Below are positions 1 to 64,000 of a stretch of DNA of 64,000 nt, one piece after another. Within the stretch, counting starts at the first letter, position 1, and each line of letters opens with the position of its first letter. A program made the translations under genes and the position numbers. The notes beneath the pieces were generated by a model. It saw nothing but the letters and a program-made list of their open reading frames with translations. It had not been told where the DNA came from and did not search any database. The stretch comes from Ralstonia pickettii DTP0602 (lineage in GTDB: Bacteria > Pseudomonadota > Gammaproteobacteria > Burkholderiales > Burkholderiaceae): assembly GCA_000471925.1 (NCBI GenBank), contig CP006667.1, positions 3,286,001 through 3,350,000 on the forward strand, in the 5' to 3' direction.

Positions 1-579
1 TCGCGCTTTCCTGGAGGCTTTGCGCCGGAACCGGAAGACGACGAACCGAAAAGCAAGTCGCAGCGCAAGCGCGACATGACCGCCCTGCAGGACCTTGGCA
101 CCGAGCTGGAAGGCCTGGCCAAGGACCGCCTGGCGCGCGTGCCCATGCCCGAAGCGCTGGCCGACGCCATCCACCAGGCGCGCCGCATCACCAGCCACGA
201 AGGCAAGCGCCGCCAGATGCAGTATGTGGGCAAGGTCATGCGCGGCCTGGACGACGACGAGGTCGAGGCCATCCGCCGCGCGCTGGAAGGCTTCAAGGGC
301 ACCAGCAAGGCCGAGACCGCACGCATGCACCTGATCGAGCGCTGGCGCGAGCTGCTGCTGGCCGACGACGCGGCGCTGACGCGCTTCCTCGGCGAGCATC
401 CCGGCATCGACGTGCAGGCGCTGCGCAACACCATCCGCAACGCGCGCAAGGAAAAAGAGCAAGGCAAGCCGCCGCGCTATTTCCGCGAACTGTTCCAGGC
501 GATCAAGGCGGCGCTCGACGAAAAGGATGGCAAGGCCGCCGCGCAGGACCAACCCCCGACCCCGGAGCCCGAGGCATGA
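1..579 (+). CDS. yjgA: YjgA/DUF615 family ribosome-associated protein (5' end outside window)
   Basis: The reading frame is open from base 1, so the start codon lies upstream. The visible 192 residues begin [20 protein letters not shown] and run into [14 protein letters not shown], the acidic-then-basic N-terminus typical of YjgA. The body is all-helical and charged (for example the stretch ending MQYVGKVMR). Family knowledge: YjgA associates with 50S subunits late in assembly. Its stop overlaps the ATG of the next gene by four bases (ATGA), so the two are probably co-transcribed. An internal ATG at 76 is not the true start, because the conserved KSKSQRKRD segment lies before it. Confidence 0.9.
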
Positions 580-1214
580 CCCAGACCACGCAGCCGATCG
601 CCCGCAACCATCCCGACGAACTCGTCGTCGGCTTTGTCTCGATCTCGGACCGCGCCTCGGCCGGCACCTACCAGGATGAGGGCATCCCGGCGCTGCGCGA
701 GTGGTTCGGACGCACGCTGACCTCGCCGTGGCAGGCGGTGGAGCGGCTGATCCCCGACGAGCAGGCGCAGATCTCGCGTACGCTGATCGACCTGGTGGAC
801 GTGGCCGGCTGCGACCTGGTGCTGACGACCGGCGGCACCGGCCCCGCGCGGCGGGACGTCACGCCCGAAGCCACGCTGGCCGTGGCGACCAAGGAAATGC
901 CCGGTTTCGGCGAGCAGATGCGCCAGGTCAGCCTGCATTTCGTGCCGACCGCGATCCTGTCGCGCCAGGTGGCGGTGATCCGCGAAACCGCCAGCCGCGC
1001 CGCGCTGATCATCAACCTGCCCGGCCAGCCGCGCGCCATCCGCGAAACGCTGGAAGGCCTTCGCGATGCCGACGGCAAGGCGGTGGTGCAAGGGATCTTT
1101 GCTGCGGTGCCGTATTGCATCGACCTGATCGGCGGCCCGTACATGGAAACTGACGAGGCGATCGTCAAGGCCTGGCGTCCGAAGAACGCCGTGCGCGCCA
1201 AACCCGGCGCATAA
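576..1214 (+). CDS. mog: Molybdopterin adenylyltransferase (MogA/MoaB family)
   Basis: A 212-residue protein for molybdenum cofactor synthesis in the cytoplasm. MogA adenylylates molybdopterin before MoeA inserts molybdate. The family signatures are visible: SISDRASAG at residues 22-30 and the [11 protein letters not shown] pterin-binding loop at 84-94. A MoaB paralogue with the same fold cannot be fully excluded, but the length and the N-terminal extension fit Mog of Cupriavidus and Ralstonia. The ATG overlaps the stop of yjgA, so translation is probably coupled. It converges on the carrier gene at 1278 with only about 60 bases between them and no clear terminator. Confidence 0.93.
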
Positions 1215-1277
1215 CATAATCCACCCAGCCTCCACCCGGCCCGCCGGCATACGCCGCGCGGGCACCCTCCCTGCGCC

Positions 1278-2159
1278 TCAGCGCAACCCCAGGTACAACC
1301 CCACCGGCACGAACACCACCGCGGCGATATTGCCCAGCAGCACGATCGACGCCACCTGGTCCGGCTCTTGCCGGAAGTGGTCCGCCACCAGGAAGTTCAG
1401 CACCGCCGGCGGCAACGAGGCAAAGACGAACAGTAGCCCGCGCTGCAGTTCCGTCAGCGGCACCCACTGCGCCAGCAGCAACGCCACCGCGATGCCGGTC
1501 AGCGGGCAAGCCACCGCGCCGACCAGCCCCATGCCCCAGTTGCGCAGGCTCACATCCTTCATGCGCACGCCCAGCGCGAACAGCATCAGCGGCACCGTGG
1601 CATCGCCCAGCAGCTTGACCGACTGGTAGACCGGGTCGGGCAGCGTGAACCACGGCCGCGCCAGCGACAATCCCACGCCAGCCACGGTGGCCAGCACCAT
1701 GGGATTGCGCGCGATCTGCGCCATCGACGCATGCCGGTTAACGGTCTTCATGCCGATGGTGAAGTGCATCAGGTTGGACGCAGCGAACAGTGCCACCGCC
1801 GGCGCCAGGCCGGCCGGCCCAAAGGCAAAGACCGACAGCGGCAGGCCCATGTTGCCGCAGTTGTTGAACATCATCGGCGGCACGAAGGTGCGCGGATCGA
1901 CCTTGAGCAGCCGCGCCAGCCCCCACGCCAGCACGCCGGAGCCCAGCACCACGGCCACCGCGCAGCCCAGCAGCACCAGCTGATCGGCCAGCAGGAAGTC
2001 CTTGCTGACGAAGGCCGACACCACCAGCAGCGGCGCGATCACATCCAGCGTGGCGCGGTTGATGCCGGCCATGTCCGGATGCGCCCTGCGCCCGTACAGC
2101 CACCCGACCAGGATGATCAGGATGACCGGGGTGATGATGGAGACGATGCGCTCGAGCAT
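1278..2159 (-). CDS. AEC (auxin efflux carrier) family transporter
   Basis: A 293-residue polytopic inner-membrane protein. It opens with MLERIVSIITPVILIILVGW and shows about ten hydrophobic segments in two halves. The central NCGNMGLPLSVFAFG motif is typical of AEC carriers, which in bacteria move malonate, malate or other small organic acids. The substrate cannot be read from sequence. No good Shine-Dalgarno precedes the ATG, but the first membrane segment starts right after it, so the start is likely correct. It stands alone: orn lies upstream on the same strand and mog converges from the other side. Confidence 0.88.
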   Translation of the reverse strand: MLERIVSIITPVILIILVGWLYGRRAHPDMAGINRATLDVIAPLLVVSAFVSKDFLLADQLVLLGCAVAVVLGSGVLAWGLARLLKVDPRTFVPPMMFNNCGNMGLPLSVFAFGPAGLAPAVALFAASNLMHFTIGMKTVNRHASMAQIARNPMVLATVAGVGLSLARPWFTLPDPVYQSVKLLGDATVPLMLFALGVRMKDVSLRNWGMGLVGAVACPLTGIAVALLLAQWVPLTELQRGLLFVFASLPPAVLNFLVADHFRQEPDQVASIVLLGNIAAVVFVPVGLYLGLR

Positions 2160-2293
2160 GGGCGGGCGGGACGGGGGCTCGCGCCGGGCACGGAGCGGCG
2201 CCCGGCAGCGGCAACAAGGCCCGGCATTGCGTGCGGCCCGTCGCTGGTGGTGAGTTGTTGTTGTGTGGTGGCGGGTGGCCCTGCTGGTCCGGG

Positions 2294-2950
2294 TTATGGG
2301 GCGGGCGTGCCGGGGGCGGGCGTGCCGACGGCCGACGCGTCCGGGACCGTCGCGTCAGCCGCGGGCGCTGCGCCGGGCGCCGTGTGGCGGATAAAGTGCG
2401 TGCGGTAGTAGCGCAGTTCCTCGACCGACTCCAGGATATCGGCCAGCGCCGTGTGCAGCTGGCGCTTGACGAAGCCCTTGTGGATGGCCGGCTCCCAACG
2501 CTTGCACAGCTCCTTGAGCGTGGACACGTCCAGGTTGCGGTAGTGGAAGAACGCCTCCAGCTTGGGCATATAGCGCGCCATGAAGCGGCGATCCTGGCAG
2601 ATCGAGTTGCCGCACATCGGCGACTTGTTGGCCGGCACCCAGCGCTTGAGGAAGGCCAGCAGCTCGGCCTCGGCCTGCTCTTCGGTCAGCGTGGAAGCCT
2701 TGACCTTGTCGATCAGGCCGGAGCGGCCGTGGGTGCCCTTGTTCCAGTTGTCCATGCCGTCGAGCACGGCATCGCTCTGGTGGATCACCAGCACGGGGCC
2801 CTCGGCCAGGATATTGAGCTCGGAGTCGGTGACCACGATCGCCACCTCGATGATGCGGTCGGTGTCCGGCGACAGGCCGGTCATTTCCATGTCCAGCCAG
2901 ATCAGGTTGTTTTCACTTTTTACGGATTTGGCGGCGGCGTGGGTTGTCAT
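2294..2950 (-). CDS. orn: Oligoribonuclease
   Basis: A 218-residue DEDDh 3'-5' exoribonuclease that degrades 2-5 nt RNAs and pGpG in the cytoplasm. The DxE motif is seen in [11 protein letters not shown] near residue 19, followed by the usual Orn segments [13 protein letters not shown] and [16 protein letters not shown]. The final YRTHFIRH closes the conserved domain. The last 30 residues form an Ala/Pro tail absent from E. coli Orn. The frame stays open far upstream, but conservation begins at the MTTHAAAK start. It is divergent from the M48 protease gene, which begins 222 bases away. Confidence 0.95.
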
Positions 2951-3172
2951 CGGGACTGCGGAAGATAGGGATTTCGGGGATGCGGCCGCGGCAGGGGCGG
3001 GCGCGAACAATTTATAATTCTCGCATATCCGTCCGGGATGCCCGCTGGCGCACAGTTTTGCCGGCCCTCCCGGGTATCCCGGACCGCCGACAATCCTGCC
3101 CCGGGTTTCGCGGTCCCAACGGACGCCCGCCGCGCACGATGCCGGGCGCCCGAACCCACAAGGCTCTTGCCG

Positions 3173-4420
3173 ATGTTCACGATTGTCTTCCTCGCCGCCC
3201 TGGTGCTGATGGTGCTGACCAAGCTCTGGCTGGCCGCCCGCCAGGTCCGGCATGTGGCGCAGCACCGCAACGCGGTGCCGGCGCGCTTTGCCGACACCAT
3301 CACGCTGGCCTCGCACCAGAAGGCCGCCGACTACACCATCGCCCGCACCCGGCTGTCGATGCTGGAAGTGCTGGCCGGCGCCGCGGTGCTGATCGGCTTC
3401 ACCATGCTGGGCGGGCTGCAGTGGCTCAACCAGTTCTGGCTCGATACCTTCGGACCCGGCTATGCCTACGGCGTGGCGCTGGTGGCCAGCGTCGCGCTGA
3501 TCGGCGGGCTGGTCGACCTGCCCTTCTCGCTGTATGGCCAGTTCGGCATCGAGGAGCGCTTCGGCTTCAACAAGATGACCTTCGGCCTGTGGCTGGCCGA
3601 CATGACCAAGATGCTGCTGGTCGCGTGCGCGCTGGGCCTGCCGCTGCTGCTGGCGGTGCTGTGGCTGATGGAGCGCGCGGGTTCGCTGTGGTGGCTGTGG
3701 ACCTGGCTGGTGTGGATGGCGTTCAACCTGTTCCTGCTGGTGATCTTCCCGACCTTCATCGCGCCCCTGTTCAACAAGTTCGAGCCCCTCACCGACGAAT
3801 CGCTGCGCGAGCGCATCGAGGCCCTGATGAAACGCTGCGGCTTTGCCAGCAAGGGCCTGTTCGTGATGGACGGCAGCAAGCGCAGTGCACATGGCAACGC
3901 CTACTTCACCGGCTTTGGCGCGGCCAAGCGCATTGTCTTCTTCGATACGCTGCTGGCCCGCCTGTCGGGAGACGAGATCGAGGCGGTGCTGGCGCATGAG
4001 CTGGGCCACTTCAAGCGCCGCCACGTGGCCAAGCGCATCGCCGTCACTTTTGCGCTGAGCCTGGTGTTCCTCGCGCTGCTGGGCTGGCTGGCCACGCGCA
4101 GCTGGTTCTACACCGGGCTGGGCGTGGTGCCCAACCTGGGCGTGTCCAACAACGCGCTGGCGCTGGTGCTGTTCTTCCTGACGCTGCCGGTGTTCACCTT
4201 CCTGCTGGGGCCGCTGTCGAGCCAGTCATCGCGCCGCCATGAGTTCGAGGCCGACGCCTTTGCCGCGGACCAGACCAACGCCGGCCACCTGGTGTCGGCG
4301 CTGGTGAAGCTGTACAAGGACAACGCCTCGACGCTCACGCCCGATCCGCTCTACAGCGCCTTCTACTACTCGCATCCGCCCGCCGCGCAGCGGATCGACC
4401 GTCTGCTGGCGCACGCATGA
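3173..4420 (+). CDS. M48 family membrane metalloprotease (Ste24/CAAX-protease type)
   Basis: A 415-residue integral membrane zinc protease of the Ste24 type. The HELGH zinc motif is at residues 275-279 and the third ligand is in the FEADAFAAD segment about 75 residues later. Several hydrophobic helices cover the N-terminal half (about 1-20, 65-85, 100-120, 145-200), with two more after the active site. An in-frame upstream extension lacks family features, so the ATG before FTIVFLAAL is preferred. Bacterial homologues are thought to take part in membrane protein quality control; the substrate is unknown. Its stop overlaps the rsgA start (ATGA). Confidence 0.92.
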
Positions 4421-5388
4421 GCCGCGCGACGCGTCACCGCAACGCCGGCGGCGGCACCAATGCCGGTACCAGCCATGAGTCCGCACTGATCATCGCCGCG
4501 CACGGCCGCCACTACGTGGTCGAGCTGGGCGACGGCACGCGCATGCATGCCTTCCCGCGCGGCAAGAAAAGCGACTGCGCGGTGGGCGACCATGTCAGCG
4601 TGGAACGCGCCGCCGCCGACCAGTGCGTGATCACGAAGGTTGCGCCGCGCAAGAACCTGCTGCACCGCTCCGACCAGTTCAAGTCCAAGCTGCTGGCCGC
4701 CAATATCGACCAGGTCGTCATCGTGCTGGCGACCGAGCCGGGGTTCTCGGAAGACCTGCTCGGGCGCGCGCTGGTGTCGGCCGAGGCAATGGAAATCCGG
4801 CCGCTGATCGTGCTCAACAAGACCGACCTGCCCGACCGGCTCGACGAGGCGCGTGGCCGCTTGGCGCTGTACCGCGAGCTGGGTTACGACACGCTGGAGC
4901 TGTCGGTGCGCGCCGACCCGGCGCAGGCGCTGGCCACGCTCAAGCCGCGCCTGGCGGGGCTCGCCAGCATCCTGATCGGCCAGTCGGGCATGGGCAAGTC
5001 TTCGCTGCTGAACCTGCTGATTCCGGGCGTCGATGCCCAGACCCGCGAGATCTCGGCCAAGCTCGATTCCGGCAAGCACACCACGACTTTCACCCGGCTC
5101 TACCACCTGCCTGCGGACTGGGGCACGGCCGACGGCCGCCTGGGTGCGCTGATCGATTCACCGGGCTTCCAGGAATTCGGCCTGTACCACCTCAGCGAGG
5201 GCATGCTGGAGCGCGCGTTCCCGGAATTCCGGCCGCGCCTGACCGAGTGCCGCTTCTACAACTGCCACCATGTGAACGAGCCGGGGTGCGGGGTGCTGGC
5301 CGCGGTGGAATCCGGCGCGATTTCCGAGCGCCGCCACCAGCTCTACACGCAGCTGCTGCACGAATCCAGCCAGCAGAAGCCGTGGTAA
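4417..5388 (+). CDS. rsgA: Ribosome small subunit-dependent GTPase A
   Basis: A 323-residue circularly permuted GTPase that checks late 30S maturation. An N-terminal OB fold (about 22-80) is followed by the permuted G motifs: NKTD at 134-137, GQSGMGKSS at 188-196 and DSPG at 247-250. The C-terminal zinc site is C278, C283, H285 and C291. The order G4-G1-G3 is diagnostic for RsgA/YjeQ. Translation is probably coupled to the M48 protease through the four-base overlap. The orn, M48 protease, rsgA neighbourhood recurs in beta- and gammaproteobacteria, where orn and rsgA often sit together. Confidence 0.96.
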
Positions 5389-5419
5389 GGTAAGCGCACC
5401 TGCATTCCGGTGCGCTGCC

Positions 5420-5725
5420 ATGAAACTGCTACTGTCCGCCACCTCCCTGGTCCATGCGGCCCATTGCCAGAACGTCCTGCAGGCGGCCGGCATCCGGGCC
5501 GAGCTGCGCAATACCTGGCTGGCCGGCGCGACCGGCGAGATCCCCTTCCGGGAAAGCGCGCCGCAGGTATGGCTGGTCGATGACGAGATGGAAGCGCAGG
5601 CGTGGGCGGCGCTCAATGCCGCCGCCAACCCGGTACCGGGGCCCAGCTGGCAATGCCGCCATTGCCACGAGTGGCACGAGGCCCAGTTCGGCGCCTGCTG
5701 GCGCTGCGGCGCGGCGCGCGACTAG
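5420..5725 (+). CDS. DUF2007-type protein with C-terminal zinc ribbon
   Basis: A 101-residue protein. Residues 1-70 have the DUF2007 look (start MKLLLSATSLVHAAHCQNVL, middle VWLVDDEMEAQAWAAL), a small ferredoxin-like fold sometimes named putative signal-transducing protein. The tail has four cysteines in two CxxC pairs (C79/C82 and C93/C96), a likely zinc ribbon not present in all members. It follows rsgA after 31 bases and may share its transcript. Function is unknown; PII-like signalling has been suggested for the family but not shown here. Confidence 0.85.
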   Translation: MKLLLSATSLVHAAHCQNVLQAAGIRAELRNTWLAGATGEIPFRESAPQVWLVDDEMEAQAWAALNAAANPVPGPSWQCRHCHEWHEAQFGACWRCGAARD

Positions 5726-5754
5726 CGCGCGGGCTGCCCCGTTAAAACCCTGGA

Positions 5755-6750
5755 TCAGCCCACCCAGAGCGCCAGCGACAGCATGGCGAGCAGCAGCATC
5801 CACAGCACCACCGCGCGCCACACCAGGCCGACGGCCGACTGCAGCGTGCGCACGCCGGGCTCGGTGCCGAATTCGGGCGCGGCCGGCTCGGGGCCGCCGT
5901 TGTCCTCTTCCATGCCGGGTGCGTAGTCCACCGCCGGGCCCGCCACGCTGGCGCGCAGCACCACGGTGGAATCGTCCTCGGCCAGTGGCGTGCCCAGCCT
6001 GACGCCGAGCGCCCCGCCGCCGCTGGCAAGCAGGATGCCGTTGACCGCATCGTTCCACTTGCGCGCGTGGTTGCGCCAGGCATAGACCGCATCCTCGAAA
6101 TTGCCCACGATGGCAAAGCCGATCGCAGTCAGCCTTGAGGGAATCCAATCGAGCACATAGAAGGCGCGCGCCGCGAAGCGGCCCAGCGCGGGACTGCGTT
6201 CGGCCGAAGGCTGGTTCCACTGGCGGCCGAGGTATTCGGCGGTCCGGTACAGCACCACGCCGCCGGGCCCGATCGGCACCAGGAACCAGAAGAACACGCC
6301 GAACACATGCCGGTGCACGGCCACGATCGCCGCTTCCAGCGTTTGCCGCACGATCTCGGTGACCGGCATCTCGACGGTGTCGAGCCCGGTCCATTCGTGC
6401 AGCAGCATGCGCGCGGTATGGACGTCGTCGCGGTTCAGCGCTTCATGGATGTCGGTGAAGTAGTGGCTGAACTGGCGAAAGCCCAGCGTCATGTACAGCA
6501 CCAGCACGTTCCAGGCGAGCGTCAGCGCCACGCTGATCGAGGCCAGCAGGTAGTGAACCACGACCACCGCCAGCGTCAGCGGCAGCACCACGGTGAGCCA
6601 CGCCAGCGCGGCGTCGCGCGGGCGGCCAGTGTCGAAAGCGTGTTCGGCGCGCTCGCCGAGCGCGCGCACGATCTCGTGGATCGGGTTGTTGCGGCCCAGG
6701 GCGCGGAACTGCTCTGCGATCAGCGCCAGGAGAATAGAAACAAAGGTCAT
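5755..6750 (-). CDS. CobD/CbiB-family membrane protein, orphan
   Basis: A 331-residue membrane protein resembling CbiB/CobD adenosylcobinamide-phosphate synthase. It starts MTFVSILLALIAEQFRALG and has membrane segments near residues 48-95 and 175-195 and at the C-terminus (about 305-331). No other cobalamin gene lies nearby, and the sequence is diverged from true CbiB, so a role in B12 synthesis is doubtful. Burkholderiaceae genomes carry such stand-alone homologues, also compared with the AmpE family. It is convergent with the DUF2007 gene. Function is best left open. Confidence 0.8.
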   Translation of the reverse strand: MTFVSILLALIAEQFRALGRNNPIHEIVRALGERAEHAFDTGRPRDAALAWLTVVLPLTLAVVVVHYLLASISVALTLAWNVLVLYMTLGFRQFSHYFTDIHEALNRDDVHTARMLLHEWTGLDTVEMPVTEIVRQTLEAAIVAVHRHVFGVFFWFLVPIGPGGVVLYRTAEYLGRQWNQPSAERSPALGRFAARAFYVLDWIPSRLTAIGFAIVGNFEDAVYAWRNHARKWNDAVNGILLASGGGALGVRLGTPLAEDDSTVVLRASVAGPAVDYAPGMEEDNGGPEPAAPEFGTEPGVRTLQSAVGLVWRAVVLWMLLLAMLSLALWVG

Positions 6751-6922
6751 CTTGGTACTGGGTGTTCCAAGGGGGCGTCGGCACGGGGACGCCCCCTGTC
6801 GTGATCAGGGGAATGGGACCCGTGCTGGCCTGCGGGCGATGTGCCGGTGCAGGCGCAATGCATAGCGAGAAGATAGCACAGCGGTACCTGCCGGGTCCCG
6901 GAGCGCGACGCAAAATGCAAAA

Positions 6923-6943
6923 AGCCCGCCGAGCGGGCGGGCT
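6923..6943 (-). terminator. Rho-independent terminator of the pirin gene
   Basis: Stem AGCCCGCC (6923-6930) pairs with GGCGGGCT (6936-6943) around a five-base loop. On the minus strand it is followed by a T-rich run. It sits 38 bases after the pirin stop. Confidence 0.75.
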
Positions 6944-6980
6944 CTTGCGGACTTCAGCGACTACGTTTGCCGGGCGCGGC

Positions 6981-7679
6981 TCAGGGCAGGTCGAACACCA
7001 GCACCTCGGCGTTATCGCCGCCGGAAAGCGCGACTTCACCGACCGACTCCAGCTTGGCCGCATCGCCGGCCTCGAGTGCCTTGCCGTTGACCGTCACCCG
7101 GCCACGCGCCACATGGACATAGGCACGGCGGCCCGGCGCGAGCGCCAGCGTGGTGGCCTCGCCGCCGTCGAACAGGCCGGCGTACAGGCGCACGTCCTGG
7201 TGCACCACTACCGAGCCGTCGGCGCCGTCGCGGCTGGCCACCAGGCGCAGCTTGCCACGCTTGTCGGCCACGTCGAAGTGCTTTTCCTCGTAGCCGGGCT
7301 CGATGCCGTTCTGGTCAGGCATGATCCAGATCTGCAGGAAGTGCGTCGTATCGTGCTGGGCATGGTTGTACTCGGAGTGGCGCACGCCCGTGCCTGCGCT
7401 CATGCGCTGCACATCGCCCGGGCGAATCACGCTGCCGTTGCCCATGCTGTCCTTGTGGGCCAGCTCGCCTTCCAGCACGTAGCTGATGATCTCCATGTCG
7501 CGATGGCCGTGCGTGCCGAAGCCCATGCCGGGCGCGACGCGGTCCTCGTTGATCACGCGCAGCGGCCCAAACTGCACATGCTGCGGATCGTAGTAGTCGG
7601 CGAACGAGAACGAATGAAAGGACTTCAGCCAGCCATGGTCGGCGTAACCGCGCTCTGCAGACTTTCTGATTTCAATCAT
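6981..7679 (-). CDS. Pirin family protein (YhhW-type cupin)
   Basis: A 232-residue bicupin of the pirin family; some members have quercetin 2,3-dioxygenase activity. The N-terminal cupin carries the metal ligands in GTHGHRDME and RHSEYNH (two His, then His and Glu), as in E. coli YhhW. A strong AGGAGGG ribosome site precedes the ATG. It is transcribed divergently from a LysR gene, a pairing common in Burkholderia and Cupriavidus, which suggests that the LysR protein controls it. The physiological substrate is unknown. Confidence 0.92.
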   Translation of the reverse strand: MIEIRKSAERGYADHGWLKSFHSFSFADYYDPQHVQFGPLRVINEDRVAPGMGFGTHGHRDMEIISYVLEGELAHKDSMGNGSVIRPGDVQRMSAGTGVRHSEYNHAQHDTTHFLQIWIMPDQNGIEPGYEEKHFDVADKRGKLRLVASRDGADGSVVVHQDVRLYAGLFDGGEATTLALAPGRRAYVHVARGRVTVNGKALEAGDAAKLESVGEVALSGGDNAEVLVFDLP

Positions 7680-7815
7680 TTTGATGGCCCTCCTTGGCCC
7701 GTTTCGCCGTCGGCACTCGCTGTGTAACCCGTGTCACGGCATGTGTTGCACTGTTGATGCTAGGCAGTTTAGGGCTTGAGGCGTATATTTACGGGGTCCA
7801 CCTTAGAAGCAGTCA

Positions 7816-7830
7816 TTCAGAATTTCTGAA
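7816..7830. promoter_or_regulatory. 15-base palindrome abutting the lysR start codon
   Basis: TTCAGAATTTCTGAA is a perfect inverted repeat (7-base arms, one central base) that ends one base before the ATG at 7832. It takes the place where a ribosome site would be. It is a candidate autoregulatory site for the adjacent LysR protein in the shared lysR/pirin promoter region. Binding is inferred, not shown. Confidence 0.5.
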
Positions 7831-7831
7831 C

Positions 7832-8752
7832 ATGGCCCTCTCGCTAGAATCCCTCGAAGTCCTCGACGCCATCGAACGCAAGGGCAGCTTCGCCGCTGCC
7901 GCCCACGAGATGGGCAAGGTGCCCTCAGCGCTGACCTACGTTGTGCGCAAGCTGGAAGAAGACCTGGACGTGTTGCTGTTTGACCGTCGCCGCCACCGCG
8001 CCGAGCTGACCCCGGCCGGCCGGGCGCTGCTCGACGAAGGCCGGCACCTGCTGCATGCGGCCGACGACCTGGCGCGCCGCGTCAAGCGGCTGGCCACGGG
8101 CTGGGAGGCGACGCTGACCATCGTGGTCGACGACCTGATCAACTTCCGCGCGCTGCTGCCGGTGATCCACGACTTCTACGCCGAGAACACCGCCACCCGG
8201 CTGCGCTTTGCCAAGGAAGTGCTGGGCGGCGCCTGGGACGCGCTGATCAGCAACCGCGCCGACCTGGTGATCGGCGGCGCCTACGATGCGCCCAGCACGC
8301 AGGGCTTCCAGATCCGGCCACTGGGAACGGTGCCGTTCGTGTTCGCGGTGGCGGCGCACCATCCGCTGGCCACAGAGGAAGGCCCCCTGACCACCATTCA
8401 GATCGCCAGGCACCGCATCGTCGCGGTCGGCGATACCTCGCGCAACCTGCCGGCGCGCACGCACGGCGTGTTGGCCGGCCAGGACGTGCTGGTGGTGCCG
8501 ACCATGCGCGACAAGCTGGAAGCGCAGATCCGCGGCCTTGGCTGCGGCTGGCTGCCGGCACCAATGGCGCAGCCACATATCGAAAGCGGCGTGCTGCAGG
8601 CGCGCGAGACCGTGGAAGTGCGCGCGCCCGGCAACTTCAAGGTGGCCTGGCGCACCAGCAACCGCGGCAAGGCGCTGCAATGGTGGGCGAGCAAGCTGGA
8701 AGACCCGCGCCTGGCACAGGCGCTGCTGCAACACGCCGAATTCGCCGGCTGA
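7832..8752 (+). CDS. LysR-family transcriptional regulator next to pirin
   Basis: A 306-residue LysR regulator. The N-terminal winged helix-turn-helix (residues 1-62) reads [20 protein letters not shown] and continues to the wing at [14 protein letters not shown] periplasmic-binding-like effector domain follows (about 90-300). The reading frame is open further upstream, but the family always begins a few residues before the helix-turn-helix, so the ATG at 7832 is used. It is divergent from pirin, its likely target. The effector is unknown. gluQRS begins 10 bases downstream and may be co-transcribed. Confidence 0.92.
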
Positions 8753-8762
8753 GGGCAGGCGC

Positions 8763-9674
8763 ATGGCGGTCATCACGGGCGGCTATCGCGGCCGCTTTGC
8801 CCCCTCGCCCACCGGGCCGCTGCATATGGGCTCGCTGGTCACAGCGCTGGCCAGCTGGCTCGATGCGCGCGCGCATGGCGGCCAGTGGCTGGTGCGCATC
8901 GAAGACATCGACATGCCGCGCTGCGTGCGCGGCGCCGACGACGACATCCTGCATACGCTGGAACGCCTTGGCATGACACCGGACGAGCCGCCGTTGTGGC
9001 AGAGCCGGCGCGAACCGCACTACGCCGACGCGCTGCGCCGGCTGGACGCCGCCGGGCAGCTCTACCCGTGCGGCTGCTCGCGCAAGGAGATCGCCGATTC
9101 GCTGGTACATGTGCGCGAGCGCCACCAGACGCTGGCCTACCCCGGCACCTGCCGCCACGGCCTGAACGGCAAGCTGCCGCGCGCCTGGCGCGTGCGCGTG
9201 CCGGACGGCGCGACGGCCAATATCTGCTTTGACGACCGCTGGCAGGGCCGCCAGTGCCAGGACCTGGAAACCGAGCTGGGCGATTTCGTGCTGCGCCGCG
9301 CGGACGGGCTATGGGCGTATCAACTGGCAGTGGTGGTGGACGACGGCCTGCAGGGCATCACGCATATCGTGCGCGGCGCCGACCTGCTCGACTCCACGCC
9401 GCGGCAGCTCCACCTGCAGCACCTGCTGGGCCTGCCCACGCCGGCCTACCTGCACGTGCCGGTGGTGGTCAACGAGATCGGCGAGAAGCTCAGCAAGCAA
9501 AGCGGCGCACTGGCGATCGACACCGGCGCGCCGCTGGATACGCTGCGCGAGGCAGGCAGCCACCTGGGGCTGGTCAACAACGCGGGGAATGTGAAGGACT
9601 GGCTGGCAAGCGCCACCGACGGGTGGCGCCAGCGGCTGGAGACGTTGCCCCAGCCTCAGCCGCCGCACGGCTAG
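8763..9674 (+). CDS. gluQ: Glutamyl-Q tRNA(Asp) synthetase
   Basis: A 303-residue truncated glutamyl-tRNA synthetase paralogue. It attaches glutamate to the queuosine base of tRNA(Asp) and lacks the anticodon-binding domain. [15 protein letters not shown] holds the HIGH-like signature, and KLSKQSGA is the KMSKS-like loop. A zinc-binding region is seen in YPCGCSRKE and the later GTCRHG. The length of about 300 residues is right for GluQRS and far short of GltX. The ATG at 8763 gives the conserved N-terminus. Confidence 0.95.
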
Positions 9675-9730
9675 CGTGCGGCTTTGATGCGATGGCCCGA
9701 GCAGGCGGGCCGCCGCGGACTACAACTGGA

Positions 9731-11218
9731 TCAGGACTTGCGCGGCACGCCGCCCAGCAGCGCGGCCACCGGCCGCTTGGGCGCCTGTCGGCCGCGGCTC
9801 AGCGCGGCGGCCATTTCTTCAGACGGCTGGGCCTGGGTGCTGTTGGCGCTGGGCTCGTACGGGCGCGAGAAGAAAGGATCGTCCGAGGCGCGGAACATCT
9901 GGCGGCTGCCGCTGTGATCGTGGCGGCGCGGGCGCTCTTCGCTCTCGCCGTTGCCGCGCGCGCGGCGCACGTCGCCACGCTCGCGGCGGCGCTCGGTGTC
10001 GCCTTGGCGCGCACGCTCGCCGGTCGGGTCGAAGCCTTCCAGCTTGCCGCGCGGGATGCTGCGCTTGATCAGCTTCTCGATATCGGACAGCAGGCGCTCG
10101 TCATTGCCGGGCACGTAGATCGACAGCGCGTCGCCGCTGGCGCCGGCACGGCCGGTACGGCCGATACGGTGCACATAGTCTTCGGCGCTGTATGGCACGT
10201 CGAAGTTGACCACGCACGGCATGTCGGGAATATCGAGCCCGCGCGCGGCCACGTCGGTGGCGACCAGCGCGTCGATGGTGCCGCTCTTGAAGCCGTCCAG
10301 CGTCTGCATGCGCTCGGTCTGGGTCTTGTCGCCGTGGATGGCGGCGGCGTTGATGCCCTCGCGCTCCAGGTGCCGCGCCAGGCGCGAGCAGCCGATCTTA
10401 CTGTTGACGAAGACGATGCACTGGCGCGACAGCCCCTGCTCGGCACGCTGCTTGAGCAGGTGCACGACTGCCGCCTGCTTGTGGCCGTCTTCGACCTGGT
10501 ACACCATCTGGCGCACGTTCTCGTTAGTCGAATTGCTGCGCGCGACTTCGATGGTGACCGGCTGCTTCAGGTAGCTGGCAGCCAGCCGCTTGATTTCCGC
10601 CGAGAACGTCGCCGAGAACAGCAGCGTCTGGCGCTGCGCCGGCAGCAGGTTGATGATGCGTTGCAGGTCCGGCAGGAAGCCCATGTCGAGCATGCGGTCG
10701 GCTTCGTCCAGCACCAGCATCTGCACCTGCGACAGGTTGACCGACTTCTGCTGCACGTGGTCGAGCAGGCGGCCCGGCGTGGCCACCAGGATCTCCACGC
10801 CGCGGCGCAGCGCATCCGTCTGGGGGTTCATGTCGACGCCGCCGAACACCACCGTGCTGCGCAGGTCGGTGTGCTTGGCGTAGCGGGCGACGTTGTCGTA
10901 GACCTGGTCGGCCAGTTCGCGCGTGGGCGTCAGCATCAGCGCGCGCACCGGGTGTCGCGCCGGCGAGGCGCTGGCATTGGCCAGCGGCAGCAGGCGCTGG
11001 ATGATCGGCAGCGCAAAGCCGGCGGTCTTGCCGGTGCCGGTCTGGGCGGCGCCCATCACGTCCTTGCCGAGCAGCACGACGGGAATCGCCTGCGCCTGGA
11101 TCGGCGTGGGCGTGGTGTAGCCCTGGTCGGACAAGGCGCGCAGGATGCGCGCGTCGAGGCCGAAGCTCTCGAAGGTCTGCACAGCGGTAGTTGGTTCTGG
11201 TGCGGTCGTAGTTGTCAT
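9731..11218 (-). CDS. rhlE: DEAD-box ATP-dependent RNA helicase, RhlE type
   Basis: A 495-residue DEAD-box helicase. Motifs appear in order: the Q motif around GYTTPTPIQ, AQTGTGKT (Walker A), VLDEADRMLDMG, LFSATFS, and HRIGRTGRAG in the second RecA domain. The C-terminal 120 residues are Arg/Gly/Glu-rich and disordered, a usual RNA-binding tail. RhlE proteins unwind rRNA duplexes in ribosome assembly and act on the RNA degradosome. An upstream in-frame ATG is possible, but MTTTTAPEP is the natural start. It converges with gluQ. Confidence 0.92.
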   Translation of the reverse strand: MTTTTAPEPTTAVQTFESFGLDARILRALSDQGYTTPTPIQAQAIPVVLLGKDVMGAAQTGTGKTAGFALPIIQRLLPLANASASPARHPVRALMLTPTRELADQVYDNVARYAKHTDLRSTVVFGGVDMNPQTDALRRGVEILVATPGRLLDHVQQKSVNLSQVQMLVLDEADRMLDMGFLPDLQRIINLLPAQRQTLLFSATFSAEIKRLAASYLKQPVTIEVARSNSTNENVRQMVYQVEDGHKQAAVVHLLKQRAEQGLSRQCIVFVNSKIGCSRLARHLEREGINAAAIHGDKTQTERMQTLDGFKSGTIDALVATDVAARGLDIPDMPCVVNFDVPYSAEDYVHRIGRTGRAGASGDALSIYVPGNDERLLSDIEKLIKRSIPRGKLEGFDPTGERARQGDTERRRERGDVRRARGNGESEERPRRHDHSGSRQMFRASDDPFFSRPYEPSANSTQAQPSEEMAAALSRGRQAPKRPVAALLGGVPRKS

Positions 11219-11536
11219 GGGTATCGGTGTCTGGCGGGAGGCGAACCCGGCACAAACGGATACGCGTCTGGAACTCATCTCGCCCTGGCTCTCGCCTGGC
11301 GCCGGTGGGTTCCGGCGCGGCCCTGCTGGCTACAGCATTTGACCAAGAGAATCAAAGACTTAGATTTTAGCACCTCTGCCCGCGCAGTGACCAGTATGGC
11401 GGGAGCGTACGCGCGACGCGACAAAGCCCGGCGCCGGCTGGCAGGTTTTCAAGAAACTGTCATATCGGCAGCGGAAGATGCCAGCGGCGCGGTGGCCATC
11501 GCCGATCCGCGCCAGCGTACCTCAACCGAGAACCAC
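11219..11536. other. Leader and promoter region of the helicase gene
   Basis: This stretch has no convincing gene. On the minus strand TGCTAAAAT (TAAAAT at 11364-11369) looks like an extended -10 for the helicase and would give a leader of about 140 bases, long as in some cold-inducible helicase genes. On the plus strand TTGACC (11339-11344) and TAGATT 16 bases on could be a weak promoter for the small frame at 11537. Neither is tested. Confidence 0.35.
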
Positions 11537-11689
11537 ATGGACTTCGAGCTTTTCCGCCAGACCTGCCAGCAGTTCCTGCGCACATCAAGCCAGTTCCTTG
11601 GCCTGGCCGCAGCGGCCTGCCAGCCGGCCCTGCCGCTGGCCGCGCGGCAACCCGGCCAGCCGGTGCAGACCGGGCAGCAGCCGGCCTGA
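11537..11689 (+). CDS. Candidate small protein, 50 residues, unknown
   Basis: An ATG frame of 50 codons starting MDFELFRQTCQQFLRTSSQF and ending in a Gln/Pro/Ala-rich tail. The first 30 residues would form an amphipathic to hydrophobic helix. There is only a weak ribosome site (GAG about six bases upstream). It lies between the divergent end of the helicase leader and the convergent CoA-transferase. I do not recognise it; it may be chance coding in GC-rich DNA. Confidence 0.3.
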   Translation: MDFELFRQTCQQFLRTSSQFLGLAAAACQPALPLAARQPGQPVQTGQQPA

Positions 11690-11773
11690 CCCTCGCCGCG
11701 CCCCCCACGGGCGCGACCGGACGGGATCCAGGTGACTCAGTCGCCGCGGATGCCGTTTTGTACGGGGAACGGC

Positions 11774-13411
11774 TTATAGGCGCAGAGTGCCGCCCCGGAA
11801 CAGCCGGGCATCCATCTCGCGCAGGTCCGGCGCCACCGCCACCGGCGTCGCGCACTGGTCCAGCACGTCGCGCCGCAGGTCCACGCCTGGCGCGATCTCC
11901 ACCAGCGTGAGGCGCGCCTCGCCATCGTCGGCGGCGCGCATCTCGAACACCGCGCGCTCGGTGATGTACAGCACCGGGATGCCGAGCGACGCCACGTAGG
12001 GACCGTTGAAGCTCAGGTGCGATACCTCGGGCACGATCTTCTTCACACGCCCTTCGCGCACGATCTGCAACTGGCCGTCGCCGGCACGGACTTCCAGCCC
12101 GCCCGCCGTCAGCGTGCCCATGAAGACCACCGCGCGCGCGCTCTGCGTGATGTTGATAAAGCCGCCGACGCCCGCGATCAGAGCGCCCTCGCCTTCGCCG
12201 AACTTGCTGACGTTGACGTTGCCATGGCCATCGAGTTCGGCCAGGCCGAGGATGGCCAGGTCGATGCCGCCGCCTTCGTAGAAATCGAACTGCGCGGGTT
12301 GGTCGACCACGGCTTCCGGATAGGCCGATGCGCCGAAGCTCAGGCCATCAGCGGGGGTGCCGCCGATCGGGCCCGCCTCGACAGTCAAAGTGAAGCCGTG
12401 CAGCCCGGCCTGGTGCGCCAGCATGCCGACCGCTGCCGGCATGCCGACGCCAAGGTTGACCACGCGCGGTGCGCGCCGCGCCAGCTCCATCACCGCGCGG
12501 CGCTGCACGATCGTGCGCGCGTCGAGCGGGCCCGTGGCCGCCGCCGCTGCCTCCTCCGCGTCGGCCTCGGCCGCTGCTGCCTCGCCCTGCCACGGCGTCA
12601 CGTAGGCCGGATTGTAGGCTTCGGCGAACGTCATCTGGTGGTTGGCCGGGTTGTCGCAGACCACCACGTAGTCGACCAGGATGCCGGGCACATGGATGGC
12701 CTGCAGGATCTCGTGGTGGTCGACCAGACTTTCCACCTGCGCGATCACGATGCCGCCCGAGTTGTGCGCGGCCTGCGCCATCGCCAGCAGTTCGTGGTGG
12801 AAGGCCTCGCGGTGCGTGCTGAGGTTGCCGCGCGTATCGGCCGCGGTGCAGCGGATCAGCGCGCAGTCGATGCGGAAGCTCGGGTAGAACAGGTATTCGT
12901 CGCCGCGGAAATCGACCGCCTCGACCCAGCACGCCTTGCCCTCGGCCAGCGCCTGGCGCGCGCGCTCGTTGACGGCGCCGCCGTGATAGCGCGAATCCTG
13001 CGCGGTGCGCGGATCGACGAAGGTATGCAGTCCGATCTTCGTCATCACGCCGGGCTTGCCGCCCGCGATGGCGCGGTACAGGTGCGTCAGCACGCCCTGC
13101 GGCAGGTTGTAGCCCTCGCACTGCTCGGCCATCGCCAGCGCCGCCAGCCGCGTGGCCGAGCGCCAGTGGCCGCCGACGATGCTGGCGGTCATGCCGGCAT
13201 TGCCGAAGTGGTTCACGCCGCGGGCGCCACGATCGCCCTGCCCCGCCGAGTACACCAGCGTCAGATCGCGCGGCAGCCCGCCGTGCAGGAAGCGCTGCTC
13301 CAGCGCCTCGGTCACGGCCTCGGCGTGGCCGGCACCGACAAAGCCGGCGCTGGCCACGGTCCAGCCGTCCTGCACCAGGGCGGCCGCTTCGCGTGCGGTG
13401 ATCACCTTCAT
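11774..13411 (-). CDS. Acetate/propionate-type CoA-transferase (family I)
   Basis: A 545-residue fused alpha-beta family I CoA-transferase, the size of propionate CoA-transferase (Pct) and E. coli YdiF. The alpha half begins MKVITAREAAALVQDGWTVA and contains GFVGAGHAEAV. The beta half begins near RAVMELARRAPRVVNLGVGMP, with the catalytic glutamate in TVEAGPIGG. It would swap CoA between acyl-CoA and acetate or propionate through a glutamyl-CoA thioester. A 20-residue Ala/Glu linker joins the halves. In Cupriavidus such enzymes serve propionate or 2-hydroxy acid use. Its leader holds a terminator-like hairpin. Confidence 0.9.
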   Translation of the reverse strand: MKVITAREAAALVQDGWTVASAGFVGAGHAEAVTEALEQRFLHGGLPRDLTLVYSAGQGDRGARGVNHFGNAGMTASIVGGHWRSATRLAALAMAEQCEGYNLPQGVLTHLYRAIAGGKPGVMTKIGLHTFVDPRTAQDSRYHGGAVNERARQALAEGKACWVEAVDFRGDEYLFYPSFRIDCALIRCTAADTRGNLSTHREAFHHELLAMAQAAHNSGGIVIAQVESLVDHHEILQAIHVPGILVDYVVVCDNPANHQMTFAEAYNPAYVTPWQGEAAAAEADAEEAAAAATGPLDARTIVQRRAVMELARRAPRVVNLGVGMPAAVGMLAHQAGLHGFTLTVEAGPIGGTPADGLSFGASAYPEAVVDQPAQFDFYEGGGIDLAILGLAELDGHGNVNVSKFGEGEGALIAGVGGFINITQSARAVVFMGTLTAGGLEVRAGDGQLQIVREGRVKKIVPEVSHLSFNGPYVASLGIPVLYITERAVFEMRAADDGEARLTLVEIAPGVDLRRDVLDQCATPVAVAPDLREMDARLFRGGTLRL

Positions 13412-13833
13412 CGCTGTCTCCGGTTCTTGTGGTGTCGCTCCATGTCGCCCTGCTGCGGCAACCGAGCCCGGATGTAGAAAAGCCCCGCGTGCCGGGGAGG
13501 CAGCGGGGCTCAAATGGTAGCGGGGTAATCATTCGACCACCCACGCCTCGATCTTGGCGTATCGCGCCGCGGCCAGCATCACCCAATTGCGGGCCGCCGC
13601 AACATGAACGACCGGCCGGCGCATCCCGCGCGCCGCGCCCTGCAAAGCCTGTCAATCATCACCTTTGCCCTGCCAGCAGGGTATCCGGGTTTTCTCCGAG
13701 CGGGTTTTTGCCAGCTTCCGGCCCGCCTGCGCTTGCGGTCTACTGGAATCACGTCGACAGCCTGGCATCGCCGAAGCCTCGCGATACCGCAGTCGATGGC
13801 GCCAGAAATATTCCAATGACCGGGAGACAGACC
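13412..13833. other. Intergenic region between CoA-transferase and small membrane peptide genes
   Basis: About 420 bases without a supported gene. It holds the minus-strand terminator-like hairpin at 13481-13510 and, on the minus strand near 13650, a TTGACA hexamer that could be a -35 for a short transcript ending at that hairpin. No coding frame here has a ribosome site or recognisable protein. Confidence 0.4.
13481..13510 (-). terminator. Terminator-like hairpin in the CoA-transferase leader
   Basis: AGCCCCGC (13481-13488) pairs with GCGGGGCT (13503-13510) across 14 bases. On the minus strand it is followed by TTTTC. It lies 70 bases before the CoA-transferase ATG and points the same way, so it could attenuate that gene or end a short upstream minus-strand RNA. 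Confidence 0.5.
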
Positions 13834-13944
13834 ATGGTGACGAAGAAAGAAGAGGCGTTCGTACTGAAGAACCTCCTTGCCCTCGCAGCAGTGGAAACCC
13901 TGGGCGGCGCGATCGCCCTCGGCATGGTCTTCCACCTGATCTGA
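13834..13944 (+). CDS. Small single-span membrane protein, 36 residues
   Basis: A 36-residue peptide beginning MVTKKEEAFVLKNLLALAAV and ending GMVFHLI. A charged N-terminus (KKEE) is followed by one hydrophobic helix of about 22 residues with a GGAIALG segment. A fair ribosome site (GGGAGA) lies seven bases upstream. The pattern is that of a genuine membrane microprotein. An in-frame ATG at 13816 is less well placed. No neighbour on the same strand suggests a partner, and the function is unknown. Confidence 0.6.
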   Translation: MVTKKEEAFVLKNLLALAAVETLGGAIALGMVFHLI

Positions 13945-14010
13945 AATCATTTGCAGCCGCGCCGGCGTCGCAGCGCCGGCACGGCGAATTCCGCAGACGG
14001 ACCTGCTCGG

Positions 14011-14364
14011 CTACTCGTCGACGATTACCTCGAAGCCACCGAAGATCATCCGCTGGCCATCGAACGGCATATTGTCCATGCCTTCCTTCAGGCGCGGATC
14101 CTCCATCGCCGCCTTCATGCCCGAATCGCGCTTTTCGCGCGACGGCCACAGGATCCACGAGAACACCACCGCTTCATCGTCCTTGCGCTTGACCGCCATC
14201 GTAAAGGACGTGACCTTGCCTTCCGGCACATCGTCGCCCCAGCATTCCACCACCTTCAGCGCGCCGTGTTCCTTGAACACCGCGGCCGCCTTCTGCGCCA
14301 CCTGGCGATAGGTCTCGCGATTCGCTTGCGGTACGGCCAGCAAGAATCCGTCGATATAGGACAT
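14011..14364 (-). CDS. DUF1428 family protein (YbaA-like)
   Basis: A 117-residue protein of the DUF1428 family, a dimeric ferredoxin-like alpha/beta-barrel fold. The family hallmarks are the start MSYIDGFLLAVP, the central VVECWGDDVPEGKVTSF and the late PFDGQRMIFGGFEVIVD. Members are common stand-alone genes of unknown function, often compared with YbaA of E. coli. A CTCC-containing stretch just before the ATG on the plus strand reads as a GGAG ribosome site on the minus strand. No operon partner is visible. Confidence 0.9.
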   Translation of the reverse strand: MSYIDGFLLAVPQANRETYRQVAQKAAAVFKEHGALKVVECWGDDVPEGKVTSFTMAVKRKDDEAVVFSWILWPSREKRDSGMKAAMEDPRLKEGMDNMPFDGQRMIFGGFEVIVDE

Positions 14365-14610
14365 TGACTGCCTCCTGATCGGGTTGAACGGTTGAGTGGC
14401 GGCACCGCAGGGGCCACCGCCCGCGTCTGACTACGATAGTCCATCGCAGCCGAGGCGCCAGAGCCGTCACGTGGCCTGAAAGATGCTTGCCGTGCTGCAA
14501 GTGTGCCGGCGCGATCTGCTGGACCGTCCGGGCGCGTCGTTTGTGCGCTGTCGAAGCACGCGCTGGGCCCGACGGGGCATCGGGGCGCGGCAAACGGCCC
14601 GTCAGAAGGG

Positions 14611-15570
14611 TCAGCGCGCAGATGGCAGATGCGCCGGCCAGGCGCCACTCGCCACGAGTCCTTCGGCGATACCAATCAACTGGTTCCAGACAGCGTTGAC
14701 GGCCAGCGAAACGGGTGAAGTGGCTGACCTGCAGATGTACACCTGCCGCGCCAGGCCAGGATTCACGATCCGCGCGCACGACAGCAATCCGGCTTCCAGC
14801 TCCTGGCGTACGGCTGCATGGGAGAGGATCGTGTAACCGACACCAGCCGCCGTGAGTGCAATCAACTCCGGAATGGCGTTGACTTCCGCAACGATGCGCA
14901 ATTGCACATCATGCGACGCGCAGTGCCGCTCGATCAGGCTGCGCAGGCCATGCAAGCTGGCCGGCAGGATCATCGGCAGTTGCGACAGGTCGCCGAAGGA
15001 CACCGTCATGGCTTCCGCCACAGCGGCGCCGGGCAAGCTCGACAGCGTGCCCGGCGGGCCAACCAGCACTAGGTCTTCCTCCAGCAGCAGATCGCTGCGC
15101 AGCCCGGGTTCGGGGCCCCCGCCAAAGGTCATGCCGATATCGATATGCCCGGTCAGGAGGTTCTGGGGAATATAGCCAGTGCTCAACTCGATGATCTGCA
15201 GGTAAACGTCCGGCCAACGCGCGACAACTTCGCGCACCAGCGGGACCGTCACCAGCTTGGCCATCGATTGTGGCAATCCCACCGCCACGCGCCCCCTGGG
15301 TTCCCGCACAGCCGTACGGATCTCTTCGACCGCCACATCCACCCGCTTGAGGATATCGGCGGCATGGCCAAGCAGCATGACCCCCGCCGCTGTCGGCGTG
15401 ACACCTTTCGGGGTCCGGTCGAACAACGCCGTACCAAGCTCTTCTTCCAGGTTCTTGATCTGCAGGCTCAGGGCCGGCTGGGCCAGGTGCATGCGCTCGG
15501 CGGCGCGTGAAATGGAGCCGGCCGAGGCCACCGCCATAAAGGATCGGAGTGTGCGCAGGTCCAGGGCCAT
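14611..15570 (-). CDS. LysR-family regulator of the adjacent acid-utilisation cluster
   Basis: A 319-residue LysR regulator. The DNA-binding domain reads MALDLRTLRSFMAVASAGSI and continues AAERMHLAQPALSLQIKNLE; the effector domain starts near residue 90. The LAQPALS recognition helix is typical of the group. It is divergent from the Bug receptor gene (156 bases between starts), and a T-N11-A box lies between them, so it probably activates the receptor/CoA-transferase/hydratase operon in response to the acid or its CoA ester. An upstream ATG at 15600 is possible but adds ten residues outside the family. Confidence 0.92.
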   Translation of the reverse strand: MALDLRTLRSFMAVASAGSISRAAERMHLAQPALSLQIKNLEEELGTALFDRTPKGVTPTAAGVMLLGHAADILKRVDVAVEEIRTAVREPRGRVAVGLPQSMAKLVTVPLVREVVARWPDVYLQIIELSTGYIPQNLLTGHIDIGMTFGGGPEPGLRSDLLLEEDLVLVGPPGTLSSLPGAAVAEAMTVSFGDLSQLPMILPASLHGLRSLIERHCASHDVQLRIVAEVNAIPELIALTAAGVGYTILSHAAVRQELEAGLLSCARIVNPGLARQVYICRSATSPVSLAVNAVWNQLIGIAEGLVASGAWPAHLPSAR

Positions 15571-15602
15571 GCTGTTGTCCCGGTCAGAGTGAGAGTGCAT
15601 TT

Positions 15603-15623
15603 GGCATATTGGAATCTTATACC
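15603..15623. promoter_or_regulatory. LysR-type operator (T-N11-A box)
   Basis: GGCATA, nine bases, then TATACC: arms match at five of six positions and the inner bases fit the T-N11-A rule for LysR regulators. It lies 33 bases from the lysR start and about 100 from the Bug-receptor start, the usual place for the recognition site. Confidence 0.6.
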
Positions 15624-15725
15624 GGGCATCAAAAACTTGTCTTCGACATATACCCCGGCCGTCGCCAAGATGTCAGCCACATCGCCACATGGCGATCGAA
15701 GTTTGCTGACACACCGGAGACACCT

Positions 15726-16700
15726 ATGAACCCGAAACGCCGCTCGCTCATGCTCGGCGCCGCCGTGTCGATGCTGGCGCGGCCAGTGCTGGCCGCCGGC
15801 TGGCCAACGCGTCCCATCAAGCTCCTCGTGCCGTTCGCGGCAGGCGGACCGACCGATTTCATCGCCCGCCTGCTCGCCACGCCGCTTTCCCGCGAACTGG
15901 GGCAACCGGTCGTCATCGACAACCGGCCCGGAGCGAGCGGCAACCTGGGCGCACAGAACGTCCTGGACGCCGACGCCGACGGCTATACGCTGCTGCACAA
16001 CACCGTCGGCATGCACGCGGTCAATCCTCTGATGTACCCCAGTGCGCGCTTCCAGCCGCTACGCGACTTCAAACCGATTGCGACCACGGCTGCCATGCCC
16101 AACGTGCTGGTCGTGCACCCTGACAAACTCCCCGTCAGGTCTGTCGCAGACCTGGTGCGCATCGGCAAGTCCAGGGCCGACGGGCTCACCTATGCCACCT
16201 TCGGTGCCGGCACCTCGCCGCACATTTATGCGGCGCTGTTGCAGAAGGCGGCCGGTTTCAGCGCGATGGCGATTCCGTACAAGGGCAGTTCCCCCGCGCT
16301 GACCGATGTCATGGCCGGCCAGGTCGATTTCGTCTTCGACTCGTTCACGACCTGCATTGGCCAGATCCAGGGGGGCAAGCTGCGCGCGCTGGCAATCACT
16401 GCTTCGGGCCGCTCGCCGATGCTGCCCGATGTGCCAACGCTGAAAGAGGCTGGCTATCCCGACGTGGACAAGAAATTCTGGTTCTCGCTGCAAGCCCCGG
16501 CGCACACGCCCAAGGCGGTGATCGATCGGCTGCGCGCTGCGGCGGCGAAGGCAGTCGCAGATCCAGACTACATCGCCGCGCTGCGCGCACGGGGCGCAGA
16601 GCCCATGCCCACGCGCAGCAGCGAGCTCGACGCCTTCGTGCAACGTGACGCCGAACGCTGGACCTCGGTAGCACGCGGCCTCGGCATCAAACCTCAATGA
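15726..16700 (+). CDS. Bug-family periplasmic solute-binding receptor
   Basis: A 324-residue tripartite tricarboxylate transporter receptor of the Bug family. A signal peptide (MNPKRRSLMLGAAVSMLARP, then VLAA) is followed by the mature start GWPTRPIKLLVPFAAGGPTD, the classic Bug N-terminus. Bug proteins bind organic acids in the periplasm. Membrane partners (TctA/TctB) are missing here, as is usual for the many Bug genes in Cupriavidus and Bordetella. The downstream CaiB gene overlaps its stop by four bases, tying the receptor to a CoA-dependent catabolic route. Confidence 0.93.
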   Translation: MNPKRRSLMLGAAVSMLARPVLAAGWPTRPIKLLVPFAAGGPTDFIARLLATPLSRELGQPVVIDNRPGASGNLGAQNVLDADADGYTLLHNTVGMHAVNPLMYPSARFQPLRDFKPIATTAAMPNVLVVHPDKLPVRSVADLVRIGKSRADGLTYATFGAGTSPHIYAALLQKAAGFSAMAIPYKGSSPALTDVMAGQVDFVFDSFTTCIGQIQGGKLRALAITASGRSPMLPDVPTLKEAGYPDVDKKFWFSLQAPAHTPKAVIDRLRAAAAKAVADPDYIAALRARGAEPMPTRSSELDAFVQRDAERWTSVARGLGIKPQ

Positions 16701-17917
16701 ACGGACCAGTCACCATGCAACCATTGAAAGGCATCCGCGTCCTGGACCTGAGCAAAGTCCTGGCCGGACCGCTGTGCGGCCAGTACCTGGGCGAGCTTGG
16801 CGCGGACGTGACCAAGGTGGAGCCGATCGGCAAGGGCGACGATACCCGCGCCTGGCTGCCCCAGGAAGCCGGGCAGTCGGCCGTGTTCCTGTCCGTCAAC
16901 CACAACAAGCGCAGCATCGCCGTGGACCTGAAGAGCGAGGCTGGCCGCGAGGTGGTACAGCGCCTCGCGGCGCAGTCAGACGTGGTACTGCAGGGTTTCG
17001 GCGGCGGCACCGCGGCGAAGCTGGGTGTGGACTACGAAACCCTGCGCGCCCTCAATCCGCGGATGATCTACTGCGAGATCTCCGGCTACGGCCGTGACGG
17101 GCCGCTCGGACACGAGCCAGGCTATGACGTCATGCTGCAGGCATTCAGCGGCATGATCAGCACGATGGGGGAACCCGGAGGAAGCTATGCGCGCGCCAGC
17201 TTCTCACCCGTGGACATTGGCACAGGCATGCACGCGCTCAGCGGCATCCTGGCTGCCCTGATCGAGCGCCAGGCGACCGGCAAGGGCGTCTATGTGGAAG
17301 TGGCGCTGATGGAAACCGCGCTCGGCTTCATGGGCTACATGGCGCAGAATTATTGGCGCACGGGCGCCGTGCCGCAGAAAATGGGGACCGCGCACCCGTC
17401 GATGTCGCCTTACCAGGCGTTCGAGGCCGCCGACGGGCCGCTCATGCTCGGCGTCGGCAACGACGCGCAATGGCGCCGCTTCTGCGCCGTGGCAGAGCTG
17501 GACGACTGGGTGGATCACCCGGATTTCGCCACCAACGCCGACCGCGTCAGGAATTTCGCGCGTACCGTGGCGCTGGTGCAGGACCGCGTTGCCCGCAAGC
17601 CCTTGGACTTCTGGCTCAACGGCCTTCGGCAGGCCGGCGTTGCGTGTTCGCCGATCAATACCCTGGATCAGGCATTGAACCATCCTCAGGTGCAGGCGCG
17701 CGGGCTGATCGTCTCTTCACAGCATCCGGTTCTCGGCACTGTCAAGAACGTGGGGCTGCCTATCCGGTTCGGGCAGGCGCCGCGCACTGCCCGGCGCACC
17801 GCGCCGCTGCTTGGCGAACACACGAAAGCCATCCTCCATGAGGCTGGCTACGATCCGGAAGACATCGCCCGCCTGACACAAGCAGGCGCCGTCGCTACCA
17901 GCACGCCCTCTGCCTGA
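16697..17917 (+). CDS. CaiB/BaiF family (class III) CoA-transferase
   Basis: A 406-residue class III CoA-transferase. It opens PLKGIRVLDLSKVLAGPLCG and has the catalytic aspartate at D173 in SPVDIGTGMHALSG. It would load the imported acid with CoA from a donor such as succinyl-CoA or acetyl-CoA. The start overlaps the receptor stop (ATGA); a second ATG at 16715 is also possible. The enoyl-CoA hydratase gene follows after 23 bases. The exact acid cannot be told from sequence. Confidence 0.92.
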   Translation: MNGPVTMQPLKGIRVLDLSKVLAGPLCGQYLGELGADVTKVEPIGKGDDTRAWLPQEAGQSAVFLSVNHNKRSIAVDLKSEAGREVVQRLAAQSDVVLQGFGGGTAAKLGVDYETLRALNPRMIYCEISGYGRDGPLGHEPGYDVMLQAFSGMISTMGEPGGSYARASFSPVDIGTGMHALSGILAALIERQATGKGVYVEVALMETALGFMGYMAQNYWRTGAVPQKMGTAHPSMSPYQAFEAADGPLMLGVGNDAQWRRFCAVAELDDWVDHPDFATNADRVRNFARTVALVQDRVARKPLDFWLNGLRQAGVACSPINTLDQALNHPQVQARGLIVSSQHPVLGTVKNVGLPIRFGQAPRTARRTAPLLGEHTKAILHEAGYDPEDIARLTQAGAVATSTPSA

Positions 17918-17940
17918 AGCCTGAACAACCTGGAGCACTC

Positions 17941-18711
17941 ATGCCTCTTCTTTCTTACACCGTGCGCAACCATGTCGCGGAGATCCTGCTCGACAATCCA
18001 CCCGTCAATGCACTGACGATTCCGATGATCGGTGCCCTGCTGGATGCATTGGCGCAAGCCGCCGCAGACGATAGCGCGCGTGCGGTGATCATTGCCAGCG
18101 CCGTACCTGGCCGCTTCTGCGCGGGACTCGACATCGCAGCCCTGCAAGGCGCATCGCCGTCCGAGGTCCATACCCTGCTCGACAAGCTCTACGTCCAGCT
18201 ATGCGATGCCCAATACAACCTCGGCAAACCCTCCATCGCGGCGATCAGCGGCGCGGCGCGTGGTGGCGGCATGACGCTAGCGATCTCCTGCGACCTGATC
18301 GTGGCCGCGGAAAGCGCCACCTTTGGCTATCCGGAGATCGACGTCGGCATGCTGCCGGCGATCCACTTCACGCATCTGCCGCGCATCGTCGGCCGGCACG
18401 TGGCGTTCGACCTCCTGTTCACCGGGCGCGCGTTTGACGCGGCGCAAGCGCAGGCCATGCACCTGGTGAACCGTGTGGTGAAAGACGAGGACGTGCTCGC
18501 GCAAGCGCGCGCGCTGGCAGCGACGCTGGTGGGAAAATCGACAACGGCCATGCAGATGGGTCGCGCCGCCTTCCATCGCGCCGTTGACAGCGGCTATCGC
18601 CGCGGCGTGTCGTATGCGGTCGATACGTTTTGCCAGGTCGCGGCGACCGACGATGCCAGGGAAGGGATAGCTGCCTTTATGGAGAAGCGGCGCCCCGTGT
18701 GGGGCGCCTGA
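17941..18711 (+). CDS. Enoyl-CoA hydratase/isomerase family protein
   Basis: A 256-residue crotonase-fold protein. The CoA-binding and oxyanion-hole segments are visible as RFCAGLDIAALQG and AAISGAARGGGMTLAISCDL. It has FGYPEIDVGMLPA where hydratases carry their second catalytic glutamate, so hydratase or isomerase chemistry is likely, though crotonases vary widely. As the third gene of the operon it should act on the acyl-CoA made by the CaiB enzyme. A perfect 8-base hairpin (GGCGCCCC/GGGGCGCC, 18689-18708) covers its last codons and may help end transcription. Confidence 0.9.
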   Translation: MPLLSYTVRNHVAEILLDNPPVNALTIPMIGALLDALAQAAADDSARAVIIASAVPGRFCAGLDIAALQGASPSEVHTLLDKLYVQLCDAQYNLGKPSIAAISGAARGGGMTLAISCDLIVAAESATFGYPEIDVGMLPAIHFTHLPRIVGRHVAFDLLFTGRAFDAAQAQAMHLVNRVVKDEDVLAQARALAATLVGKSTTAMQMGRAAFHRAVDSGYRRGVSYAVDTFCQVAATDDAREGIAAFMEKRRPVWGA

Positions 18712-18758
18712 CAGGATAGATCAGCCAACCAGGGAGGGTTCGCATGCGGTGGATACAC

Positions 18759-19565
18759 TCATGCGGCCATCACGCTGCGTTCGTCATCGGTCAGCTCAGG
18801 ACCATCCAGCGTGACGCGCGAATGGTCGTGGCGGAACTTGCGGATGATGGGCTTGAGCTCCTCCTTGACGTGCTTCTCGCTGTAGCCGTTGAACAGGTGG
18901 CCGGCCAGGCCGCGGCGCAGGTCGCTGGTGTCCATGAACCAGTCGGCGATCGGGAACGTGAGGTTCATGTTGTACTTCATCATGATGCCCATGTTGTGAT
19001 GTGCGGTGTGGTGGCGGCGGATCGTGTTGACAAAGGGCATGTTGCGCACGAACCAGTTCTCATGCACGTGGCAGCAGTAGTGGAAGGTCTCGTAGACCAG
19101 GTACTGCGCCACCATCGTCATGAACACGACCCAGCCGGCATTGCTGTTGAGCAGCACCGAGGCCAGGTAGCCGAGCGCACCGCCGCCTACGCCGAGCGTG
19201 GTCAGCACCCGCCACGGGAAGAACACGATGCGGAATTCGCGGGTGGTATCGATGGTCGGCTCTTCATCGGTGAAGTACTGGTGGTGCTGGCGCGTATGGC
19301 GCTCGTAGATGGCGCGCAGCGCGAACACGTCGATCCGGCGGTGCATCACGTACTTGTGCATCGCCCATTCGACGAAATTGCCGGCCAGGAACACCGGCAG
19401 CACCAGCGCCCATTCCCAGGCGGCGTGCTGCAGTTGCCCGAAGGCGTAATACAGCGCGGCGGCGCCGACGCCGTAGATCACCACGATATGCAGCAGGCCG
19501 TTGTAGAGCGGGCTGATATCGGCCTTGTACTGTTCGCGGAATTTGCGCTGCCGTTCGGTCATCAT
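18759..19565 (-). CDS. Membrane di-iron fatty acid hydroxylase superfamily protein
   Basis: A 268-residue membrane protein of the fatty acid hydroxylase/sterol desaturase superfamily. Histidine boxes are seen in HKYVMHRR, RHTRQHHQY, FHYCCHVHEN and RRHHTAHHNMG, enough for a di-iron centre. Hydrophobic segments lie near residues 24-45, 50-66 and 120-160. It would hydroxylate or desaturate a lipid-like or alkyl substrate at the membrane. The promoter carries the AACTAATATATTAG palindrome shared with the MFS and hydrolase genes, so it belongs to the same regulon. It converges with the hydratase gene. Confidence 0.88.
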   Translation of the reverse strand: MMTERQRKFREQYKADISPLYNGLLHIVVIYGVGAAALYYAFGQLQHAAWEWALVLPVFLAGNFVEWAMHKYVMHRRIDVFALRAIYERHTRQHHQYFTDEEPTIDTTREFRIVFFPWRVLTTLGVGGGALGYLASVLLNSNAGWVVFMTMVAQYLVYETFHYCCHVHENWFVRNMPFVNTIRRHHTAHHNMGIMMKYNMNLTFPIADWFMDTSDLRRGLAGHLFNGYSEKHVKEELKPIIRKFRHDHSRVTLDGPELTDDERSVMAA

Positions 19566-19591
19566 GGCTGTCTCCTCGTTTGATGATACGT

Positions 19592-19606
19592 AACTAATAT
19601 ATTAGT
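19592..19606. promoter_or_regulatory. Shared palindromic operator, copy 1 (hydroxylase promoter)
   Basis: AACTAATATATTAGT contains the perfect palindrome ACTAATATATTAGT (19593-19606), 28 bases upstream of the hydroxylase ATG. The same 14-mer AACTAATATATTAG occurs at two other promoters in the cluster. A very AT-rich site in this GC-rich DNA is unlikely by chance. Confidence 0.75.
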
Positions 19607-19697
19607 CGGATATCACGCCCTGTCAAGGCGCGTGGGGGATTTTTGCAGGGCCGATTTGCTGGCGCTCGCAGACCACGGCCAGCGCACCAAAAGCAAA

Positions 19698-19721
19698 GGC
19701 CCCTGTCTTGCGCCAGGGGCC
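19698..19721 (-). terminator. Rho-independent terminator of the MFS gene
   Basis: GGCCCCTG (19698-19705) pairs with CAGGGGCC (19714-19721). On the minus strand the stem is followed by TTTGCTTTTGG. It lies 23 bases after the MFS stop and separates that gene from the hydroxylase promoter. Confidence 0.8.
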
Positions 19722-19743
19722 ATCTCAGGGGAACTGCGGTGGG

Positions 19744-21123
19744 CTAGTTCGAGACTTCCTCCAGCGCCTTGCCCTTGGTCTCGACGCCGAACAGCAGCAC
19801 GACAACGGCCGCGACCGCAAACGACAGCGCCCCCATCGTGAACACGCCGCCCTGCCCCGCAACCGGGAGCAGCACGCCCACCAGGTAGGGGCCGGCAAGC
19901 GATCCCACCCGACCGATCGATGAGGCAAAGCCCGAGCCGGTGCCGCGCGACCGCGTGGGATACAGCTCCGGTGTATAGGCGTACAGCACCGACCACATGC
20001 CGAACAGGAAGAACTGCATGCACAGCCCGGCGGCAATCAGCTGCTCGACCGGCAGCCGGTGCACGGCGGCCTGGCCGTAGGCATACGCAGCCAGCGCGCT
20101 GCCGATGAGCATCAAGGCACAGGTCGGCTTGCGCCCCCACTTCTCCAGCAACCAGGCCGAGAACAGGAAGCCGGGAATGCCTGCCAGTGAGATGTAGACC
20201 GTGTACAGCACGGACTTGGTGACGGCATAGCCGGCCTGCTGCAGCAGCGCACCGAGCCAGGTGGTGAGGCCGTAGTAGCCGAGCAGCGCAAAGAACCAGA
20301 CCGCCCACAGCATCAGCGTGCGCTTTGCGTAGGGGCCGTGCCAGAGCTCGGCGAACAGCGCCTTGCGCGCACGCCGCTGCGGCGGGGCGAAGGTATCGTC
20401 AACCGGCGGCAGCGGCTTGCCGCTGGCGCGTTGCACGTGGTGCTCGATGTTCGCCATGATGTGGTCGGCTTCGCGGTCACGCCCCACTTCCTCGAGCCAG
20501 CGCGGCGACTCGGGCACGCGGCGGCGTACCACGAAGACAAAGACCGCCGGCACCGACAGGGCAATGAAGATGCCACGCCAGCCGATCACCGGCAGCAGGA
20601 AGTACGTCAGCACGCCCGCCGCGATAAAGCCGATGGGCCAGAAGCCTTCAAGGATTGCAACGTACTTGCCCCGGCTCTTTGCCGGGACGATCTCCGACAC
20701 CATCGACAGCCCGATCGGGAATTCCATGCCCATGCCGAAGCCGAGCAGCACGCGGTAGAGCATCAGCGCCGTCACGCTGTCAGCCAGCCCGCACATCAGG
20801 CTGCCCACGCCCCAGAAGATCATGCTGATCTGGAATACCGGCTTGCGCCCGAAGCGGTCCGCCAGCATGCCGGCCGAGGCCGCGCCGGCGAACATGCCGA
20901 GGAAACTGGCGCTGGCCAGCAGGCCGGCCTGCGCCGCGCTGAGCCCGAACTCGGCCTTGATCGAGCCGAGCACGAAGGTCATCAGCCCGAGGTCCATCGA
21001 ATCGAAGAACCATGCCGTGGCGATGATGCCAAACAATGAACGCTGGTAGCCCGTCATGGGCAAGCGTTCCAACCGGGCAGCGATCCCGGCGCTCAGCCTG
21101 AGGCTGCCTGCCGACATATCCAT
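19744..21123 (-). CDS. MFS transporter of the GntR-linked cluster
   Basis: A 459-residue major facilitator with 12 predicted helices. The cytoplasmic loop after helix 2 is DRFGRKPVF, and the loop after helix 6 contains RRRVPESPRWLEEVGRD, the signature of the sugar/aromatic-acid porter branch that includes NiaP and AAHS-like proteins. It likely imports a small organic compound used by the neighbouring enzymes. The palindromic operator lies 47 bases upstream of the ATG. A good terminator follows, so it appears to be its own transcription unit within the regulon. Confidence 0.9.
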   Translation of the reverse strand: MDMSAGSLRLSAGIAARLERLPMTGYQRSLFGIIATAWFFDSMDLGLMTFVLGSIKAEFGLSAAQAGLLASASFLGMFAGAASAGMLADRFGRKPVFQISMIFWGVGSLMCGLADSVTALMLYRVLLGFGMGMEFPIGLSMVSEIVPAKSRGKYVAILEGFWPIGFIAAGVLTYFLLPVIGWRGIFIALSVPAVFVFVVRRRVPESPRWLEEVGRDREADHIMANIEHHVQRASGKPLPPVDDTFAPPQRRARKALFAELWHGPYAKRTLMLWAVWFFALLGYYGLTTWLGALLQQAGYAVTKSVLYTVYISLAGIPGFLFSAWLLEKWGRKPTCALMLIGSALAAYAYGQAAVHRLPVEQLIAAGLCMQFFLFGMWSVLYAYTPELYPTRSRGTGSGFASSIGRVGSLAGPYLVGVLLPVAGQGGVFTMGALSFAVAAVVVLLFGVETKGKALEEVSN

Positions 21124-21169
21124 GTCTGTCTCCTGTGTGGTCTATGACGGCATCGGGGGCGCCATCTAG

Positions 21170-21183
21170 CTAATATATTAGTT
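21170..21183. promoter_or_regulatory. Shared palindromic operator, copy 2 (MFS promoter)
   Basis: CTAATATATTAGTT on the plus strand, which is AACTAATATATTAG on the minus strand, reading towards the MFS gene. The 12-base core CTAATATATTAG is a perfect palindrome. On the minus strand it is preceded by GATGC, matching GATAC at copy 3. Confidence 0.75.
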
Positions 21184-21292
21184 GCATCTCAGAAGCATGC
21201 AAGTGATAAACATTGGGTTTCAGGGAAAACCCCGTGAGGGGCAGCGATGGGATTTTTGGGGGCGGGCCTATGCAAGGCCCCCCGCGTGCCGC

Positions 21293-22558
21293 TCAGGCCG
21301 CCTGTCGTGCGTTGCCGGTCTCGGCGTGCAGCGTGCCGTGCCAGGCGTCGTGGATGATCTTGCTGTAGCACTGCGGCACGTCCGCCACCGGGAGTGCCTT
21401 GGCCAGTCGCGCGACGCCCAGCGCGTCGTGCACCAGTGAAGGAAGTTGTTCCTGGGCGATGCCGAAGTCGGCCAGGGTGCCTGGAATGCCGAGCGCCTCC
21501 ACCAGCTCGCGGATCACCAACGGCAGGCGCGCCACCCGCTCGGCTTCGCTACCCTGCACGATGCCGAACAGGTCCGCCACTTCCAGCAGTTCGGCACGCC
21601 GTTCCTGCGCGAGTGCGTCGAGCACATAGGGCAGCACCACCGCATTGGTGCTGCCGTGCGACTTGTGCGTGATGCCCGCCACGCCGTACGCAATGCCATG
21701 GACCGCGTTAAGCCCGGCGCTGCCATACGAGAGTGCCGCATAGAGGCTGGCGTAGGCCATCCCCACGCGCGCCTCGGTATCGCTGCCGTCCCGGTACACA
21801 CGCAGCAGGTAGCGCGCGCACAGGCGGATCGACTCGCGCGCGAACAGCATGGTGATGCCGTTGCGGCCGCTGTAGCCGGGATCGGGATTGCCGGCACGGT
21901 CATAGGCGAAGGAATCGATGGTCAGGTAGGACTCGATTGCATGGGTCAGCGCATCGATGCCGGCGTCGGCGGTAACGCGCGGCGGGCAGGTGTAGGTGAA
22001 CTCGGGATCGACCAGCGCAATGCCCGGGCGCAGCCGGTTGTCCATCACGGCGATCTTGGTGGCGTTGGCGGGATCGACCAGGATGGCGCCGGGCGTCGCT
22101 TCGGAGCCGGTGCCGGCGGTGGTCGGCAACGCCACCAGCGGCAGCACCGGCGTGGCACCATCGATGGTGCCGGCAAATGCGCCGATGGCGCGTCCTGCTG
22201 GTAAGGTCAGGCACAGCGCCTTGGCCAGGTCGATATTGCTGCCGCCCCCCAGCGCGATCACATGATCCGGCGCGCGACCGGCGAGGCGCGCACGCACCGA
22301 GGCCGTGGCGTCGTCGCACAGCGTGGTGGTGGGATCGGGGATGCCGCCGTCGTAGACCACGGTCTCGATGCCCAGGGCCCGCGCGGCTTCGACGTACTCC
22401 TTCACCCACGGGGTCTGGCTGGTGAAAAACGTATCCGTCACCAGCACCCCGCTGCGATAGCCAAGTTGCGCCAGCAGCGCGGGCAGGCCGGCACGCGTGC
22501 CAGGGCCGACGATCAGGCGCGAAGGCGCGCAGAAGAACACCAGGTCCTCAACTCTCAT
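21293..22558 (-). CDS. Iron-containing alcohol dehydrogenase
   Basis: A 421-residue group III (iron) alcohol dehydrogenase. The NAD-binding loop is ALGGGSNIDLAK, followed by PTTAGTGSEATPGAI. The metal ligands appear in TADAGIDALTHAIESY and NAVHGIAYGVAGITHKSHG (one Asp and three His). It would interconvert an alcohol and an aldehyde or ketone with NAD(P)H. The family also holds maleylacetate reductases and hydroxyacid dehydrogenases, so the substrate is open. It lies 21 bases downstream of the hydrolase gene on the same strand, so the two should share one message under operator copy 3. Confidence 0.9.
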   Translation of the reverse strand: MRVEDLVFFCAPSRLIVGPGTRAGLPALLAQLGYRSGVLVTDTFFTSQTPWVKEYVEAARALGIETVVYDGGIPDPTTTLCDDATASVRARLAGRAPDHVIALGGGSNIDLAKALCLTLPAGRAIGAFAGTIDGATPVLPLVALPTTAGTGSEATPGAILVDPANATKIAVMDNRLRPGIALVDPEFTYTCPPRVTADAGIDALTHAIESYLTIDSFAYDRAGNPDPGYSGRNGITMLFARESIRLCARYLLRVYRDGSDTEARVGMAYASLYAALSYGSAGLNAVHGIAYGVAGITHKSHGSTNAVVLPYVLDALAQERRAELLEVADLFGIVQGSEAERVARLPLVIRELVEALGIPGTLADFGIAQEQLPSLVHDALGVARLAKALPVADVPQCYSKIIHDAWHGTLHAETGNARQAA

Positions 22559-22579
22559 CGATGACTCCTTGGGAAACGT

Positions 22580-23311
22580 TCAGGCGGCAGTAGGTGTCGC
22601 AGCGGCGAGCCGCGGCAAGTGCGCGCGCACGGCAGCGGCGACATCTGCGGTATTGGCGGCCAGGATGCCGTGGCCAGCGCCGGGCAGCATCACGAGGCTG
22701 GCCTCGGGCAGGCCTGCGGCCAGCGCGCGGGCATGCTGAGCCGGGCAATCGTCATCAGCTTCGCCATGCACAACCAGCGCGGGCAGGCGCAGCGACGGCA
22801 GCCGGCCGCGCTGGTCGGTGATGCGCAGTGCCTGCCAGGTCCAGGCCACGGTCTGGTGGTCGGCCGCCTGCGCCAGCCCCAGGCGCCGCTCGCGCGCCGC
22901 GATCTCGGCCAGCAAATGCGGCTCGTCGGTGGCCCGGAACCACCGCGCCGAAGTCAGTTGCGGCGAACCGGACAGCAGCAGCAGGCCGCTGGGACCGCGT
23001 CCGTCGCGAAGGGACTGCGCCGCGAGGCACAGTGCCACCGACACGCCCATGCTCCAGCCTGCCAGCACGTAGGGTTCGTCACCCGCCTCGGCCTCGATCA
23101 CCGCGCGCAGCATGGCCGCATAGCTCTCCAGCGTGCAATCGGTCGGCGACACAGGTCGGGCTGCGTCCCCGCGTCCCCACAGGTTCGGCAGCACAAAGCG
23201 GCATTCGCGCCGCAGCGCCTGCGCCAGCGGCAGCCACGCGGCGTTGGTACCCTGGATGCCGTGCACCGCCACCACGCGCACCGGCCCCTCACCGCTTCGC
23301 AAAATATCCAT
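22580..23311 (-). CDS. Alpha/beta hydrolase of the GntR-linked cluster
   Basis: A 243-residue alpha/beta hydrolase with the nucleophile serine in LAGWSMGVSV (about residue 85), the acid in HGEADDDCP and the histidine in GAGHGIL. The oxyanion segment is VHGIQGTNAAW. It is likely an esterase or C-C hydrolase. First gene of a two-gene unit with the iron alcohol dehydrogenase. Operator copy 3 lies only 18 bases upstream of the ATG, where it would overlap the start of transcription or the ribosome site, which suggests repression. Confidence 0.88.
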   Translation of the reverse strand: MDILRSGEGPVRVVAVHGIQGTNAAWLPLAQALRRECRFVLPNLWGRGDAARPVSPTDCTLESYAAMLRAVIEAEAGDEPYVLAGWSMGVSVALCLAAQSLRDGRGPSGLLLLSGSPQLTSARWFRATDEPHLLAEIAARERRLGLAQAADHQTVAWTWQALRITDQRGRLPSLRLPALVVHGEADDDCPAQHARALAAGLPEASLVMLPGAGHGILAANTADVAAAVRAHLPRLAAATPTAA

Positions 23312-23328
23312 ATCCCTCTTCCGTCCAT

Positions 23329-23342
23329 CTAATATATTAGTT
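23329..23342. promoter_or_regulatory. Shared palindromic operator, copy 3 (hydrolase/gntR divergent promoter)
   Basis: CTAATATATTAGTT lies between the divergent hydrolase (start 23311) and gntR genes. On the minus strand it reads GATAC then AACTAATATATTAG, almost as in copy 2. Its place beside the regulator gene is the main reason to assign all three copies to that GntR protein. Confidence 0.75.
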
Positions 23343-23365
23343 GTATCATAGCAGCAGACGGAAAT

Positions 23366-24196
23366 ATGGCAATGAAGAATACGAACGCCGCCCTTACCCT
23401 CCCCGCGGGGGAACTGCCCGGAACGTCATATACAATTGACAACCTGCGCACACTACCGACCGCAATGACTGGCACTGGCAAGATGGCAACCCGCAATAAG
23501 GCAGCCCCGCCTCCGGCCGAGGACGAAGCGGCCGAGCAGACCCCCGGACTGCGCGGCCGGCTGACCGACCTCGCCTACGAACAGATCGAGGAAGCGATCA
23601 TCACGCTGCGGCTGGCGCCCGGCTCATCGATCTCGGAACTGCAACTGAGCGAGATGACCGGCATCGGGCGCACGCCGATCCGCGAAGCCATCCAGCGCCT
23701 GGCGCGCGAGCACCTGGTGGTCGTGTTGCCGCAACGGGGCCTGCTGGTGCCGCCCATCGACGTGGGCAAGCAACTGCGGCTGCTGGAAACCCGCCGCGAA
23801 GTCGAACGGCTGATCTGCCGCAGCGCCGCGCGCCGCGCCAACGCCGACGAACGCGCGCACTTCAAGCGCCTGGCCACGGAATTCGCGCAGTCCGCCAAGA
23901 ACGGCGACGATGTGTCCTTCGTGCGCGCCGACCGCGAGTTCAATGAGCTATGCCTGGCCGCCGCGCGCAACGAGTTTGCCGAAGGCGCGATGCGGTTGAT
24001 GCACGGGCTGTCTCGACGCTTCTGGTATCTGCACTACAAGGAAGCTGCGGACCTGCCGCAGATGGCCAAGCTGCATGCCAATGTGGCGGCGGCCATTGCC
24101 AAGGGGGATATCGACGGAGCGGGCAAGGCGCTGGATGCGCTGCTGGACAATATCGAGGATTTCACGCGGGCTACGGTACTGGGCGATCGGCGCTGA
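23366..24196 (+). CDS. GntR-family (FCD/FadR group) transcriptional regulator
   Basis: A protein of up to 276 residues. The winged helix-turn-helix spans about residues 66-130 (LAYEQIEEAIITLRLAPGSS, then MTGIGRTPIREAIQRLAREH) and an all-helical FCD effector domain follows (about 140-265), with RREVERL and the late HANVAAAIAKGD segment. The first 33 residues are not family-like and contain TACAAT at 23431-23436, so the true start may be the ATG at 23465 or 23483. It is divergent from the hydrolase gene across operator copy 3 and is the obvious regulator of the cluster. Confidence 0.9.
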   Translation: MAMKNTNAALTLPAGELPGTSYTIDNLRTLPTAMTGTGKMATRNKAAPPPAEDEAAEQTPGLRGRLTDLAYEQIEEAIITLRLAPGSSISELQLSEMTGIGRTPIREAIQRLAREHLVVVLPQRGLLVPPIDVGKQLRLLETRREVERLICRSAARRANADERAHFKRLATEFAQSAKNGDDVSFVRADREFNELCLAAARNEFAEGAMRLMHGLSRRFWYLHYKEAADLPQMAKLHANVAAAIAKGDIDGAGKALDALLDNIEDFTRATVLGDRR

Positions 24197-24230
24197 CCGG
24201 CTGCCCTTCGCTCACGCACGCGGGAATAGA

Positions 24231-24264
24231 AAAAGGGGTTACGGCATTCACCGTAACCCCTTTT
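24231..24264. terminator. Bidirectional terminator between gntR and the tRNA gene
   Basis: AAAAGGGGTTACGG (24231-24244) pairs perfectly over 14 bases with CCGTAACCCCTTTT (24251-24264) around a six-base loop. A and T runs at both ends let it serve gntR (plus) and the tRNA/rpoD side (minus). Confidence 0.9.
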
Positions 24265-24273
24265 CAATTGCAT

Positions 24274-24352
<79 letters not shown>

Positions 24353-24362
24353 TTGGAAGCGT

Positions 24363-26915
<2,553 letters not shown>

Positions 26916-26971
26916 TGGCACGCTCACTTTCACCAGAACTGGGAAGAAAGATTTCGCAATCCAAACCGGCT

Positions 26972-26977
26972 ATTGTA
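26972..26977 (-). promoter_or_regulatory. Possible -10 element upstream of rpoD
   Basis: On the minus strand TGCTACAAT (TACAAT at 26972-26977) is an extended -10 about 57 bases before the rpoD ATG. No clear -35 lies 17 bases further up. It could be an internal promoter between dnaG and rpoD. Confidence 0.35.
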
Positions 26978-27130
26978 GCACGCCACAGATAGCCAGCTTC
27001 CGGTCAGGTGAGGTTTTCACCTGAAAAATCAAGGCTTAAGCTCGGCGGTGCCGGCCCAGCCCCTCATTCAACGCTTACTGCTGCCTCCTGGTTGATAGCC
27101 AGTGTGATAGCCAGTACGCCCAGCGGCGCC

Positions 27131-28945
27131 TCAGCCAAGTTGGCGCCGCCGGTGGATTTCACTCACCAGCCAGCGCATGCGCTGCTTGCCCGCCTCATCG
27201 GCCGTGCCGGCCACCACTTCCGCCTGCAGTCCGTCGAGTTCGCGCCGGAGCGGCTCGGCCAGCAGCTTGGTGATGGCCGCATCGAATTCCTGGGTCGCGG
27301 GTGCTTCCTCGATCTCTTCCCGCAACACCGCGGTGCGCGCCCCGGCATACACTTCAGCGTAGAGCGACTGGGCCAGATGTTCACTGAAGGCCGCAAAGTT
27401 GACCTCGCCCTGGATTGCGTCACACGCCGACACCAGGTGCGCCAGCACCTCGCTTTCACCGCCGGTCTCGCCGTCGAGCAGCAGCGCGCGGGCATCCTCG
27501 TCGAGCCGGGCCGACAGCGCCGGGTAGCACATCAGCAGCTGGATCACCCGCTGCTCGAGCCCGGTCGGGGCCTGGCGCCGCGCGCGCGGGCGCGGTTTTT
27601 CAAAGCGGCCCACCCGGGACGGATCGCTGCGCAGGCCGCAGATTGCCTCGATCTCCGCAGGTGTCGTACCCGTGGCATCGGCAAGTTCACGCACAATCTG
27701 TAGCCGCAACCCGCCGGAGGGCATTGCCTGCAGCAGCGGCTTGGCCTCATATTGGGCACGGGCGCGGCCTTCCGGCTGGCGCATGTCCAGTTCTTCGGTC
27801 ACCGATTGCAGCAAGAACCGCGACAGCGGCATGGCATTGCGCACCTGGGCGGCAAAGGCATCGGTACCCTCTTCGCGCACATAGCTGTCCGGATCGTGCT
27901 CGGCCGGCAGGAACAGGAAGCGGATGGTCTTGTTGTCCGCCACATGCGGCAGGCAGGCTTCCAGCGCGCGCCGCGCGGCGCGGCGCCCGGCCGCGTCACC
28001 ATCGAACGAGAACACCACCGCGTCGGTCTGGCGCAGCAGCTTCTGCACATGCACAGGGGTGCACGCCGTGCCGAGGGTGGCAACGGCATTGGCAAAACCG
28101 AGCTGGGCCAGCGCCACGACGTCCATATACCCTTCGACCACCAGCACGTAGCCGGTTTCCCGAATGGCGTGACGGGCCTCGAACAGCCCGTACAGTTCCG
28201 TGCCCTTGCTGAACAGCGGGGTCTCGGGCGAGTTCAGGTACTTGGGCTCGCCCTGCCCCATCACGCGGCCGCCGAAGCCGATCACGGCCCCTTTGGTGTT
28301 GCGGATGGGGAACATGATGCGGTCGCGGAAGCGGTCGTAGCGGCGCGACTTGCCGTCCGCATCGCGCTTGTCGCTTTCGATCAGCAGGCCGGCCTCGACC
28401 AGCGGGGCGGCAATGTTGTCGTCACGATAGCTGCCGAACACGGCCTCCAGGCCCTGCCAGTCGTCCGGGGCATAGCCGAGGCCGAAGTTCGCGGCGATCT
28501 CCCCGGTCAACCCGCGGCCCTTCAGGTACTGGATCGCCTGCGGTGCGCTGCGCAGCTGGCGGCGGTAGAAGTCGGTCGCTCGGCTCATAGCATCGGACAA
28601 CGCCACCGAACGGGCTTGCTGCTCGGCGCGCTGGCCCGGCGGCAGCCGGTCGCGCTCTTCCGGCACGGACATGCCGACCGACTGGGCCAGTTCGCGCACT
28701 GCCTCCGGGTAGGACTGGCCCGAGTACTCCATCAGGAAGCCGATGGCCGAGCCGTGGGCGCCGCAGCCGAAGCAGTGATAGAACTGCTTGGTCGGCGATA
28801 CCGTAAATGACGGGGACTTCTCGTTATGGAAGGGGCACAGCCCCATGAAATTGGCGCCGCCCTTCTTCAGCTGTACGTACTTTCCCACCACATCGACAAT
28901 GTCGACACGGTTGAGCAGGTCCTGAATAAAGGATTGCGGAATCAC
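27131..28945 (-). CDS. dnaG: DNA primase
   Basis: A 604-residue DnaG primase making RNA primers at the replication fork. The N-terminal zinc site is C37, H40, C58 and C61 (LCPFHNEKSP to HCFGCGAHG). The Toprim core shows VVEGYMDVVALAQ and FSFDGDAAGRRAA. The C-terminal helicase-binding domain (about 450-604) is variable. It lies between yqeY and rpoD, the standard macromolecular synthesis arrangement, with about 200-base gaps on both sides that allow internal promoters. Confidence 0.97.
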   Translation of the reverse strand: MIPQSFIQDLLNRVDIVDVVGKYVQLKKGGANFMGLCPFHNEKSPSFTVSPTKQFYHCFGCGAHGSAIGFLMEYSGQSYPEAVRELAQSVGMSVPEERDRLPPGQRAEQQARSVALSDAMSRATDFYRRQLRSAPQAIQYLKGRGLTGEIAANFGLGYAPDDWQGLEAVFGSYRDDNIAAPLVEAGLLIESDKRDADGKSRRYDRFRDRIMFPIRNTKGAVIGFGGRVMGQGEPKYLNSPETPLFSKGTELYGLFEARHAIRETGYVLVVEGYMDVVALAQLGFANAVATLGTACTPVHVQKLLRQTDAVVFSFDGDAAGRRAARRALEACLPHVADNKTIRFLFLPAEHDPDSYVREEGTDAFAAQVRNAMPLSRFLLQSVTEELDMRQPEGRARAQYEAKPLLQAMPSGGLRLQIVRELADATGTTPAEIEAICGLRSDPSRVGRFEKPRPRARRQAPTGLEQRVIQLLMCYPALSARLDEDARALLLDGETGGESEVLAHLVSACDAIQGEVNFAAFSEHLAQSLYAEVYAGARTAVLREEIEEAPATQEFDAAITKLLAEPLRRELDGLQAEVVAGTADEAGKQRMRWLVSEIHRRRQLG

Positions 28946-29036
28946 CCGACTGACCGTCCTGAGGCATGGCCGTCCCGCGGCGGGCGGCGTTTTTCTAGGA
29001 ATGCGTGACCGGTGCGCGCCCGGTTGCTATCGGATT

Positions 29037-29042
29037 ATTGTA
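29037..29042 (-). promoter_or_regulatory. Possible -10 element upstream of dnaG
   Basis: TACAAT on the minus strand (29037-29042), within GCACTACAAT, about 90 bases before the dnaG ATG. No consensus -35 is seen at 16-18 bases. Confidence 0.3.
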
Positions 29043-29147
29043 GTGCAGCGACGATAAGGCCGCCCGGACTTGTTTTCAACTCCGTGCATCTGCGCCGAAC
29101 CTCTTTGATCCGGCATTCATCACGCTTACAACCGATTAAATCAGCAT

Positions 29148-29597
29148 TTACTTCGGAGTCAGCGCGGCCTTGACCAGGGCCGACACGGCGGTCATGTCGG
29201 CGCGCCCGGCCAGCTTGGCCTTGAGGACGCCCATGACCTTGCCCATGTCCTGCGGACCGGCGGCGCCGGTGGCGGCCACGGCCTGCTGCACCTCGGCGGC
29301 GACTTCATCGTCCGACAACGCCGCAGGCATGTAGACCTTGAGCACTTCGACCTCGGCCAGTTCCTTGTCGGCCAGGTCGTTGCGGCCGGCCTGCTGGAAT
29401 TGCGAGATCGAGTCCTTGCGCTGCTTGATCAGTTTTTCGACCACGGCCAGCACGGCGGTATCGTCCAGTTCCACGCGCTCGTCGACCTCGCGCTGCTTGA
29501 TCGCGGCCAGCAGCAGGCGGATGGTGCCGAGGCGATCCGTTTCGCGGGCGCGCATGGCGGTCTTCATGTCTTCGCTGATACGGGCTTTGAGGGACAT
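29148..29597 (-). CDS. yqeY: YqeY/GatB-like domain protein
   Basis: A 149-residue helical protein of the YqeY family, related to the tail domain of the GatB amidotransferase subunit. It begins MSLKARISEDMKTAMRARET and ends PQDMGKVMGVLKAKLAGRAD plus a short tail. A tRNA-linked role has been proposed from the GatB likeness, but the function is not firmly known. It sits between rpsU and dnaG, as in many proteobacteria and Firmicutes. The frame is open upstream across the rpsU terminator, which supports the internal ATG at 29597. Confidence 0.93.
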   Translation of the reverse strand: MSLKARISEDMKTAMRARETDRLGTIRLLLAAIKQREVDERVELDDTAVLAVVEKLIKQRKDSISQFQQAGRNDLADKELAEVEVLKVYMPAALSDDEVAAEVQQAVAATGAAGPQDMGKVMGVLKAKLAGRADMTAVSALVKAALTPK

Positions 29598-29671
29598 CGT
29601 GATCTTCCAGAAAGTGGGTGGACACTCACAGGTGGTGGCGGTGGCCGCGCGCTGCAAGGGTCCCAGAACGC

Positions 29672-29703
29672 AAAAACCCGCCGAAGCGTACGCCACAGCG
29701 GGT
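29672..29703 (-). terminator. Rho-independent terminator after rpsU
   Basis: ACCCGC (29676-29681) pairs with GCGGGT (29698-29703); the loop contains the palindrome GCGTACGC. On the minus strand TTTTTG follows. It would limit read-through from rpsU into yqeY, a classic control point of this operon. Confidence 0.7.
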
Positions 29704-29727
29704 CGGATGCAAGCGGAAGGCGCCGGG

Positions 29728-29940
29728 TCAGTACAGCTTCTTCGGCAGCATCTGGCTGCGGATACGCTTGTAGTGGCGCTTTTCGGCGGCAGCCTTCGTG
29801 CGCTTGCGCGCGGCGGTGGGCTTTTCGTAATACTCGCGGGCCCGAAGTTCGGGAATCAGCCCGCTCTTCTCGATGGTGCGCTTGAAACGGCGCATAGCGA
29901 CTTCAAAAGGCTCGTTTTCCTTGAGACGGATCGTGGTCAT
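29728..29940 (-). CDS. rpsU: 30S ribosomal protein S21
   Basis: A 70-residue basic protein, start [20 protein letters not shown], with the usual [10 protein letters not shown] and a basic C-terminus ending MLPKKLY. S21 sits on the 30S platform near the anti-Shine-Dalgarno sequence and helps mRNA selection. The length is standard. It is the first gene of the rpsU-yqeY-dnaG-rpoD row and has its own terminator, so ribosomal protein output can exceed primase and sigma output. Confidence 0.97.
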
Positions 29941-29990
29941 TTGGCCGGAAAATGGGAATTTTCGGGATAAGCGGCTTTACGAAGCCTCGG

Positions 29991-29996
29991 ATTGTA
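29991..29996 (-). promoter_or_regulatory. Possible -10 element upstream of rpsU
   Basis: On the minus strand TGCTACAAT (TACAAT at 29991-29996) is an extended -10, 50 bases before the rpsU ATG. It has the same nine bases as the one before rpoD. The -35 is weak. Confidence 0.4.
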
Positions 29997-30083
29997 GCAC
30001 CAACGATCTTTAGCGGAAGTGGCGCGCAACGGACACTGACGACATGCCGTTTGCGCCGCATTTCCACCAGACAGCCCGGCTGC

Positions 30084-31343
30084 TCATGCCACCGACTGCC
30101 CCGCGGCCGACGTCCGTGCCGCCTCGGCTACCGCCTCCCCGGCCGCCACCGCGGACGCCCACGCCCACTGGAAGTTGTAGCCGCCCAGCCACCCGGTCAC
30201 GTCGACTACCTCACCGATGAAATACAGGCCAGGCACGTCGCGAGCCATCATCGTCGTCGATGACAAGGCGCGCGTATCCACGCCTCCGATCGTCACCTCG
30301 GCCTTGCGATAACCCTCGGTGCCGGACGGCATGATGCGCCAGTCATTGAGCGTGGCCCCGAGCTTGCGCAGTGCCTTGTCCGTAATATCGTGCAGCGGCA
30401 GCGTGGCATCCACGCCCGACGCCGCGCACCAGGCATCGGCCAGTCGCGCCGGCAGCCGTTGCGCCAGCAGGTTGCCCAGGTGCTTGCGGCTGCCGCCCTT
30501 CTGCTCGAGCAGCCAGGCCGCGGCGTCCTCGCCGTCGAAAAGGTCGATGGCGATCGGCGTGCCCGGGCGCCAGTAGCTGGAGATCTGCAGCACGGCGGGG
30601 CCCGACAGGCCACGGTGCGTCCACAGCAAATCCTCGCGGAAGGCGCCGGCGGTTTTGCCGCTGGCGGTGGCGACGTCGACTTCAAGCGAGACTCCGGCCA
30701 GCGGCGCGAACGGCGCCCAGTCCTTGCCGTCGAAGGTCAGCGGAACCAGTGCGGGCCGGGTTTCGACGATACCCAGGCCGAATTGCCGGGCGATGCGGTA
30801 GCCGAAGTCGGTGGCGCCGATCTTGGGGATCGACAGCCCGCCCGTGGCCACCACCACGGCCCCGGCGCGCACCGTGCCGGTCGAGGTCAGCAGCAGGAAG
30901 TCGTCGCCCTCGCGCCGGATCTCGGCCACGGTGCAGCCGGTCTGCCAGCGCACATGGCCGGTGTCGCATTCGGCATGCAGCATGGCGATCACGTCTTCCG
31001 CGCTGTCGTTGCAGAACAGCTGGCCGCGGTGCTTCTCGTGCCAGGCGATGCCGTACCGGCGCATCAGGTCGAGGAAATCCTGCGGCGTGTAGCGTGCCAG
31101 CGCCGAGCGGCAGAAGTGCGGATTGGATGACAGATAGTTGGCGGGCCCGGCCTGCAGGTTGGTGAAATTGCAGCGGCCGCCGCCCGAGATGCGGATCTTT
31201 TCGGCGAGCTTGGTGGCATGGTCGATCAGCACCACGCGTGCGCCGCCCTGGCCGGCTACGGCGGCGCACATCATGCCGGCCGCACCCGCGCCCAGCACGG
31301 CCACGTCGTACCGGCCCGTCCGGGTCGTTGCCACCCCGCTCAT
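30084..31343 (-). CDS. HI0933/YhiN-family flavoprotein
   Basis: A 419-residue FAD-dependent oxidoreductase of the HI0933 family. The Rossmann motif is VLGAGAAGMMCAAVAGQGG at about residues 16-34, then KIRISGGGRCNFTN, which is diagnostic of this family, and VVATGGLSIPKIGATDFGY. The C-terminal ends with the FAD-contacting GEVVDVTGWLGGYNFQWAW. Function is unproven. It is divergent from tsaD. An ATTGTA (31392-31397; TACAAT on the minus strand) is its likely -10. Confidence 0.92.
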   Translation of the reverse strand: MSGVATTRTGRYDVAVLGAGAAGMMCAAVAGQGGARVVLIDHATKLAEKIRISGGGRCNFTNLQAGPANYLSSNPHFCRSALARYTPQDFLDLMRRYGIAWHEKHRGQLFCNDSAEDVIAMLHAECDTGHVRWQTGCTVAEIRREGDDFLLLTSTGTVRAGAVVVATGGLSIPKIGATDFGYRIARQFGLGIVETRPALVPLTFDGKDWAPFAPLAGVSLEVDVATASGKTAGAFREDLLWTHRGLSGPAVLQISSYWRPGTPIAIDLFDGEDAAAWLLEQKGGSRKHLGNLLAQRLPARLADAWCAASGVDATLPLHDITDKALRKLGATLNDWRIMPSGTEGYRKAEVTIGGVDTRALSSTTMMARDVPGLYFIGEVVDVTGWLGGYNFQWAWASAVAAGEAVAEAARTSAAGQSVA

Positions 31344-31391
31344 CGCACGCCTCGCAAATCCATTGTGTTGCCACCGCTCAAGAAAGGGCAG

Positions 31392-31397
31392 ATTGTA
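31392..31397 (-). promoter_or_regulatory. Possible -10 element upstream of the HI0933-family gene
   Basis: CGCTACAAT on the minus strand, TACAAT at 31392-31397, 49 bases before the ATG. The spacing resembles that before rpsU and rpoD. No consensus -35. Confidence 0.35.
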
Positions 31398-31500
31398 GCG
31401 AAAAGCACGCAGCGCGCCGCTGTGCTACCCTGCGCGCTTCCTGCAACCTGTTGTTTCCACAGCCGTTTCCTTGATCGGGACGGCCGTATGCTCCTCACCC

Positions 31501-32535
31501 ATGCTTGTCCTCGGCATCGAATCTTCCTGCGACGAAACCGGGCTGGCCCTCTACGACACCGAGGCCGGCCTGCTCTCGCATGCGCTGCACTCGCAGATCG
31601 CCATGCACCGCGACTATGGCGGCGTGGTCCCCGAACTGGCCTCGCGCGACCATATCCGGCGTGTGCTGCCGCTGCTGGAGCAAGTGCTGGCCGAGGCCGG
31701 CCGCGCGCGCAAGGACATCGACGCCATCGCCTTCACCCAAGGCCCGGGGCTGGCCGGCGCGCTGCTGGTCGGCGCCTCGGTGGCCAATGCGCTGGGCTTT
31801 GCGCTGAACGTGCCGATGGTCGGCGTGCACCACCTGGAAGGCCACCTGCTGTCGCCACTGCTGACGCCTGAGCCGCCGCCGTTCCCGTTTGTGGCGCTGC
31901 TGGTGTCGGGCGGGCATACGCAACTGATGGATGTGCGCGGCATTGGCGATTACACGTTGCTGGGCGAGACGCTGGACGATGCCGCGGGCGAGGCCTTCGA
32001 CAAGACTGCCAAGCTGCTCGGCCTGGGCTATCCGGGCGGCCCGGAAGTGTCGCGGATGGCGGAATTCGGCACGCCCGGCGCGTTTGCGTTGCCGCGGCCG
32101 ATGCTGCATTCAGGCAACCTGGATTTCTCGTTTGCGGGCTTAAAGACCGCGGTGCTGACGCAGACGCGCAAGCTCTCCAATACCTGCGAGCAGGATCGGG
32201 CCAACCTGGCGCGTGCCTTTGTCGATGCGATTGTCGACGTCCTTGCCGCCAAGTCGATGGCGGCGCTCAAGCAGACCGGTCACAAGCGGCTGGTGGTGGC
32301 CGGCGGCGTGGGCGCCAACCGGCAGTTGCGCGAGCGACTGGACCAGCTTGGCAAGCAGCGCAAGATCGAGGTGTATTACCCGGACCTGGCGTTTTGCACG
32401 GACAACGGCGCGATGATCGCGTTTGCCGGGGCGATGCGTTTGCAGGCAGCGCCGGAGCTGGCGCGGCGCGATTATGGTTATGGCGTGACACCGCGCTGGG
32501 ACCTGGCAGATATCAGGCTGCCGTCCGCAGCCTGA
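31501..32535 (+). CDS. tsaD: tRNA N6-adenosine threonylcarbamoyltransferase TsaD
   Basis: A 344-residue ASKHA-fold enzyme that, with TsaB and TsaE, transfers the threonylcarbamoyl group to A37 of ANN-decoding tRNAs. The start [19 protein letters not shown] is canonical. The metal-binding HxxxH is H111 to H115 in [20 protein letters not shown] and [12 protein letters not shown] are the other family motifs. The upstream in-frame ATG at 31471 gives a non-conserved leader and is not used. It ends at a shared terminator facing folE2. Confidence 0.97.
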
Positions 32536-32544
32536 CACCAAAGA

Positions 32545-32567
32545 AAAAAGCCACGCGGTGGCTTTTT
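32545..32567. terminator. Bidirectional terminator between tsaD and folE2
   Basis: AAAAAGCCAC (32545-32554) pairs with GTGGCTTTTT (32558-32567) around a three-base loop. The A and T runs make it work in both directions for the convergent genes. Confidence 0.88.
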
Positions 32568-32587
32568 CAATCTCTGCGACAACCCGA

Positions 32588-33391
32588 TCAGTCGACGCGC
32601 TTGTCGCGCTCGATCACCGCATACGCGCTGTGGTTGTGGATCGACTCAAAGTTCTCCGCCTCCAGCACATAGGCGACGATGCGATCGTCCGCATTCAGGC
32701 GCATCGCGATATCGCGCACCAGGTCCTCGACGAACTTGGGGTTCTCGTAAGCACGCTCGGTAACGAACTTCTCGTCCGGACGCTTGAGCAAACCCCACAG
32801 CTCGCACGAAGCCTCTTCCTCGGCCATGCGCACCAGTGCTTCCACCGGCAGATCATCGGCCAGCTCCACGTCCATGGTGATATGCGAGCGCTGGTTGTGC
32901 GCGCCATATTGCGAGATCTTCTTCGAGCACGGGCACAGGCTGGTCACCGGCACCAGCGCCTTCAGGAACACGCGCGTGGCGCCATTGCGCACTTCGCCGG
33001 TCAGCGTGACCTCGTAGTCCAGCAGCGACTGCACGCCCGACACCGGCGCGATCTTGCTGATGAAGTACGGGAAGGTGACCTCGATGCGGCCGGCCTCGGC
33101 TTCAAGCTTTTCCAGCATCTTGTCCAGCAGCAGGCGGAAGCTCGCCAGTTCCAGCGGCTCTCGCTCTTCTTCCAGCAGCGCGACGAAGCGCGACATATGC
33201 GTGCCCTTCTGGTCCGCCGGCAGGTGCACGTCGAGGTTGAAGGTGCCCACGGTCGGCACCACGCCGGTCGGGGTCTTCAGGGTCACGGGATATCGCACGC
33301 CCTTGACACCGACGCGCTGGATGGGGATCTGGCGGGTGTCGAGGCTCGACTGGACGTCGGGCATCACGAAGGCGGGATTGATGTCATTCAT
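32588..33391 (-). CDS. folE2: GTP cyclohydrolase FolE2 (type IB)
   Basis: A 267-residue type IB GTP cyclohydrolase, first enzyme of folate (and queuosine) synthesis: GTP to dihydroneopterin triphosphate. The family pattern [20 protein letters not shown] (residues 148-167) includes the catalytic cysteine region (C153, C155). FolE2 can use metals other than zinc, and is kept by some bacteria for zinc limitation or as the only cyclohydrolase. No Zur-like site is obvious before the ATG. Its start codon follows a good GGAGGAAA site. Confidence 0.95.
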
Positions 33392-33600
33392 CTACGGTTT
33401 CCTCCAGGGCTGCGCCAAACGGGGCGGCACAGCTCCTTACGGTCGCGGCATTTTCGCAGTCCATCCATGCCGCGCAACGAGTGTGAAACCACGGGACCCG
33501 GCATATGGCACGCCGACCCGCAGCTGCGAACACAAAAAGGGGGAGTTTAAGGGAATTCGGACGCACTCGTGGTGCAGCGCCCCGGATCCCCTATTGCGGA

Positions 33601-33633
33601 GCAGGTGATCACCGGCACACCGGCGTCACCTGC
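33601..33633. terminator. Hairpin after dxs
   Basis: GCAGGTGA (33601-33608) pairs with TCACCTGC (33626-33633), and CCGG pairs with CCGG inside. It lies 11 bases after the dxs stop. No T run follows, so termination is only a guess. Confidence 0.4.
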
Positions 33634-33643
33634 AAGCGGTGGA

Positions 33644-35560
33644 TCACGCCACGCGCGAAGCGACCGTGACCTTGGGCTGGTCCAGGCCGAAGCGCTCGCG
33701 CACCGAACGCTCGATACCAGCGGCGTCCAGCCCGCATTGCTGCAGCAGGTAGGCCGGGTCGCCGTGGTCGACGAAGCGGTCGGGCAGGCCCAGTACCAGC
33801 ACCGGGATGTCGATGCCGGCTTCGGCCAGCGCTTCGAGCACCGCGCTGCCGGCGCCGCCCATCACGCTGCCCTCTTCCACCGTTACCAGGAAGTCATTCT
33901 CCGCGGCCAGGCGCTTGACCAGTTCCACGTCGAGCGGCTTGACGAAGCGCATGTCGGCCACGGTGGCGTCAAGCACTTCGGCGGCGCCCATGGCCGGATG
34001 CAGCATCGAGCCGAACGCCAGGAAGCCGACACGATGACCCGCGCGCGCAGCGCCCTCGCGGCGCACCACACCCTTGCCGACCGGCACGCCGGTCAGTTCG
34101 GCGGCAATCGCCGCGCCCGGGCCGGAGCCGCGCGGATAGCGCACGGCGCTCGGGCCCGACTGGTGGAATGCCGTGGTCAGCAACTGACGGCACTCGTTCT
34201 CGTCGGACGGCGTCATCACCATCATGTTGGGGATGCAGCGCAGGTAGGCGATATCGTAGGCGCCGGCGTGCGTGGCGCCGTCCGCGCCCACCAGTCCGGC
34301 GCGGTCGAGCGCGAATACCACCGACAGGTTCTGCAGCGCCACGTCGTGGATCAGCTGGTCATAGCCGCGCTGCAGGAAGGTCGAATAGATCGCCACCACC
34401 GGCTTCAGGCCTTCGCAGGCCAGGCCGCCGGCAAAGGTCACCGCGTGCTGCTCGGCGATGCCGACGTCGTAATAACGATCCGGGAAGCGCCTCTCGAACT
34501 CCACCATGCCCGAGCCTTCGCGCATGGCGGGGGTAATGCCGACCAGGCGCTTGTCGGCGGCGGCCATGTCGCACAGCCACTCGCCGAACACCTGCGTATA
34601 GGTCTTGCGCGCCGGCTTGGCCGCCGGGCGGATGCCCTCGGCCGGGTTGAACTTGCCCGGGCCGTGATACAGGATCGGGTCGGCCTCGGCCAGCTTGTAG
34701 CCCTGGCCCTTCTTGGTGACCACGTGCAGGAACTGCGGGCCGGCGCCCTCCAGCGCGCGCTGACGGATGTTTTGCAGCGTCGGCACCAGCGAGTTCAGGT
34801 CATGCCCGTCGATCGGGCCGATGTAGTTGAAGCCGAATTCCTCGAACAGCGTGGCCGGCACCATCATGCCCTTGGCGTGTTCCTCGAAGCGCTTGGCGAA
34901 CTCCAGCACCGGCGGTGCCACCGACAGCACCTTCTCGATGCCCTTCTTGGTGGCCGCATAGAACTGGCCGCTCAGCAGCCGCGCCAGGTGGCGGTTGAGC
35001 GCGCCCACCGGCGGCGAGATCGACATGTCGTTGTCGTTGAGCACCACCACCAGCGGCAGGTCCTTGTACACGCCGGCGTTGTTCAGGGCCTCGAAGGCCA
35101 TGCCCGCGGTCATCGCGCCGTCGCCGATCACCGCCACCGAGACGCGCTGCTCGCCCAGCGTGCGCGCGCCCAGCGCCATGCCGAGTGCGGCCGAGATCGA
35201 GGTCGACGAATGCGCGGTCCCAAAGGTGTCGTACTCGCTCTCGCTGCGACGCGGGAAGCCCGAGATGCCGCCCCACTGGCGCAGCGTGCCCATGCGCTCG
35301 CGGCGCCCGGTCAGGATCTTGTGCGGGTAGCTCTGGTGGCCCACGTCCCACACCAGCCGGTCGTCCGGGGTGTTGAAGACGTAGTGCAACGCGATGGTCA
35401 GCTCGACCGTGCCGAGGTTGGATGACAGGTGGCCGCCGGTCTGGGAAACCGCCTCCAGTACATAGGCGCGCAATTCCTCCGCCAGGGTCTGGAGCTCGCG
35501 CCGGTCGAGCTTGCGCAGGTCTGCGGGGGCGTCAATCTTCTTGAGGAGTGCGTAGGTCAT
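33644..35560 (-). CDS. dxs: 1-deoxy-D-xylulose-5-phosphate synthase
   Basis: A 638-residue thiamine-diphosphate enzyme that condenses pyruvate and glyceraldehyde 3-phosphate, the first step of the MEP isoprenoid pathway. The diphosphate-binding motif is [18 protein letters not shown] to [11 protein letters not shown]. The transketolase-like middle domain holds the conserved [18 protein letters not shown]. The length matches the family (about 620-640). It lies 43 bases after ispA on the same strand, in the xseB-ispA-dxs order known from E. coli. The ATG before TYALLKKID is preferred over one 42 bases upstream. Confidence 0.97.
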
Positions 35561-35603
35561 GATGTCCGTTCGGCCGCCGGTTTCTTGCGTCCGGCTCTTC
35601 ATT

Positions 35604-36488
35604 TCAGTGTGTGCGCAGCACGATCAGGTCCGCCAGGTCCGCCAGGCGGGCCGCGCGGCCCCCAAAGCCAGCCAGCGCCTGGTGAGCGTCGGCGCGCAAT
35701 GCCCCGGCCAGTTCGCGCGCCGCTGCCAGCCCCATCAGCGACACGTAGGTCGGCTTGTCGTGCGCGGCGTCCTTGCCGGCGGTCTTGCCCAGCGTGGCCG
35801 TATCCGCAATGACGTCCAGAATATCGTCAACCACCTGGAACGCCAATCCCACCGCCGCCGCGTACCGGTCCAGCGCGGCCAATCCCTGCGCGTCGATTTC
35901 ACCACACAGCGCGCCCATGCGCACGCTCGCGCGCAACAGCGCGCCGGTCTTCATGCGGTGCATCGCCTCGAGCGCGTCGCGCGTCATCGCGCGGCCCACG
36001 TTCTGCAGGTCGATCGCCTGGCCCCCGGCCATGCCGGTCGAGCCCGACGCCAGCGCCAGCTCGGCCACCAGCTTCAGCCGCGCCGCGGGCGCCACGGCCT
36101 CGGCGCCGGCCAGCACGATAAAGGCCTGGGTCTGCAGCGCGTCGCCCACCAGCAGCGCAGTGGCCTCGTCATAGGCCTTGTGCACGGTGGGACGGCCGCG
36201 GCGCAGGTCGTCGTCGTCCATGCAGGGCATGTCGTCGTGCACCAGCGAGTAGGCGTGGATCATCTCTACCGCGCAGGCCGCGGCATCGCAGGCGGCGGGA
36301 TCGGCCCCGCTTACCTCGCCGGCGGCGTGCACCAGCAGCGGCCGCACGCGCTTGCCGCCGCTCAGTGCAGCATAGCGCATCGCCTCGTGCAGCGTATGCG
36401 GCACGGTGTTGGCATCGGGCAACGCTGCCTGCAGCGCGGCTTCAGTCCGGGCGCCATGCGCCTGCATCCATTGGGCGAAGTCGCTCAT
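35604..36488 (-). CDS. ispA: Farnesyl diphosphate synthase (polyprenyl synthetase)
   Basis: A 294-residue trans-isoprenyl diphosphate synthase. The first aspartate-rich motif is [10 protein letters not shown] at residues 85-94, with two residues between the key Asp groups as in short-chain IspA enzymes. The second is QVVDDILD near residue 225. KRVRP (47-51) binds the substrate diphosphate. It likely makes farnesyl diphosphate for ubiquinone and undecaprenyl carriers; geranyl synthase activity cannot be excluded. The start overlaps the xseB stop (ATGA). Confidence 0.95.
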
Positions 36489-36808
36489 TCGTCGTCCCCC
36501 TCCAGCCCGCGGCCGCCGCCACCATTGGCACCGTTACCGCCATTGCCCTCTCCGGCCAGCGGCTTGAGCACATCGCCTTCCAGCACCTTGACCTGCTGCT
36601 CCACGCGCTCCAGCTTCTGCTGGCAGTAGCGCACCAGTTCGGCGCCGCGGCGGTAGGCCGCCAGCGACGCCTCCAGCGGCAGCTCACCGCTCTCCATGCT
36701 GGCCACCAGGGTCTCGAGCTCGGCCATCGCGGCTTCGTAGGAAGCGGGCGGCGCGGAAGCCGCGGTGGTGTCGTCGGTCTGGACCGGAGCGGTCGTCGTT
36801 TTTGGCAT
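36485..36808 (-). CDS. xseB: Exodeoxyribonuclease VII small subunit
   Basis: A 107-residue small subunit of exonuclease VII. The family core [20 protein letters not shown] and [16 protein letters not shown] is at about residues 23-62, a helical hairpin that docks on XseA. The C-terminal 25 residues are Gly/Asn-rich and not conserved. XseA is not in the window. The ATG at 36808 gives the expected N-terminus; the open frame upstream is not used. It starts the xseB-ispA-dxs unit with coupled translation into ispA. Confidence 0.95.
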
Positions 36809-37189
36809 GTCTGGCCCTGGAAATAAGGAACCCCGGGGGAAACCCGGATGGGGAAGCCCGGATTTTACGCCAAAGCCGGCCCTTGCCCCATCCTTGCGCA
36901 TCCGCAGTGCAAGCTCCGATGAGTGCCTTTGGGGCATATGTGACTTGTGCGCTCGGGTCGTCTTTCCGAATGCGCCCGGTACGGCACCCCGATGACGACC
37001 CGGGTCGACTTTTTCGCTAAAAAGGCAAAAAAATCAGTCCCTTAACTTTTTGGCTCGGGTACAATCTCCCCCTCGCCGCCAGGGGGCTACCGGACGTTGC
37101 CGACCTGGCGGAAGTCTTTCCCAAATCGATTCAATTTTCGATGGTTGGGTTGTTCACTGCTTTCACCTGTTCATCTGGGAGTGGGGATA
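36809..37189. other. Divergent promoter region of xseB operon and Rieske gene
   Basis: About 380 bases with no supported gene. Bases 37010-37070 are unusually A/T-rich for this DNA. GGGTACAAT (TACAAT at 37060-37065) is a possible -10 for the Rieske gene, with a leader of about 115 bases, but no -35 lies at the right distance. Nothing recognisable marks the xseB side. Confidence 0.4.
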
Positions 37190-38293
37190 ATGTCCAATCT
37201 CAGCACCGCGCTCAATCTGGCGCCGGCTGATACGCAACTGCCCGTCGGCGTCTATTTCGACGAAGCGCTGCATCAACAAGAACTCGAACTGCTGTTCAGG
37301 AATGGCCCGGGCTACGTCGGCCACGAGCTGATGGTTCCCGAAGTCGGCGACTACCACACGCTCAAGGCCGAGGACGAAGGCCGCATGCTGGTACGCAATG
37401 CCGCCGGTGTCGAACTGATGTCCAATGTCTGCCGCCACCGCCAGGCCATCATGCTCAATGGTCGCGGCAATGCGCAGAACATCGTCTGCCCCCTGCACCG
37501 CTGGACCTATGACCTCAAGGGCGACCTGCTCGGCGCGCCGCATTTCGACCAGCAACCCTGCCTGCACCTGAAGCGCTCGCCGCTGCAGAACTGGAACGGC
37601 CTGCTGTTCGACGGCAAGCGCGACGTGCGCGCCGACCTGGCCAGGCTGGGCGTGGCAAAGGACCTGAACTTCGACGGCTATATGCTGGACCATGTCGAGG
37701 TGCACGAGTGCGACTACAACTGGAAGACCTTTATCGAGGTCTACCTCGAGGACTACCACGTCGTGCCGTTCCATCCGGGGCTGGGCAGCTTCGTGTCCTG
37801 CGACGACCTCAAGTGGGAGTTCGGCGAGTGGCACAGCGTGCAGACCGTGGGCCTGCATGCCGGCCTGAAGCGTCCCGGCAGCCCGACGTACCAGAAATGG
37901 CACGACGAGGTGCTGCGCTTCAATAACGGCGTACTGCCCAGGCACGGCGCGATCTGGCTGACCTACTACCCTAACATCATGGTGGAGTGGTACCCGAACG
38001 TGCTGGTGATCTCGACGCTGCACCCGGTCGGCCCGCGCAAGACGCGCAATGTGGTCGAGTTCTACTACCCCGAGGAAATCGCGCTGTTCGAGCGCGAGTT
38101 CGTCGAGGCCGAGCGCGCCGCCTACATGGAAACCTGCATCGAGGACGACGAGATCGCCGAGCGCATGGACGCCGGGCGCCTGGCGCTGCTCAAGCGCGGC
38201 ACCAGCGAGACCGGCCCGTACCAGTCGCCGATGGAAGATGGCATGCAGCACTTCCATGAGTGGTACCGCCGCGCCATGGCCTACGCGGGCTAG
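37190..38293 (+). CDS. Rieske-type aromatic ring-hydroxylating oxygenase, alpha-like subunit
   Basis: A 367-residue Rieske non-heme iron oxygenase. The 2Fe-2S ligands are C81, H83, C100 and H103 (VCRHRQ to CPLHRW). The catalytic iron site begins NWKTFIEVYLEDYHVVPFH with H190 and H195, and the acid ligand is probably in the ETCIEDDEIAERMD region. A ribosome site GTGGGGA precedes the ATG. No ferredoxin, reductase or beta subunit is nearby, so the electron donor is elsewhere. The substrate is unknown. Confidence 0.9.
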   Translation: MSNLSTALNLAPADTQLPVGVYFDEALHQQELELLFRNGPGYVGHELMVPEVGDYHTLKAEDEGRMLVRNAAGVELMSNVCRHRQAIMLNGRGNAQNIVCPLHRWTYDLKGDLLGAPHFDQQPCLHLKRSPLQNWNGLLFDGKRDVRADLARLGVAKDLNFDGYMLDHVEVHECDYNWKTFIEVYLEDYHVVPFHPGLGSFVSCDDLKWEFGEWHSVQTVGLHAGLKRPGSPTYQKWHDEVLRFNNGVLPRHGAIWLTYYPNIMVEWYPNVLVISTLHPVGPRKTRNVVEFYYPEEIALFEREFVEAERAAYMETCIEDDEIAERMDAGRLALLKRGTSETGPYQSPMEDGMQHFHEWYRRAMAYAG

Positions 38294-38437
38294 TGCGATA
38301 ACCGCACAGCGCAAGCAACGACGGACCGCCACCGCGGTCCGTTTTGCATTGCGGTCCGATGTGCGCTGCTAGAATCATCGTCCGGCGACGGCCAGCGCAT
38401 GCTGCCGCGCCAGTTCGTTCCGCGGCGCGGGGCCGCG

Positions 38438-39421
38438 ATGAAGCCCCGCTCGCGCGCAGTACCTCTCTCCTTACGCACGCTTCGCCAAGCCCTCGCCATG
38501 CAATCGCTCTGGATGCTGTTCGCCGCCTTCGCCTTTTCGTTGATGGGGGTGGGCGTCAAGCTGGCATCCGACCACTACACCACCGGCGAAATCGTCTTCT
38601 ACCGCGGCCTGATCAGCGTGGTGATCATGTGGGTGCTGCTGTCCTCGCGCGGCGTCTCGGTGCGCACGCCTCACATGCTGTCGCATATCAAGCGCAGCGT
38701 GTTCGGCGTGACCTCGCTGATGCTGTGGTTCACCTCGATCTCGCTGCTGCCGCTGGCCACGGCGATGACGCTGAACTACATGTCGCCGGTGTGGATGGCG
38801 CTGATCTTGGGCGCGAGCGCGACGCTGGCCGGCACCGGCGGCACCGCCGACCGGCGCCTGGTGGTGGCGATCCTGATGTCTTTCGCCGGCGTGATCTGCC
38901 TGTTGCAGCCCTCGGTCGGCAAGGACCAGCTCACCGGCGGCCTGGTCGGGCTGATCTCAGGCGTATTCACCGCACTGGCCTATGTCGAGGTGCGCCAGCT
39001 CGGCCAGCTGGGTGAGCCCGAGGGCCGCATCGTGTTTTATTTCTCGCTGGTGGGCATGGTCGCCGGCCTGGTGTGGATGCTGCTGGGCGGCACCAGCCAG
39101 CACACCTGGTACGGCGTGGGCCTGCTGCTGACCATCGGCGTGCTGGCCACGCTCGGCCAGACCGCGATGACGCGCGCCTACAAGCGCGGCAACACCCTGC
39201 TGACGGCCAACCTGCAGTACGCCGGCATCGTGTTCTCCAGCGTATGGGGCATGCTGATCTGGTCCGACAAGCTCAACTGGCTGTCATGGCTGGGCATGGC
39301 GCTGATCGTCGCCAGCGGCATCGCCACCACGCTGATGCGCGCGCGTGAAGGCACCAGTGCCAAACCCACGCCCGCCACGCCGGTCAAGTCGGCCGAGGCG
39401 GAAGTGCATCCCGAGGTGTAG
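38438..39421 (+). CDS. DMT-superfamily (EamA) transporter
   Basis: A 10-helix EamA transporter of about 327 residues (two EamA repeats, roughly residues 22-165 and 180-310). The first helix begins at MQSLWMLFAAFAFSLMGVG, and FYRGLISVVIMWVLL is the conserved second helix. The start is uncertain: ATG codons lie at 38438 and 38498, and the latter begins right at helix 1. Relatives export amino acids, purines or metabolites. The sulfurtransferase gene follows after 50 bases and may be co-transcribed. Confidence 0.88.
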   Translation: MKPRSRAVPLSLRTLRQALAMQSLWMLFAAFAFSLMGVGVKLASDHYTTGEIVFYRGLISVVIMWVLLSSRGVSVRTPHMLSHIKRSVFGVTSLMLWFTSISLLPLATAMTLNYMSPVWMALILGASATLAGTGGTADRRLVVAILMSFAGVICLLQPSVGKDQLTGGLVGLISGVFTALAYVEVRQLGQLGEPEGRIVFYFSLVGMVAGLVWMLLGGTSQHTWYGVGLLLTIGVLATLGQTAMTRAYKRGNTLLTANLQYAGIVFSSVWGMLIWSDKLNWLSWLGMALIVASGIATTLMRAREGTSAKPTPATPVKSAEAEVHPEV

Positions 39422-39471
39422 CATCCCTTTTGATCCCGTCCTACCCGTCCATCGATCGCTACAGGATTCCC

Positions 39472-40329
39472 ATGCAGAAACCGCTGATTTCCGTCACCGC
39501 GCTGCAATCGTTGCTGGCCGGACCCGGCCGCTGTGCCGTGATCGACTGCAGCTTCGACCTGGCCAACCCGGCCGCCGGCCGCGAGGCATATCACGTCGGC
39601 CACCTGCCCGGCGCCTTCTACCTGCACCTGGACAATGAACTGTCAGGCCCCAAGACCGGCCGCAACGGCCGCCACCCGCTGCCCGACGCCGACGACTTCG
39701 TCGCGCGCCTGCAGGCGCTGGGCATTGACGACGATACCCCGGTGGTGGCCTACGATGCGCAGGGCGGCATGTTCGCCGCGCGCCTGTGGTGGCTGATGCG
39801 CTGGATCGGCCACGATGCCGTGGCCGTGCTCGATGGCGGCAAGGATGCCTGGGTCAAGGCCGGCCTGCCGCTGGAGCACGAGGCCACGCCGGAGCCGGAG
39901 TTCCCCGGCAAGGTCACGCGCCGCAAGTCGCTGGTGCCGACCGTCGACGCGGCGGCTCTGGTCAGCAACCTGGACAACGCCAGGCTGCTGGTGGTGGATG
40001 CGCGCGCCCCCGACCGCTTCCGCGGCGAGAACGAGACGCTGGACCCGGTCGGCGGCCATATCCCCGGCGCGGCCAACCGCTTCTTCAAGGACAACCTGGG
40101 GGCCGACGGCCGCTTCAAGCCGGCCGAGACGCTGCGCGCGGAGTTCGGCGCGGTGCTGGGCGAGCGAACCCCGGCGGAGGTGGTGATGCAGTGCGGCTCG
40201 GGCGTCACGGCCTGCCACAACCTGCTGGCGCTGGAAGCGGCGGGCCTGGGCGGGGCGGCGCTCTACCCGGGATCGTGGAGCGAATGGTGCGCCGACCCGG
40301 CACGCCCGGTAGCGACGGGCGCTGCCTGA
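39472..40329 (+). CDS. sseA: 3-mercaptopyruvate/thiosulfate sulfurtransferase (SseA type)
   Basis: A 285-residue tandem rhodanese. The N-terminal inactive domain has HLPGAFYLHLDNELSGP; the C-terminal active domain carries cysteine C241 in QCGSGVTACHN. CGSGVTA is the loop of SseA-type mercaptopyruvate sulfurtransferases, while thiosulfate rhodaneses have CRKGVT. It would pass sulfane sulfur to cyanide or thiols. Its stop is two bases from the stop of the convergent ZIP gene, so the transcripts must overlap. Confidence 0.93.
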   Translation: MQKPLISVTALQSLLAGPGRCAVIDCSFDLANPAAGREAYHVGHLPGAFYLHLDNELSGPKTGRNGRHPLPDADDFVARLQALGIDDDTPVVAYDAQGGMFAARLWWLMRWIGHDAVAVLDGGKDAWVKAGLPLEHEATPEPEFPGKVTRRKSLVPTVDAAALVSNLDNARLLVVDARAPDRFRGENETLDPVGGHIPGAANRFFKDNLGADGRFKPAETLRAEFGAVLGERTPAEVVMQCGSGVTACHNLLALEAAGLGGAALYPGSWSEWCADPARPVATGAA

Positions 40330-40331
40330 AG

Positions 40332-41243
40332 CTAGTCTGACGTGGCCACGGGAGCGGCCTGGCCGTGGCCATGGCCGTGCCGCTCGTGCACGCCGTTGGT
40401 GATGAAGACGATCGCCGAGATACCCGCGGCCACCAGCACCACCTGGATCGCCGACTCGCGCCAGCGGGGCTTGCGCTGCATCTGCGGCATCAGGTCGCTG
40501 ACGGCGATATAGACGAAGCTGCTGGCGGCGATCACCAGCACATAAGGAATCCAGCCGCTCAGCTCGTCGAGCAGGAAATACCCGACCACGCCGCCGGCGA
40601 TGGCTGCCACGCTCGACAGCAGGTTGAAGGCGAAGGCGCGCGCCTTGGAGAAGCCGGCATTGAGCAGCACGATAAAGTCGCCCACTTCCTGGGGGATTTC
40701 GTGCGCCGCGATCGCCAGCGCGGTAACCACGCCGATATGCGGGTCGGCCAGGAAGGCCGCCGCGATCACGATGCCGTCGGCAAAGTTGTGGAAGGTGTCG
40801 CCGACCAGGATGGTCAGGCCGCTGCGGCCTGCTTCCTCGCGGTCATGGCCGTGATGGTGGTGGTGCCCGTCGCCCTCGTGGTGGTGCGAGTGGCGCAGCA
40901 GCGAGAGCTTTTCCAGCAGGAAGAAGCCCAGCAGCCCGGCCAGCAGCGTGCCGAACAGCGCGCGCGGATCGGCGCCAGACTCGAACGCCTCCGGCAGCGA
41001 ATGCAGCAGCGCCGTGGCCAGCAGCACCCCCACCGAAAAGCTCACCATGCGCTCGACCACGCGGGACGCCACCGTCAGCGATAGCAGCGCCGCCCCGAGG
41101 ATGCTGCCCACGCCCGAAATCGTGGCGGCGAGCAGGATGTACAAAAGCGTCGAATGGATGATGGGCTCCCGGGGTGGCGGCGCCGCGCGGCCCCGCCGTT
41201 CCGCCCCGCATGGCGCCGGGCGGCTAACGCAACAATGTTGCAA
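40332..41243 (-). CDS. ZIP-family metal transporter, start codon unclear
   Basis: A ZIP transporter with eight likely helices, moving zinc or another divalent metal into the cytoplasm. The His-rich loop (HSHHHEGDGHHHHH, then GHD) lies between helices 3 and 4; HNFADGIVIAAAF and AIAAHEIPQEVGDF are the metal-binding helices 4 and 5. Coordinates give the longest frame. Its first 27 residues are unlike the family, and no ATG or GTG lies just before the first helix. Alternatives are an ATC at 41162 (GGAG a few bases upstream) or TTG at 41144. Confidence 0.85.
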   Translation of the reverse strand: MQHCCVSRPAPCGAERRGRAAPPPREPIIHSTLLYILLAATISGVGSILGAALLSLTVASRVVERMVSFSVGVLLATALLHSLPEAFESGADPRALFGTLLAGLLGFFLLEKLSLLRHSHHHEGDGHHHHHGHDREEAGRSGLTILVGDTFHNFADGIVIAAAFLADPHIGVVTALAIAAHEIPQEVGDFIVLLNAGFSKARAFAFNLLSSVAAIAGGVVGYFLLDELSGWIPYVLVIAASSFVYIAVSDLMPQMQRKPRWRESAIQVVLVAAGISAIVFITNGVHERHGHGHGQAAPVATSD

Positions 41244-41327
41244 TAACTCAAAGGCCGCATTGTACGTATCCGCCGGGACTTTGCAATCCTGCGATTGGCC
41301 GGACCGGCCTAGCCAGGCCGGGGCGGT

Positions 41328-42206
41328 TCAGGCCACGCCGTGCTGCTTCAGCCAGGCCAGGCACTTCTGCCAGCCGTCCTTCGCGTCCGCCTCGCGGTAG
41401 CTGGGCCGGTAGTCGGCATGGAAGGCATGGCCTGACTCGGGGTAGACGATAAAGCGCGACGCCTTGGCATTGGGATTCGGCGAAGCTGCCAGCGCGGCCT
41501 TCATCTTCTCCACTTGCTCGTGCGTTATGCCGGTGTCCTTGCCACCGTACAGGCCCAGCACCGGCGCATTGAGCTGGCCAGCGATATCGATCGAGTTTTT
41601 CGGCTTGAGCGAGTCCGGCATGCCGACCAGCTGCCCGTACCAGGCCACCGCGGCCTTGAGCCGCTTGCTGTGCGCGGCGTAGAGCCAGGTGATGCGGCCG
41701 CCCCAGCAGAAACCGGTGATGGCCAGCCGGGATGCGTCGCCGCCGTTGGTGCCGGCCCATGCCACTGCCGCATCCAGGTCACCCATGACTTGCGCGTCAG
41801 GCACCTTGGCAACGACCTCGCGTAGCAGCTCCTGGACGGTGCCGAAGCTCTGGGGATCGCCCTGCCGGGCGAACAGTTCAGGCGCGATCGCCAGGTAGCC
41901 GAGCTTGGCGAAGCGCCGGCACACATCGGCAATATGTTCGTGCACGCCGAAGACCTCGCTGACCACCAGCACCACCGGCAGGTTCTTCTTGCCTTCAGGC
42001 TGGGCGCGGTAGGCGGGCATGCTGAAGCCGCCCGACGGGATCGTGACCTCGCCGGCGGTGAGCCCGGCAAAGTCGGTCTTGATAGCCTGCTGCGCCATCA
42101 CCGGCAACGCGGCCGCCGCAAAGGCAGAACCCAGCGCCGTCTTGACAAACCCGCGGCGGTCGAACATCTGGCCAGGGACGAGGCTTTCCACTTCCGGTTT
42201 GAGCAT
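41328..42206 (-). CDS. Dienelactone hydrolase family protein with Tat signal
   Basis: A 292-residue protein. The N-terminus holds a twin-arginine signal (FDRRGFVKTALGSAF, cleavage near PVMAQQ at about residue 39), so the product is exported folded. The catalytic cysteine is C167 in GFCWGG, followed by the acid in LYGGKDTGIT and the histidine in SGHAFHADYR: the Cys-Asp-His triad of dienelactone hydrolases. Export suggests a substrate other than the cytoplasmic chlorocatechol intermediate. It stands alone. Confidence 0.92.
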   Translation of the reverse strand: MLKPEVESLVPGQMFDRRGFVKTALGSAFAAAALPVMAQQAIKTDFAGLTAGEVTIPSGGFSMPAYRAQPEGKKNLPVVLVVSEVFGVHEHIADVCRRFAKLGYLAIAPELFARQGDPQSFGTVQELLREVVAKVPDAQVMGDLDAAVAWAGTNGGDASRLAITGFCWGGRITWLYAAHSKRLKAAVAWYGQLVGMPDSLKPKNSIDIAGQLNAPVLGLYGGKDTGITHEQVEKMKAALAASPNPNAKASRFIVYPESGHAFHADYRPSYREADAKDGWQKCLAWLKQHGVA

Positions 42207-42348
42207 GCGTGTCTCCAAGGATCGTTGGTGGCTGGGCCGATGTGCGGCACCAGCCACCGATTTTAAGCAGACATGGAGATAACATGGCACCGGGCGCACA
42301 CCCGGCTGCCATGGCGGCAAGCCGGATGCGCAAGGGATGCGATCGGGC

Positions 42349-43674
42349 TCAGTGCAGCTTGACCCGAGGGCTGGTCTTGCTGCGCAGCCAGTGCGACACC
42401 GTATCCAGCGCCATGCCCACGGCGCCATGCAGCGCCATGATGTGCATCCGGTACAGCGAGGTGTACATGAAGCGCGCCATCAGCCCTTCGATAAACATCG
42501 AGCCGCCGATCAGCCCGCCCATCAGGCTGCCCACCGCGCTGAAATGCCCGAGCGACACCAGCGAGCCGAAGTCCTTGAACCCGAACTTCGGCAGCGGCCG
42601 CCCTTCCAGCCGGGCGCGCAGCGCGTCATAGAGGAAGGTGGCCTGCTGGTGCGCCGCCTGCGCGCGCGGCGGCACGCTCGTCTGCTTTTCCGGCCACGGG
42701 CAGCTGGCGCAGTCGCCGAAGGCAAAGATATCGGGATCGCCCTCGCTCTGCAGCGTCGGGCTGACCACGATCTGGCCCTGGCGGCTGACCGGCAGGCCCA
42801 GGTTGGCCAGTACCTGCGGCGCGGTGATGCCGGCCGCCCACACCGTCAGGTCGGCATCGATATGCTTGCCGCTGGCGGTCAGCACGGCCTGTGGCGTGAC
42901 CTCGGTGACGCGCTCGCTGGTAAATACGCTGACATCGAGCTTGTGGAGCAACTTGGCGGTCTCGGCCGACACCCGTTCGGACAGCGCCGGCAGGATGCGC
43001 GGGCCGGCCTCGATCACGTGGATGCGCACGTCGCGGCGCGGGTCGAGCCGGTGCAGGCCGTAGGCGCTGAGCACGTGGGCGGTGTTGCGCAGTTCGGCCG
43101 ACAGCTCCACGCCGGTGGCACCGGCGCCGATGATGGCCACATCCACGCGCGGGCGGCCATCTTCACCCATGCGCCCGCGCCCGTTCTGCGCGCGCACGCA
43201 GGCCGCGATCAGCCGCTTGCGGAAGCGTTCGGCCTGCGCCACGGTGTCGAGCGCGATGGCATGGTCGGCCGCGCCGGGCACGCCGAAGAAATGCGTGACG
43301 CAGCCGATCGCCAGCACCAGCGTGTCATAGGGCAACTCGCGCGCCGGCAGCAGCTCGGCGCCGTCCTGGTCGAAGCAGGCCGAGACCGCAATGGTCTTGC
43401 GGGTGCGGTCGATGCCGGTCAGCTCGCCCTGCTGGAACTCGAAATGATGCCAGCGCGCCTGCGCCGCATATTCCAGCTGGTGCGTGTTGGGATCCATGCT
43501 GCCGGCAGCGACTTCGTGCAGCAGCGGTTTCCAGATATGGGTCGGCAGGCGGTCCACCAGCACCACCTGCGCCGCGCCCTTGCGGCCGAGCTTGTCGCCC
43601 AGCCTGGTTACCAGTTCCAGCCCTCCTGCCCCGCCGCCGACAACAACGATGCGGTGCGCCTTTGCTTCTGTCAT
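42349..43674 (-). CDS. ndh: Type II NADH dehydrogenase (NAD(P)/FAD-dependent)
   Basis: A 441-residue non-pumping NADH:quinone oxidoreductase. The FAD motif is VVVGGGAGGLELVTRLG at about residues 10-26, and the NADH motif is VAIIGAGATGVELSAELRN (about 174-192). FAFGDCASCP is the conserved FAD-contacting motif. The C-terminal region has the membrane-anchoring hydrophobic and amphipathic stretch of Ndh (GGLIGGSMFIEGLMARFMY). It would feed electrons from NADH to ubiquinone. No neighbours suggest an operon. Confidence 0.93.
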   Translation of the reverse strand: MTEAKAHRIVVVGGGAGGLELVTRLGDKLGRKGAAQVVLVDRLPTHIWKPLLHEVAAGSMDPNTHQLEYAAQARWHHFEFQQGELTGIDRTRKTIAVSACFDQDGAELLPARELPYDTLVLAIGCVTHFFGVPGAADHAIALDTVAQAERFRKRLIAACVRAQNGRGRMGEDGRPRVDVAIIGAGATGVELSAELRNTAHVLSAYGLHRLDPRRDVRIHVIEAGPRILPALSERVSAETAKLLHKLDVSVFTSERVTEVTPQAVLTASGKHIDADLTVWAAGITAPQVLANLGLPVSRQGQIVVSPTLQSEGDPDIFAFGDCASCPWPEKQTSVPPRAQAAHQQATFLYDALRARLEGRPLPKFGFKDFGSLVSLGHFSAVGSLMGGLIGGSMFIEGLMARFMYTSLYRMHIMALHGAVGMALDTVSHWLRSKTSPRVKLH

Positions 43675-43820
43675 GGTCTACCCGATGCGTTTTGGAAATC
43701 TTTGCCTGAGGCATTTCCACAGTCTGCTGCATCGCAGCATGCCTTGCAAGCCGCAAAGCCCGACTCAGCAGTCGCTACATTCGATACCGCCACGCACGAG
43801 GCAGGTGGGCCGGGCGGCCT

Positions 43821-46640
43821 TCAGTGCGCTTCTTCCCAGTTCGCGCCGCTGCCGACCTCGGCCACCAGCGGCACGCGCAAATCCGCCACCGTGCACATCA
43901 GTTCCGGCAGCCGCACCCTGACCAGCTCCAGCTCGTGCTCCGGCACCTCCAGCACCAGTTCATCGTGGACCTGCATGATCTGGCGCGTCTGCAGGCCGTC
44001 GCGCTCCAGCCATCCCTGCACCGCGATCATCGACAGCTTGATCAGGTCGGCGGCGGTACCCTGCATCGGCGCGTTGATGGCGGCGCGCTCGGCGGCCTGC
44101 CGGCGCGGGCCGCTGCCGCCGTTGATGTCGGGTAGCCACAGCCGGCGGCCGAACACGGTCTCGACATAGCCCTGCTCGCGCGCGGTCTGCCGGGTTTCTT
44201 CCATGTAGTGGGCCACGCCGGGGTAGCGCATGAAGTAGCGGTCGATATAGTGCTTGGCGGCCTCGCGCTCGATGCCCAGGTTGCTGGCCAGCCCGAACGC
44301 GCTCATGCCGTAGATCAGCCCGAAGTTGATCACCTTGGCATAGCGGCGCTGCTCGCTGCTGACCGCGTCGCGCTCCACGCCGAAGATCTCGGCGGCGGTG
44401 GCGCGGTGGATGTCCTCGCCGTTAGCGAAGGCGCGCAGCAGGTTCTCGTCGCCCGAGATATGGGCCATGATGCGCAACTCGATCTGCGAGTAGTCGGCCG
44501 ACACGATCACGCTTCCCGGCTCGGCAATAAAGGCTTCGCGGATGCGGCGGCCTTCCTCGGTGCGCACCGGGATGTTCTGCAGGTTGGGCTCGGTCGACGC
44601 CAGCCGGCCAGTCACCGCGGTGGCCTGCCCGTAGCTGGTGTGGACGCGCCCGGTGCGCGCGTTGACCATCCTGGGCAGCTTGTCGGTATAGGTGGACTTG
44701 AGCTTGGACAGGCCGCGGTAGTCCAGCAGCAGCTTGGGCAACGGATAGTCCTCGGCCAGCTTCTGCAGCACCTCTTCGTCGGTCGACGGCGCGCCGCTGG
44801 CGGTCTTCTTCACCACCGGCAGCTTCATCTGGCTGAACAGGATCTCGCCGATCTGCTTGGGCGAGCCCAGGTTGAACGGCTGGCCCGCGGCCTCGTACGC
44901 GGACTGCTCCAGCGCCAGCATGCGCTGGCCCAGCTCGGCGCTCTGCGCGGCCAGGCGCTCGGCGTCGATCAGCACGCCATTGCGCTCGATCTTCTGCAGC
45001 ACCACCGAGACCGGCATCTCGATCTCTTCGTACACGCGGCGCAGGCCGGCCGCGGCCTCGACCTGCGGGAGCATCTTGCGGTGCAGGCGCAGCGTTACGT
45101 CGGCGTCTTCGGCGGCGTACTCGGTGGCGCGCGCCAGGTCGATCTGGTCAAAGCAGATCTGGCCGGCGCCCTTGCCGCACACCTCTTCATAGGTGATGGT
45201 CTTCAGGCTGAGCAGGCGCTCGGCCAGGCTGTCCATGCCGTGGTTGCGGTGCGAGGCCAGCACGTAGCTCTGCAGCATGGTGTCGTGGAGCACGCCGCGC
45301 AGCGTCACGCCGTGGTTGGCGAAGACGTGGATGTCGTACTTGAGGTTCTGGCCCAGCTTGGGGCGGCTGGCATCCTCGAGCCACGCGCGCATGCGCTCCA
45401 GCACGAATTCGCGCGAGAGCTGGCCGTGGTCGGGCAGCCCGGCCACGTCCGGCCCGCGGTGCGCCACCGGGATATAGCAGGCCTCGCCCGGGTCGGCCGA
45501 CAGCGAGATGCCGACCAGCTGCGCCTGCATCGGGTCGAGCGAGGTGGTTTCGGTATCGATCGCCACCAGCGGCGCGGCTTCGATGCGCCGCATCCAGTCC
45601 TCGAGCATGCCTTGGGTGGTGACGGTCTCGTAGCGGATCTCGGTCGGCGCGGCCTCGTCCGCCGGCTGCGCCTGGGCTTCGCTTGCAGCCGCCGGGGCAT
45701 CGAACAGGCCACCCTGCGCCGGCGCCGTGGCCGCGGCGCGGGCGCGGGCCTGGGCGCGCGCATCGGGCAGGCTCTCGCCGGTCGCTTCGCGCAGCCAGCT
45801 CTTGAAGCCGTAGCGCGAGAAGAACGCCACCAGTTTTTCCTTGTCTTCGCCGGCTTCGCGCAGCGCGTGGAAATCCGCCACCGCGGCGCTCAGGTCGCAG
45901 TCGGTCTTGACCGTGACCAGCTTGCGCGCCATCGGCAGCCATTCCAGCGTATTGCGCAGGTTCTCGCCCACCACGCCCTTGATGCCGGGCGCGGCGGCCA
46001 TCACGCCGTCGAGCGAACCATGCTCTGCCAGCCATTTGACCGCGGTCTTGGGGCCGACCTTGGGCACGCCAGGCACGTTGTCGACCGCATCGCCGATCAG
46101 CGACAGGTAGTCGATGATGCGCTCGGGCGGCACGCCGAACTTGGCCACCACACCGGGGGGATCGAGGACCTCGCCGCTCATGGTATTGACCAGCGTGACC
46201 TGGTCGTTGACCAGCTGCGCCAGGTCCTTGTCGCCGGTGGACACCACCGTGCGCACGCCCTGCTCGGCGGCCTGGCGCGACAGCGTACCGATCACGTCGT
46301 CGGCCTCGACACCGTCCACCACCACGATCGGCCAGCCCAGTGCGCGCACGGCTTCATGGATCGGCTCGATCTGGCGCGCCAGGTCTTCCGGCATGGACGG
46401 GCGGTGCTCCTTGTAGGCCGGATACATGTCGTCGCGGAAGGTCTTGCCCTTTGCGTCGAATACGCAAGCGCTATACTCTGCCGGGTAATCGTTGCGCAGC
46501 TTGCGCAGCATGTTGATCATGCCGTAGATTGCCCCTGTGGGCAGACCCTCTCCATTCCTCAGGTCCGGCAGAGCGTGATAAGCGCGATACAAATAGCTCG
46601 ATCCATCGACGAGCAAGAGTGTTTTTGGACTATCCGACAT
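43821..46640 (-). CDS. polA: DNA polymerase I
   Basis: A 939-residue Pol I. The 5'-3' exonuclease domain (about 1-290) starts LLLVDGSSYLYRAYHALP. The 3'-5' proofreading domain (about 320-530) keeps the DxE motif in VAIDTETTSLDP, so proofreading should be active. The polymerase domain carries VSADYSQIELRIMAHIS (motif A), RRYAKVINFGLIYGMSAFGL (motif B) and QVHDELVLEVPE (motif C). The frame stays open upstream, but the conserved N-terminus fixes the start at 46640, only four bases from the ATG of the divergent LOG-family gene. Confidence 0.96.
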   Translation of the reverse strand: MSDSPKTLLLVDGSSYLYRAYHALPDLRNGEGLPTGAIYGMINMLRKLRNDYPAEYSACVFDAKGKTFRDDMYPAYKEHRPSMPEDLARQIEPIHEAVRALGWPIVVVDGVEADDVIGTLSRQAAEQGVRTVVSTGDKDLAQLVNDQVTLVNTMSGEVLDPPGVVAKFGVPPERIIDYLSLIGDAVDNVPGVPKVGPKTAVKWLAEHGSLDGVMAAAPGIKGVVGENLRNTLEWLPMARKLVTVKTDCDLSAAVADFHALREAGEDKEKLVAFFSRYGFKSWLREATGESLPDARAQARARAAATAPAQGGLFDAPAAASEAQAQPADEAAPTEIRYETVTTQGMLEDWMRRIEAAPLVAIDTETTSLDPMQAQLVGISLSADPGEACYIPVAHRGPDVAGLPDHGQLSREFVLERMRAWLEDASRPKLGQNLKYDIHVFANHGVTLRGVLHDTMLQSYVLASHRNHGMDSLAERLLSLKTITYEEVCGKGAGQICFDQIDLARATEYAAEDADVTLRLHRKMLPQVEAAAGLRRVYEEIEMPVSVVLQKIERNGVLIDAERLAAQSAELGQRMLALEQSAYEAAGQPFNLGSPKQIGEILFSQMKLPVVKKTASGAPSTDEEVLQKLAEDYPLPKLLLDYRGLSKLKSTYTDKLPRMVNARTGRVHTSYGQATAVTGRLASTEPNLQNIPVRTEEGRRIREAFIAEPGSVIVSADYSQIELRIMAHISGDENLLRAFANGEDIHRATAAEIFGVERDAVSSEQRRYAKVINFGLIYGMSAFGLASNLGIEREAAKHYIDRYFMRYPGVAHYMEETRQTAREQGYVETVFGRRLWLPDINGGSGPRRQAAERAAINAPMQGTAADLIKLSMIAVQGWLERDGLQTRQIMQVHDELVLEVPEHELELVRVRLPELMCTVADLRVPLVAEVGSGANWEEAH

Positions 46641-46644
46641 TCCC

Positions 46645-47592
46645 ATGGACTCAAAATTGACTGGTGCCGCTGCAGGCGGTGCTTCGACCGCCCCCCTTGC
46701 TGACCCGGATGTTTCCGATATCTCCGGCGATACCGTACAACCCCCGCCGGAGGCTGCTTCCGAACACGCCGCAGCCGTAGCCGCCGCAGCCGATGCCGCC
46801 GCCGCGGGCCATCCGCCCGAAGTGGCGGCTGAAAAGGCCGCCGCGGCGGCCGCGCGTGCCAATCCGCGCAAGATGATTCCCAGCCTGCGTGCGCTGGCCG
46901 ACGAAGACCGCGCTACCGCAAAGAAGGCGCGCGCTTCGTGGCAAATGTTCACGATTATGGCAGAGTTCATCGAGGCGACCGAGTACCTCTCCGAGATCCG
47001 CCCGGCCGTGTCGATCTACGGCAGCGCACGCCTGCGCGAGGATTCGCCCTACTACCAACGCACCATCGAGATCGCGCGGTTGTTCTCCGATGCCGGCTTT
47101 GCCGTGATCTCGGGTGGCGGTCCGGGCATCATGGAAGCGGCCAACAAGGGCGCGCACGCCGGCAAGTCCGCCAGCGTCGGCCTGAACATCGAGCTGCCGC
47201 ACGAGCAGCAGGGCAATCCGTACCAGGACATTGCCATGCGCTTCCGCCACTTCTTTACGCGCAAGGTCACCTTCGTCAAGAACTCGGACGCCTTTATCGT
47301 GATGCCAGGCGGCTTTGGCACGCTCGACGAGCTGGCCGAGGTGCTGACGCTGGTGCAGACCGGCAAGTCGCGCTCGGTGCCGGTGATCATGTTCGGCAGC
47401 CGCTTCTGGAAGGGCCTGCTCGACTGGTTCCGCTTCACGCTGCTGCCGATGGGCCTGATCGCCGAGCACGACCTGGACCTGATGAAGATCGTGGACGAAC
47501 CGCATGAAGTGCTCGAAGCGGTCTACGACTACTACGAGCGCCGCGGCGGCGACAAGCCGATCCCGCCCAAGGAAGAAATGTTCTACCTGTAA
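46645..47592 (+). CDS. LOG-family (TIGR00730-type) protein with Ala-rich N-terminus
   Basis: A 315-residue protein (longest start) of the LOG/lysine-decarboxylase-like family. The nucleotide-binding SGGGPGIMEA and the signature PGGFGTLDE are seen. LOG proteins hydrolyse cytokinin nucleotides in plants; bacterial members act as nucleotide 5'-monophosphate phosphoribohydrolases. Residues 1-75 are Ala-rich with no family likeness. The conserved part begins near the ATG at 46873 (MIPSLRALADEDRATAKKA), which may be the real start. Confidence 0.88.
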   Translation: MDSKLTGAAAGGASTAPLADPDVSDISGDTVQPPPEAASEHAAAVAAAADAAAAGHPPEVAAEKAAAAAARANPRKMIPSLRALADEDRATAKKARASWQMFTIMAEFIEATEYLSEIRPAVSIYGSARLREDSPYYQRTIEIARLFSDAGFAVISGGGPGIMEAANKGAHAGKSASVGLNIELPHEQQGNPYQDIAMRFRHFFTRKVTFVKNSDAFIVMPGGFGTLDELAEVLTLVQTGKSRSVPVIMFGSRFWKGLLDWFRFTLLPMGLIAEHDLDLMKIVDEPHEVLEAVYDYYERRGGDKPIPPKEEMFYL

Positions 47593-47834
47593 GGCTGGCG
47601 GGCGGGACGCGGGGCGCGGCGCCCCGCCGCAAGCCGCGTTCCCAGCACATCGCGCCGTTGCGCAGGTGTCCCACGGGGCACGGCGGCGGCCTGCGCACGG
47701 CAGGAATTGCTAGAATGGAACTTGTCCGTCTGCCAGGCCCCGGCGCCGCCGGAGCGCAGACCCACCGCCAGTCAAACTGCCGCATGCCGCGGCGCTGCGC
47801 GCCCGATACGCGCAGCGCTGCACAGGAGCACCTG

Positions 47835-48266
47835 ATGACCTCCCCCTCACCCGTCCGGGCCACCCGGTTCGTCGCCGTGGCTGACGAACCTGAACCTGCC
47901 AGGCTGTCCCCGGCCCGGATCGCCGCCATCGCGGCCGCCGCGCTGGCGCTGGTCGCTCCCGGCCTGGCGCTGGCCCAGGAGCAGCAAAGCAATGCGCTGA
48001 CGCAGCAGGAGCTGAACCAGATCAACAACCAGCCGATTGCCCCGGCGGCCAAGTCGCAGCTGAACCAGCCGCGCCAGCCGAGCTTCCAGCTCAATGAGCG
48101 CGACGGCACGCAGGTGCGCGAGTACCGCAACAAGGGCCGGGCCACCGACATCCAGGTCCAATCGGGTTTCGGCACCAAGTATGAGATGAGCAAGCCGGAA
48201 GACAGCTCGCCCAGGATCCGCGAGCATGACGTCAACCGCGTGCCGTCGGTCAACCTGAAGTTCTGA
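47835..48266 (+). CDS. DUF2782-like exported small protein
   Basis: A 143-residue protein with a signal-like hydrophobic segment (RIAAIAAAALALVAPGLALA, about residues 28-47) and a likely cleavage site before QEQQ. The mature part is polar, Gln/Asn-rich, then VREYRNKGRATDIQVQSG, which resembles the DUF2782 pattern. A DUF2782 gene next to polA and thrB is a known arrangement in pseudomonads, and the same neighbours are found here. Function is unknown. CAGGAG lies seven bases before the ATG. Confidence 0.8.
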   Translation: MTSPSPVRATRFVAVADEPEPARLSPARIAAIAAAALALVAPGLALAQEQQSNALTQQELNQINNQPIAPAAKSQLNQPRQPSFQLNERDGTQVREYRNKGRATDIQVQSGFGTKYEMSKPEDSSPRIREHDVNRVPSVNLKF

Positions 48267-48271
48267 ACGTC

Positions 48272-48318
48272 GTCCACGGATTCAGTGGACTAGCCCACGG
48301 CCCGGCATAGCCGGGCCG
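48272..48318. other. Two hairpins between the DUF2782-like gene and thrB
   Basis: GTCCAC (48272-48277) pairs with GTGGAC (48285-48290), and CGGCCCGGC (48298-48306) pairs perfectly with GCCGGGCCG (48310-48318). No T run follows. They sit five bases after the stop and 90 bases before the thrB start, so they may shape the end of the first message or the leader of thrB. Confidence 0.45.
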
Positions 48319-48409
48319 CGCCGGCCCTCCGGCAGTCATGCCGCGGCGGCGGACCGCGTTTTGTCCGCAACTGCCTCCGCCGCTTTCCGATTCGCTTCAC
48401 ACAACGAGT

Positions 48410-49405
48410 ATGGCCGTATTCACCACGGTCTCGCAGGACGAGATCGCCCGCTGGCTGCTGGATTTCGACCTTGGCGAAGTGCGCGAACTGCGCGGCATCG
48501 CCTCTGGCATCGAGAACAGCAATTTCTTCCTCACCATGGAGCACGAGGGCCAGGCGCGCCAGTACGTGCTGACCATCTTCGAGCGCCTGACGTTCGAGCA
48601 GCTGCCCTACTACCTACACCTGATGGCACACCTGGCCGAACGCGGCATCCGCGTGCCGGCGCCGATCCCGGCGCGCGACGGCGAGATCCTGCGCCCGCTC
48701 AAGGGCAAGCCCGCCACCATCGTCACACGGCTGCCCGGGGCGTCGCAACTGGCGCCCGACCGGCAGCACTGCGCCGAAGTGGGCGACATGCTGGCGCGCA
48801 TGCACCTGGCCGGTCAGGACTACCCGCACCGCCAGCCCAACCTGCGCAGCCTGCCGTGGTGGCAGAAGACGGAAGCCGAGATCCTGCCTTTCCTCGATGC
48901 TGGCCAGCGCGCGCTGCTGCAGCGGGAGATCGCCCACCAGGCCGTGTTCTTCGCCAGCGCGGACTACGCCAGCCTAGGCGAAGGCCCCTGCCACTGCGAC
49001 CTGTTCCGCGACAACGCGCTGTTCGAAGAGGACGGCAGCGGGCGCCACCGGCTGGGCGGTTTCTTCGACTTCTACTTTGCCGGCAACGACAAGTGGCTGT
49101 TCGACCTGGCGGTCACCGTCAACGACTGGTGCATCGACCTGGCCAGCGGCGAACTCGACCACGAGCGCGCGCAGGCGCTGCTGCGGGCTTATCATGCGGT
49201 CAGGCCGCTGACCGGCACCGAGGCCGCGCACTGGCAGGACATGCTGCGCGCGGGTGCGCTGCGCTTCTGGGTATCGCGACTGTGGGACTTCTACCTGCCG
49301 CGCGAGGCCGACATGCTGCAGCCGCACGATCCGACCCATTTCGAACGTATCCTGCGCCGGCGCCTGGACGCGAACCCCGCGCACGCCCCGCTCCCCTGGA
49401 TCTGA
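48410..49405 (+). CDS. thrB: Homoserine kinase, type II (APH-like fold)
   Basis: A 331-residue homoserine kinase of the aminoglycoside-phosphotransferase-like type found in Pseudomonas and betaproteobacteria, unlike the GHMP kinase of E. coli. It begins [20 protein letters not shown] with [13 protein letters not shown] (the ATP loop). The catalytic [14 protein letters not shown] and the metal-binding [17 protein letters not shown] are clear. It phosphorylates homoserine in threonine synthesis. No thr operon neighbours are here. The membrane protein gene starts three bases after its stop. Confidence 0.95.
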
Positions 49406-49408
49406 TCA

Positions 49409-50215
49409 ATGCAATTACTGGAAGTCCCTGCCAAGGAAGGCTACGTCTGGTTCCGCCAGGGCATCTGGCTGTTCCGCAAGAATCCGCTCACGTTCCTGAT
49501 GCTGCTGTTCGTCTACCTGATCGCCGCGCAACTGGCGATCGTGGTGCCGCTAATCGGCATCATCGCGCTGCTGGTGGTCACGCCCGGCCTGTCGGTCGGC
49601 GTGATGACCGCGTGCCGCGACGTGATCCTGAACAAGCGCGTGATGCCCACCGTGCTGCTGGCGGGCTTTCGCACCAACGGCAAGGAAGCCACGCGCAACC
49701 TGCTGGTGCTGGGCGGCATCTATGCCGGGCTGGTGTTCATACTGGGCCTGATCGCGGGCTCGGTGGTGGACATGAGCGCGCTGGTGCCGATCGTGCTGAA
49801 GGAAGAGGCGCCATCGGCCGAGGCCGTGCGCCAGCTCTACTACGCGATGATGATCGGCGCGCTGCTGTACACGCCGATCGCGATGATGTTCTGGTTCGCG
49901 CCGTTGCTGGCCGCCTGGCACGGCGTGCCGCCGGTCAAGGCGCTGTTCTTCAGCTGGACCGCGTGCTGGCGTAACCGCGGCGCGTTCTTCACCTATGCCG
50001 TGCTGTTCGCGATGCTGCTGGTGGCGATTCCGTTCTTGCTGGAGGCGGTGTTCAGCGCGTTCGGGGCGGAGACGGTGTTGTCGTTCCTCGTGACGCCCTA
50101 CTCGCTGCTGATGCTGGCGATCCTGTACTGCTCGTTCTATGCGACGTATCGCGGCTGTTTCAACGTGACGCCGCCGGGTGTCGAGCCGGCTGCGCCGATG
50201 GCGCCAGGCGCCTGA
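49409..50215 (+). CDS. BPSS1780-family membrane protein
   Basis: A 268-residue membrane protein that begins MQLLEVPAKEGYVWFRQGIW and has about six hydrophobic segments (near 28-70, 105-128, 150-170, 190-215 and 225-245). The start EVPAKEGYVWFRQGIWLFR is the mark of the BPSS1780 family, named from Burkholderia pseudomallei. It follows thrB after three bases, so the two are translated from one message, an arrangement seen across Burkholderiaceae. Function is unknown. Confidence 0.9.
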   Translation: MQLLEVPAKEGYVWFRQGIWLFRKNPLTFLMLLFVYLIAAQLAIVVPLIGIIALLVVTPGLSVGVMTACRDVILNKRVMPTVLLAGFRTNGKEATRNLLVLGGIYAGLVFILGLIAGSVVDMSALVPIVLKEEAPSAEAVRQLYYAMMIGALLYTPIAMMFWFAPLLAAWHGVPPVKALFFSWTACWRNRGAFFTYAVLFAMLLVAIPFLLEAVFSAFGAETVLSFLVTPYSLLMLAILYCSFYATYRGCFNVTPPGVEPAAPMAPGA

Positions 50216-50238
50216 AGGCCTTCCACACGCTGATTGTG

Positions 50239-50270
50239 TGCTCCCTCTCCCGCAAGCGGGAAAGGGAGCA
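50239..50270. repeat. REP-like palindromic element
   Basis: A 32-base near-perfect inverted repeat: TGCTCCCT, c, TCCCGC, a two-base loop, GCGGGA, a, AGGGAGCA. It lies between convergent genes. Such CTCCC/GGGAG palindromes resemble scattered extragenic repeats in Burkholderiaceae. It may also end transcription of the membrane protein gene and sauR. Confidence 0.6.
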
Positions 50271-50305
50271 AACCGACGCCACGCGATTCCCTTCCGCCCC
50301 GCGCC

Positions 50306-51064
50306 CTATTCACTGAACGTCTTCACCATCGCTTCCGCCGCCTGGCGCAGGTCCGGCACGAACGTCATCAGCTGGTCCATCGACATGCGCGCCAGCGGCA
50401 CCTGCACGGCAATCGCCGCGCAGGCACGGTTGCGGTCACGCATCACCGGCACCGCGACCGCAATCATCCCTTCCAGGTTTTCCTGGTTATTGATGCCCAG
50501 GCGCCGCCGCCGCGTCTCGGACAACTCCGTGTGCAGCGCCTCGGCATTGGTGATGGTGTGCGCGGAGTGCGCGCGCAACGGCAGGCTGGCCACCAGGCGC
50601 TCGCGCTGCGCACTGGGCAGGAACGCCAGCAACAGCTTGCCGCTGGCGCTGCAGTGCAGCGGCACCCGCGACCCCGGTTGCAGGTGCATGCGCAGCGGCC
50701 ATTGCGTTTCCACCCGGTCCAGGTACACCACGTCGTCGCCCGACAGCATGGTCAGGTTGCAGGTCTCCCCGACCTTGTCGACCAGCTGCTGAAGGATCGC
50801 GTGCCGCGCGGCTGCGGGCCCGGCCTGCATCAGCACATTGACGGCGAGCTGGCGCACGCGCGACGAACACTCGTAATGGCGGTTGCCGGCCGTGCGCGAC
50901 ACCAACCAGGTGCTTTCCAGCTGCTTGAGAAGGCGGTGCACGGTCTGCTTGGGCAGCCCGATGGCCTGCACGATGGCCGACAGCGACATGGGTGCATCGG
51001 CTGCGGACAGGATCTCGAGGATGCGGAAAGCGCGCACCGCGGCGGCGTTCGAATGATTGCTCAT
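50306..51064 (-). CDS. sauR: IclR-family regulator SauR
   Basis: A 252-residue IclR regulator. The helix-turn-helix domain (about 7-68) reads VRAFRILEILSAADAPMSLS then IGLPKQTVHRLLKQLEST. The effector-binding domain follows (about 80-250) with LHCSASGKLLLAFL. It is divergent from sauS, which fits the sauRSTU cluster of C. necator H16, where SauR is the presumed sulfoacetate-responsive regulator. Candidate operators lie in the 242-base gap between the two genes. Confidence 0.88.
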   Translation of the reverse strand: MSNHSNAAAVRAFRILEILSAADAPMSLSAIVQAIGLPKQTVHRLLKQLESTWLVSRTAGNRHYECSSRVRQLAVNVLMQAGPAAARHAILQQLVDKVGETCNLTMLSGDDVVYLDRVETQWPLRMHLQPGSRVPLHCSASGKLLLAFLPSAQRERLVASLPLRAHSAHTITNAEALHTELSETRRRRLGINNQENLEGMIAVAVPVMRDRNRACAAIAVQVPLARMSMDQLMTFVPDLRQAAEAMVKTFSE

Positions 51065-51084
51065 GGATTGAATTTAGAAGATTC

Positions 51085-51104
51085 CGGGACGCCTGCGCGT
51101 CCCG
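51085..51104. promoter_or_regulatory. Candidate SauR operator
   Basis: CGGGACGC (51085-51092), CTGC, GCGTCCCG (51097-51104): a perfect 8-base inverted repeat starting 21 bases upstream of the sauR ATG in the sauR/sauS gap. A second, shorter repeat (GCGCTT, GCGA, AAGCGC) lies at 51136-51151. Assignment to SauR is inference. Confidence 0.45.
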
Positions 51105-51306
51105 AAAACTGATAACTCCGTCGCACGCCCGCTGCGCGCTTGCGAAAGCGCACAAATTGGGACTGACTGTCCGGCCAGCTTCACTAGATTCGATGCGGGG
51201 CCGGCCAAACCTGCTACTCACCGCGACGCACCGCAGCGCACCTGCCGCGAAGTGCACGACACAGCAGCCGCAACGGCCCCACCCGTCCAAACTGCGGAGT
51301 CGATCC

Positions 51307-52776
51307 ATGAGTGTGCAATTACTGCATCCCCGGCAGTCCAGCAATTCCGATTTGCCCCTACCGCAGGCCTCCCTGCCCGACCATGCAGCCGAAGCCGTCA
51401 CAGCGGTCGTGGCCAGGGCGCGGCAAGCGCAGCGCGAGTTCGCGCGTGCCGACCAGGCCACTGTCGACACAGCCGTCGCCGCGGCGGCGTGGGCCATCAT
51501 GGAACCCACGCGCAACCGCGCGCTGGCAGAGCGTGCCGTAGCCGACACCGGGCTCGGCAACGTCGACGACAAGCTGCGCAAGAACCACCGCAAGACGCTG
51601 GGGCTGCTGCGCGACCTGCATGGCCGCAAGACCGTGGGCGTGATCGCTCAGGATGCCGCGTCGGGCATCACGGAAATCGCGCGGCCGGTAGGCGTGGTCG
51701 CGGCCATCACGCCGTCGACCAATCCCGCGGCCACGCCCGCCAACAAGATCATCAACGCGCTCAAGTGCGGCAACAGCGTGGTCGTGGCGCCATCGCCCAA
51801 GGGCCAGGGCACGTGCGAGCTGCTGCTGTCGTTCATCCATGCCGAGTTTGCCCGCGCCGGCCTGCCCGCCGACCTCGTGCAGATGCTGCCGGCACCGGTC
51901 TCCAAGGCCGCCACCGCGGCGCTGATGCGCCAGGCCGACCTGGTGGTCGCGACCGGCTCGCAGGCCAACGTGCGCATGGCCTACACCTGCGGCACACCGG
52001 CCTTCGGCGTCGGCGCCGGCAACGTGGCCTCGGTCATCGACGCGAGCGCCGCGCCGGCCGACGCCGCGGCCAGGATCGTGCGTTCCAAGACTTTCGACAA
52101 CGCCACCAGTTGCTCGTCGGAGAACAGCCTGGTCGTGCTCGACGCCATCTACAAACCCATGCTCGAAGCACTTGCCGCAGTCGGCGGCGTGTTGCTCACG
52201 GCCACGGAAAAGGCACGGCTGCAGGCGCTGATGTGGCGCGACGGCAAGCTGGCCGGCAGCTTCACCGGGCAGAGCGCGACGCGCATTGCCGAACTCGCCG
52301 GGCTGGAGCGCGTGCGCGCGCTCCAGCCAACCATGTTGCTGGTCGAGGAAACCGGAGTCGGCCGCGACTATCCCTTCTCCGGCGAAAAGCTCTCGCCCGT
52401 ACTGACGCTCTACCGGGCTGCCGACTTTGCCGCGGCAGTCGCAGGCGTGGCGCGCCTCTATGCCTATATGGGCGCCGGGCATTCGGTCGGCCTGCATTCA
52501 TCCAATCCGCGCCAGGCCCTGCAGCTGGGACAGGACTTGCCTGTCGCGCGCGTGATCGTCAACCAGGCCCACTGCTTCGCCACCGGTGGCAATTTCGACA
52601 ACGGCCTGCCGTTCTCGCTGTCGATGGGCTGCGGCACCTGGGGCGGCAACAGCTTCTCGGACAACCTCGGCTGGCGCCAGTACCTCAACATCACCCGCAT
52701 CGCCGTGCCGATTGCCGAGCGCGTGCCCGATGAAGCCGAGCTGCTGGGCGACTACTTCGCGAGGGTCGGCAAATGA
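51307..52776 (+). CDS. sauS: Sulfoacetaldehyde dehydrogenase (CoA-acylating) SauS
   Basis: A 489-residue acylating aldehyde dehydrogenase. The catalytic cysteine is C269 in NATSCSSENS, and the cofactor region begins RPVGVVAAITPSTNPAATPA (about 126-145), the pattern of acylating enzymes rather than aldehyde oxidisers. In C. necator H16 SauS reduces sulfoacetyl-CoA to sulfoacetaldehyde. The assignment rests on the match of gene order (regulator, SauS, ligase, MFS) and the enzyme type. An acetaldehyde or other acyl specificity is the alternative. It overlaps sauT by four bases (ATGA). Confidence 0.88.
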   Translation: MSVQLLHPRQSSNSDLPLPQASLPDHAAEAVTAVVARARQAQREFARADQATVDTAVAAAAWAIMEPTRNRALAERAVADTGLGNVDDKLRKNHRKTLGLLRDLHGRKTVGVIAQDAASGITEIARPVGVVAAITPSTNPAATPANKIINALKCGNSVVVAPSPKGQGTCELLLSFIHAEFARAGLPADLVQMLPAPVSKAATAALMRQADLVVATGSQANVRMAYTCGTPAFGVGAGNVASVIDASAAPADAAARIVRSKTFDNATSCSSENSLVVLDAIYKPMLEALAAVGGVLLTATEKARLQALMWRDGKLAGSFTGQSATRIAELAGLERVRALQPTMLLVEETGVGRDYPFSGEKLSPVLTLYRAADFAAAVAGVARLYAYMGAGHSVGLHSSNPRQALQLGQDLPVARVIVNQAHCFATGGNFDNGLPFSLSMGCGTWGGNSFSDNLGWRQYLNITRIAVPIAERVPDEAELLGDYFARVGK

Positions 52777-54299
52777 ACGCGCGCACCGATCCCCAAGTCG
52801 ACACCCTGGCCGGGCTGCTGGCCACGCGTGCCGCGCAATGGCCCGACAAGCCGTACCTGTTGTCCCCGGACAGCGGCAACGTACTCACCTTCGGCGCGCT
52901 CGCTGCCGACGCCGACACGCTGCGCCGCCGCTATGCGGCAACCGGCCTCGCCAGCGGCCAGACGGTGTCGGTGTACCTGCCCAACGGCGAGCAGACCGCG
53001 CGGCTGCTGCTCGGCACCATGGCCTGCGGGCTGGTCGTCAACCCGCTCAACCTGCTATGCCAGCCGGCCCAGCTGCGCTACATCCTCGCGCATTCGGACA
53101 CGCGGCTGGTGTTCACCTGGCCCGACGGTGAAGCCACCATCCGCGCGGCGCTGTGCGAAGCCGGGCTGGACGTGCCGGTGGTCGTCACCGCGCCGGACGG
53201 CGACAGCCTGCCACCATTGCCCGCCATGCGCGAAACGGCAGCGCCGCTGTCGCCACCACAGCCCCATGCCCCGGCGCTGCTGATGTACACGTCCGGCACC
53301 ACCGGCACGCCCAAGGGCGTGCTGCTCACCCAGCACAACCTGGTGACCAACGGCGCCAACGTCAGCCGCGAGCACTGCCTCGGCCCGGACGACCGCGTGC
53401 TGGCAACGCTGCCGCTGTACCACATCAACGGCCTGGTCGTGACGGCGATCGCGCCCCTGGTGCACGGCGGGTCGGTGGTGATGCCGATACGCTTCTCCGC
53501 CAGCGGCTTCTGGAAGGACATTGCGCGCCATGGCTGCACCTGGCTCAACGTGGTGCCGACCATCATCGCCTACCTGCTGAACGATCCGGATGGCCAGGCG
53601 CCCGGCGGCGTGCGCTTCTGCCGCTCGGCCTCCGCCGCGCTGCCGCCCGAGCACCACCTCGCCTTCGAGGCGCGCTTCGGCATCGGCGTGATCGAGACCA
53701 TGGGCATGACCGAGACCGCCGCGCCGGCCTTCAGCAATCCGCTCGATCCGCGGCGGCGGCGCATCGGCAGCATCGGCCGGCCCTCCGGCACGCGCGCGCG
53801 CGTGCTCGGGCGCGACGGCAAGCCGCTGCCCGACGGCCAGGTCGGCGAGATCGTGCTCCAGGGCGAAAACGTAATGGCGGGCTACTACAAGGCGCCGGAG
53901 ATCACGCGCGAGAGCTTCACCGCCGATGGCTGGCTGCGCACCGGCGACCTCGGCTACCGCGATGCCGACGGCTACTTCTACATCACCGGCCGTGCCAAGG
54001 AACTGATCATCAAGGGCGGCGAGAACATCGCCCCGCGCGAGATCGACGAGGCCTTGCTGCGCCACCCGGCCGTGCTCGAAGCCGCGGCAGTAGGCATACC
54101 GGATCCCGCTTACGGGCAGGAGATCGTCGCCTACGTGGTGATGCGCGAGGCCGTGCCCTGCGATGACGCGGCGCTGCGCGCGCACTGCCTGCGCGAGCTG
54201 GGCCGCTACAAGACGCCAAAGGAGTTCCGCTTTATCGCCGAGCTGCCGCGCGGCCCGTCGGGCAAGGTGCAGCGGCTCAGGCTGCTGGACCACGCCTGA
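52773..54299 (+). CDS. sauT: Sulfoacetate-CoA ligase (AMP-forming) SauT
   Basis: A 508-residue adenylate-forming CoA ligase. The P-loop-like motif MYTSGTTGTPKG is at residues 171-182; the ATP core is followed by MGMTETAAPAFSN and the hinge GWLRTGDLGYRDADGYFYI. The catalytic lysine is in PRGPSGKVQRLR near the C-terminus. In the sau pathway SauT makes sulfoacetyl-CoA from sulfoacetate. The coupled start with sauS strengthens this call. Close relatives act on oxalate or other short acids. Confidence 0.87.
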   Translation: MNARTDPQVDTLAGLLATRAAQWPDKPYLLSPDSGNVLTFGALAADADTLRRRYAATGLASGQTVSVYLPNGEQTARLLLGTMACGLVVNPLNLLCQPAQLRYILAHSDTRLVFTWPDGEATIRAALCEAGLDVPVVVTAPDGDSLPPLPAMRETAAPLSPPQPHAPALLMYTSGTTGTPKGVLLTQHNLVTNGANVSREHCLGPDDRVLATLPLYHINGLVVTAIAPLVHGGSVVMPIRFSASGFWKDIARHGCTWLNVVPTIIAYLLNDPDGQAPGGVRFCRSASAALPPEHHLAFEARFGIGVIETMGMTETAAPAFSNPLDPRRRRIGSIGRPSGTRARVLGRDGKPLPDGQVGEIVLQGENVMAGYYKAPEITRESFTADGWLRTGDLGYRDADGYFYITGRAKELIIKGGENIAPREIDEALLRHPAVLEAAAVGIPDPAYGQEIVAYVVMREAVPCDDAALRAHCLRELGRYKTPKEFRFIAELPRGPSGKVQRLRLLDHA

Positions 54300-54522
54300 G
54301 CGCCCCGCCTGCTTTTCCACAACCCTCGCCAAGGAGCCTGCCGACCCATACCCACATACCCACCCAGCCAGGAGACACGACTCAAGACCAGACAGATTGC
54401 TCTAGGACGGGGCAGCGCGGCCAACGCCGCGCCCCCGGCGAGCCGAAGGCGCATGGCTATGGACCAGCGCCGGCCGCCCGCCCCGTTATCGCCACGCGCA
54501 CTCACCGCGCAAAGGAGGTGGT
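54300..54522. other. Gap between sauT and sauU
   Basis: About 220 bases with no gene, promoter or terminator that I can support. It ends in AAAGGAGGTG (54511-54520), a near-perfect Shine-Dalgarno sequence just before the sauU ATG. Confidence 0.5.
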
Positions 54523-55815
54523 ATGAAGCAACGCATCAAGACCCGGCACATGATCCTGGGCGTCATGTGCCTGATGTATTTCATCGCCTATATCGACCGC
54601 GTCAACATCTCGGTCGCCGCCCCGCTGATCCGTGAGGAAATGGGGCTGACTTCGTCGCAGCTGGGGCTGGTGTTCTCGGCCTTTGCCTATCCCTATGCCG
54701 CCATGCAGATCCTCGGCGGCTGGATGTCGGACAAGTTCGGGCCCAAGAAGGTGCTGATCGCGCTGTCGCTGATCTGGGGCGTGGCCACGGTGCTGACCGG
54801 CTTCGCCGGCAGCGTGCTGATGCTGGTGGTGCTGCGCTTTGCGCTCGGCATCGGCGAAGGCGGCGCATTCCCGACCGCGACGCGCGCCTTCACCTACTGG
54901 ATGCCGGTGGCCGAGCGCGGCTTCGCGCAGGGCATCACGCACAGCTTCGCGCGGCTGGGCGGCGCGATCACGCCGCCGGTGGTGCTGGCCATCGTCGCAG
55001 CCGCGGGCTGGCGCGAAGCGTTTATCGTGCTCGGTGCGGTCAGCCTGGGCTGGACCCTGCTCTACGCCTTCGTGTTCAAGGATACGCCCGACCAGCACAG
55101 CCGCGTGAGCGCGCAGGAACTGCAGGAAATCGGCTACCGGCGCGGCGAATGCCAGCAGGCGGCGAAGGCGGCCACGCCCTGGCGGCGGCTGTTCCGGCGC
55201 ATGTGGCTGGTGACCTTCGTCGACTTCTGCTACGGCTGGTCGCTATGGGTCTACCTGACCTGGCTGCCGTCGTACCTGAAGGAAGCGCGCGGCTTCGACC
55301 TGAAGCAGCTGGCGCTGTTCACGGCGCTGCCGCTGATGGCGGGCGTGGTTGGCGACACCCTTGGCGGCGTGCTGTCCGACCGCATCTTCCGGCGCACCGG
55401 CAACCTGCGGCTGGCGCGCGGCTCGATCCTGTTCCTGGGGCTGGCCGGCTCGCTGATGTTCATCGTGCCGATGACATCCACGGCCGATGCCGTCAACGCC
55501 GTGATCCTGCTGTCGCTGTCGTTCTTCTTCCTGGAGCTGACCAATGCCGTGCTGTGGAGCCTGCCGCTGGACATCGCGGGCAAGTACGCCGGCACCGCGG
55601 GCGGCATGATGAACACCGGCTTCGGCCTGGCCGGCATGGTGTCGCCGGTGGTGTTCGGCTACCTGATCGAGCGCACCGGCAGCTATGACCTGCCCTTTAT
55701 GATCTCGGCGGTGCTGCTGGGCGTCGGCGCGCTGGCTTCGCTGTTTATCAACCCGCTGCGGACGGTGGACAGCCCCGAGCAGAAGGCCAGCGAGGTGCGC
55801 CATGCCCTGCCCTAA
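54523..55815 (+). CDS. sauU: MFS permease SauU (probable sulfoacetate importer)
   Basis: A 430-residue major facilitator with 12 helices of the anion:cation symporter (ACS) branch. It begins MKQRIKTRHMILGVMCLMYF with the family YFIAYIDRVNISVAAPLI and GGWMSDKFGPKKVL between helices 2 and 3. ACS members carry organic anions such as hexuronates and phthalate. Its place after sauT fits the proposed sulfoacetate importer. It has the best ribosome site in the window (AAAGGAGGTG). Confidence 0.88.
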   Translation: MKQRIKTRHMILGVMCLMYFIAYIDRVNISVAAPLIREEMGLTSSQLGLVFSAFAYPYAAMQILGGWMSDKFGPKKVLIALSLIWGVATVLTGFAGSVLMLVVLRFALGIGEGGAFPTATRAFTYWMPVAERGFAQGITHSFARLGGAITPPVVLAIVAAAGWREAFIVLGAVSLGWTLLYAFVFKDTPDQHSRVSAQELQEIGYRRGECQQAAKAATPWRRLFRRMWLVTFVDFCYGWSLWVYLTWLPSYLKEARGFDLKQLALFTALPLMAGVVGDTLGGVLSDRIFRRTGNLRLARGSILFLGLAGSLMFIVPMTSTADAVNAVILLSLSFFFLELTNAVLWSLPLDIAGKYAGTAGGMMNTGFGLAGMVSPVVFGYLIERTGSYDLPFMISAVLLGVGALASLFINPLRTVDSPEQKASEVRHALP

Positions 55816-55879
55816 AGTAAGCCGAGGCGCAACCCGAGGAGCCTGAACGCGGTGCGCCTGCCCGCGAAGCCGGACCCGG

Positions 55880-58228
55880 TCAGTCGATCGCGTCCAGCTT
55901 CGCCACCGACAGCGCCAGCCACTTGGCGCCGTGGCGCTTGAACTTGATATTGGCGCGCGCATCGGCGCCCTCGCCCTCCAGCGCGGTGATCACGCCTTCG
56001 CCGAACTTGTTGTGGAACACCGACTGACCCACGCGGAAGCCGGTGCCGGCCTCGCGCTTGGCATCGGCATACCCGTTGCCATTGTCCATGCCGCCGGTCG
56101 GGCGCGTGCCGGTGTAGGGCACGTCTTCGGGCTTGCGGTACCAGTCCTTGCCCCACGCGCTGTCCCGTTCCTGCTTGCGCACGCCGCCGTAGCTCTGCGC
56201 CGGCGGCGTGAGCCATTTGAGCGAGGCCTCGGGCAGTTCCTCGAAGAAGCGCGAGCGCACGTGGTAGCGCGTCTGGCCGTGCAGCATGCGGCTTTGCGCG
56301 AACGACAGGAACAGTCGCTGGCGCGCGCGCGTGATTGCCACGTACATCAGCCGCCGTTCTTCCTCCAGGCCGTCCGGGTCCATCATGCTGTTCTCGTGCG
56401 GGAACAGTCCTTCCTCCAGCCCGGTGATAAAGACCACGTCGAACTCCAGCCCCTTGGCCGCGTGCACGGTCATCATCTGCACCGCGTCCTGGCCGGCCTG
56501 GGCCTGGTTGTCGCCGGCCTCCAGCGAGGCATGCGTCAGGAACGCGACCAGCGGCGTCATCACCACCGGCAGCGCCTCGGGATCCAGCACCTGTTGCGAC
56601 TGGTCGCCTTCGGCCAGCGCCGGAGTCGGCGCGGCGCGGTCCACCGGGATCGCGGCGGCCAGCGCATCCAGCCCGTAGCCCTCCTCGACCACGAAGGCCT
56701 GCGCCGCGGTCACCAGTTCCTGCAAGTTCTCGATACGGTCCTGGCCCTCCTTCTCGCCCTGGTAGTGGGTGATCAGGCCACTGGTGTTGATCACGTACTC
56801 GACGGTTTCCGCCAGCGTCATGCGCCGGGTCTCGTCGCGCATCCGCTCGATCAGCCGCGTGAACGCCGCTAGCTTGCTGCCGGCGGCGCCGGGCACGTAG
56901 GCCACCGCCTCGGCCAGCGCGCAGTCGTACTGGCGCGCCATGTCCTGCAGCACTTCAAGCGAGCGCGCGCCGATGCCGCGCGCCGGGAAATTGACCACGC
57001 GGCCAAAGGCGGCATCGTTGCGCGGATTCTCCAGCAGCTGCATGTAAGCCAGCGCGTGCTTGATCTCGGCGCGCTCGAAGAAGCGCAGGCCGCCGTACAC
57101 GCGGTATGGGATGCCCGCGGAGAACAGCGCATGCTCGATCACGCGCGACTGCGCGTTGCTGCGGTACAGGATCGCAATCTCGGCGCGGCTGGCGCCCTGC
57201 GCGATCTGGTCACGGATTTCGTCGATGATCCAGGCGGCCTCCTGGCCGTCCGAGCCGCCATGGAACACCCGCACCAGCTCGCCATGGCCGGCGTCGGTGC
57301 GCAGGTTCTTGCCCAGGCGGCGCGCGTTGTGCGAAATCAGGTGGTTGGCCGAATCCAGGATATGCCCGTGCGAGCGGTAGTTCTGCTCCAGCTTGATCAT
57401 CCTGCGCACACGGAACTCATGCTCGAAGTCGCGCATATTGCCGACGTTGGCACCGCGGAAGGCGTAGATGCTCTGGTCGTCGTCGCCCACCGCAAAGACC
57501 GCGGCGGGGTTCTGCGTGCCATGGCCGGCCAGCAGCTTGAGCCACTGGTACTGCAGCACGTTGGTGTCCTGGAACTCGTCGACCAGCACATGGCGGAAGC
57601 GGTGCTGGTAGTGCTGGCGGATCGCGTCGTTGTAGCGCAGCAGCTCGTAGCAGCGCAGCAGCAGCTCGGCAAAGTCGACCACGCCCTCGCGCTGGCACTG
57701 CGTGTCGTAGGCGGCGTAGAGGTCGACGAAGCGCTTGTTGAAGTCGTCGTTGGCCTCGACATCGGCCGGGCGCAGGCCCTGCTCCTTGGCGTTGTTGATG
57801 AAGTACTGCAGGTTCTTGGCCGGGTACTTCTCGTCGTCGACGTTGAGCGACTTCAAGAGCCGCTTTATCGCCGAGAGCTGGTCCTGGCTGTCCAGGATGG
57901 CAAAGGTCTGCGGCAGGCCGGCATCGCGAAAATGCGCGCGCAGCAAGCGGTTGCACAGGCCGTGGAAGGTGCCGATCCACATGCCGCGGGTGTTGATCGG
58001 CAGCATCGCCGACAGCCGCGTCTGCATTTCCTTAGCGGCCTTGTTGGTAAAGGTCACCGCCAGGATGCCGGCCGGCGAGACATGCCCGTTCTGGATCAGC
58101 CAGGCGATGCGCGTGGTCAGCACGCGGGTCTTGCCGCTGCCCGCACCCGCCAGGATCAGCGCCGGCTCGTCAGGCAGGGTCACGGCGGCTAGTTGTTCGG
58201 CGTTCAGGTTGGCAAGCAGGTCGGACAT
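55880..58228 (-). CDS. uvrD: DNA helicase II UvrD
   Basis: A 782-residue superfamily 1A 3'-5' helicase of nucleotide excision and mismatch repair. Walker A is LAGAGSGKTRVLTTR at about residue 28; LVDEFQDTN, FAVGDDDQSIYAFRGAN and the late MTVHAAKGLEFD and VAITRARQRLFLSFA complete the motif set. The C-terminal tail is the UvrD type (VGQSVFHNKFGEGVITALEG), related to the Tudor-like domain that binds RNA polymerase. A TATAAT lies 27 bases upstream of the ATG. No clear LexA box is seen. Confidence 0.95.
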   Translation of the reverse strand: MSDLLANLNAEQLAAVTLPDEPALILAGAGSGKTRVLTTRIAWLIQNGHVSPAGILAVTFTNKAAKEMQTRLSAMLPINTRGMWIGTFHGLCNRLLRAHFRDAGLPQTFAILDSQDQLSAIKRLLKSLNVDDEKYPAKNLQYFINNAKEQGLRPADVEANDDFNKRFVDLYAAYDTQCQREGVVDFAELLLRCYELLRYNDAIRQHYQHRFRHVLVDEFQDTNVLQYQWLKLLAGHGTQNPAAVFAVGDDDQSIYAFRGANVGNMRDFEHEFRVRRMIKLEQNYRSHGHILDSANHLISHNARRLGKNLRTDAGHGELVRVFHGGSDGQEAAWIIDEIRDQIAQGASRAEIAILYRSNAQSRVIEHALFSAGIPYRVYGGLRFFERAEIKHALAYMQLLENPRNDAAFGRVVNFPARGIGARSLEVLQDMARQYDCALAEAVAYVPGAAGSKLAAFTRLIERMRDETRRMTLAETVEYVINTSGLITHYQGEKEGQDRIENLQELVTAAQAFVVEEGYGLDALAAAIPVDRAAPTPALAEGDQSQQVLDPEALPVVMTPLVAFLTHASLEAGDNQAQAGQDAVQMMTVHAAKGLEFDVVFITGLEEGLFPHENSMMDPDGLEEERRLMYVAITRARQRLFLSFAQSRMLHGQTRYHVRSRFFEELPEASLKWLTPPAQSYGGVRKQERDSAWGKDWYRKPEDVPYTGTRPTGGMDNGNGYADAKREAGTGFRVGQSVFHNKFGEGVITALEGEGADARANIKFKRHGAKWLALSVAKLDAID

Positions 58229-58254
58229 CGGAGGGGCCTTGTGGAATGGCGTCG

Positions 58255-58260
58255 ATTATA
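58255..58260 (-). promoter_or_regulatory. -10 element upstream of uvrD
   Basis: A perfect TATAAT on the minus strand, 27 bases before the uvrD ATG, giving a short leader of about 20 bases. No clear -35 at 16-18 bases. Confidence 0.45.
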
Positions 58261-58393
58261 CCGGTCGGCCCTGTCCGATCCGTCACATCCAATGGACGAA
58301 AGCCGTCCTGGCCGGAGCCGGGAACCTGCGCCGGCAACCCCTGGCCGGCCGGGCCCGCCGTCCACAAAATAGGCACCGGCCGGCCTGCCCCCG

Positions 58394-58399
58394 TATAAT
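58394..58399 (+). promoter_or_regulatory. -10 element upstream of valS
   Basis: A perfect TATAAT 77 bases before the valS ATG. The -35 region is not recognisable. uvrD and valS are divergent and share this 248-base region. Confidence 0.45.
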
Positions 58400-58476
58400 T
58401 TGACGTTTCACTGGCGCAAGGCCGGCCCGCGGGCCGCTGCAGCCTGCGACGCACCCGCCAACATCGATATCCCAGC

Positions 58477-61344
58477 ATGACCGCCCAAGACCAATCGCTT
58501 GCCAAGAGCTTCGAACCCGCCGCCATCGAGGCGAAATGGGGCCCTGAGTGGGAGAAGCGCGGCATCGCCAAGCCGACCTTCGACCCTGCCCGCCCGGACT
58601 TTGCGATCCAGCTGCCGCCGCCCAATGTGACCGGCACGCTGCACATGGGCCACGCCTTCAACCAGACCATCATGGACGGGCTGACGCGTCACGCGCGCAT
58701 GGCGGGGGCCAATACGCTGTGGGTGCCGGGCACCGACCACGCCGGCATCGCCACGCAGATCGTGGTGGAGCGCCAGCTTGAAGGCGAAGGGGTGTCGCGC
58801 CATGACCTGGGCCGCGAGAAGTTCACCGAGAAGGTCTGGGCCTGGAAGGAAGAGTCGGGCTCGACCATCACCCGCCAGGTGCGGCGCATGGGCGCGTCGA
58901 TCGACTGGAGCCGCGAGTACTTCACCATGTCGCCGGAGATGTCGCAGGCGGTCACCGAAGTCTTCGTGCGCCTGCACGAGCAGGGCCTGATCTACCGCGG
59001 CAAGCGCCTGGTCAACTGGGACCCGGTGCTGGGCACCGCCGTGTCCGACCTGGAAGTCGACAGCGTCGAGGAAGAAGGCTCGCTCTGGCATATCCGCTAT
59101 CCGCTGGTCGAGGCTGACCCCAAGGGTGGCCTGACCGACCTGACCGTGGCCACTACCCGCCCGGAAACCATGCTGGGCGACGTGGCCGTGATGGTCCACC
59201 CGGAAGACGAGCGCTACGCGCACCTGATCGGCAAGTTCGTGCACCTCCCGCTGACCGGCCGCCAGATCCCGGTGATCGCCGACGAATACGTCGACCGCGA
59301 ATTCGGCACCGGCGTGGTCAAGGTGACCCCGGGCCATGACTTCAACGACTATGCCGTCGGCCAGCGCCACAACCTGCCGCAACTGTCGATCCTGACGCTG
59401 GACGCGAAGATCGTCGCCGACGCCCCCGCTGCCTACGCCGGCCTGGACCGCTTCGACGCGCGCCGGGCCATCGTCGAGGACCTGGACAAGCGCGGCCTGC
59501 TGGTCGAGGTCAGGAAGCACAAGCTGATGACCCCGCGCAGCGAGCGCACCGGCAGCGCGATCGAGCCGATGCTGACCGACCAGTGGTTCGTCGCGATGAG
59601 CAAGCCGGCGCCGGAAGGCACCTTCTACCCCGGCCGCTCGATCGCCGAAGTGGCGCTCGAAGCCGTGCAGAGCGGCGAGATCAAGCTGGTGCCGGAAAAC
59701 TGGATCAGCACCTACAACCAGTGGCTGGGCAATATCCAGGACTGGTGTATTTCGCGCCAGCTCTGGTGGGGCCACCAGATCCCGGCGTGGTACGACGATG
59801 CCGGCAACTGCTTCGTCGCCCGCACCGAAGAGGAAGCTGCCGCCAAGGCCAAGGCGGCCGGCAGCACCGGCGCGTTGCGCCGCGAGGAAGACGTGCTCGA
59901 CACCTGGTTCTCGTCGGCGCTGGTGCCGTTCTCCTCGCTGGGCTGGCCGGAAGAAACGCCCGAGCTGCAGCACTTCCTGCCGTCGTCGGTGCTGGTCACC
60001 GGCTACGACATCATCTTCTTCTGGGTGGCGCGCATGGTCATGATGACCAAGCACTTCACCGGCAAGGTGCCCTTCCATACCGTCTACGTGCACGGCCTGG
60101 TGCGCGATTCGGAAGGCAAGAAGATGAGCAAGTCCGAGGGCAACACGCTCGACCCGGTGGACCTGATCGACGGCATCGACCTCGATACGCTGCTGAAGAA
60201 GCGCACCACCGGCCTGCGCCGTCCCAAGGACGCGCCCAAGATCGAGAAGAAGACCAAGAAGGAATTCCCCGAGGGCATTCCTGCCTTCGGCGCCGACGCG
60301 CTGCGCTTCACCTTCGCGTCGCTGGCCACGCTTGGCCGCAATATCAACTTCGACACCGGCCGCTGCGAGGGCTACCGCAACTTCTGCAACAAGCTGTGGA
60401 ACGCGACCCGCTTCGTGCTGATGAACACCGAGGGCCATGACTGCGGCATGGGCCCGTGCAACAACGACTGCGGCCCGGACGGCTACCTCGACTTCTCGCA
60501 GGCCGACCGCTGGATCGTGTCGTTGCTGCAGCGCGTGGAGGCCGAGGTCGAGAAGGGCTTCGCCGAGTACCGCTTCGACAATGTCGCCAACGCGATCTAC
60601 AAGTTCGTCTGGGACGAGTACTGCGACTGGTACCTGGAACTGGCCAAGGTGCAGATCCAGAACGGCACCGAGGCCCAGCAGCGCGCCACCCGCCGCACGC
60701 TGCTGCGCGTGCTGGAAACGGTGCTGCGCCTGGCGCATCCGATCATCCCGTTCATCACGGAAGAACTGTGGCAGAAGGTTGCGCCGCTGGCCGGCCGCGC
60801 CAAGAGCGACGGCTCCGAGACCATCGCACTGCAGCCCTACCCCCTGCCGGCCGTCGCCAAGATCGACGAGCAAGCCGAGCAATGGGTCGCGCGCCTGAAG
60901 GAAGTGATCGATGCGTGCCGCAACCTGCGTGGCGAAATGAACATCTCGCCGGCCCAGCGTATTCCGCTCTACGCCGAGGGCGACAGCGCCTTCCTGAAGG
61001 CGGCAAGCGCACATATCCAGGCTTTGGCGAAACTTTCTGAGGTTCGGGTCTTCGAAGATGAAGCCTCCCTGCAGACGGAAGGCGCCGGCGCGCCGGTCGC
61101 CATCGCCGGAGGCAATCACCTGCTGCTGAAGATCGAGATCGACGTGGCCGCCGAACGGGCGCGCCTGTCGAAGGAAGTCGAGCGCATCGGTGGAGAAATC
61201 GGCAAGTGCCGCGCTAAGCTATCCAACGAGAGCTTTGTGGCGAAGGCACCACCCGCCGTGGTGGCGCAAGAGACGCAACGCCTGGCCGATTTCGAGCAGA
61301 CGCTGGCCAAGCTGCAGGGCCAGCTGCAACGGCTGCCTGCCTGA
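58477..61344 (+). CDS. valS: Valyl-tRNA synthetase
   Basis: A 955-residue class Ia synthetase. The HIGH-type motif is [15 protein letters not shown] at about residue 48, and the KMSKS loop is [19 protein letters not shown] near residue 546. The connective editing domain (about 195-340) has the conserved [15 protein letters not shown]. The C-terminal coiled coil (about 885-955) binds the tRNA. The length matches bacterial ValS. No T-box or attenuator is obvious upstream. Confidence 0.97.
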
Positions 61345-61465
61345 CGGGCAGCCAGGACGCCCCTGCCAGGCCGTGATTCCGTCCGCTTCGTCGGACGGAA
61401 CCGGACAGACGGCGCCGGCAATGGCTGGCAGGGTTATGAACCAGAATCCGAGAGGTACACAAGAT

Positions 61466-62353
61466 ATGGAAAATCGCGTCACCAAGGCCGTCTTCCCGGT
61501 TGCGGGACTGGGCACCCGCTTCCTGCCAGCCACCAAGGCCAGCCCGAAAGAAATGCTGCCGGTGGTGGACAAGCCGCTGATCCAGTACGCCGTGGAAGAA
61601 GCCATGGCCGCCGGCATTACCGAGATGATCTTCGTCACCGGCCGCTCCAAGCGCGCCATCGAGGACCATTTCGACAAGGCCTTCGAACTGGAAGTGGAGC
61701 TCGAGGCCAAAAACAAGCAGGCGCTGCTGGACGTGGTGCGCTCGATCAAGCCCGCCAACGTGGAGTGCTACTACGTGCGCCAGCCCGAGGCACTGGGCCT
61801 GGGGCACGCGGTGCTGTGCGCGGCCAAGCTGGTCGGCGATACCCCGTTCGCGATCATGCTGGCCGATGACCTGATCGACGGCAACCCGCCGGTGATGAAG
61901 CAGATGGTGGATACCTACAACCACTACAACTGCTCGGTGCTGGGCGTCGAGGAAATCACGCCGGAGCAGAGCCGTTCGTACGGCGTGATCGAGGGCCGCG
62001 AGTGGGAACCGGGCGTGATCAAGGTGTCGAACATCATCGAGAAGCCAGCGCCGGAAGACGCGCCGTCCAACCTCGGCGTGGTCGGCCGCTACATCCTGAC
62101 GCCGCGCATCTTCGACCACCTGCGCGAACTGAAGCCGGGCGCCGGCGGCGAGTTCCAGCTGACCGACGGGATCCAGTCCCTGCTAAGCCAGGAGCAGGTG
62201 CTGGCCTATCGCTACCAGGGCCGCCGCTATGACTGCGGCAGCAAGCTGGGCTACCTGAAGGCGACCGTGGAGTTTGCGCTGAAGCACCCGGAAGTCGGCG
62301 AGGAGTTTAGTGCGTACCTGGAATCGCGCGAGCACCTGACGGGTCCCGCCTGA
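61466..62353 (+). CDS. galU: UTP-glucose-1-phosphate uridylyltransferase
   Basis: A 295-residue UDP-glucose pyrophosphorylase. The nucleotide-binding start [20 protein letters not shown] and the [20 protein letters not shown] segment are typical of Gal[20 protein letters not shown] is the late conserved block. It supplies UDP-glucose for lipopolysaccharide and exopolysaccharide. The frame is open upstream, but the ATG at 61466 gives the family N-terminus. A strong terminator follows. Confidence 0.96.
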
Positions 62354-62376
62354 TCCCGGCGCATTGCGCAGTCAAA

Positions 62377-62403
62377 GAAAAAGCCGCTTCGAGCGGCTTT
62401 TTC
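62377..62403. terminator. Bidirectional terminator between galU and the TusA-like gene
   Basis: GAAAAAGCCGCT (62377-62388) pairs perfectly over 12 bases with AGCGGCTTTTTC (62392-62403) around TCG. Both flanks suit termination of the convergent genes. Confidence 0.92.
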
Positions 62404-62430
62404 TCTCTGGGCAACCCTGCGGCGTGCGGG

Positions 62431-62658
62431 TCAGCGGCGGCGCATGTAGAACACGAACACCTTGTCGACTTCCGAGTGCGACAGCAGCTCATTGCCAGTC
62501 TGCTTGGCAAAGGCCTGGAAATCGCGCGTGGCGCCGGGATCGGTCGCCAGCACTTTGAGCACGTCGCCGCTGGCCATGTCGGCCAGGGCCTTCTTGGTGC
62601 GCAGGATCGGCAGCGGGCAGTTCAGGCCGCGCGCATCCACTTCTTTCTGGAACTCCAT
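62431..62658 (-). CDS. TusA/SirA-like sulfur-carrier protein
   Basis: A 75-residue protein with the TusA signature: start FQKEVDARGLNCPLPILRTK, active cysteine C14 in the CPxP motif, and the fold residues GDVLKVLATDPGATRDF. TusA-type proteins carry persulfide sulfur for tRNA thiolation or molybdenum cofactor enzymes. The tail FVFYMRRR is short. Whether this copy is the cell's TusA or a paralogue cannot be told. It lies 37 bases downstream of the Nudix gene and may be co-transcribed. Confidence 0.92.
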   Translation of the reverse strand: MEFQKEVDARGLNCPLPILRTKKALADMASGDVLKVLATDPGATRDFQAFAKQTGNELLSHSEVDKVFVFYMRRR

Positions 62659-62695
62659 TCGTCTCTTCCTTCGATGTCCGGGGACTTTGGTTGGT

Positions 62696-63280
62696 CTACA
62701 ACCGGTATTGTAGCGAAGCCCCGAGCAGGCTGAAGTCGTGCGGGCGCCGCGGGTCCGGGATGTCCTCGCCGGTCTGGCGATCGAAGAAGCGCACCGGGTA
62801 GCCGCGCGCGGCCAGCCAGTCGGCCACCGCGAAGCCGGTGCCGGCCGACCACACGCGCACGTCTTCCGGCGCCACCAGCTTGTACTCGGCCAGCTCCTCG
62901 GACAGGGCGACGGCGCCGGTCGCCTTGACGTGGTACGCGATGATCAGCTCGTTCTTGCGCATGAACTCGTAGACGCCGATCAGCGACACCGACTCGGTAT
63001 CGAGGTTGGTCTCTTCTTTCAGCTCGCGCGCCACGCCCAGTTCGGGCGGTTCGTCGCGCTCCAGGAAGCCCGTCACCAGCGCAAACATCTTCTCCGGCCA
63101 GGCGGCATTGCGCGCCAGCAGCAGCTTGTCCTGGTACTCCACCACCGCCGCCAGCACCGGCAGCGGGTTGTTCCAGTGCACGAAGCCGCAGTCCTGCTGC
63201 ACGCAGGCGTGGCGTTCGCGCCCGGACAGCGGCAGCACCTCCAGCGGCGCGCCGCACTGCGGGCAGAATCGGTATTGCAT
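62696..63280 (-). CDS. Nudix hydrolase with N-terminal zinc ribbon (NADH pyrophosphatase-like)
   Basis: A 194-residue Nudix protein. The N-terminus has a zinc ribbon (FCPQCG and later CVQQDCGFVH). The Nudix box starts GFLERDEPPELGVARELKEE and ends TNL, so the glycine before the last hydrophobic residue is replaced by Asn. The layout resembles NudC without its N-terminal domain; a role on NADH or related diphosphates is a family-based guess. It begins 54 bases from the threonine aldolase stop on the same strand. Confidence 0.88.
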   Translation of the reverse strand: MQYRFCPQCGAPLEVLPLSGRERHACVQQDCGFVHWNNPLPVLAAVVEYQDKLLLARNAAWPEKMFALVTGFLERDEPPELGVARELKEETNLDTESVSLIGVYEFMRKNELIIAYHVKATGAVALSEELAEYKLVAPEDVRVWSAGTGFAVADWLAARGYPVRFFDRQTGEDIPDPRRPHDFSLLGASLQYRL

Positions 63281-63333
63281 TTAGGGGCTCCTGAAGGGGT
63301 CTCGTCGTTATAGGTATGGATCTGGCGGGTTCA

Positions 63334-64000
63334 CTATGCTGCGGCGGTGCAGGCCGCGCGCATGTCGGCGGCGAGCGCCTCCACCGTCTGCGGCTGCAGG
63401 TCCCACGCACACATGAAGCGGCAGCCGCCGGCGCCGATAAAGGTGTAGAAGCGCCAGCCCTTGGCGCGCAGCGCCTCGATCGCCGGCAGCGGCAGCTCGG
63501 CGAAGACGGCGTTGGACTGCGTCGGGAACATGATGCGCACGCCCGGAATATCGGCGATGTGCTGCTGCAGCAGCTGCGCCATCGCATTGGCATGGCGCGC
63601 GTTGGCGAGCCACACGTCGTTCTCGAGCAAACCCAGCCACGGCGCCGAGATAAAGCGCATCTTCGACGCCAGCTGGCCAGCCTGCTTGACGCGATAGGCA
63701 AAGTCCTCGGCCAGGCGGCGGTCGAAGAACACCACCGCCTCGCCCACCGGCAGGCCGTTCTTGGTGCCGCCGAAGCACAGCACGTCGACGCCGGCGCGCC
63801 AGGTGATCTCGGACGGATGCACGCCCAGCGATGCCACCGCGTTGGCAAAGCGCGCCCCGTCCATATGCACGCGCAGCTGGCGGCGCTTGGCGATGGCGGC
63901 AATCGCGCGCACCTCTTCCACCGTGTAGACCGTGCCGACTTCGGTCGACTGCGTCAGCGACACGACCTTGGGCTTGGGATAGTGGATATCGGAGCGGCGC
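63334..64000 (-). CDS. Low-specificity L-threonine aldolase (N-terminus outside window)
   Basis: The C-terminal 222 residues of a PLP-dependent threonine aldolase. The frame runs past base 64000. Visible are HYPKPKVVSLTQSTEVGTVY, RVHMDGARFANAVASLGVHP (the PLP-holding Asp and loop) and CFGGTKNGLPVGEAVVFF, in which the lysine K of GTKNG is the Schiff-base residue. It cleaves threonine or allo-threonine to glycine and acetaldehyde. Probably co-transcribed with the Nudix and TusA-like genes. Confidence 0.93.
   Translation of the reverse strand, partial: RRSDIHYPKPKVVSLTQSTEVGTVYTVEEVRAIAAIAKRRQLRVHMDGARFANAVASLGVHPSEITWRAGVDVLCFGGTKNGLPVGEAVVFFDRRLAEDFAYRVKQAGQLASKMRFISAPWLGLLENDVWLANARHANAMAQLLQQHIADIPGVRIMFPTQSNAVFAELPLPAIEALRAKGWRFYTFIGAGGCRFMCAWDLQPQTVEALAADMRAACTAAA

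Follow-up and report, generated by a model that had tools for sequence, protein, structure and literature searches.

By analogy, we take as the closest working model for the GntR protein studied here Atu1419, which the accessible excerpt of PMC7797058 presents as a VanR-type FCD-GntR repressor of hydroxycinnamate degradation in Agrobacterium fabrum. Both are FCD-GntR proteins with three identical short palindromes in target promoters and catabolic genes close by. That excerpt places a palindrome over the −10 box in each of two promoters, and at our locus a predicted −10 box lies inside operator 1. Atu1419 differs in its own palindrome, ATGTATACAT, which is of the GT..AC type, and in the genes concerned (PMC7797058, same excerpt). 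Its structure (6z74) matches the model of our regulator (GNTR) partially, with TM 0.47–0.52 and 19% identity. Foldseek ranks AlkR/VanR (9isw), McbR/YncC (4p9f) and PmiR (7xp1) highest for the GNTR model; they have the same fold and, at 19–26% identity, are likened to GNTR by fold alone.

GT..AC boxes, which are usual but not defining for the FadR subfamily, are absent from CTAATATATTAG, the palindrome at our locus. Exceptions to the GT..AC operator rule named in the available portion of PMC4494728 include BioR and NanR. According to the same portion, BioR resembles GNTR as a GntR-FadR-type regulator with an A/T palindrome that has no GT..AC boxes, but its site is TTATMKATAA, in contrast to CTAATATATTAG. 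In our reading, CTAATATATTAG would align to TNGT-N2-ACNA only with A/T replacing G/C. For the hydroxylase of the locus (HYD), the sphingolipid hydroxylase Scs7p (4zr0) and the FA_hydroxylase family offer a comparison: they share its membrane helical fold and histidine boxes. However, Scs7p is 14% identical to HYD, which clusters with organic-acid importers and not with lipid synthesis genes. A search of open-licence PMC papers returned nothing that we recognised as this regulon; two papers found with the 12-mer string had unrelated titles, and the excerpt of PMC9765439 had no bearing on the substrate.

Gene content of the cluster

The locus lies in a 64,000-nucleotide stretch of the Ralstonia pickettii DTP0602 genome (C1:3286001-3350000), which as a whole we call the window. 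Its genes are as follows.

18759..19565, minus strand: HYD, membrane di-iron hydroxylase of the FA_hydroxylase/sterol desaturase type
19744..21123, minus strand: MFS importer, nearest to aromatic acid/H+ symporters
21293..22558, minus strand: ADH, iron-containing (type III) alcohol dehydrogenase, its gene following that of the hydrolase after 21 bases
22580..23311, minus strand: ABH, alpha/beta hydrolase, first gene of the hydrolase-dehydrogenase unit
23366..24196, plus strand: GNTR, GntR-FCD regulator

GNTR carries an N-terminal GntR winged helix-turn-helix (PF00392, 56.8 bits, cut-off 27) and a C-terminal FCD domain (PF07729, 75.1 bits, cut-off 24.3), and FCD structures rank top in a Foldseek search with its model. 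Its start may instead lie at 23465, where several orthologs begin. Identity with PhnR (TIGR03338) was rejected because the score of 71.3 bits does not reach the equivalog cut-off of 271.5.

The window's HYD protein does not itself match PF04116 (FA_hydroxylase); both of the two orthologs scanned exceed the cut-off of 31 (36.6 and 34.8 bits), and many of the homologs listed carry the domain. Comparison of 464 Foldseek-ranked chains gave HYD the FA_hydroxylase fold. Residues H70, H75, H90, H94, H95, H185, H186, H189 and H190 are invariant in 31 aligned sequences, and these histidine boxes presumably bind iron as a di-iron site. The database holds 2,484 relatives of HYD at E 1e-3; those named among the best 120 of the 2,484 bear family names or "hypothetical" only.

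The importer matches PF07690. Its best NCBIfam match, the aromatic acid/H+ symporter TIGR00895, was rejected as an assignment at 291.5 bits, below the subfamily cut-off of 418.55. ADH matches PF00465 (130 bits, cut-off 31.3) and reaches none of the NCBIfam equivalogs. Convergent with the hydroxylase gene, window positions 14611-18711 hold a LysR gene (minus strand) and a row of TctC, CoA-transferase III and enoyl-CoA hydratase genes (plus strand); a search of 14611-18711 for the operator found none.

Operators and predicted promoters

A preliminary description of this DNA had placed three copies of a 14-mer just upstream of the hydroxylase, MFS and hydrolase-dehydrogenase units, with no fourth copy in the window, and each of these points proved exact. 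AACTAATATATTAG occurs at 19592-19605 (plus strand), 21170-21183 (minus strand) and 23329-23342 (minus strand), and a window scan allowing up to 3 mismatches yields only these three places (6 strand matches; mean 0.10, maximum 2 in 100 shuffles). The operator core is a 12-bp perfect palindrome, CTAATATATTAG. Operators and predicted promoters are arranged as follows.

19594..19605: operator 1, CTAATATATTAG, 28 bases upstream of the hydroxylase start; contains the predicted −10 box
19599..19626, minus strand: predicted hydroxylase promoter, TTGACA-16-TAATAT, its −10 within operator 1
21170..21181: operator 2, CTAATATATTAG, 46 bases upstream of the MFS start
23329..23340: operator 3, CTAATATATTAG, 17 bases upstream of the hydrolase start; divergent gntR on its other side
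23345..23372, minus strand: predicted hydrolase-dehydrogenase promoter, TTGCCA-16-TATGAT; operator 3 starts 4 bases past its −10

Whether the 14-mer is common elsewhere in the genome had also been raised. Across all 8,125,850 bases (3 contigs), the exact 14-mer is confined to the three window sites. The 12-mer has one additional exact copy, at C1:2298356 outside the cluster, where the flanks differ, and the reversed-control 12-mer has 0 matches in the whole 8.1-Mb genome. A degenerate pattern, CTRAYATRTYAG, revealed no further regulon members in the genome beyond the four copies. The GAT(A/G)C reported before copies 2 and 3 is indeed there; it is part of the weak outer boxes that extend the palindrome into a wider motif, TATnCAACTAATATATTAGTTGnATA (99 non-identical sites). 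Weak outer boxes flanking GntR sites are described in the part of PMC4494728 at hand. A single 1-mismatch palindrome, CTAATGTATTAG, lies at G000:C3:212514 (L007, position 5515) with no clear gene start behind it.

A promoter scan of 5.6 kb found 2 promoter-like sites (shuffles, mean 0.9), both at operators. Among the matches listed, with the window counted, a −35 element with at least 5 of 6 TTGACA-like positions lies at 15–18 bp in 30 of 57 HYD sites, whereas 300 shuffles averaged 1.0 and never exceeded 4. The same register was found at 0/22 MFS, 1/22 ABH and 0/26 GNTR sites among the matches listed. Since the register is conserved at HYD only, blocking of a −10 box is supported for HYD only. 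The operator there covers the −10 box, and GNTR thus most likely represses at this site by blocking RNA polymerase. The −10 box predicted for the hydrolase promoter ends 4 bases before operator 3, which would place the start point under the operator.

GntR regulators can also act as activators, and GNTR might recruit or reposition polymerase at the MFS and hydrolase sites, which have no conserved −35 among the matches listed. In the excerpt of PMC4537474, FadR is reported to regulate fabA and fabB positively. However, these operators stand 46 and 17 bases from the start codons, which is probably too close for an activator site of the ordinary upstream kind, and at HYD the predicted −10 itself is covered. 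Activation of some units is in our view quite unlikely.

We favor local repression, in which a GNTR dimer would bind CTAATATATTAG. The bound dimer would cover the hydroxylase −10 box and, at the hydrolase-dehydrogenase unit, probably the start point, keeping RNA polymerase off. As the family suggests, an inducer, which is probably either the acid taken up or the first product made from it, would bind the FCD domain and cause release, and derepression would then supply the MFS importer, the membrane di-iron hydroxylase, the alpha/beta hydrolase and the iron-type alcohol dehydrogenase. Together these could import one organic acid, hydroxylate it with O2, hydrolyse an ester or lactone and oxidise an alcohol; the enzyme roles are taken from the families, and the order of steps is one that we infer. 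On sequence grounds, we regard regulon and repression alone as highly probable, and the whole mechanism (repression, induction and the import-to-oxidation pathway), substrate guess left aside, as likely. That the regulon serves a single compound is plausible. The operator offers a handle on the substrate, namely whatever derepresses the hydroxylase promoter.

The palindrome at other FCD-GntR regulators

The exact 12-mer occurs in 43 of 60 same-genus genomes, in 72 copies, compared with 0 for the reversed control. Forty copies belong to this cluster (3 in the window plus 37), 25 to a second FCD-GntR with a dehydratase (GNTR2/ILVD) and 7 to a third FCD-GntR; the 69 non-window copies were re-fetched and placed for this count (37, 25 and 7). 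Run with the 12-mer, the related-genome scan proposed in the preliminary description leads to the cluster for 40 of 72 copies, but 25 and 7 copies lie beside two other FCD-GntRs, and the idea that the 12-mer is exclusive to the window GntR had to be abandoned. The fourth copy in the present genome is flanked on one side by a dehydratase gene and on the other by a divergently oriented gene for a second FCD-GntR (L006 3549-6167, around C1:2298356). NCBIfam identifies the dehydratase as L-arabinonate dehydratase (1083 bits, cut-off 882), and the arrangement recurs at 25 of the 69 re-fetched sites. At the third FCD-GntR, which has a TctC gene nearby, the identical 12-mer lies ~240 bases from the matched coding region in 7 same-genus genomes (L166, L172, L174, L177, L186, L190 and L194).

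One explanation is a network in which several FCD-GntRs use the 12-mer and GNTR2, from the arabinonate-dehydratase locus, also controls the window genes by cross-regulation. All 69 re-fetched genus copies adjoin one of the three FCD-GntR types, and the 12-mer beside them is identical though the regulators are only 23–27% identical to one another. However, the flanks of the 12-mer differ between the three classes. A GNTR ortholog with 76% identity or more is present in 26 of the 60 same-genus genomes and missing from 15 of the 25 that have a GNTR2-type site, so the GNTR2-type site is kept independently of GNTR. Beyond the genus, among the best 80 of 570 loci, the site tracks this GNTR/HYD set. 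We consider cross-regulation unlikely and retain GNTR as the probable local repressor. Because the identical 12-mer stands at three FCD-GntR types, the 12-mer alone cannot name the regulator; conserved linkage does. Three FCD regulators of ~25% identity beside one 12-mer lend themselves to testing how paralogous GntR proteins avoid cross-talk.

Conservation among relatives

A profile of 22 GntR orthologs led to 80 named loci, the best 80 of 570 confirmed stretches. Within these, Cupriavidus, Pandoraea, Oxalicibacterium, Herminiimonas, Paraburkholderia, Caballeronia, Trinickia, Achromobacter, Alcaligenes, Advenella and others share the cluster genes in whole or in part, and gene order varies with the palindrome or a near variant still in front. 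HYD is present in 68 of the 80 loci by gene caller and 71 by tblastn, which recovered it in L127, L145 and L146. Sites with up to 2 mismatches lie upstream of HYD in 58/74, MFS in 23/34, ABH in 22/35, ADH in 4/40 and GNTR in 26/88 cases among the matches listed, with the window included and paralogous matches counted. The hydroxylase promoter is thus the most conserved predicted target among the matches listed. A generally conserved site beside gntR was not found among them, and many of the 26 are shared with the divergent hydrolase gene; autoregulation as the main role of the operator is rejected on this count.

In the best 80 of 570 loci, the degenerate pattern CTRAYATRTYAG, derived from the very loci on which it was scored, has 80 sites. 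Of these, 70 stand upstream of genes of the five core families and are spread over 52 loci, which leaves 28 of the 80 without such a site at any core gene. The chance share for such placement, from random positions, is 5.6%. Could AT-rich promoter palindromes have been misread as operators? The motif is AT-rich, and across the order the exact 12-mer occurs in 27 of 399 genomes, hardly above the reversed control (about 20). Against this, the 72 genus copies, with none for the control in 60 genomes, all adjoin FCD-GntR clusters. Among 359 rearranged half-site controls, the five still permitting CTAATA gave 22–49 sites, and the remaining 354 gave 10 upstream matches together, compared with 70 for the real pattern in the best 80 of 570 loci. 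Genus counts, placement and rearranged controls all contradict a chance origin, which we consider extremely improbable and reject.

Judged from sequence, this is a real, widely conserved GntR regulon, extending from Cupriavidus via other Burkholderiales to more distant genomes around a widespread hydroxylase. The preliminary description had tied the genes to one GntR regulator with a palindrome near its own gene. The operator family does recur across Burkholderiales despite reshuffled gene order, but the 12-mer is common to other regulators; operator 3 does adjoin gntR, but a site there is generally unconserved (26/88 among the matches listed).

Variation in gene content and the substrate

Gene counts in the best 80 of 570 loci are HYD 68, ADH 38, MFS 30, ABH 25, TRAP 19, PanB 17, HAAT 13, TctC 12, PhyH 11, CDO-like 7, corrinoid 6, FAD oxidoreductase 6 and GlcDE 5. 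HYD and GntR are also found without ADH, ABH or MFS, so the four genes are no obligatory set. Within the same loci, MFS never occurs with TRAP or HAAT, TRAP and HAAT occur together once, PanB never occurs with ADH, and corrinoid genes never occur with ADH or ABH; this exclusivity of importers and back ends may follow clades. The pattern stands before PanB (L111, L114, L117), PhyH (L133, L134, L138, L141), a HAAT importer gene (L096, L097, L099), a CDO-like gene (L078, L085, L091), GlcD (L081, L088) and a corrinoid protein (L121), again among the best 80 of 570. Labels of these distant modules come from one representative per cluster each: PanB and GlcE score above their NCBIfam cut-offs and GlcD below, and Pfam domains include RACo, MTHFR, URO-D, B12-binding and pterin-binding.

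These loci would fit a modular aerobic catabolic pathway, built around the membrane di-iron hydroxylase, an imported organic acid and a single GntR operator family; we put this forward as possible, leaning somewhat against it. MFS, TRAP, HAAT or TTT importers would be exchanged between lineages, as would the back ends (hydrolase plus iron-type ADH; PanB, alone or joined by a corrinoid methyl-transfer cassette; or PhyH), with the operator newly placed before each module. The target of the hydroxylase would be a methyl or alkoxy group, and processing of the C1 or C2 product would fall to the alternative back ends.

The swapped importers, and the PanB and corrinoid C1 genes that replace hydrolase and dehydrogenase, hint at a methyl- or alkoxy-bearing organic acid. 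A small carboxylic acid bearing such a group is a doubtful guess at the substrate class. We considered, as tentative candidates, methoxyacetate-like acids (corrinoid cassette, GlcDE, iron-type ADH), gem-dimethyl acids with PanB as the cleaving enzyme, acids with a thiol or sulfonium group (CDO-like gene) and methoxylated aromatics (MFS type).

At L105, L108, L119, L121, L126 and L129, GntR orthologs adjoin corrinoid methyl-transfer genes (URO-D, B12-binding), in part with RACo, pterin-binding and MTHFR genes also. HYD relatives occur on plasmids as well (L202-L206); a small DUF6166 gene lies nearby, and the importers and alcohol dehydrogenases vary. Plasmid neighbors were examined in 7 of 24 records, one of them unannotated. 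The examined stretches of Dinoroseobacter and Indioceanicola contain no GntR gene; in the six annotated stretches, a GntR gene occurs in 4, DUF6166 in 5, an alpha/beta hydrolase in 3 and panB in 1.
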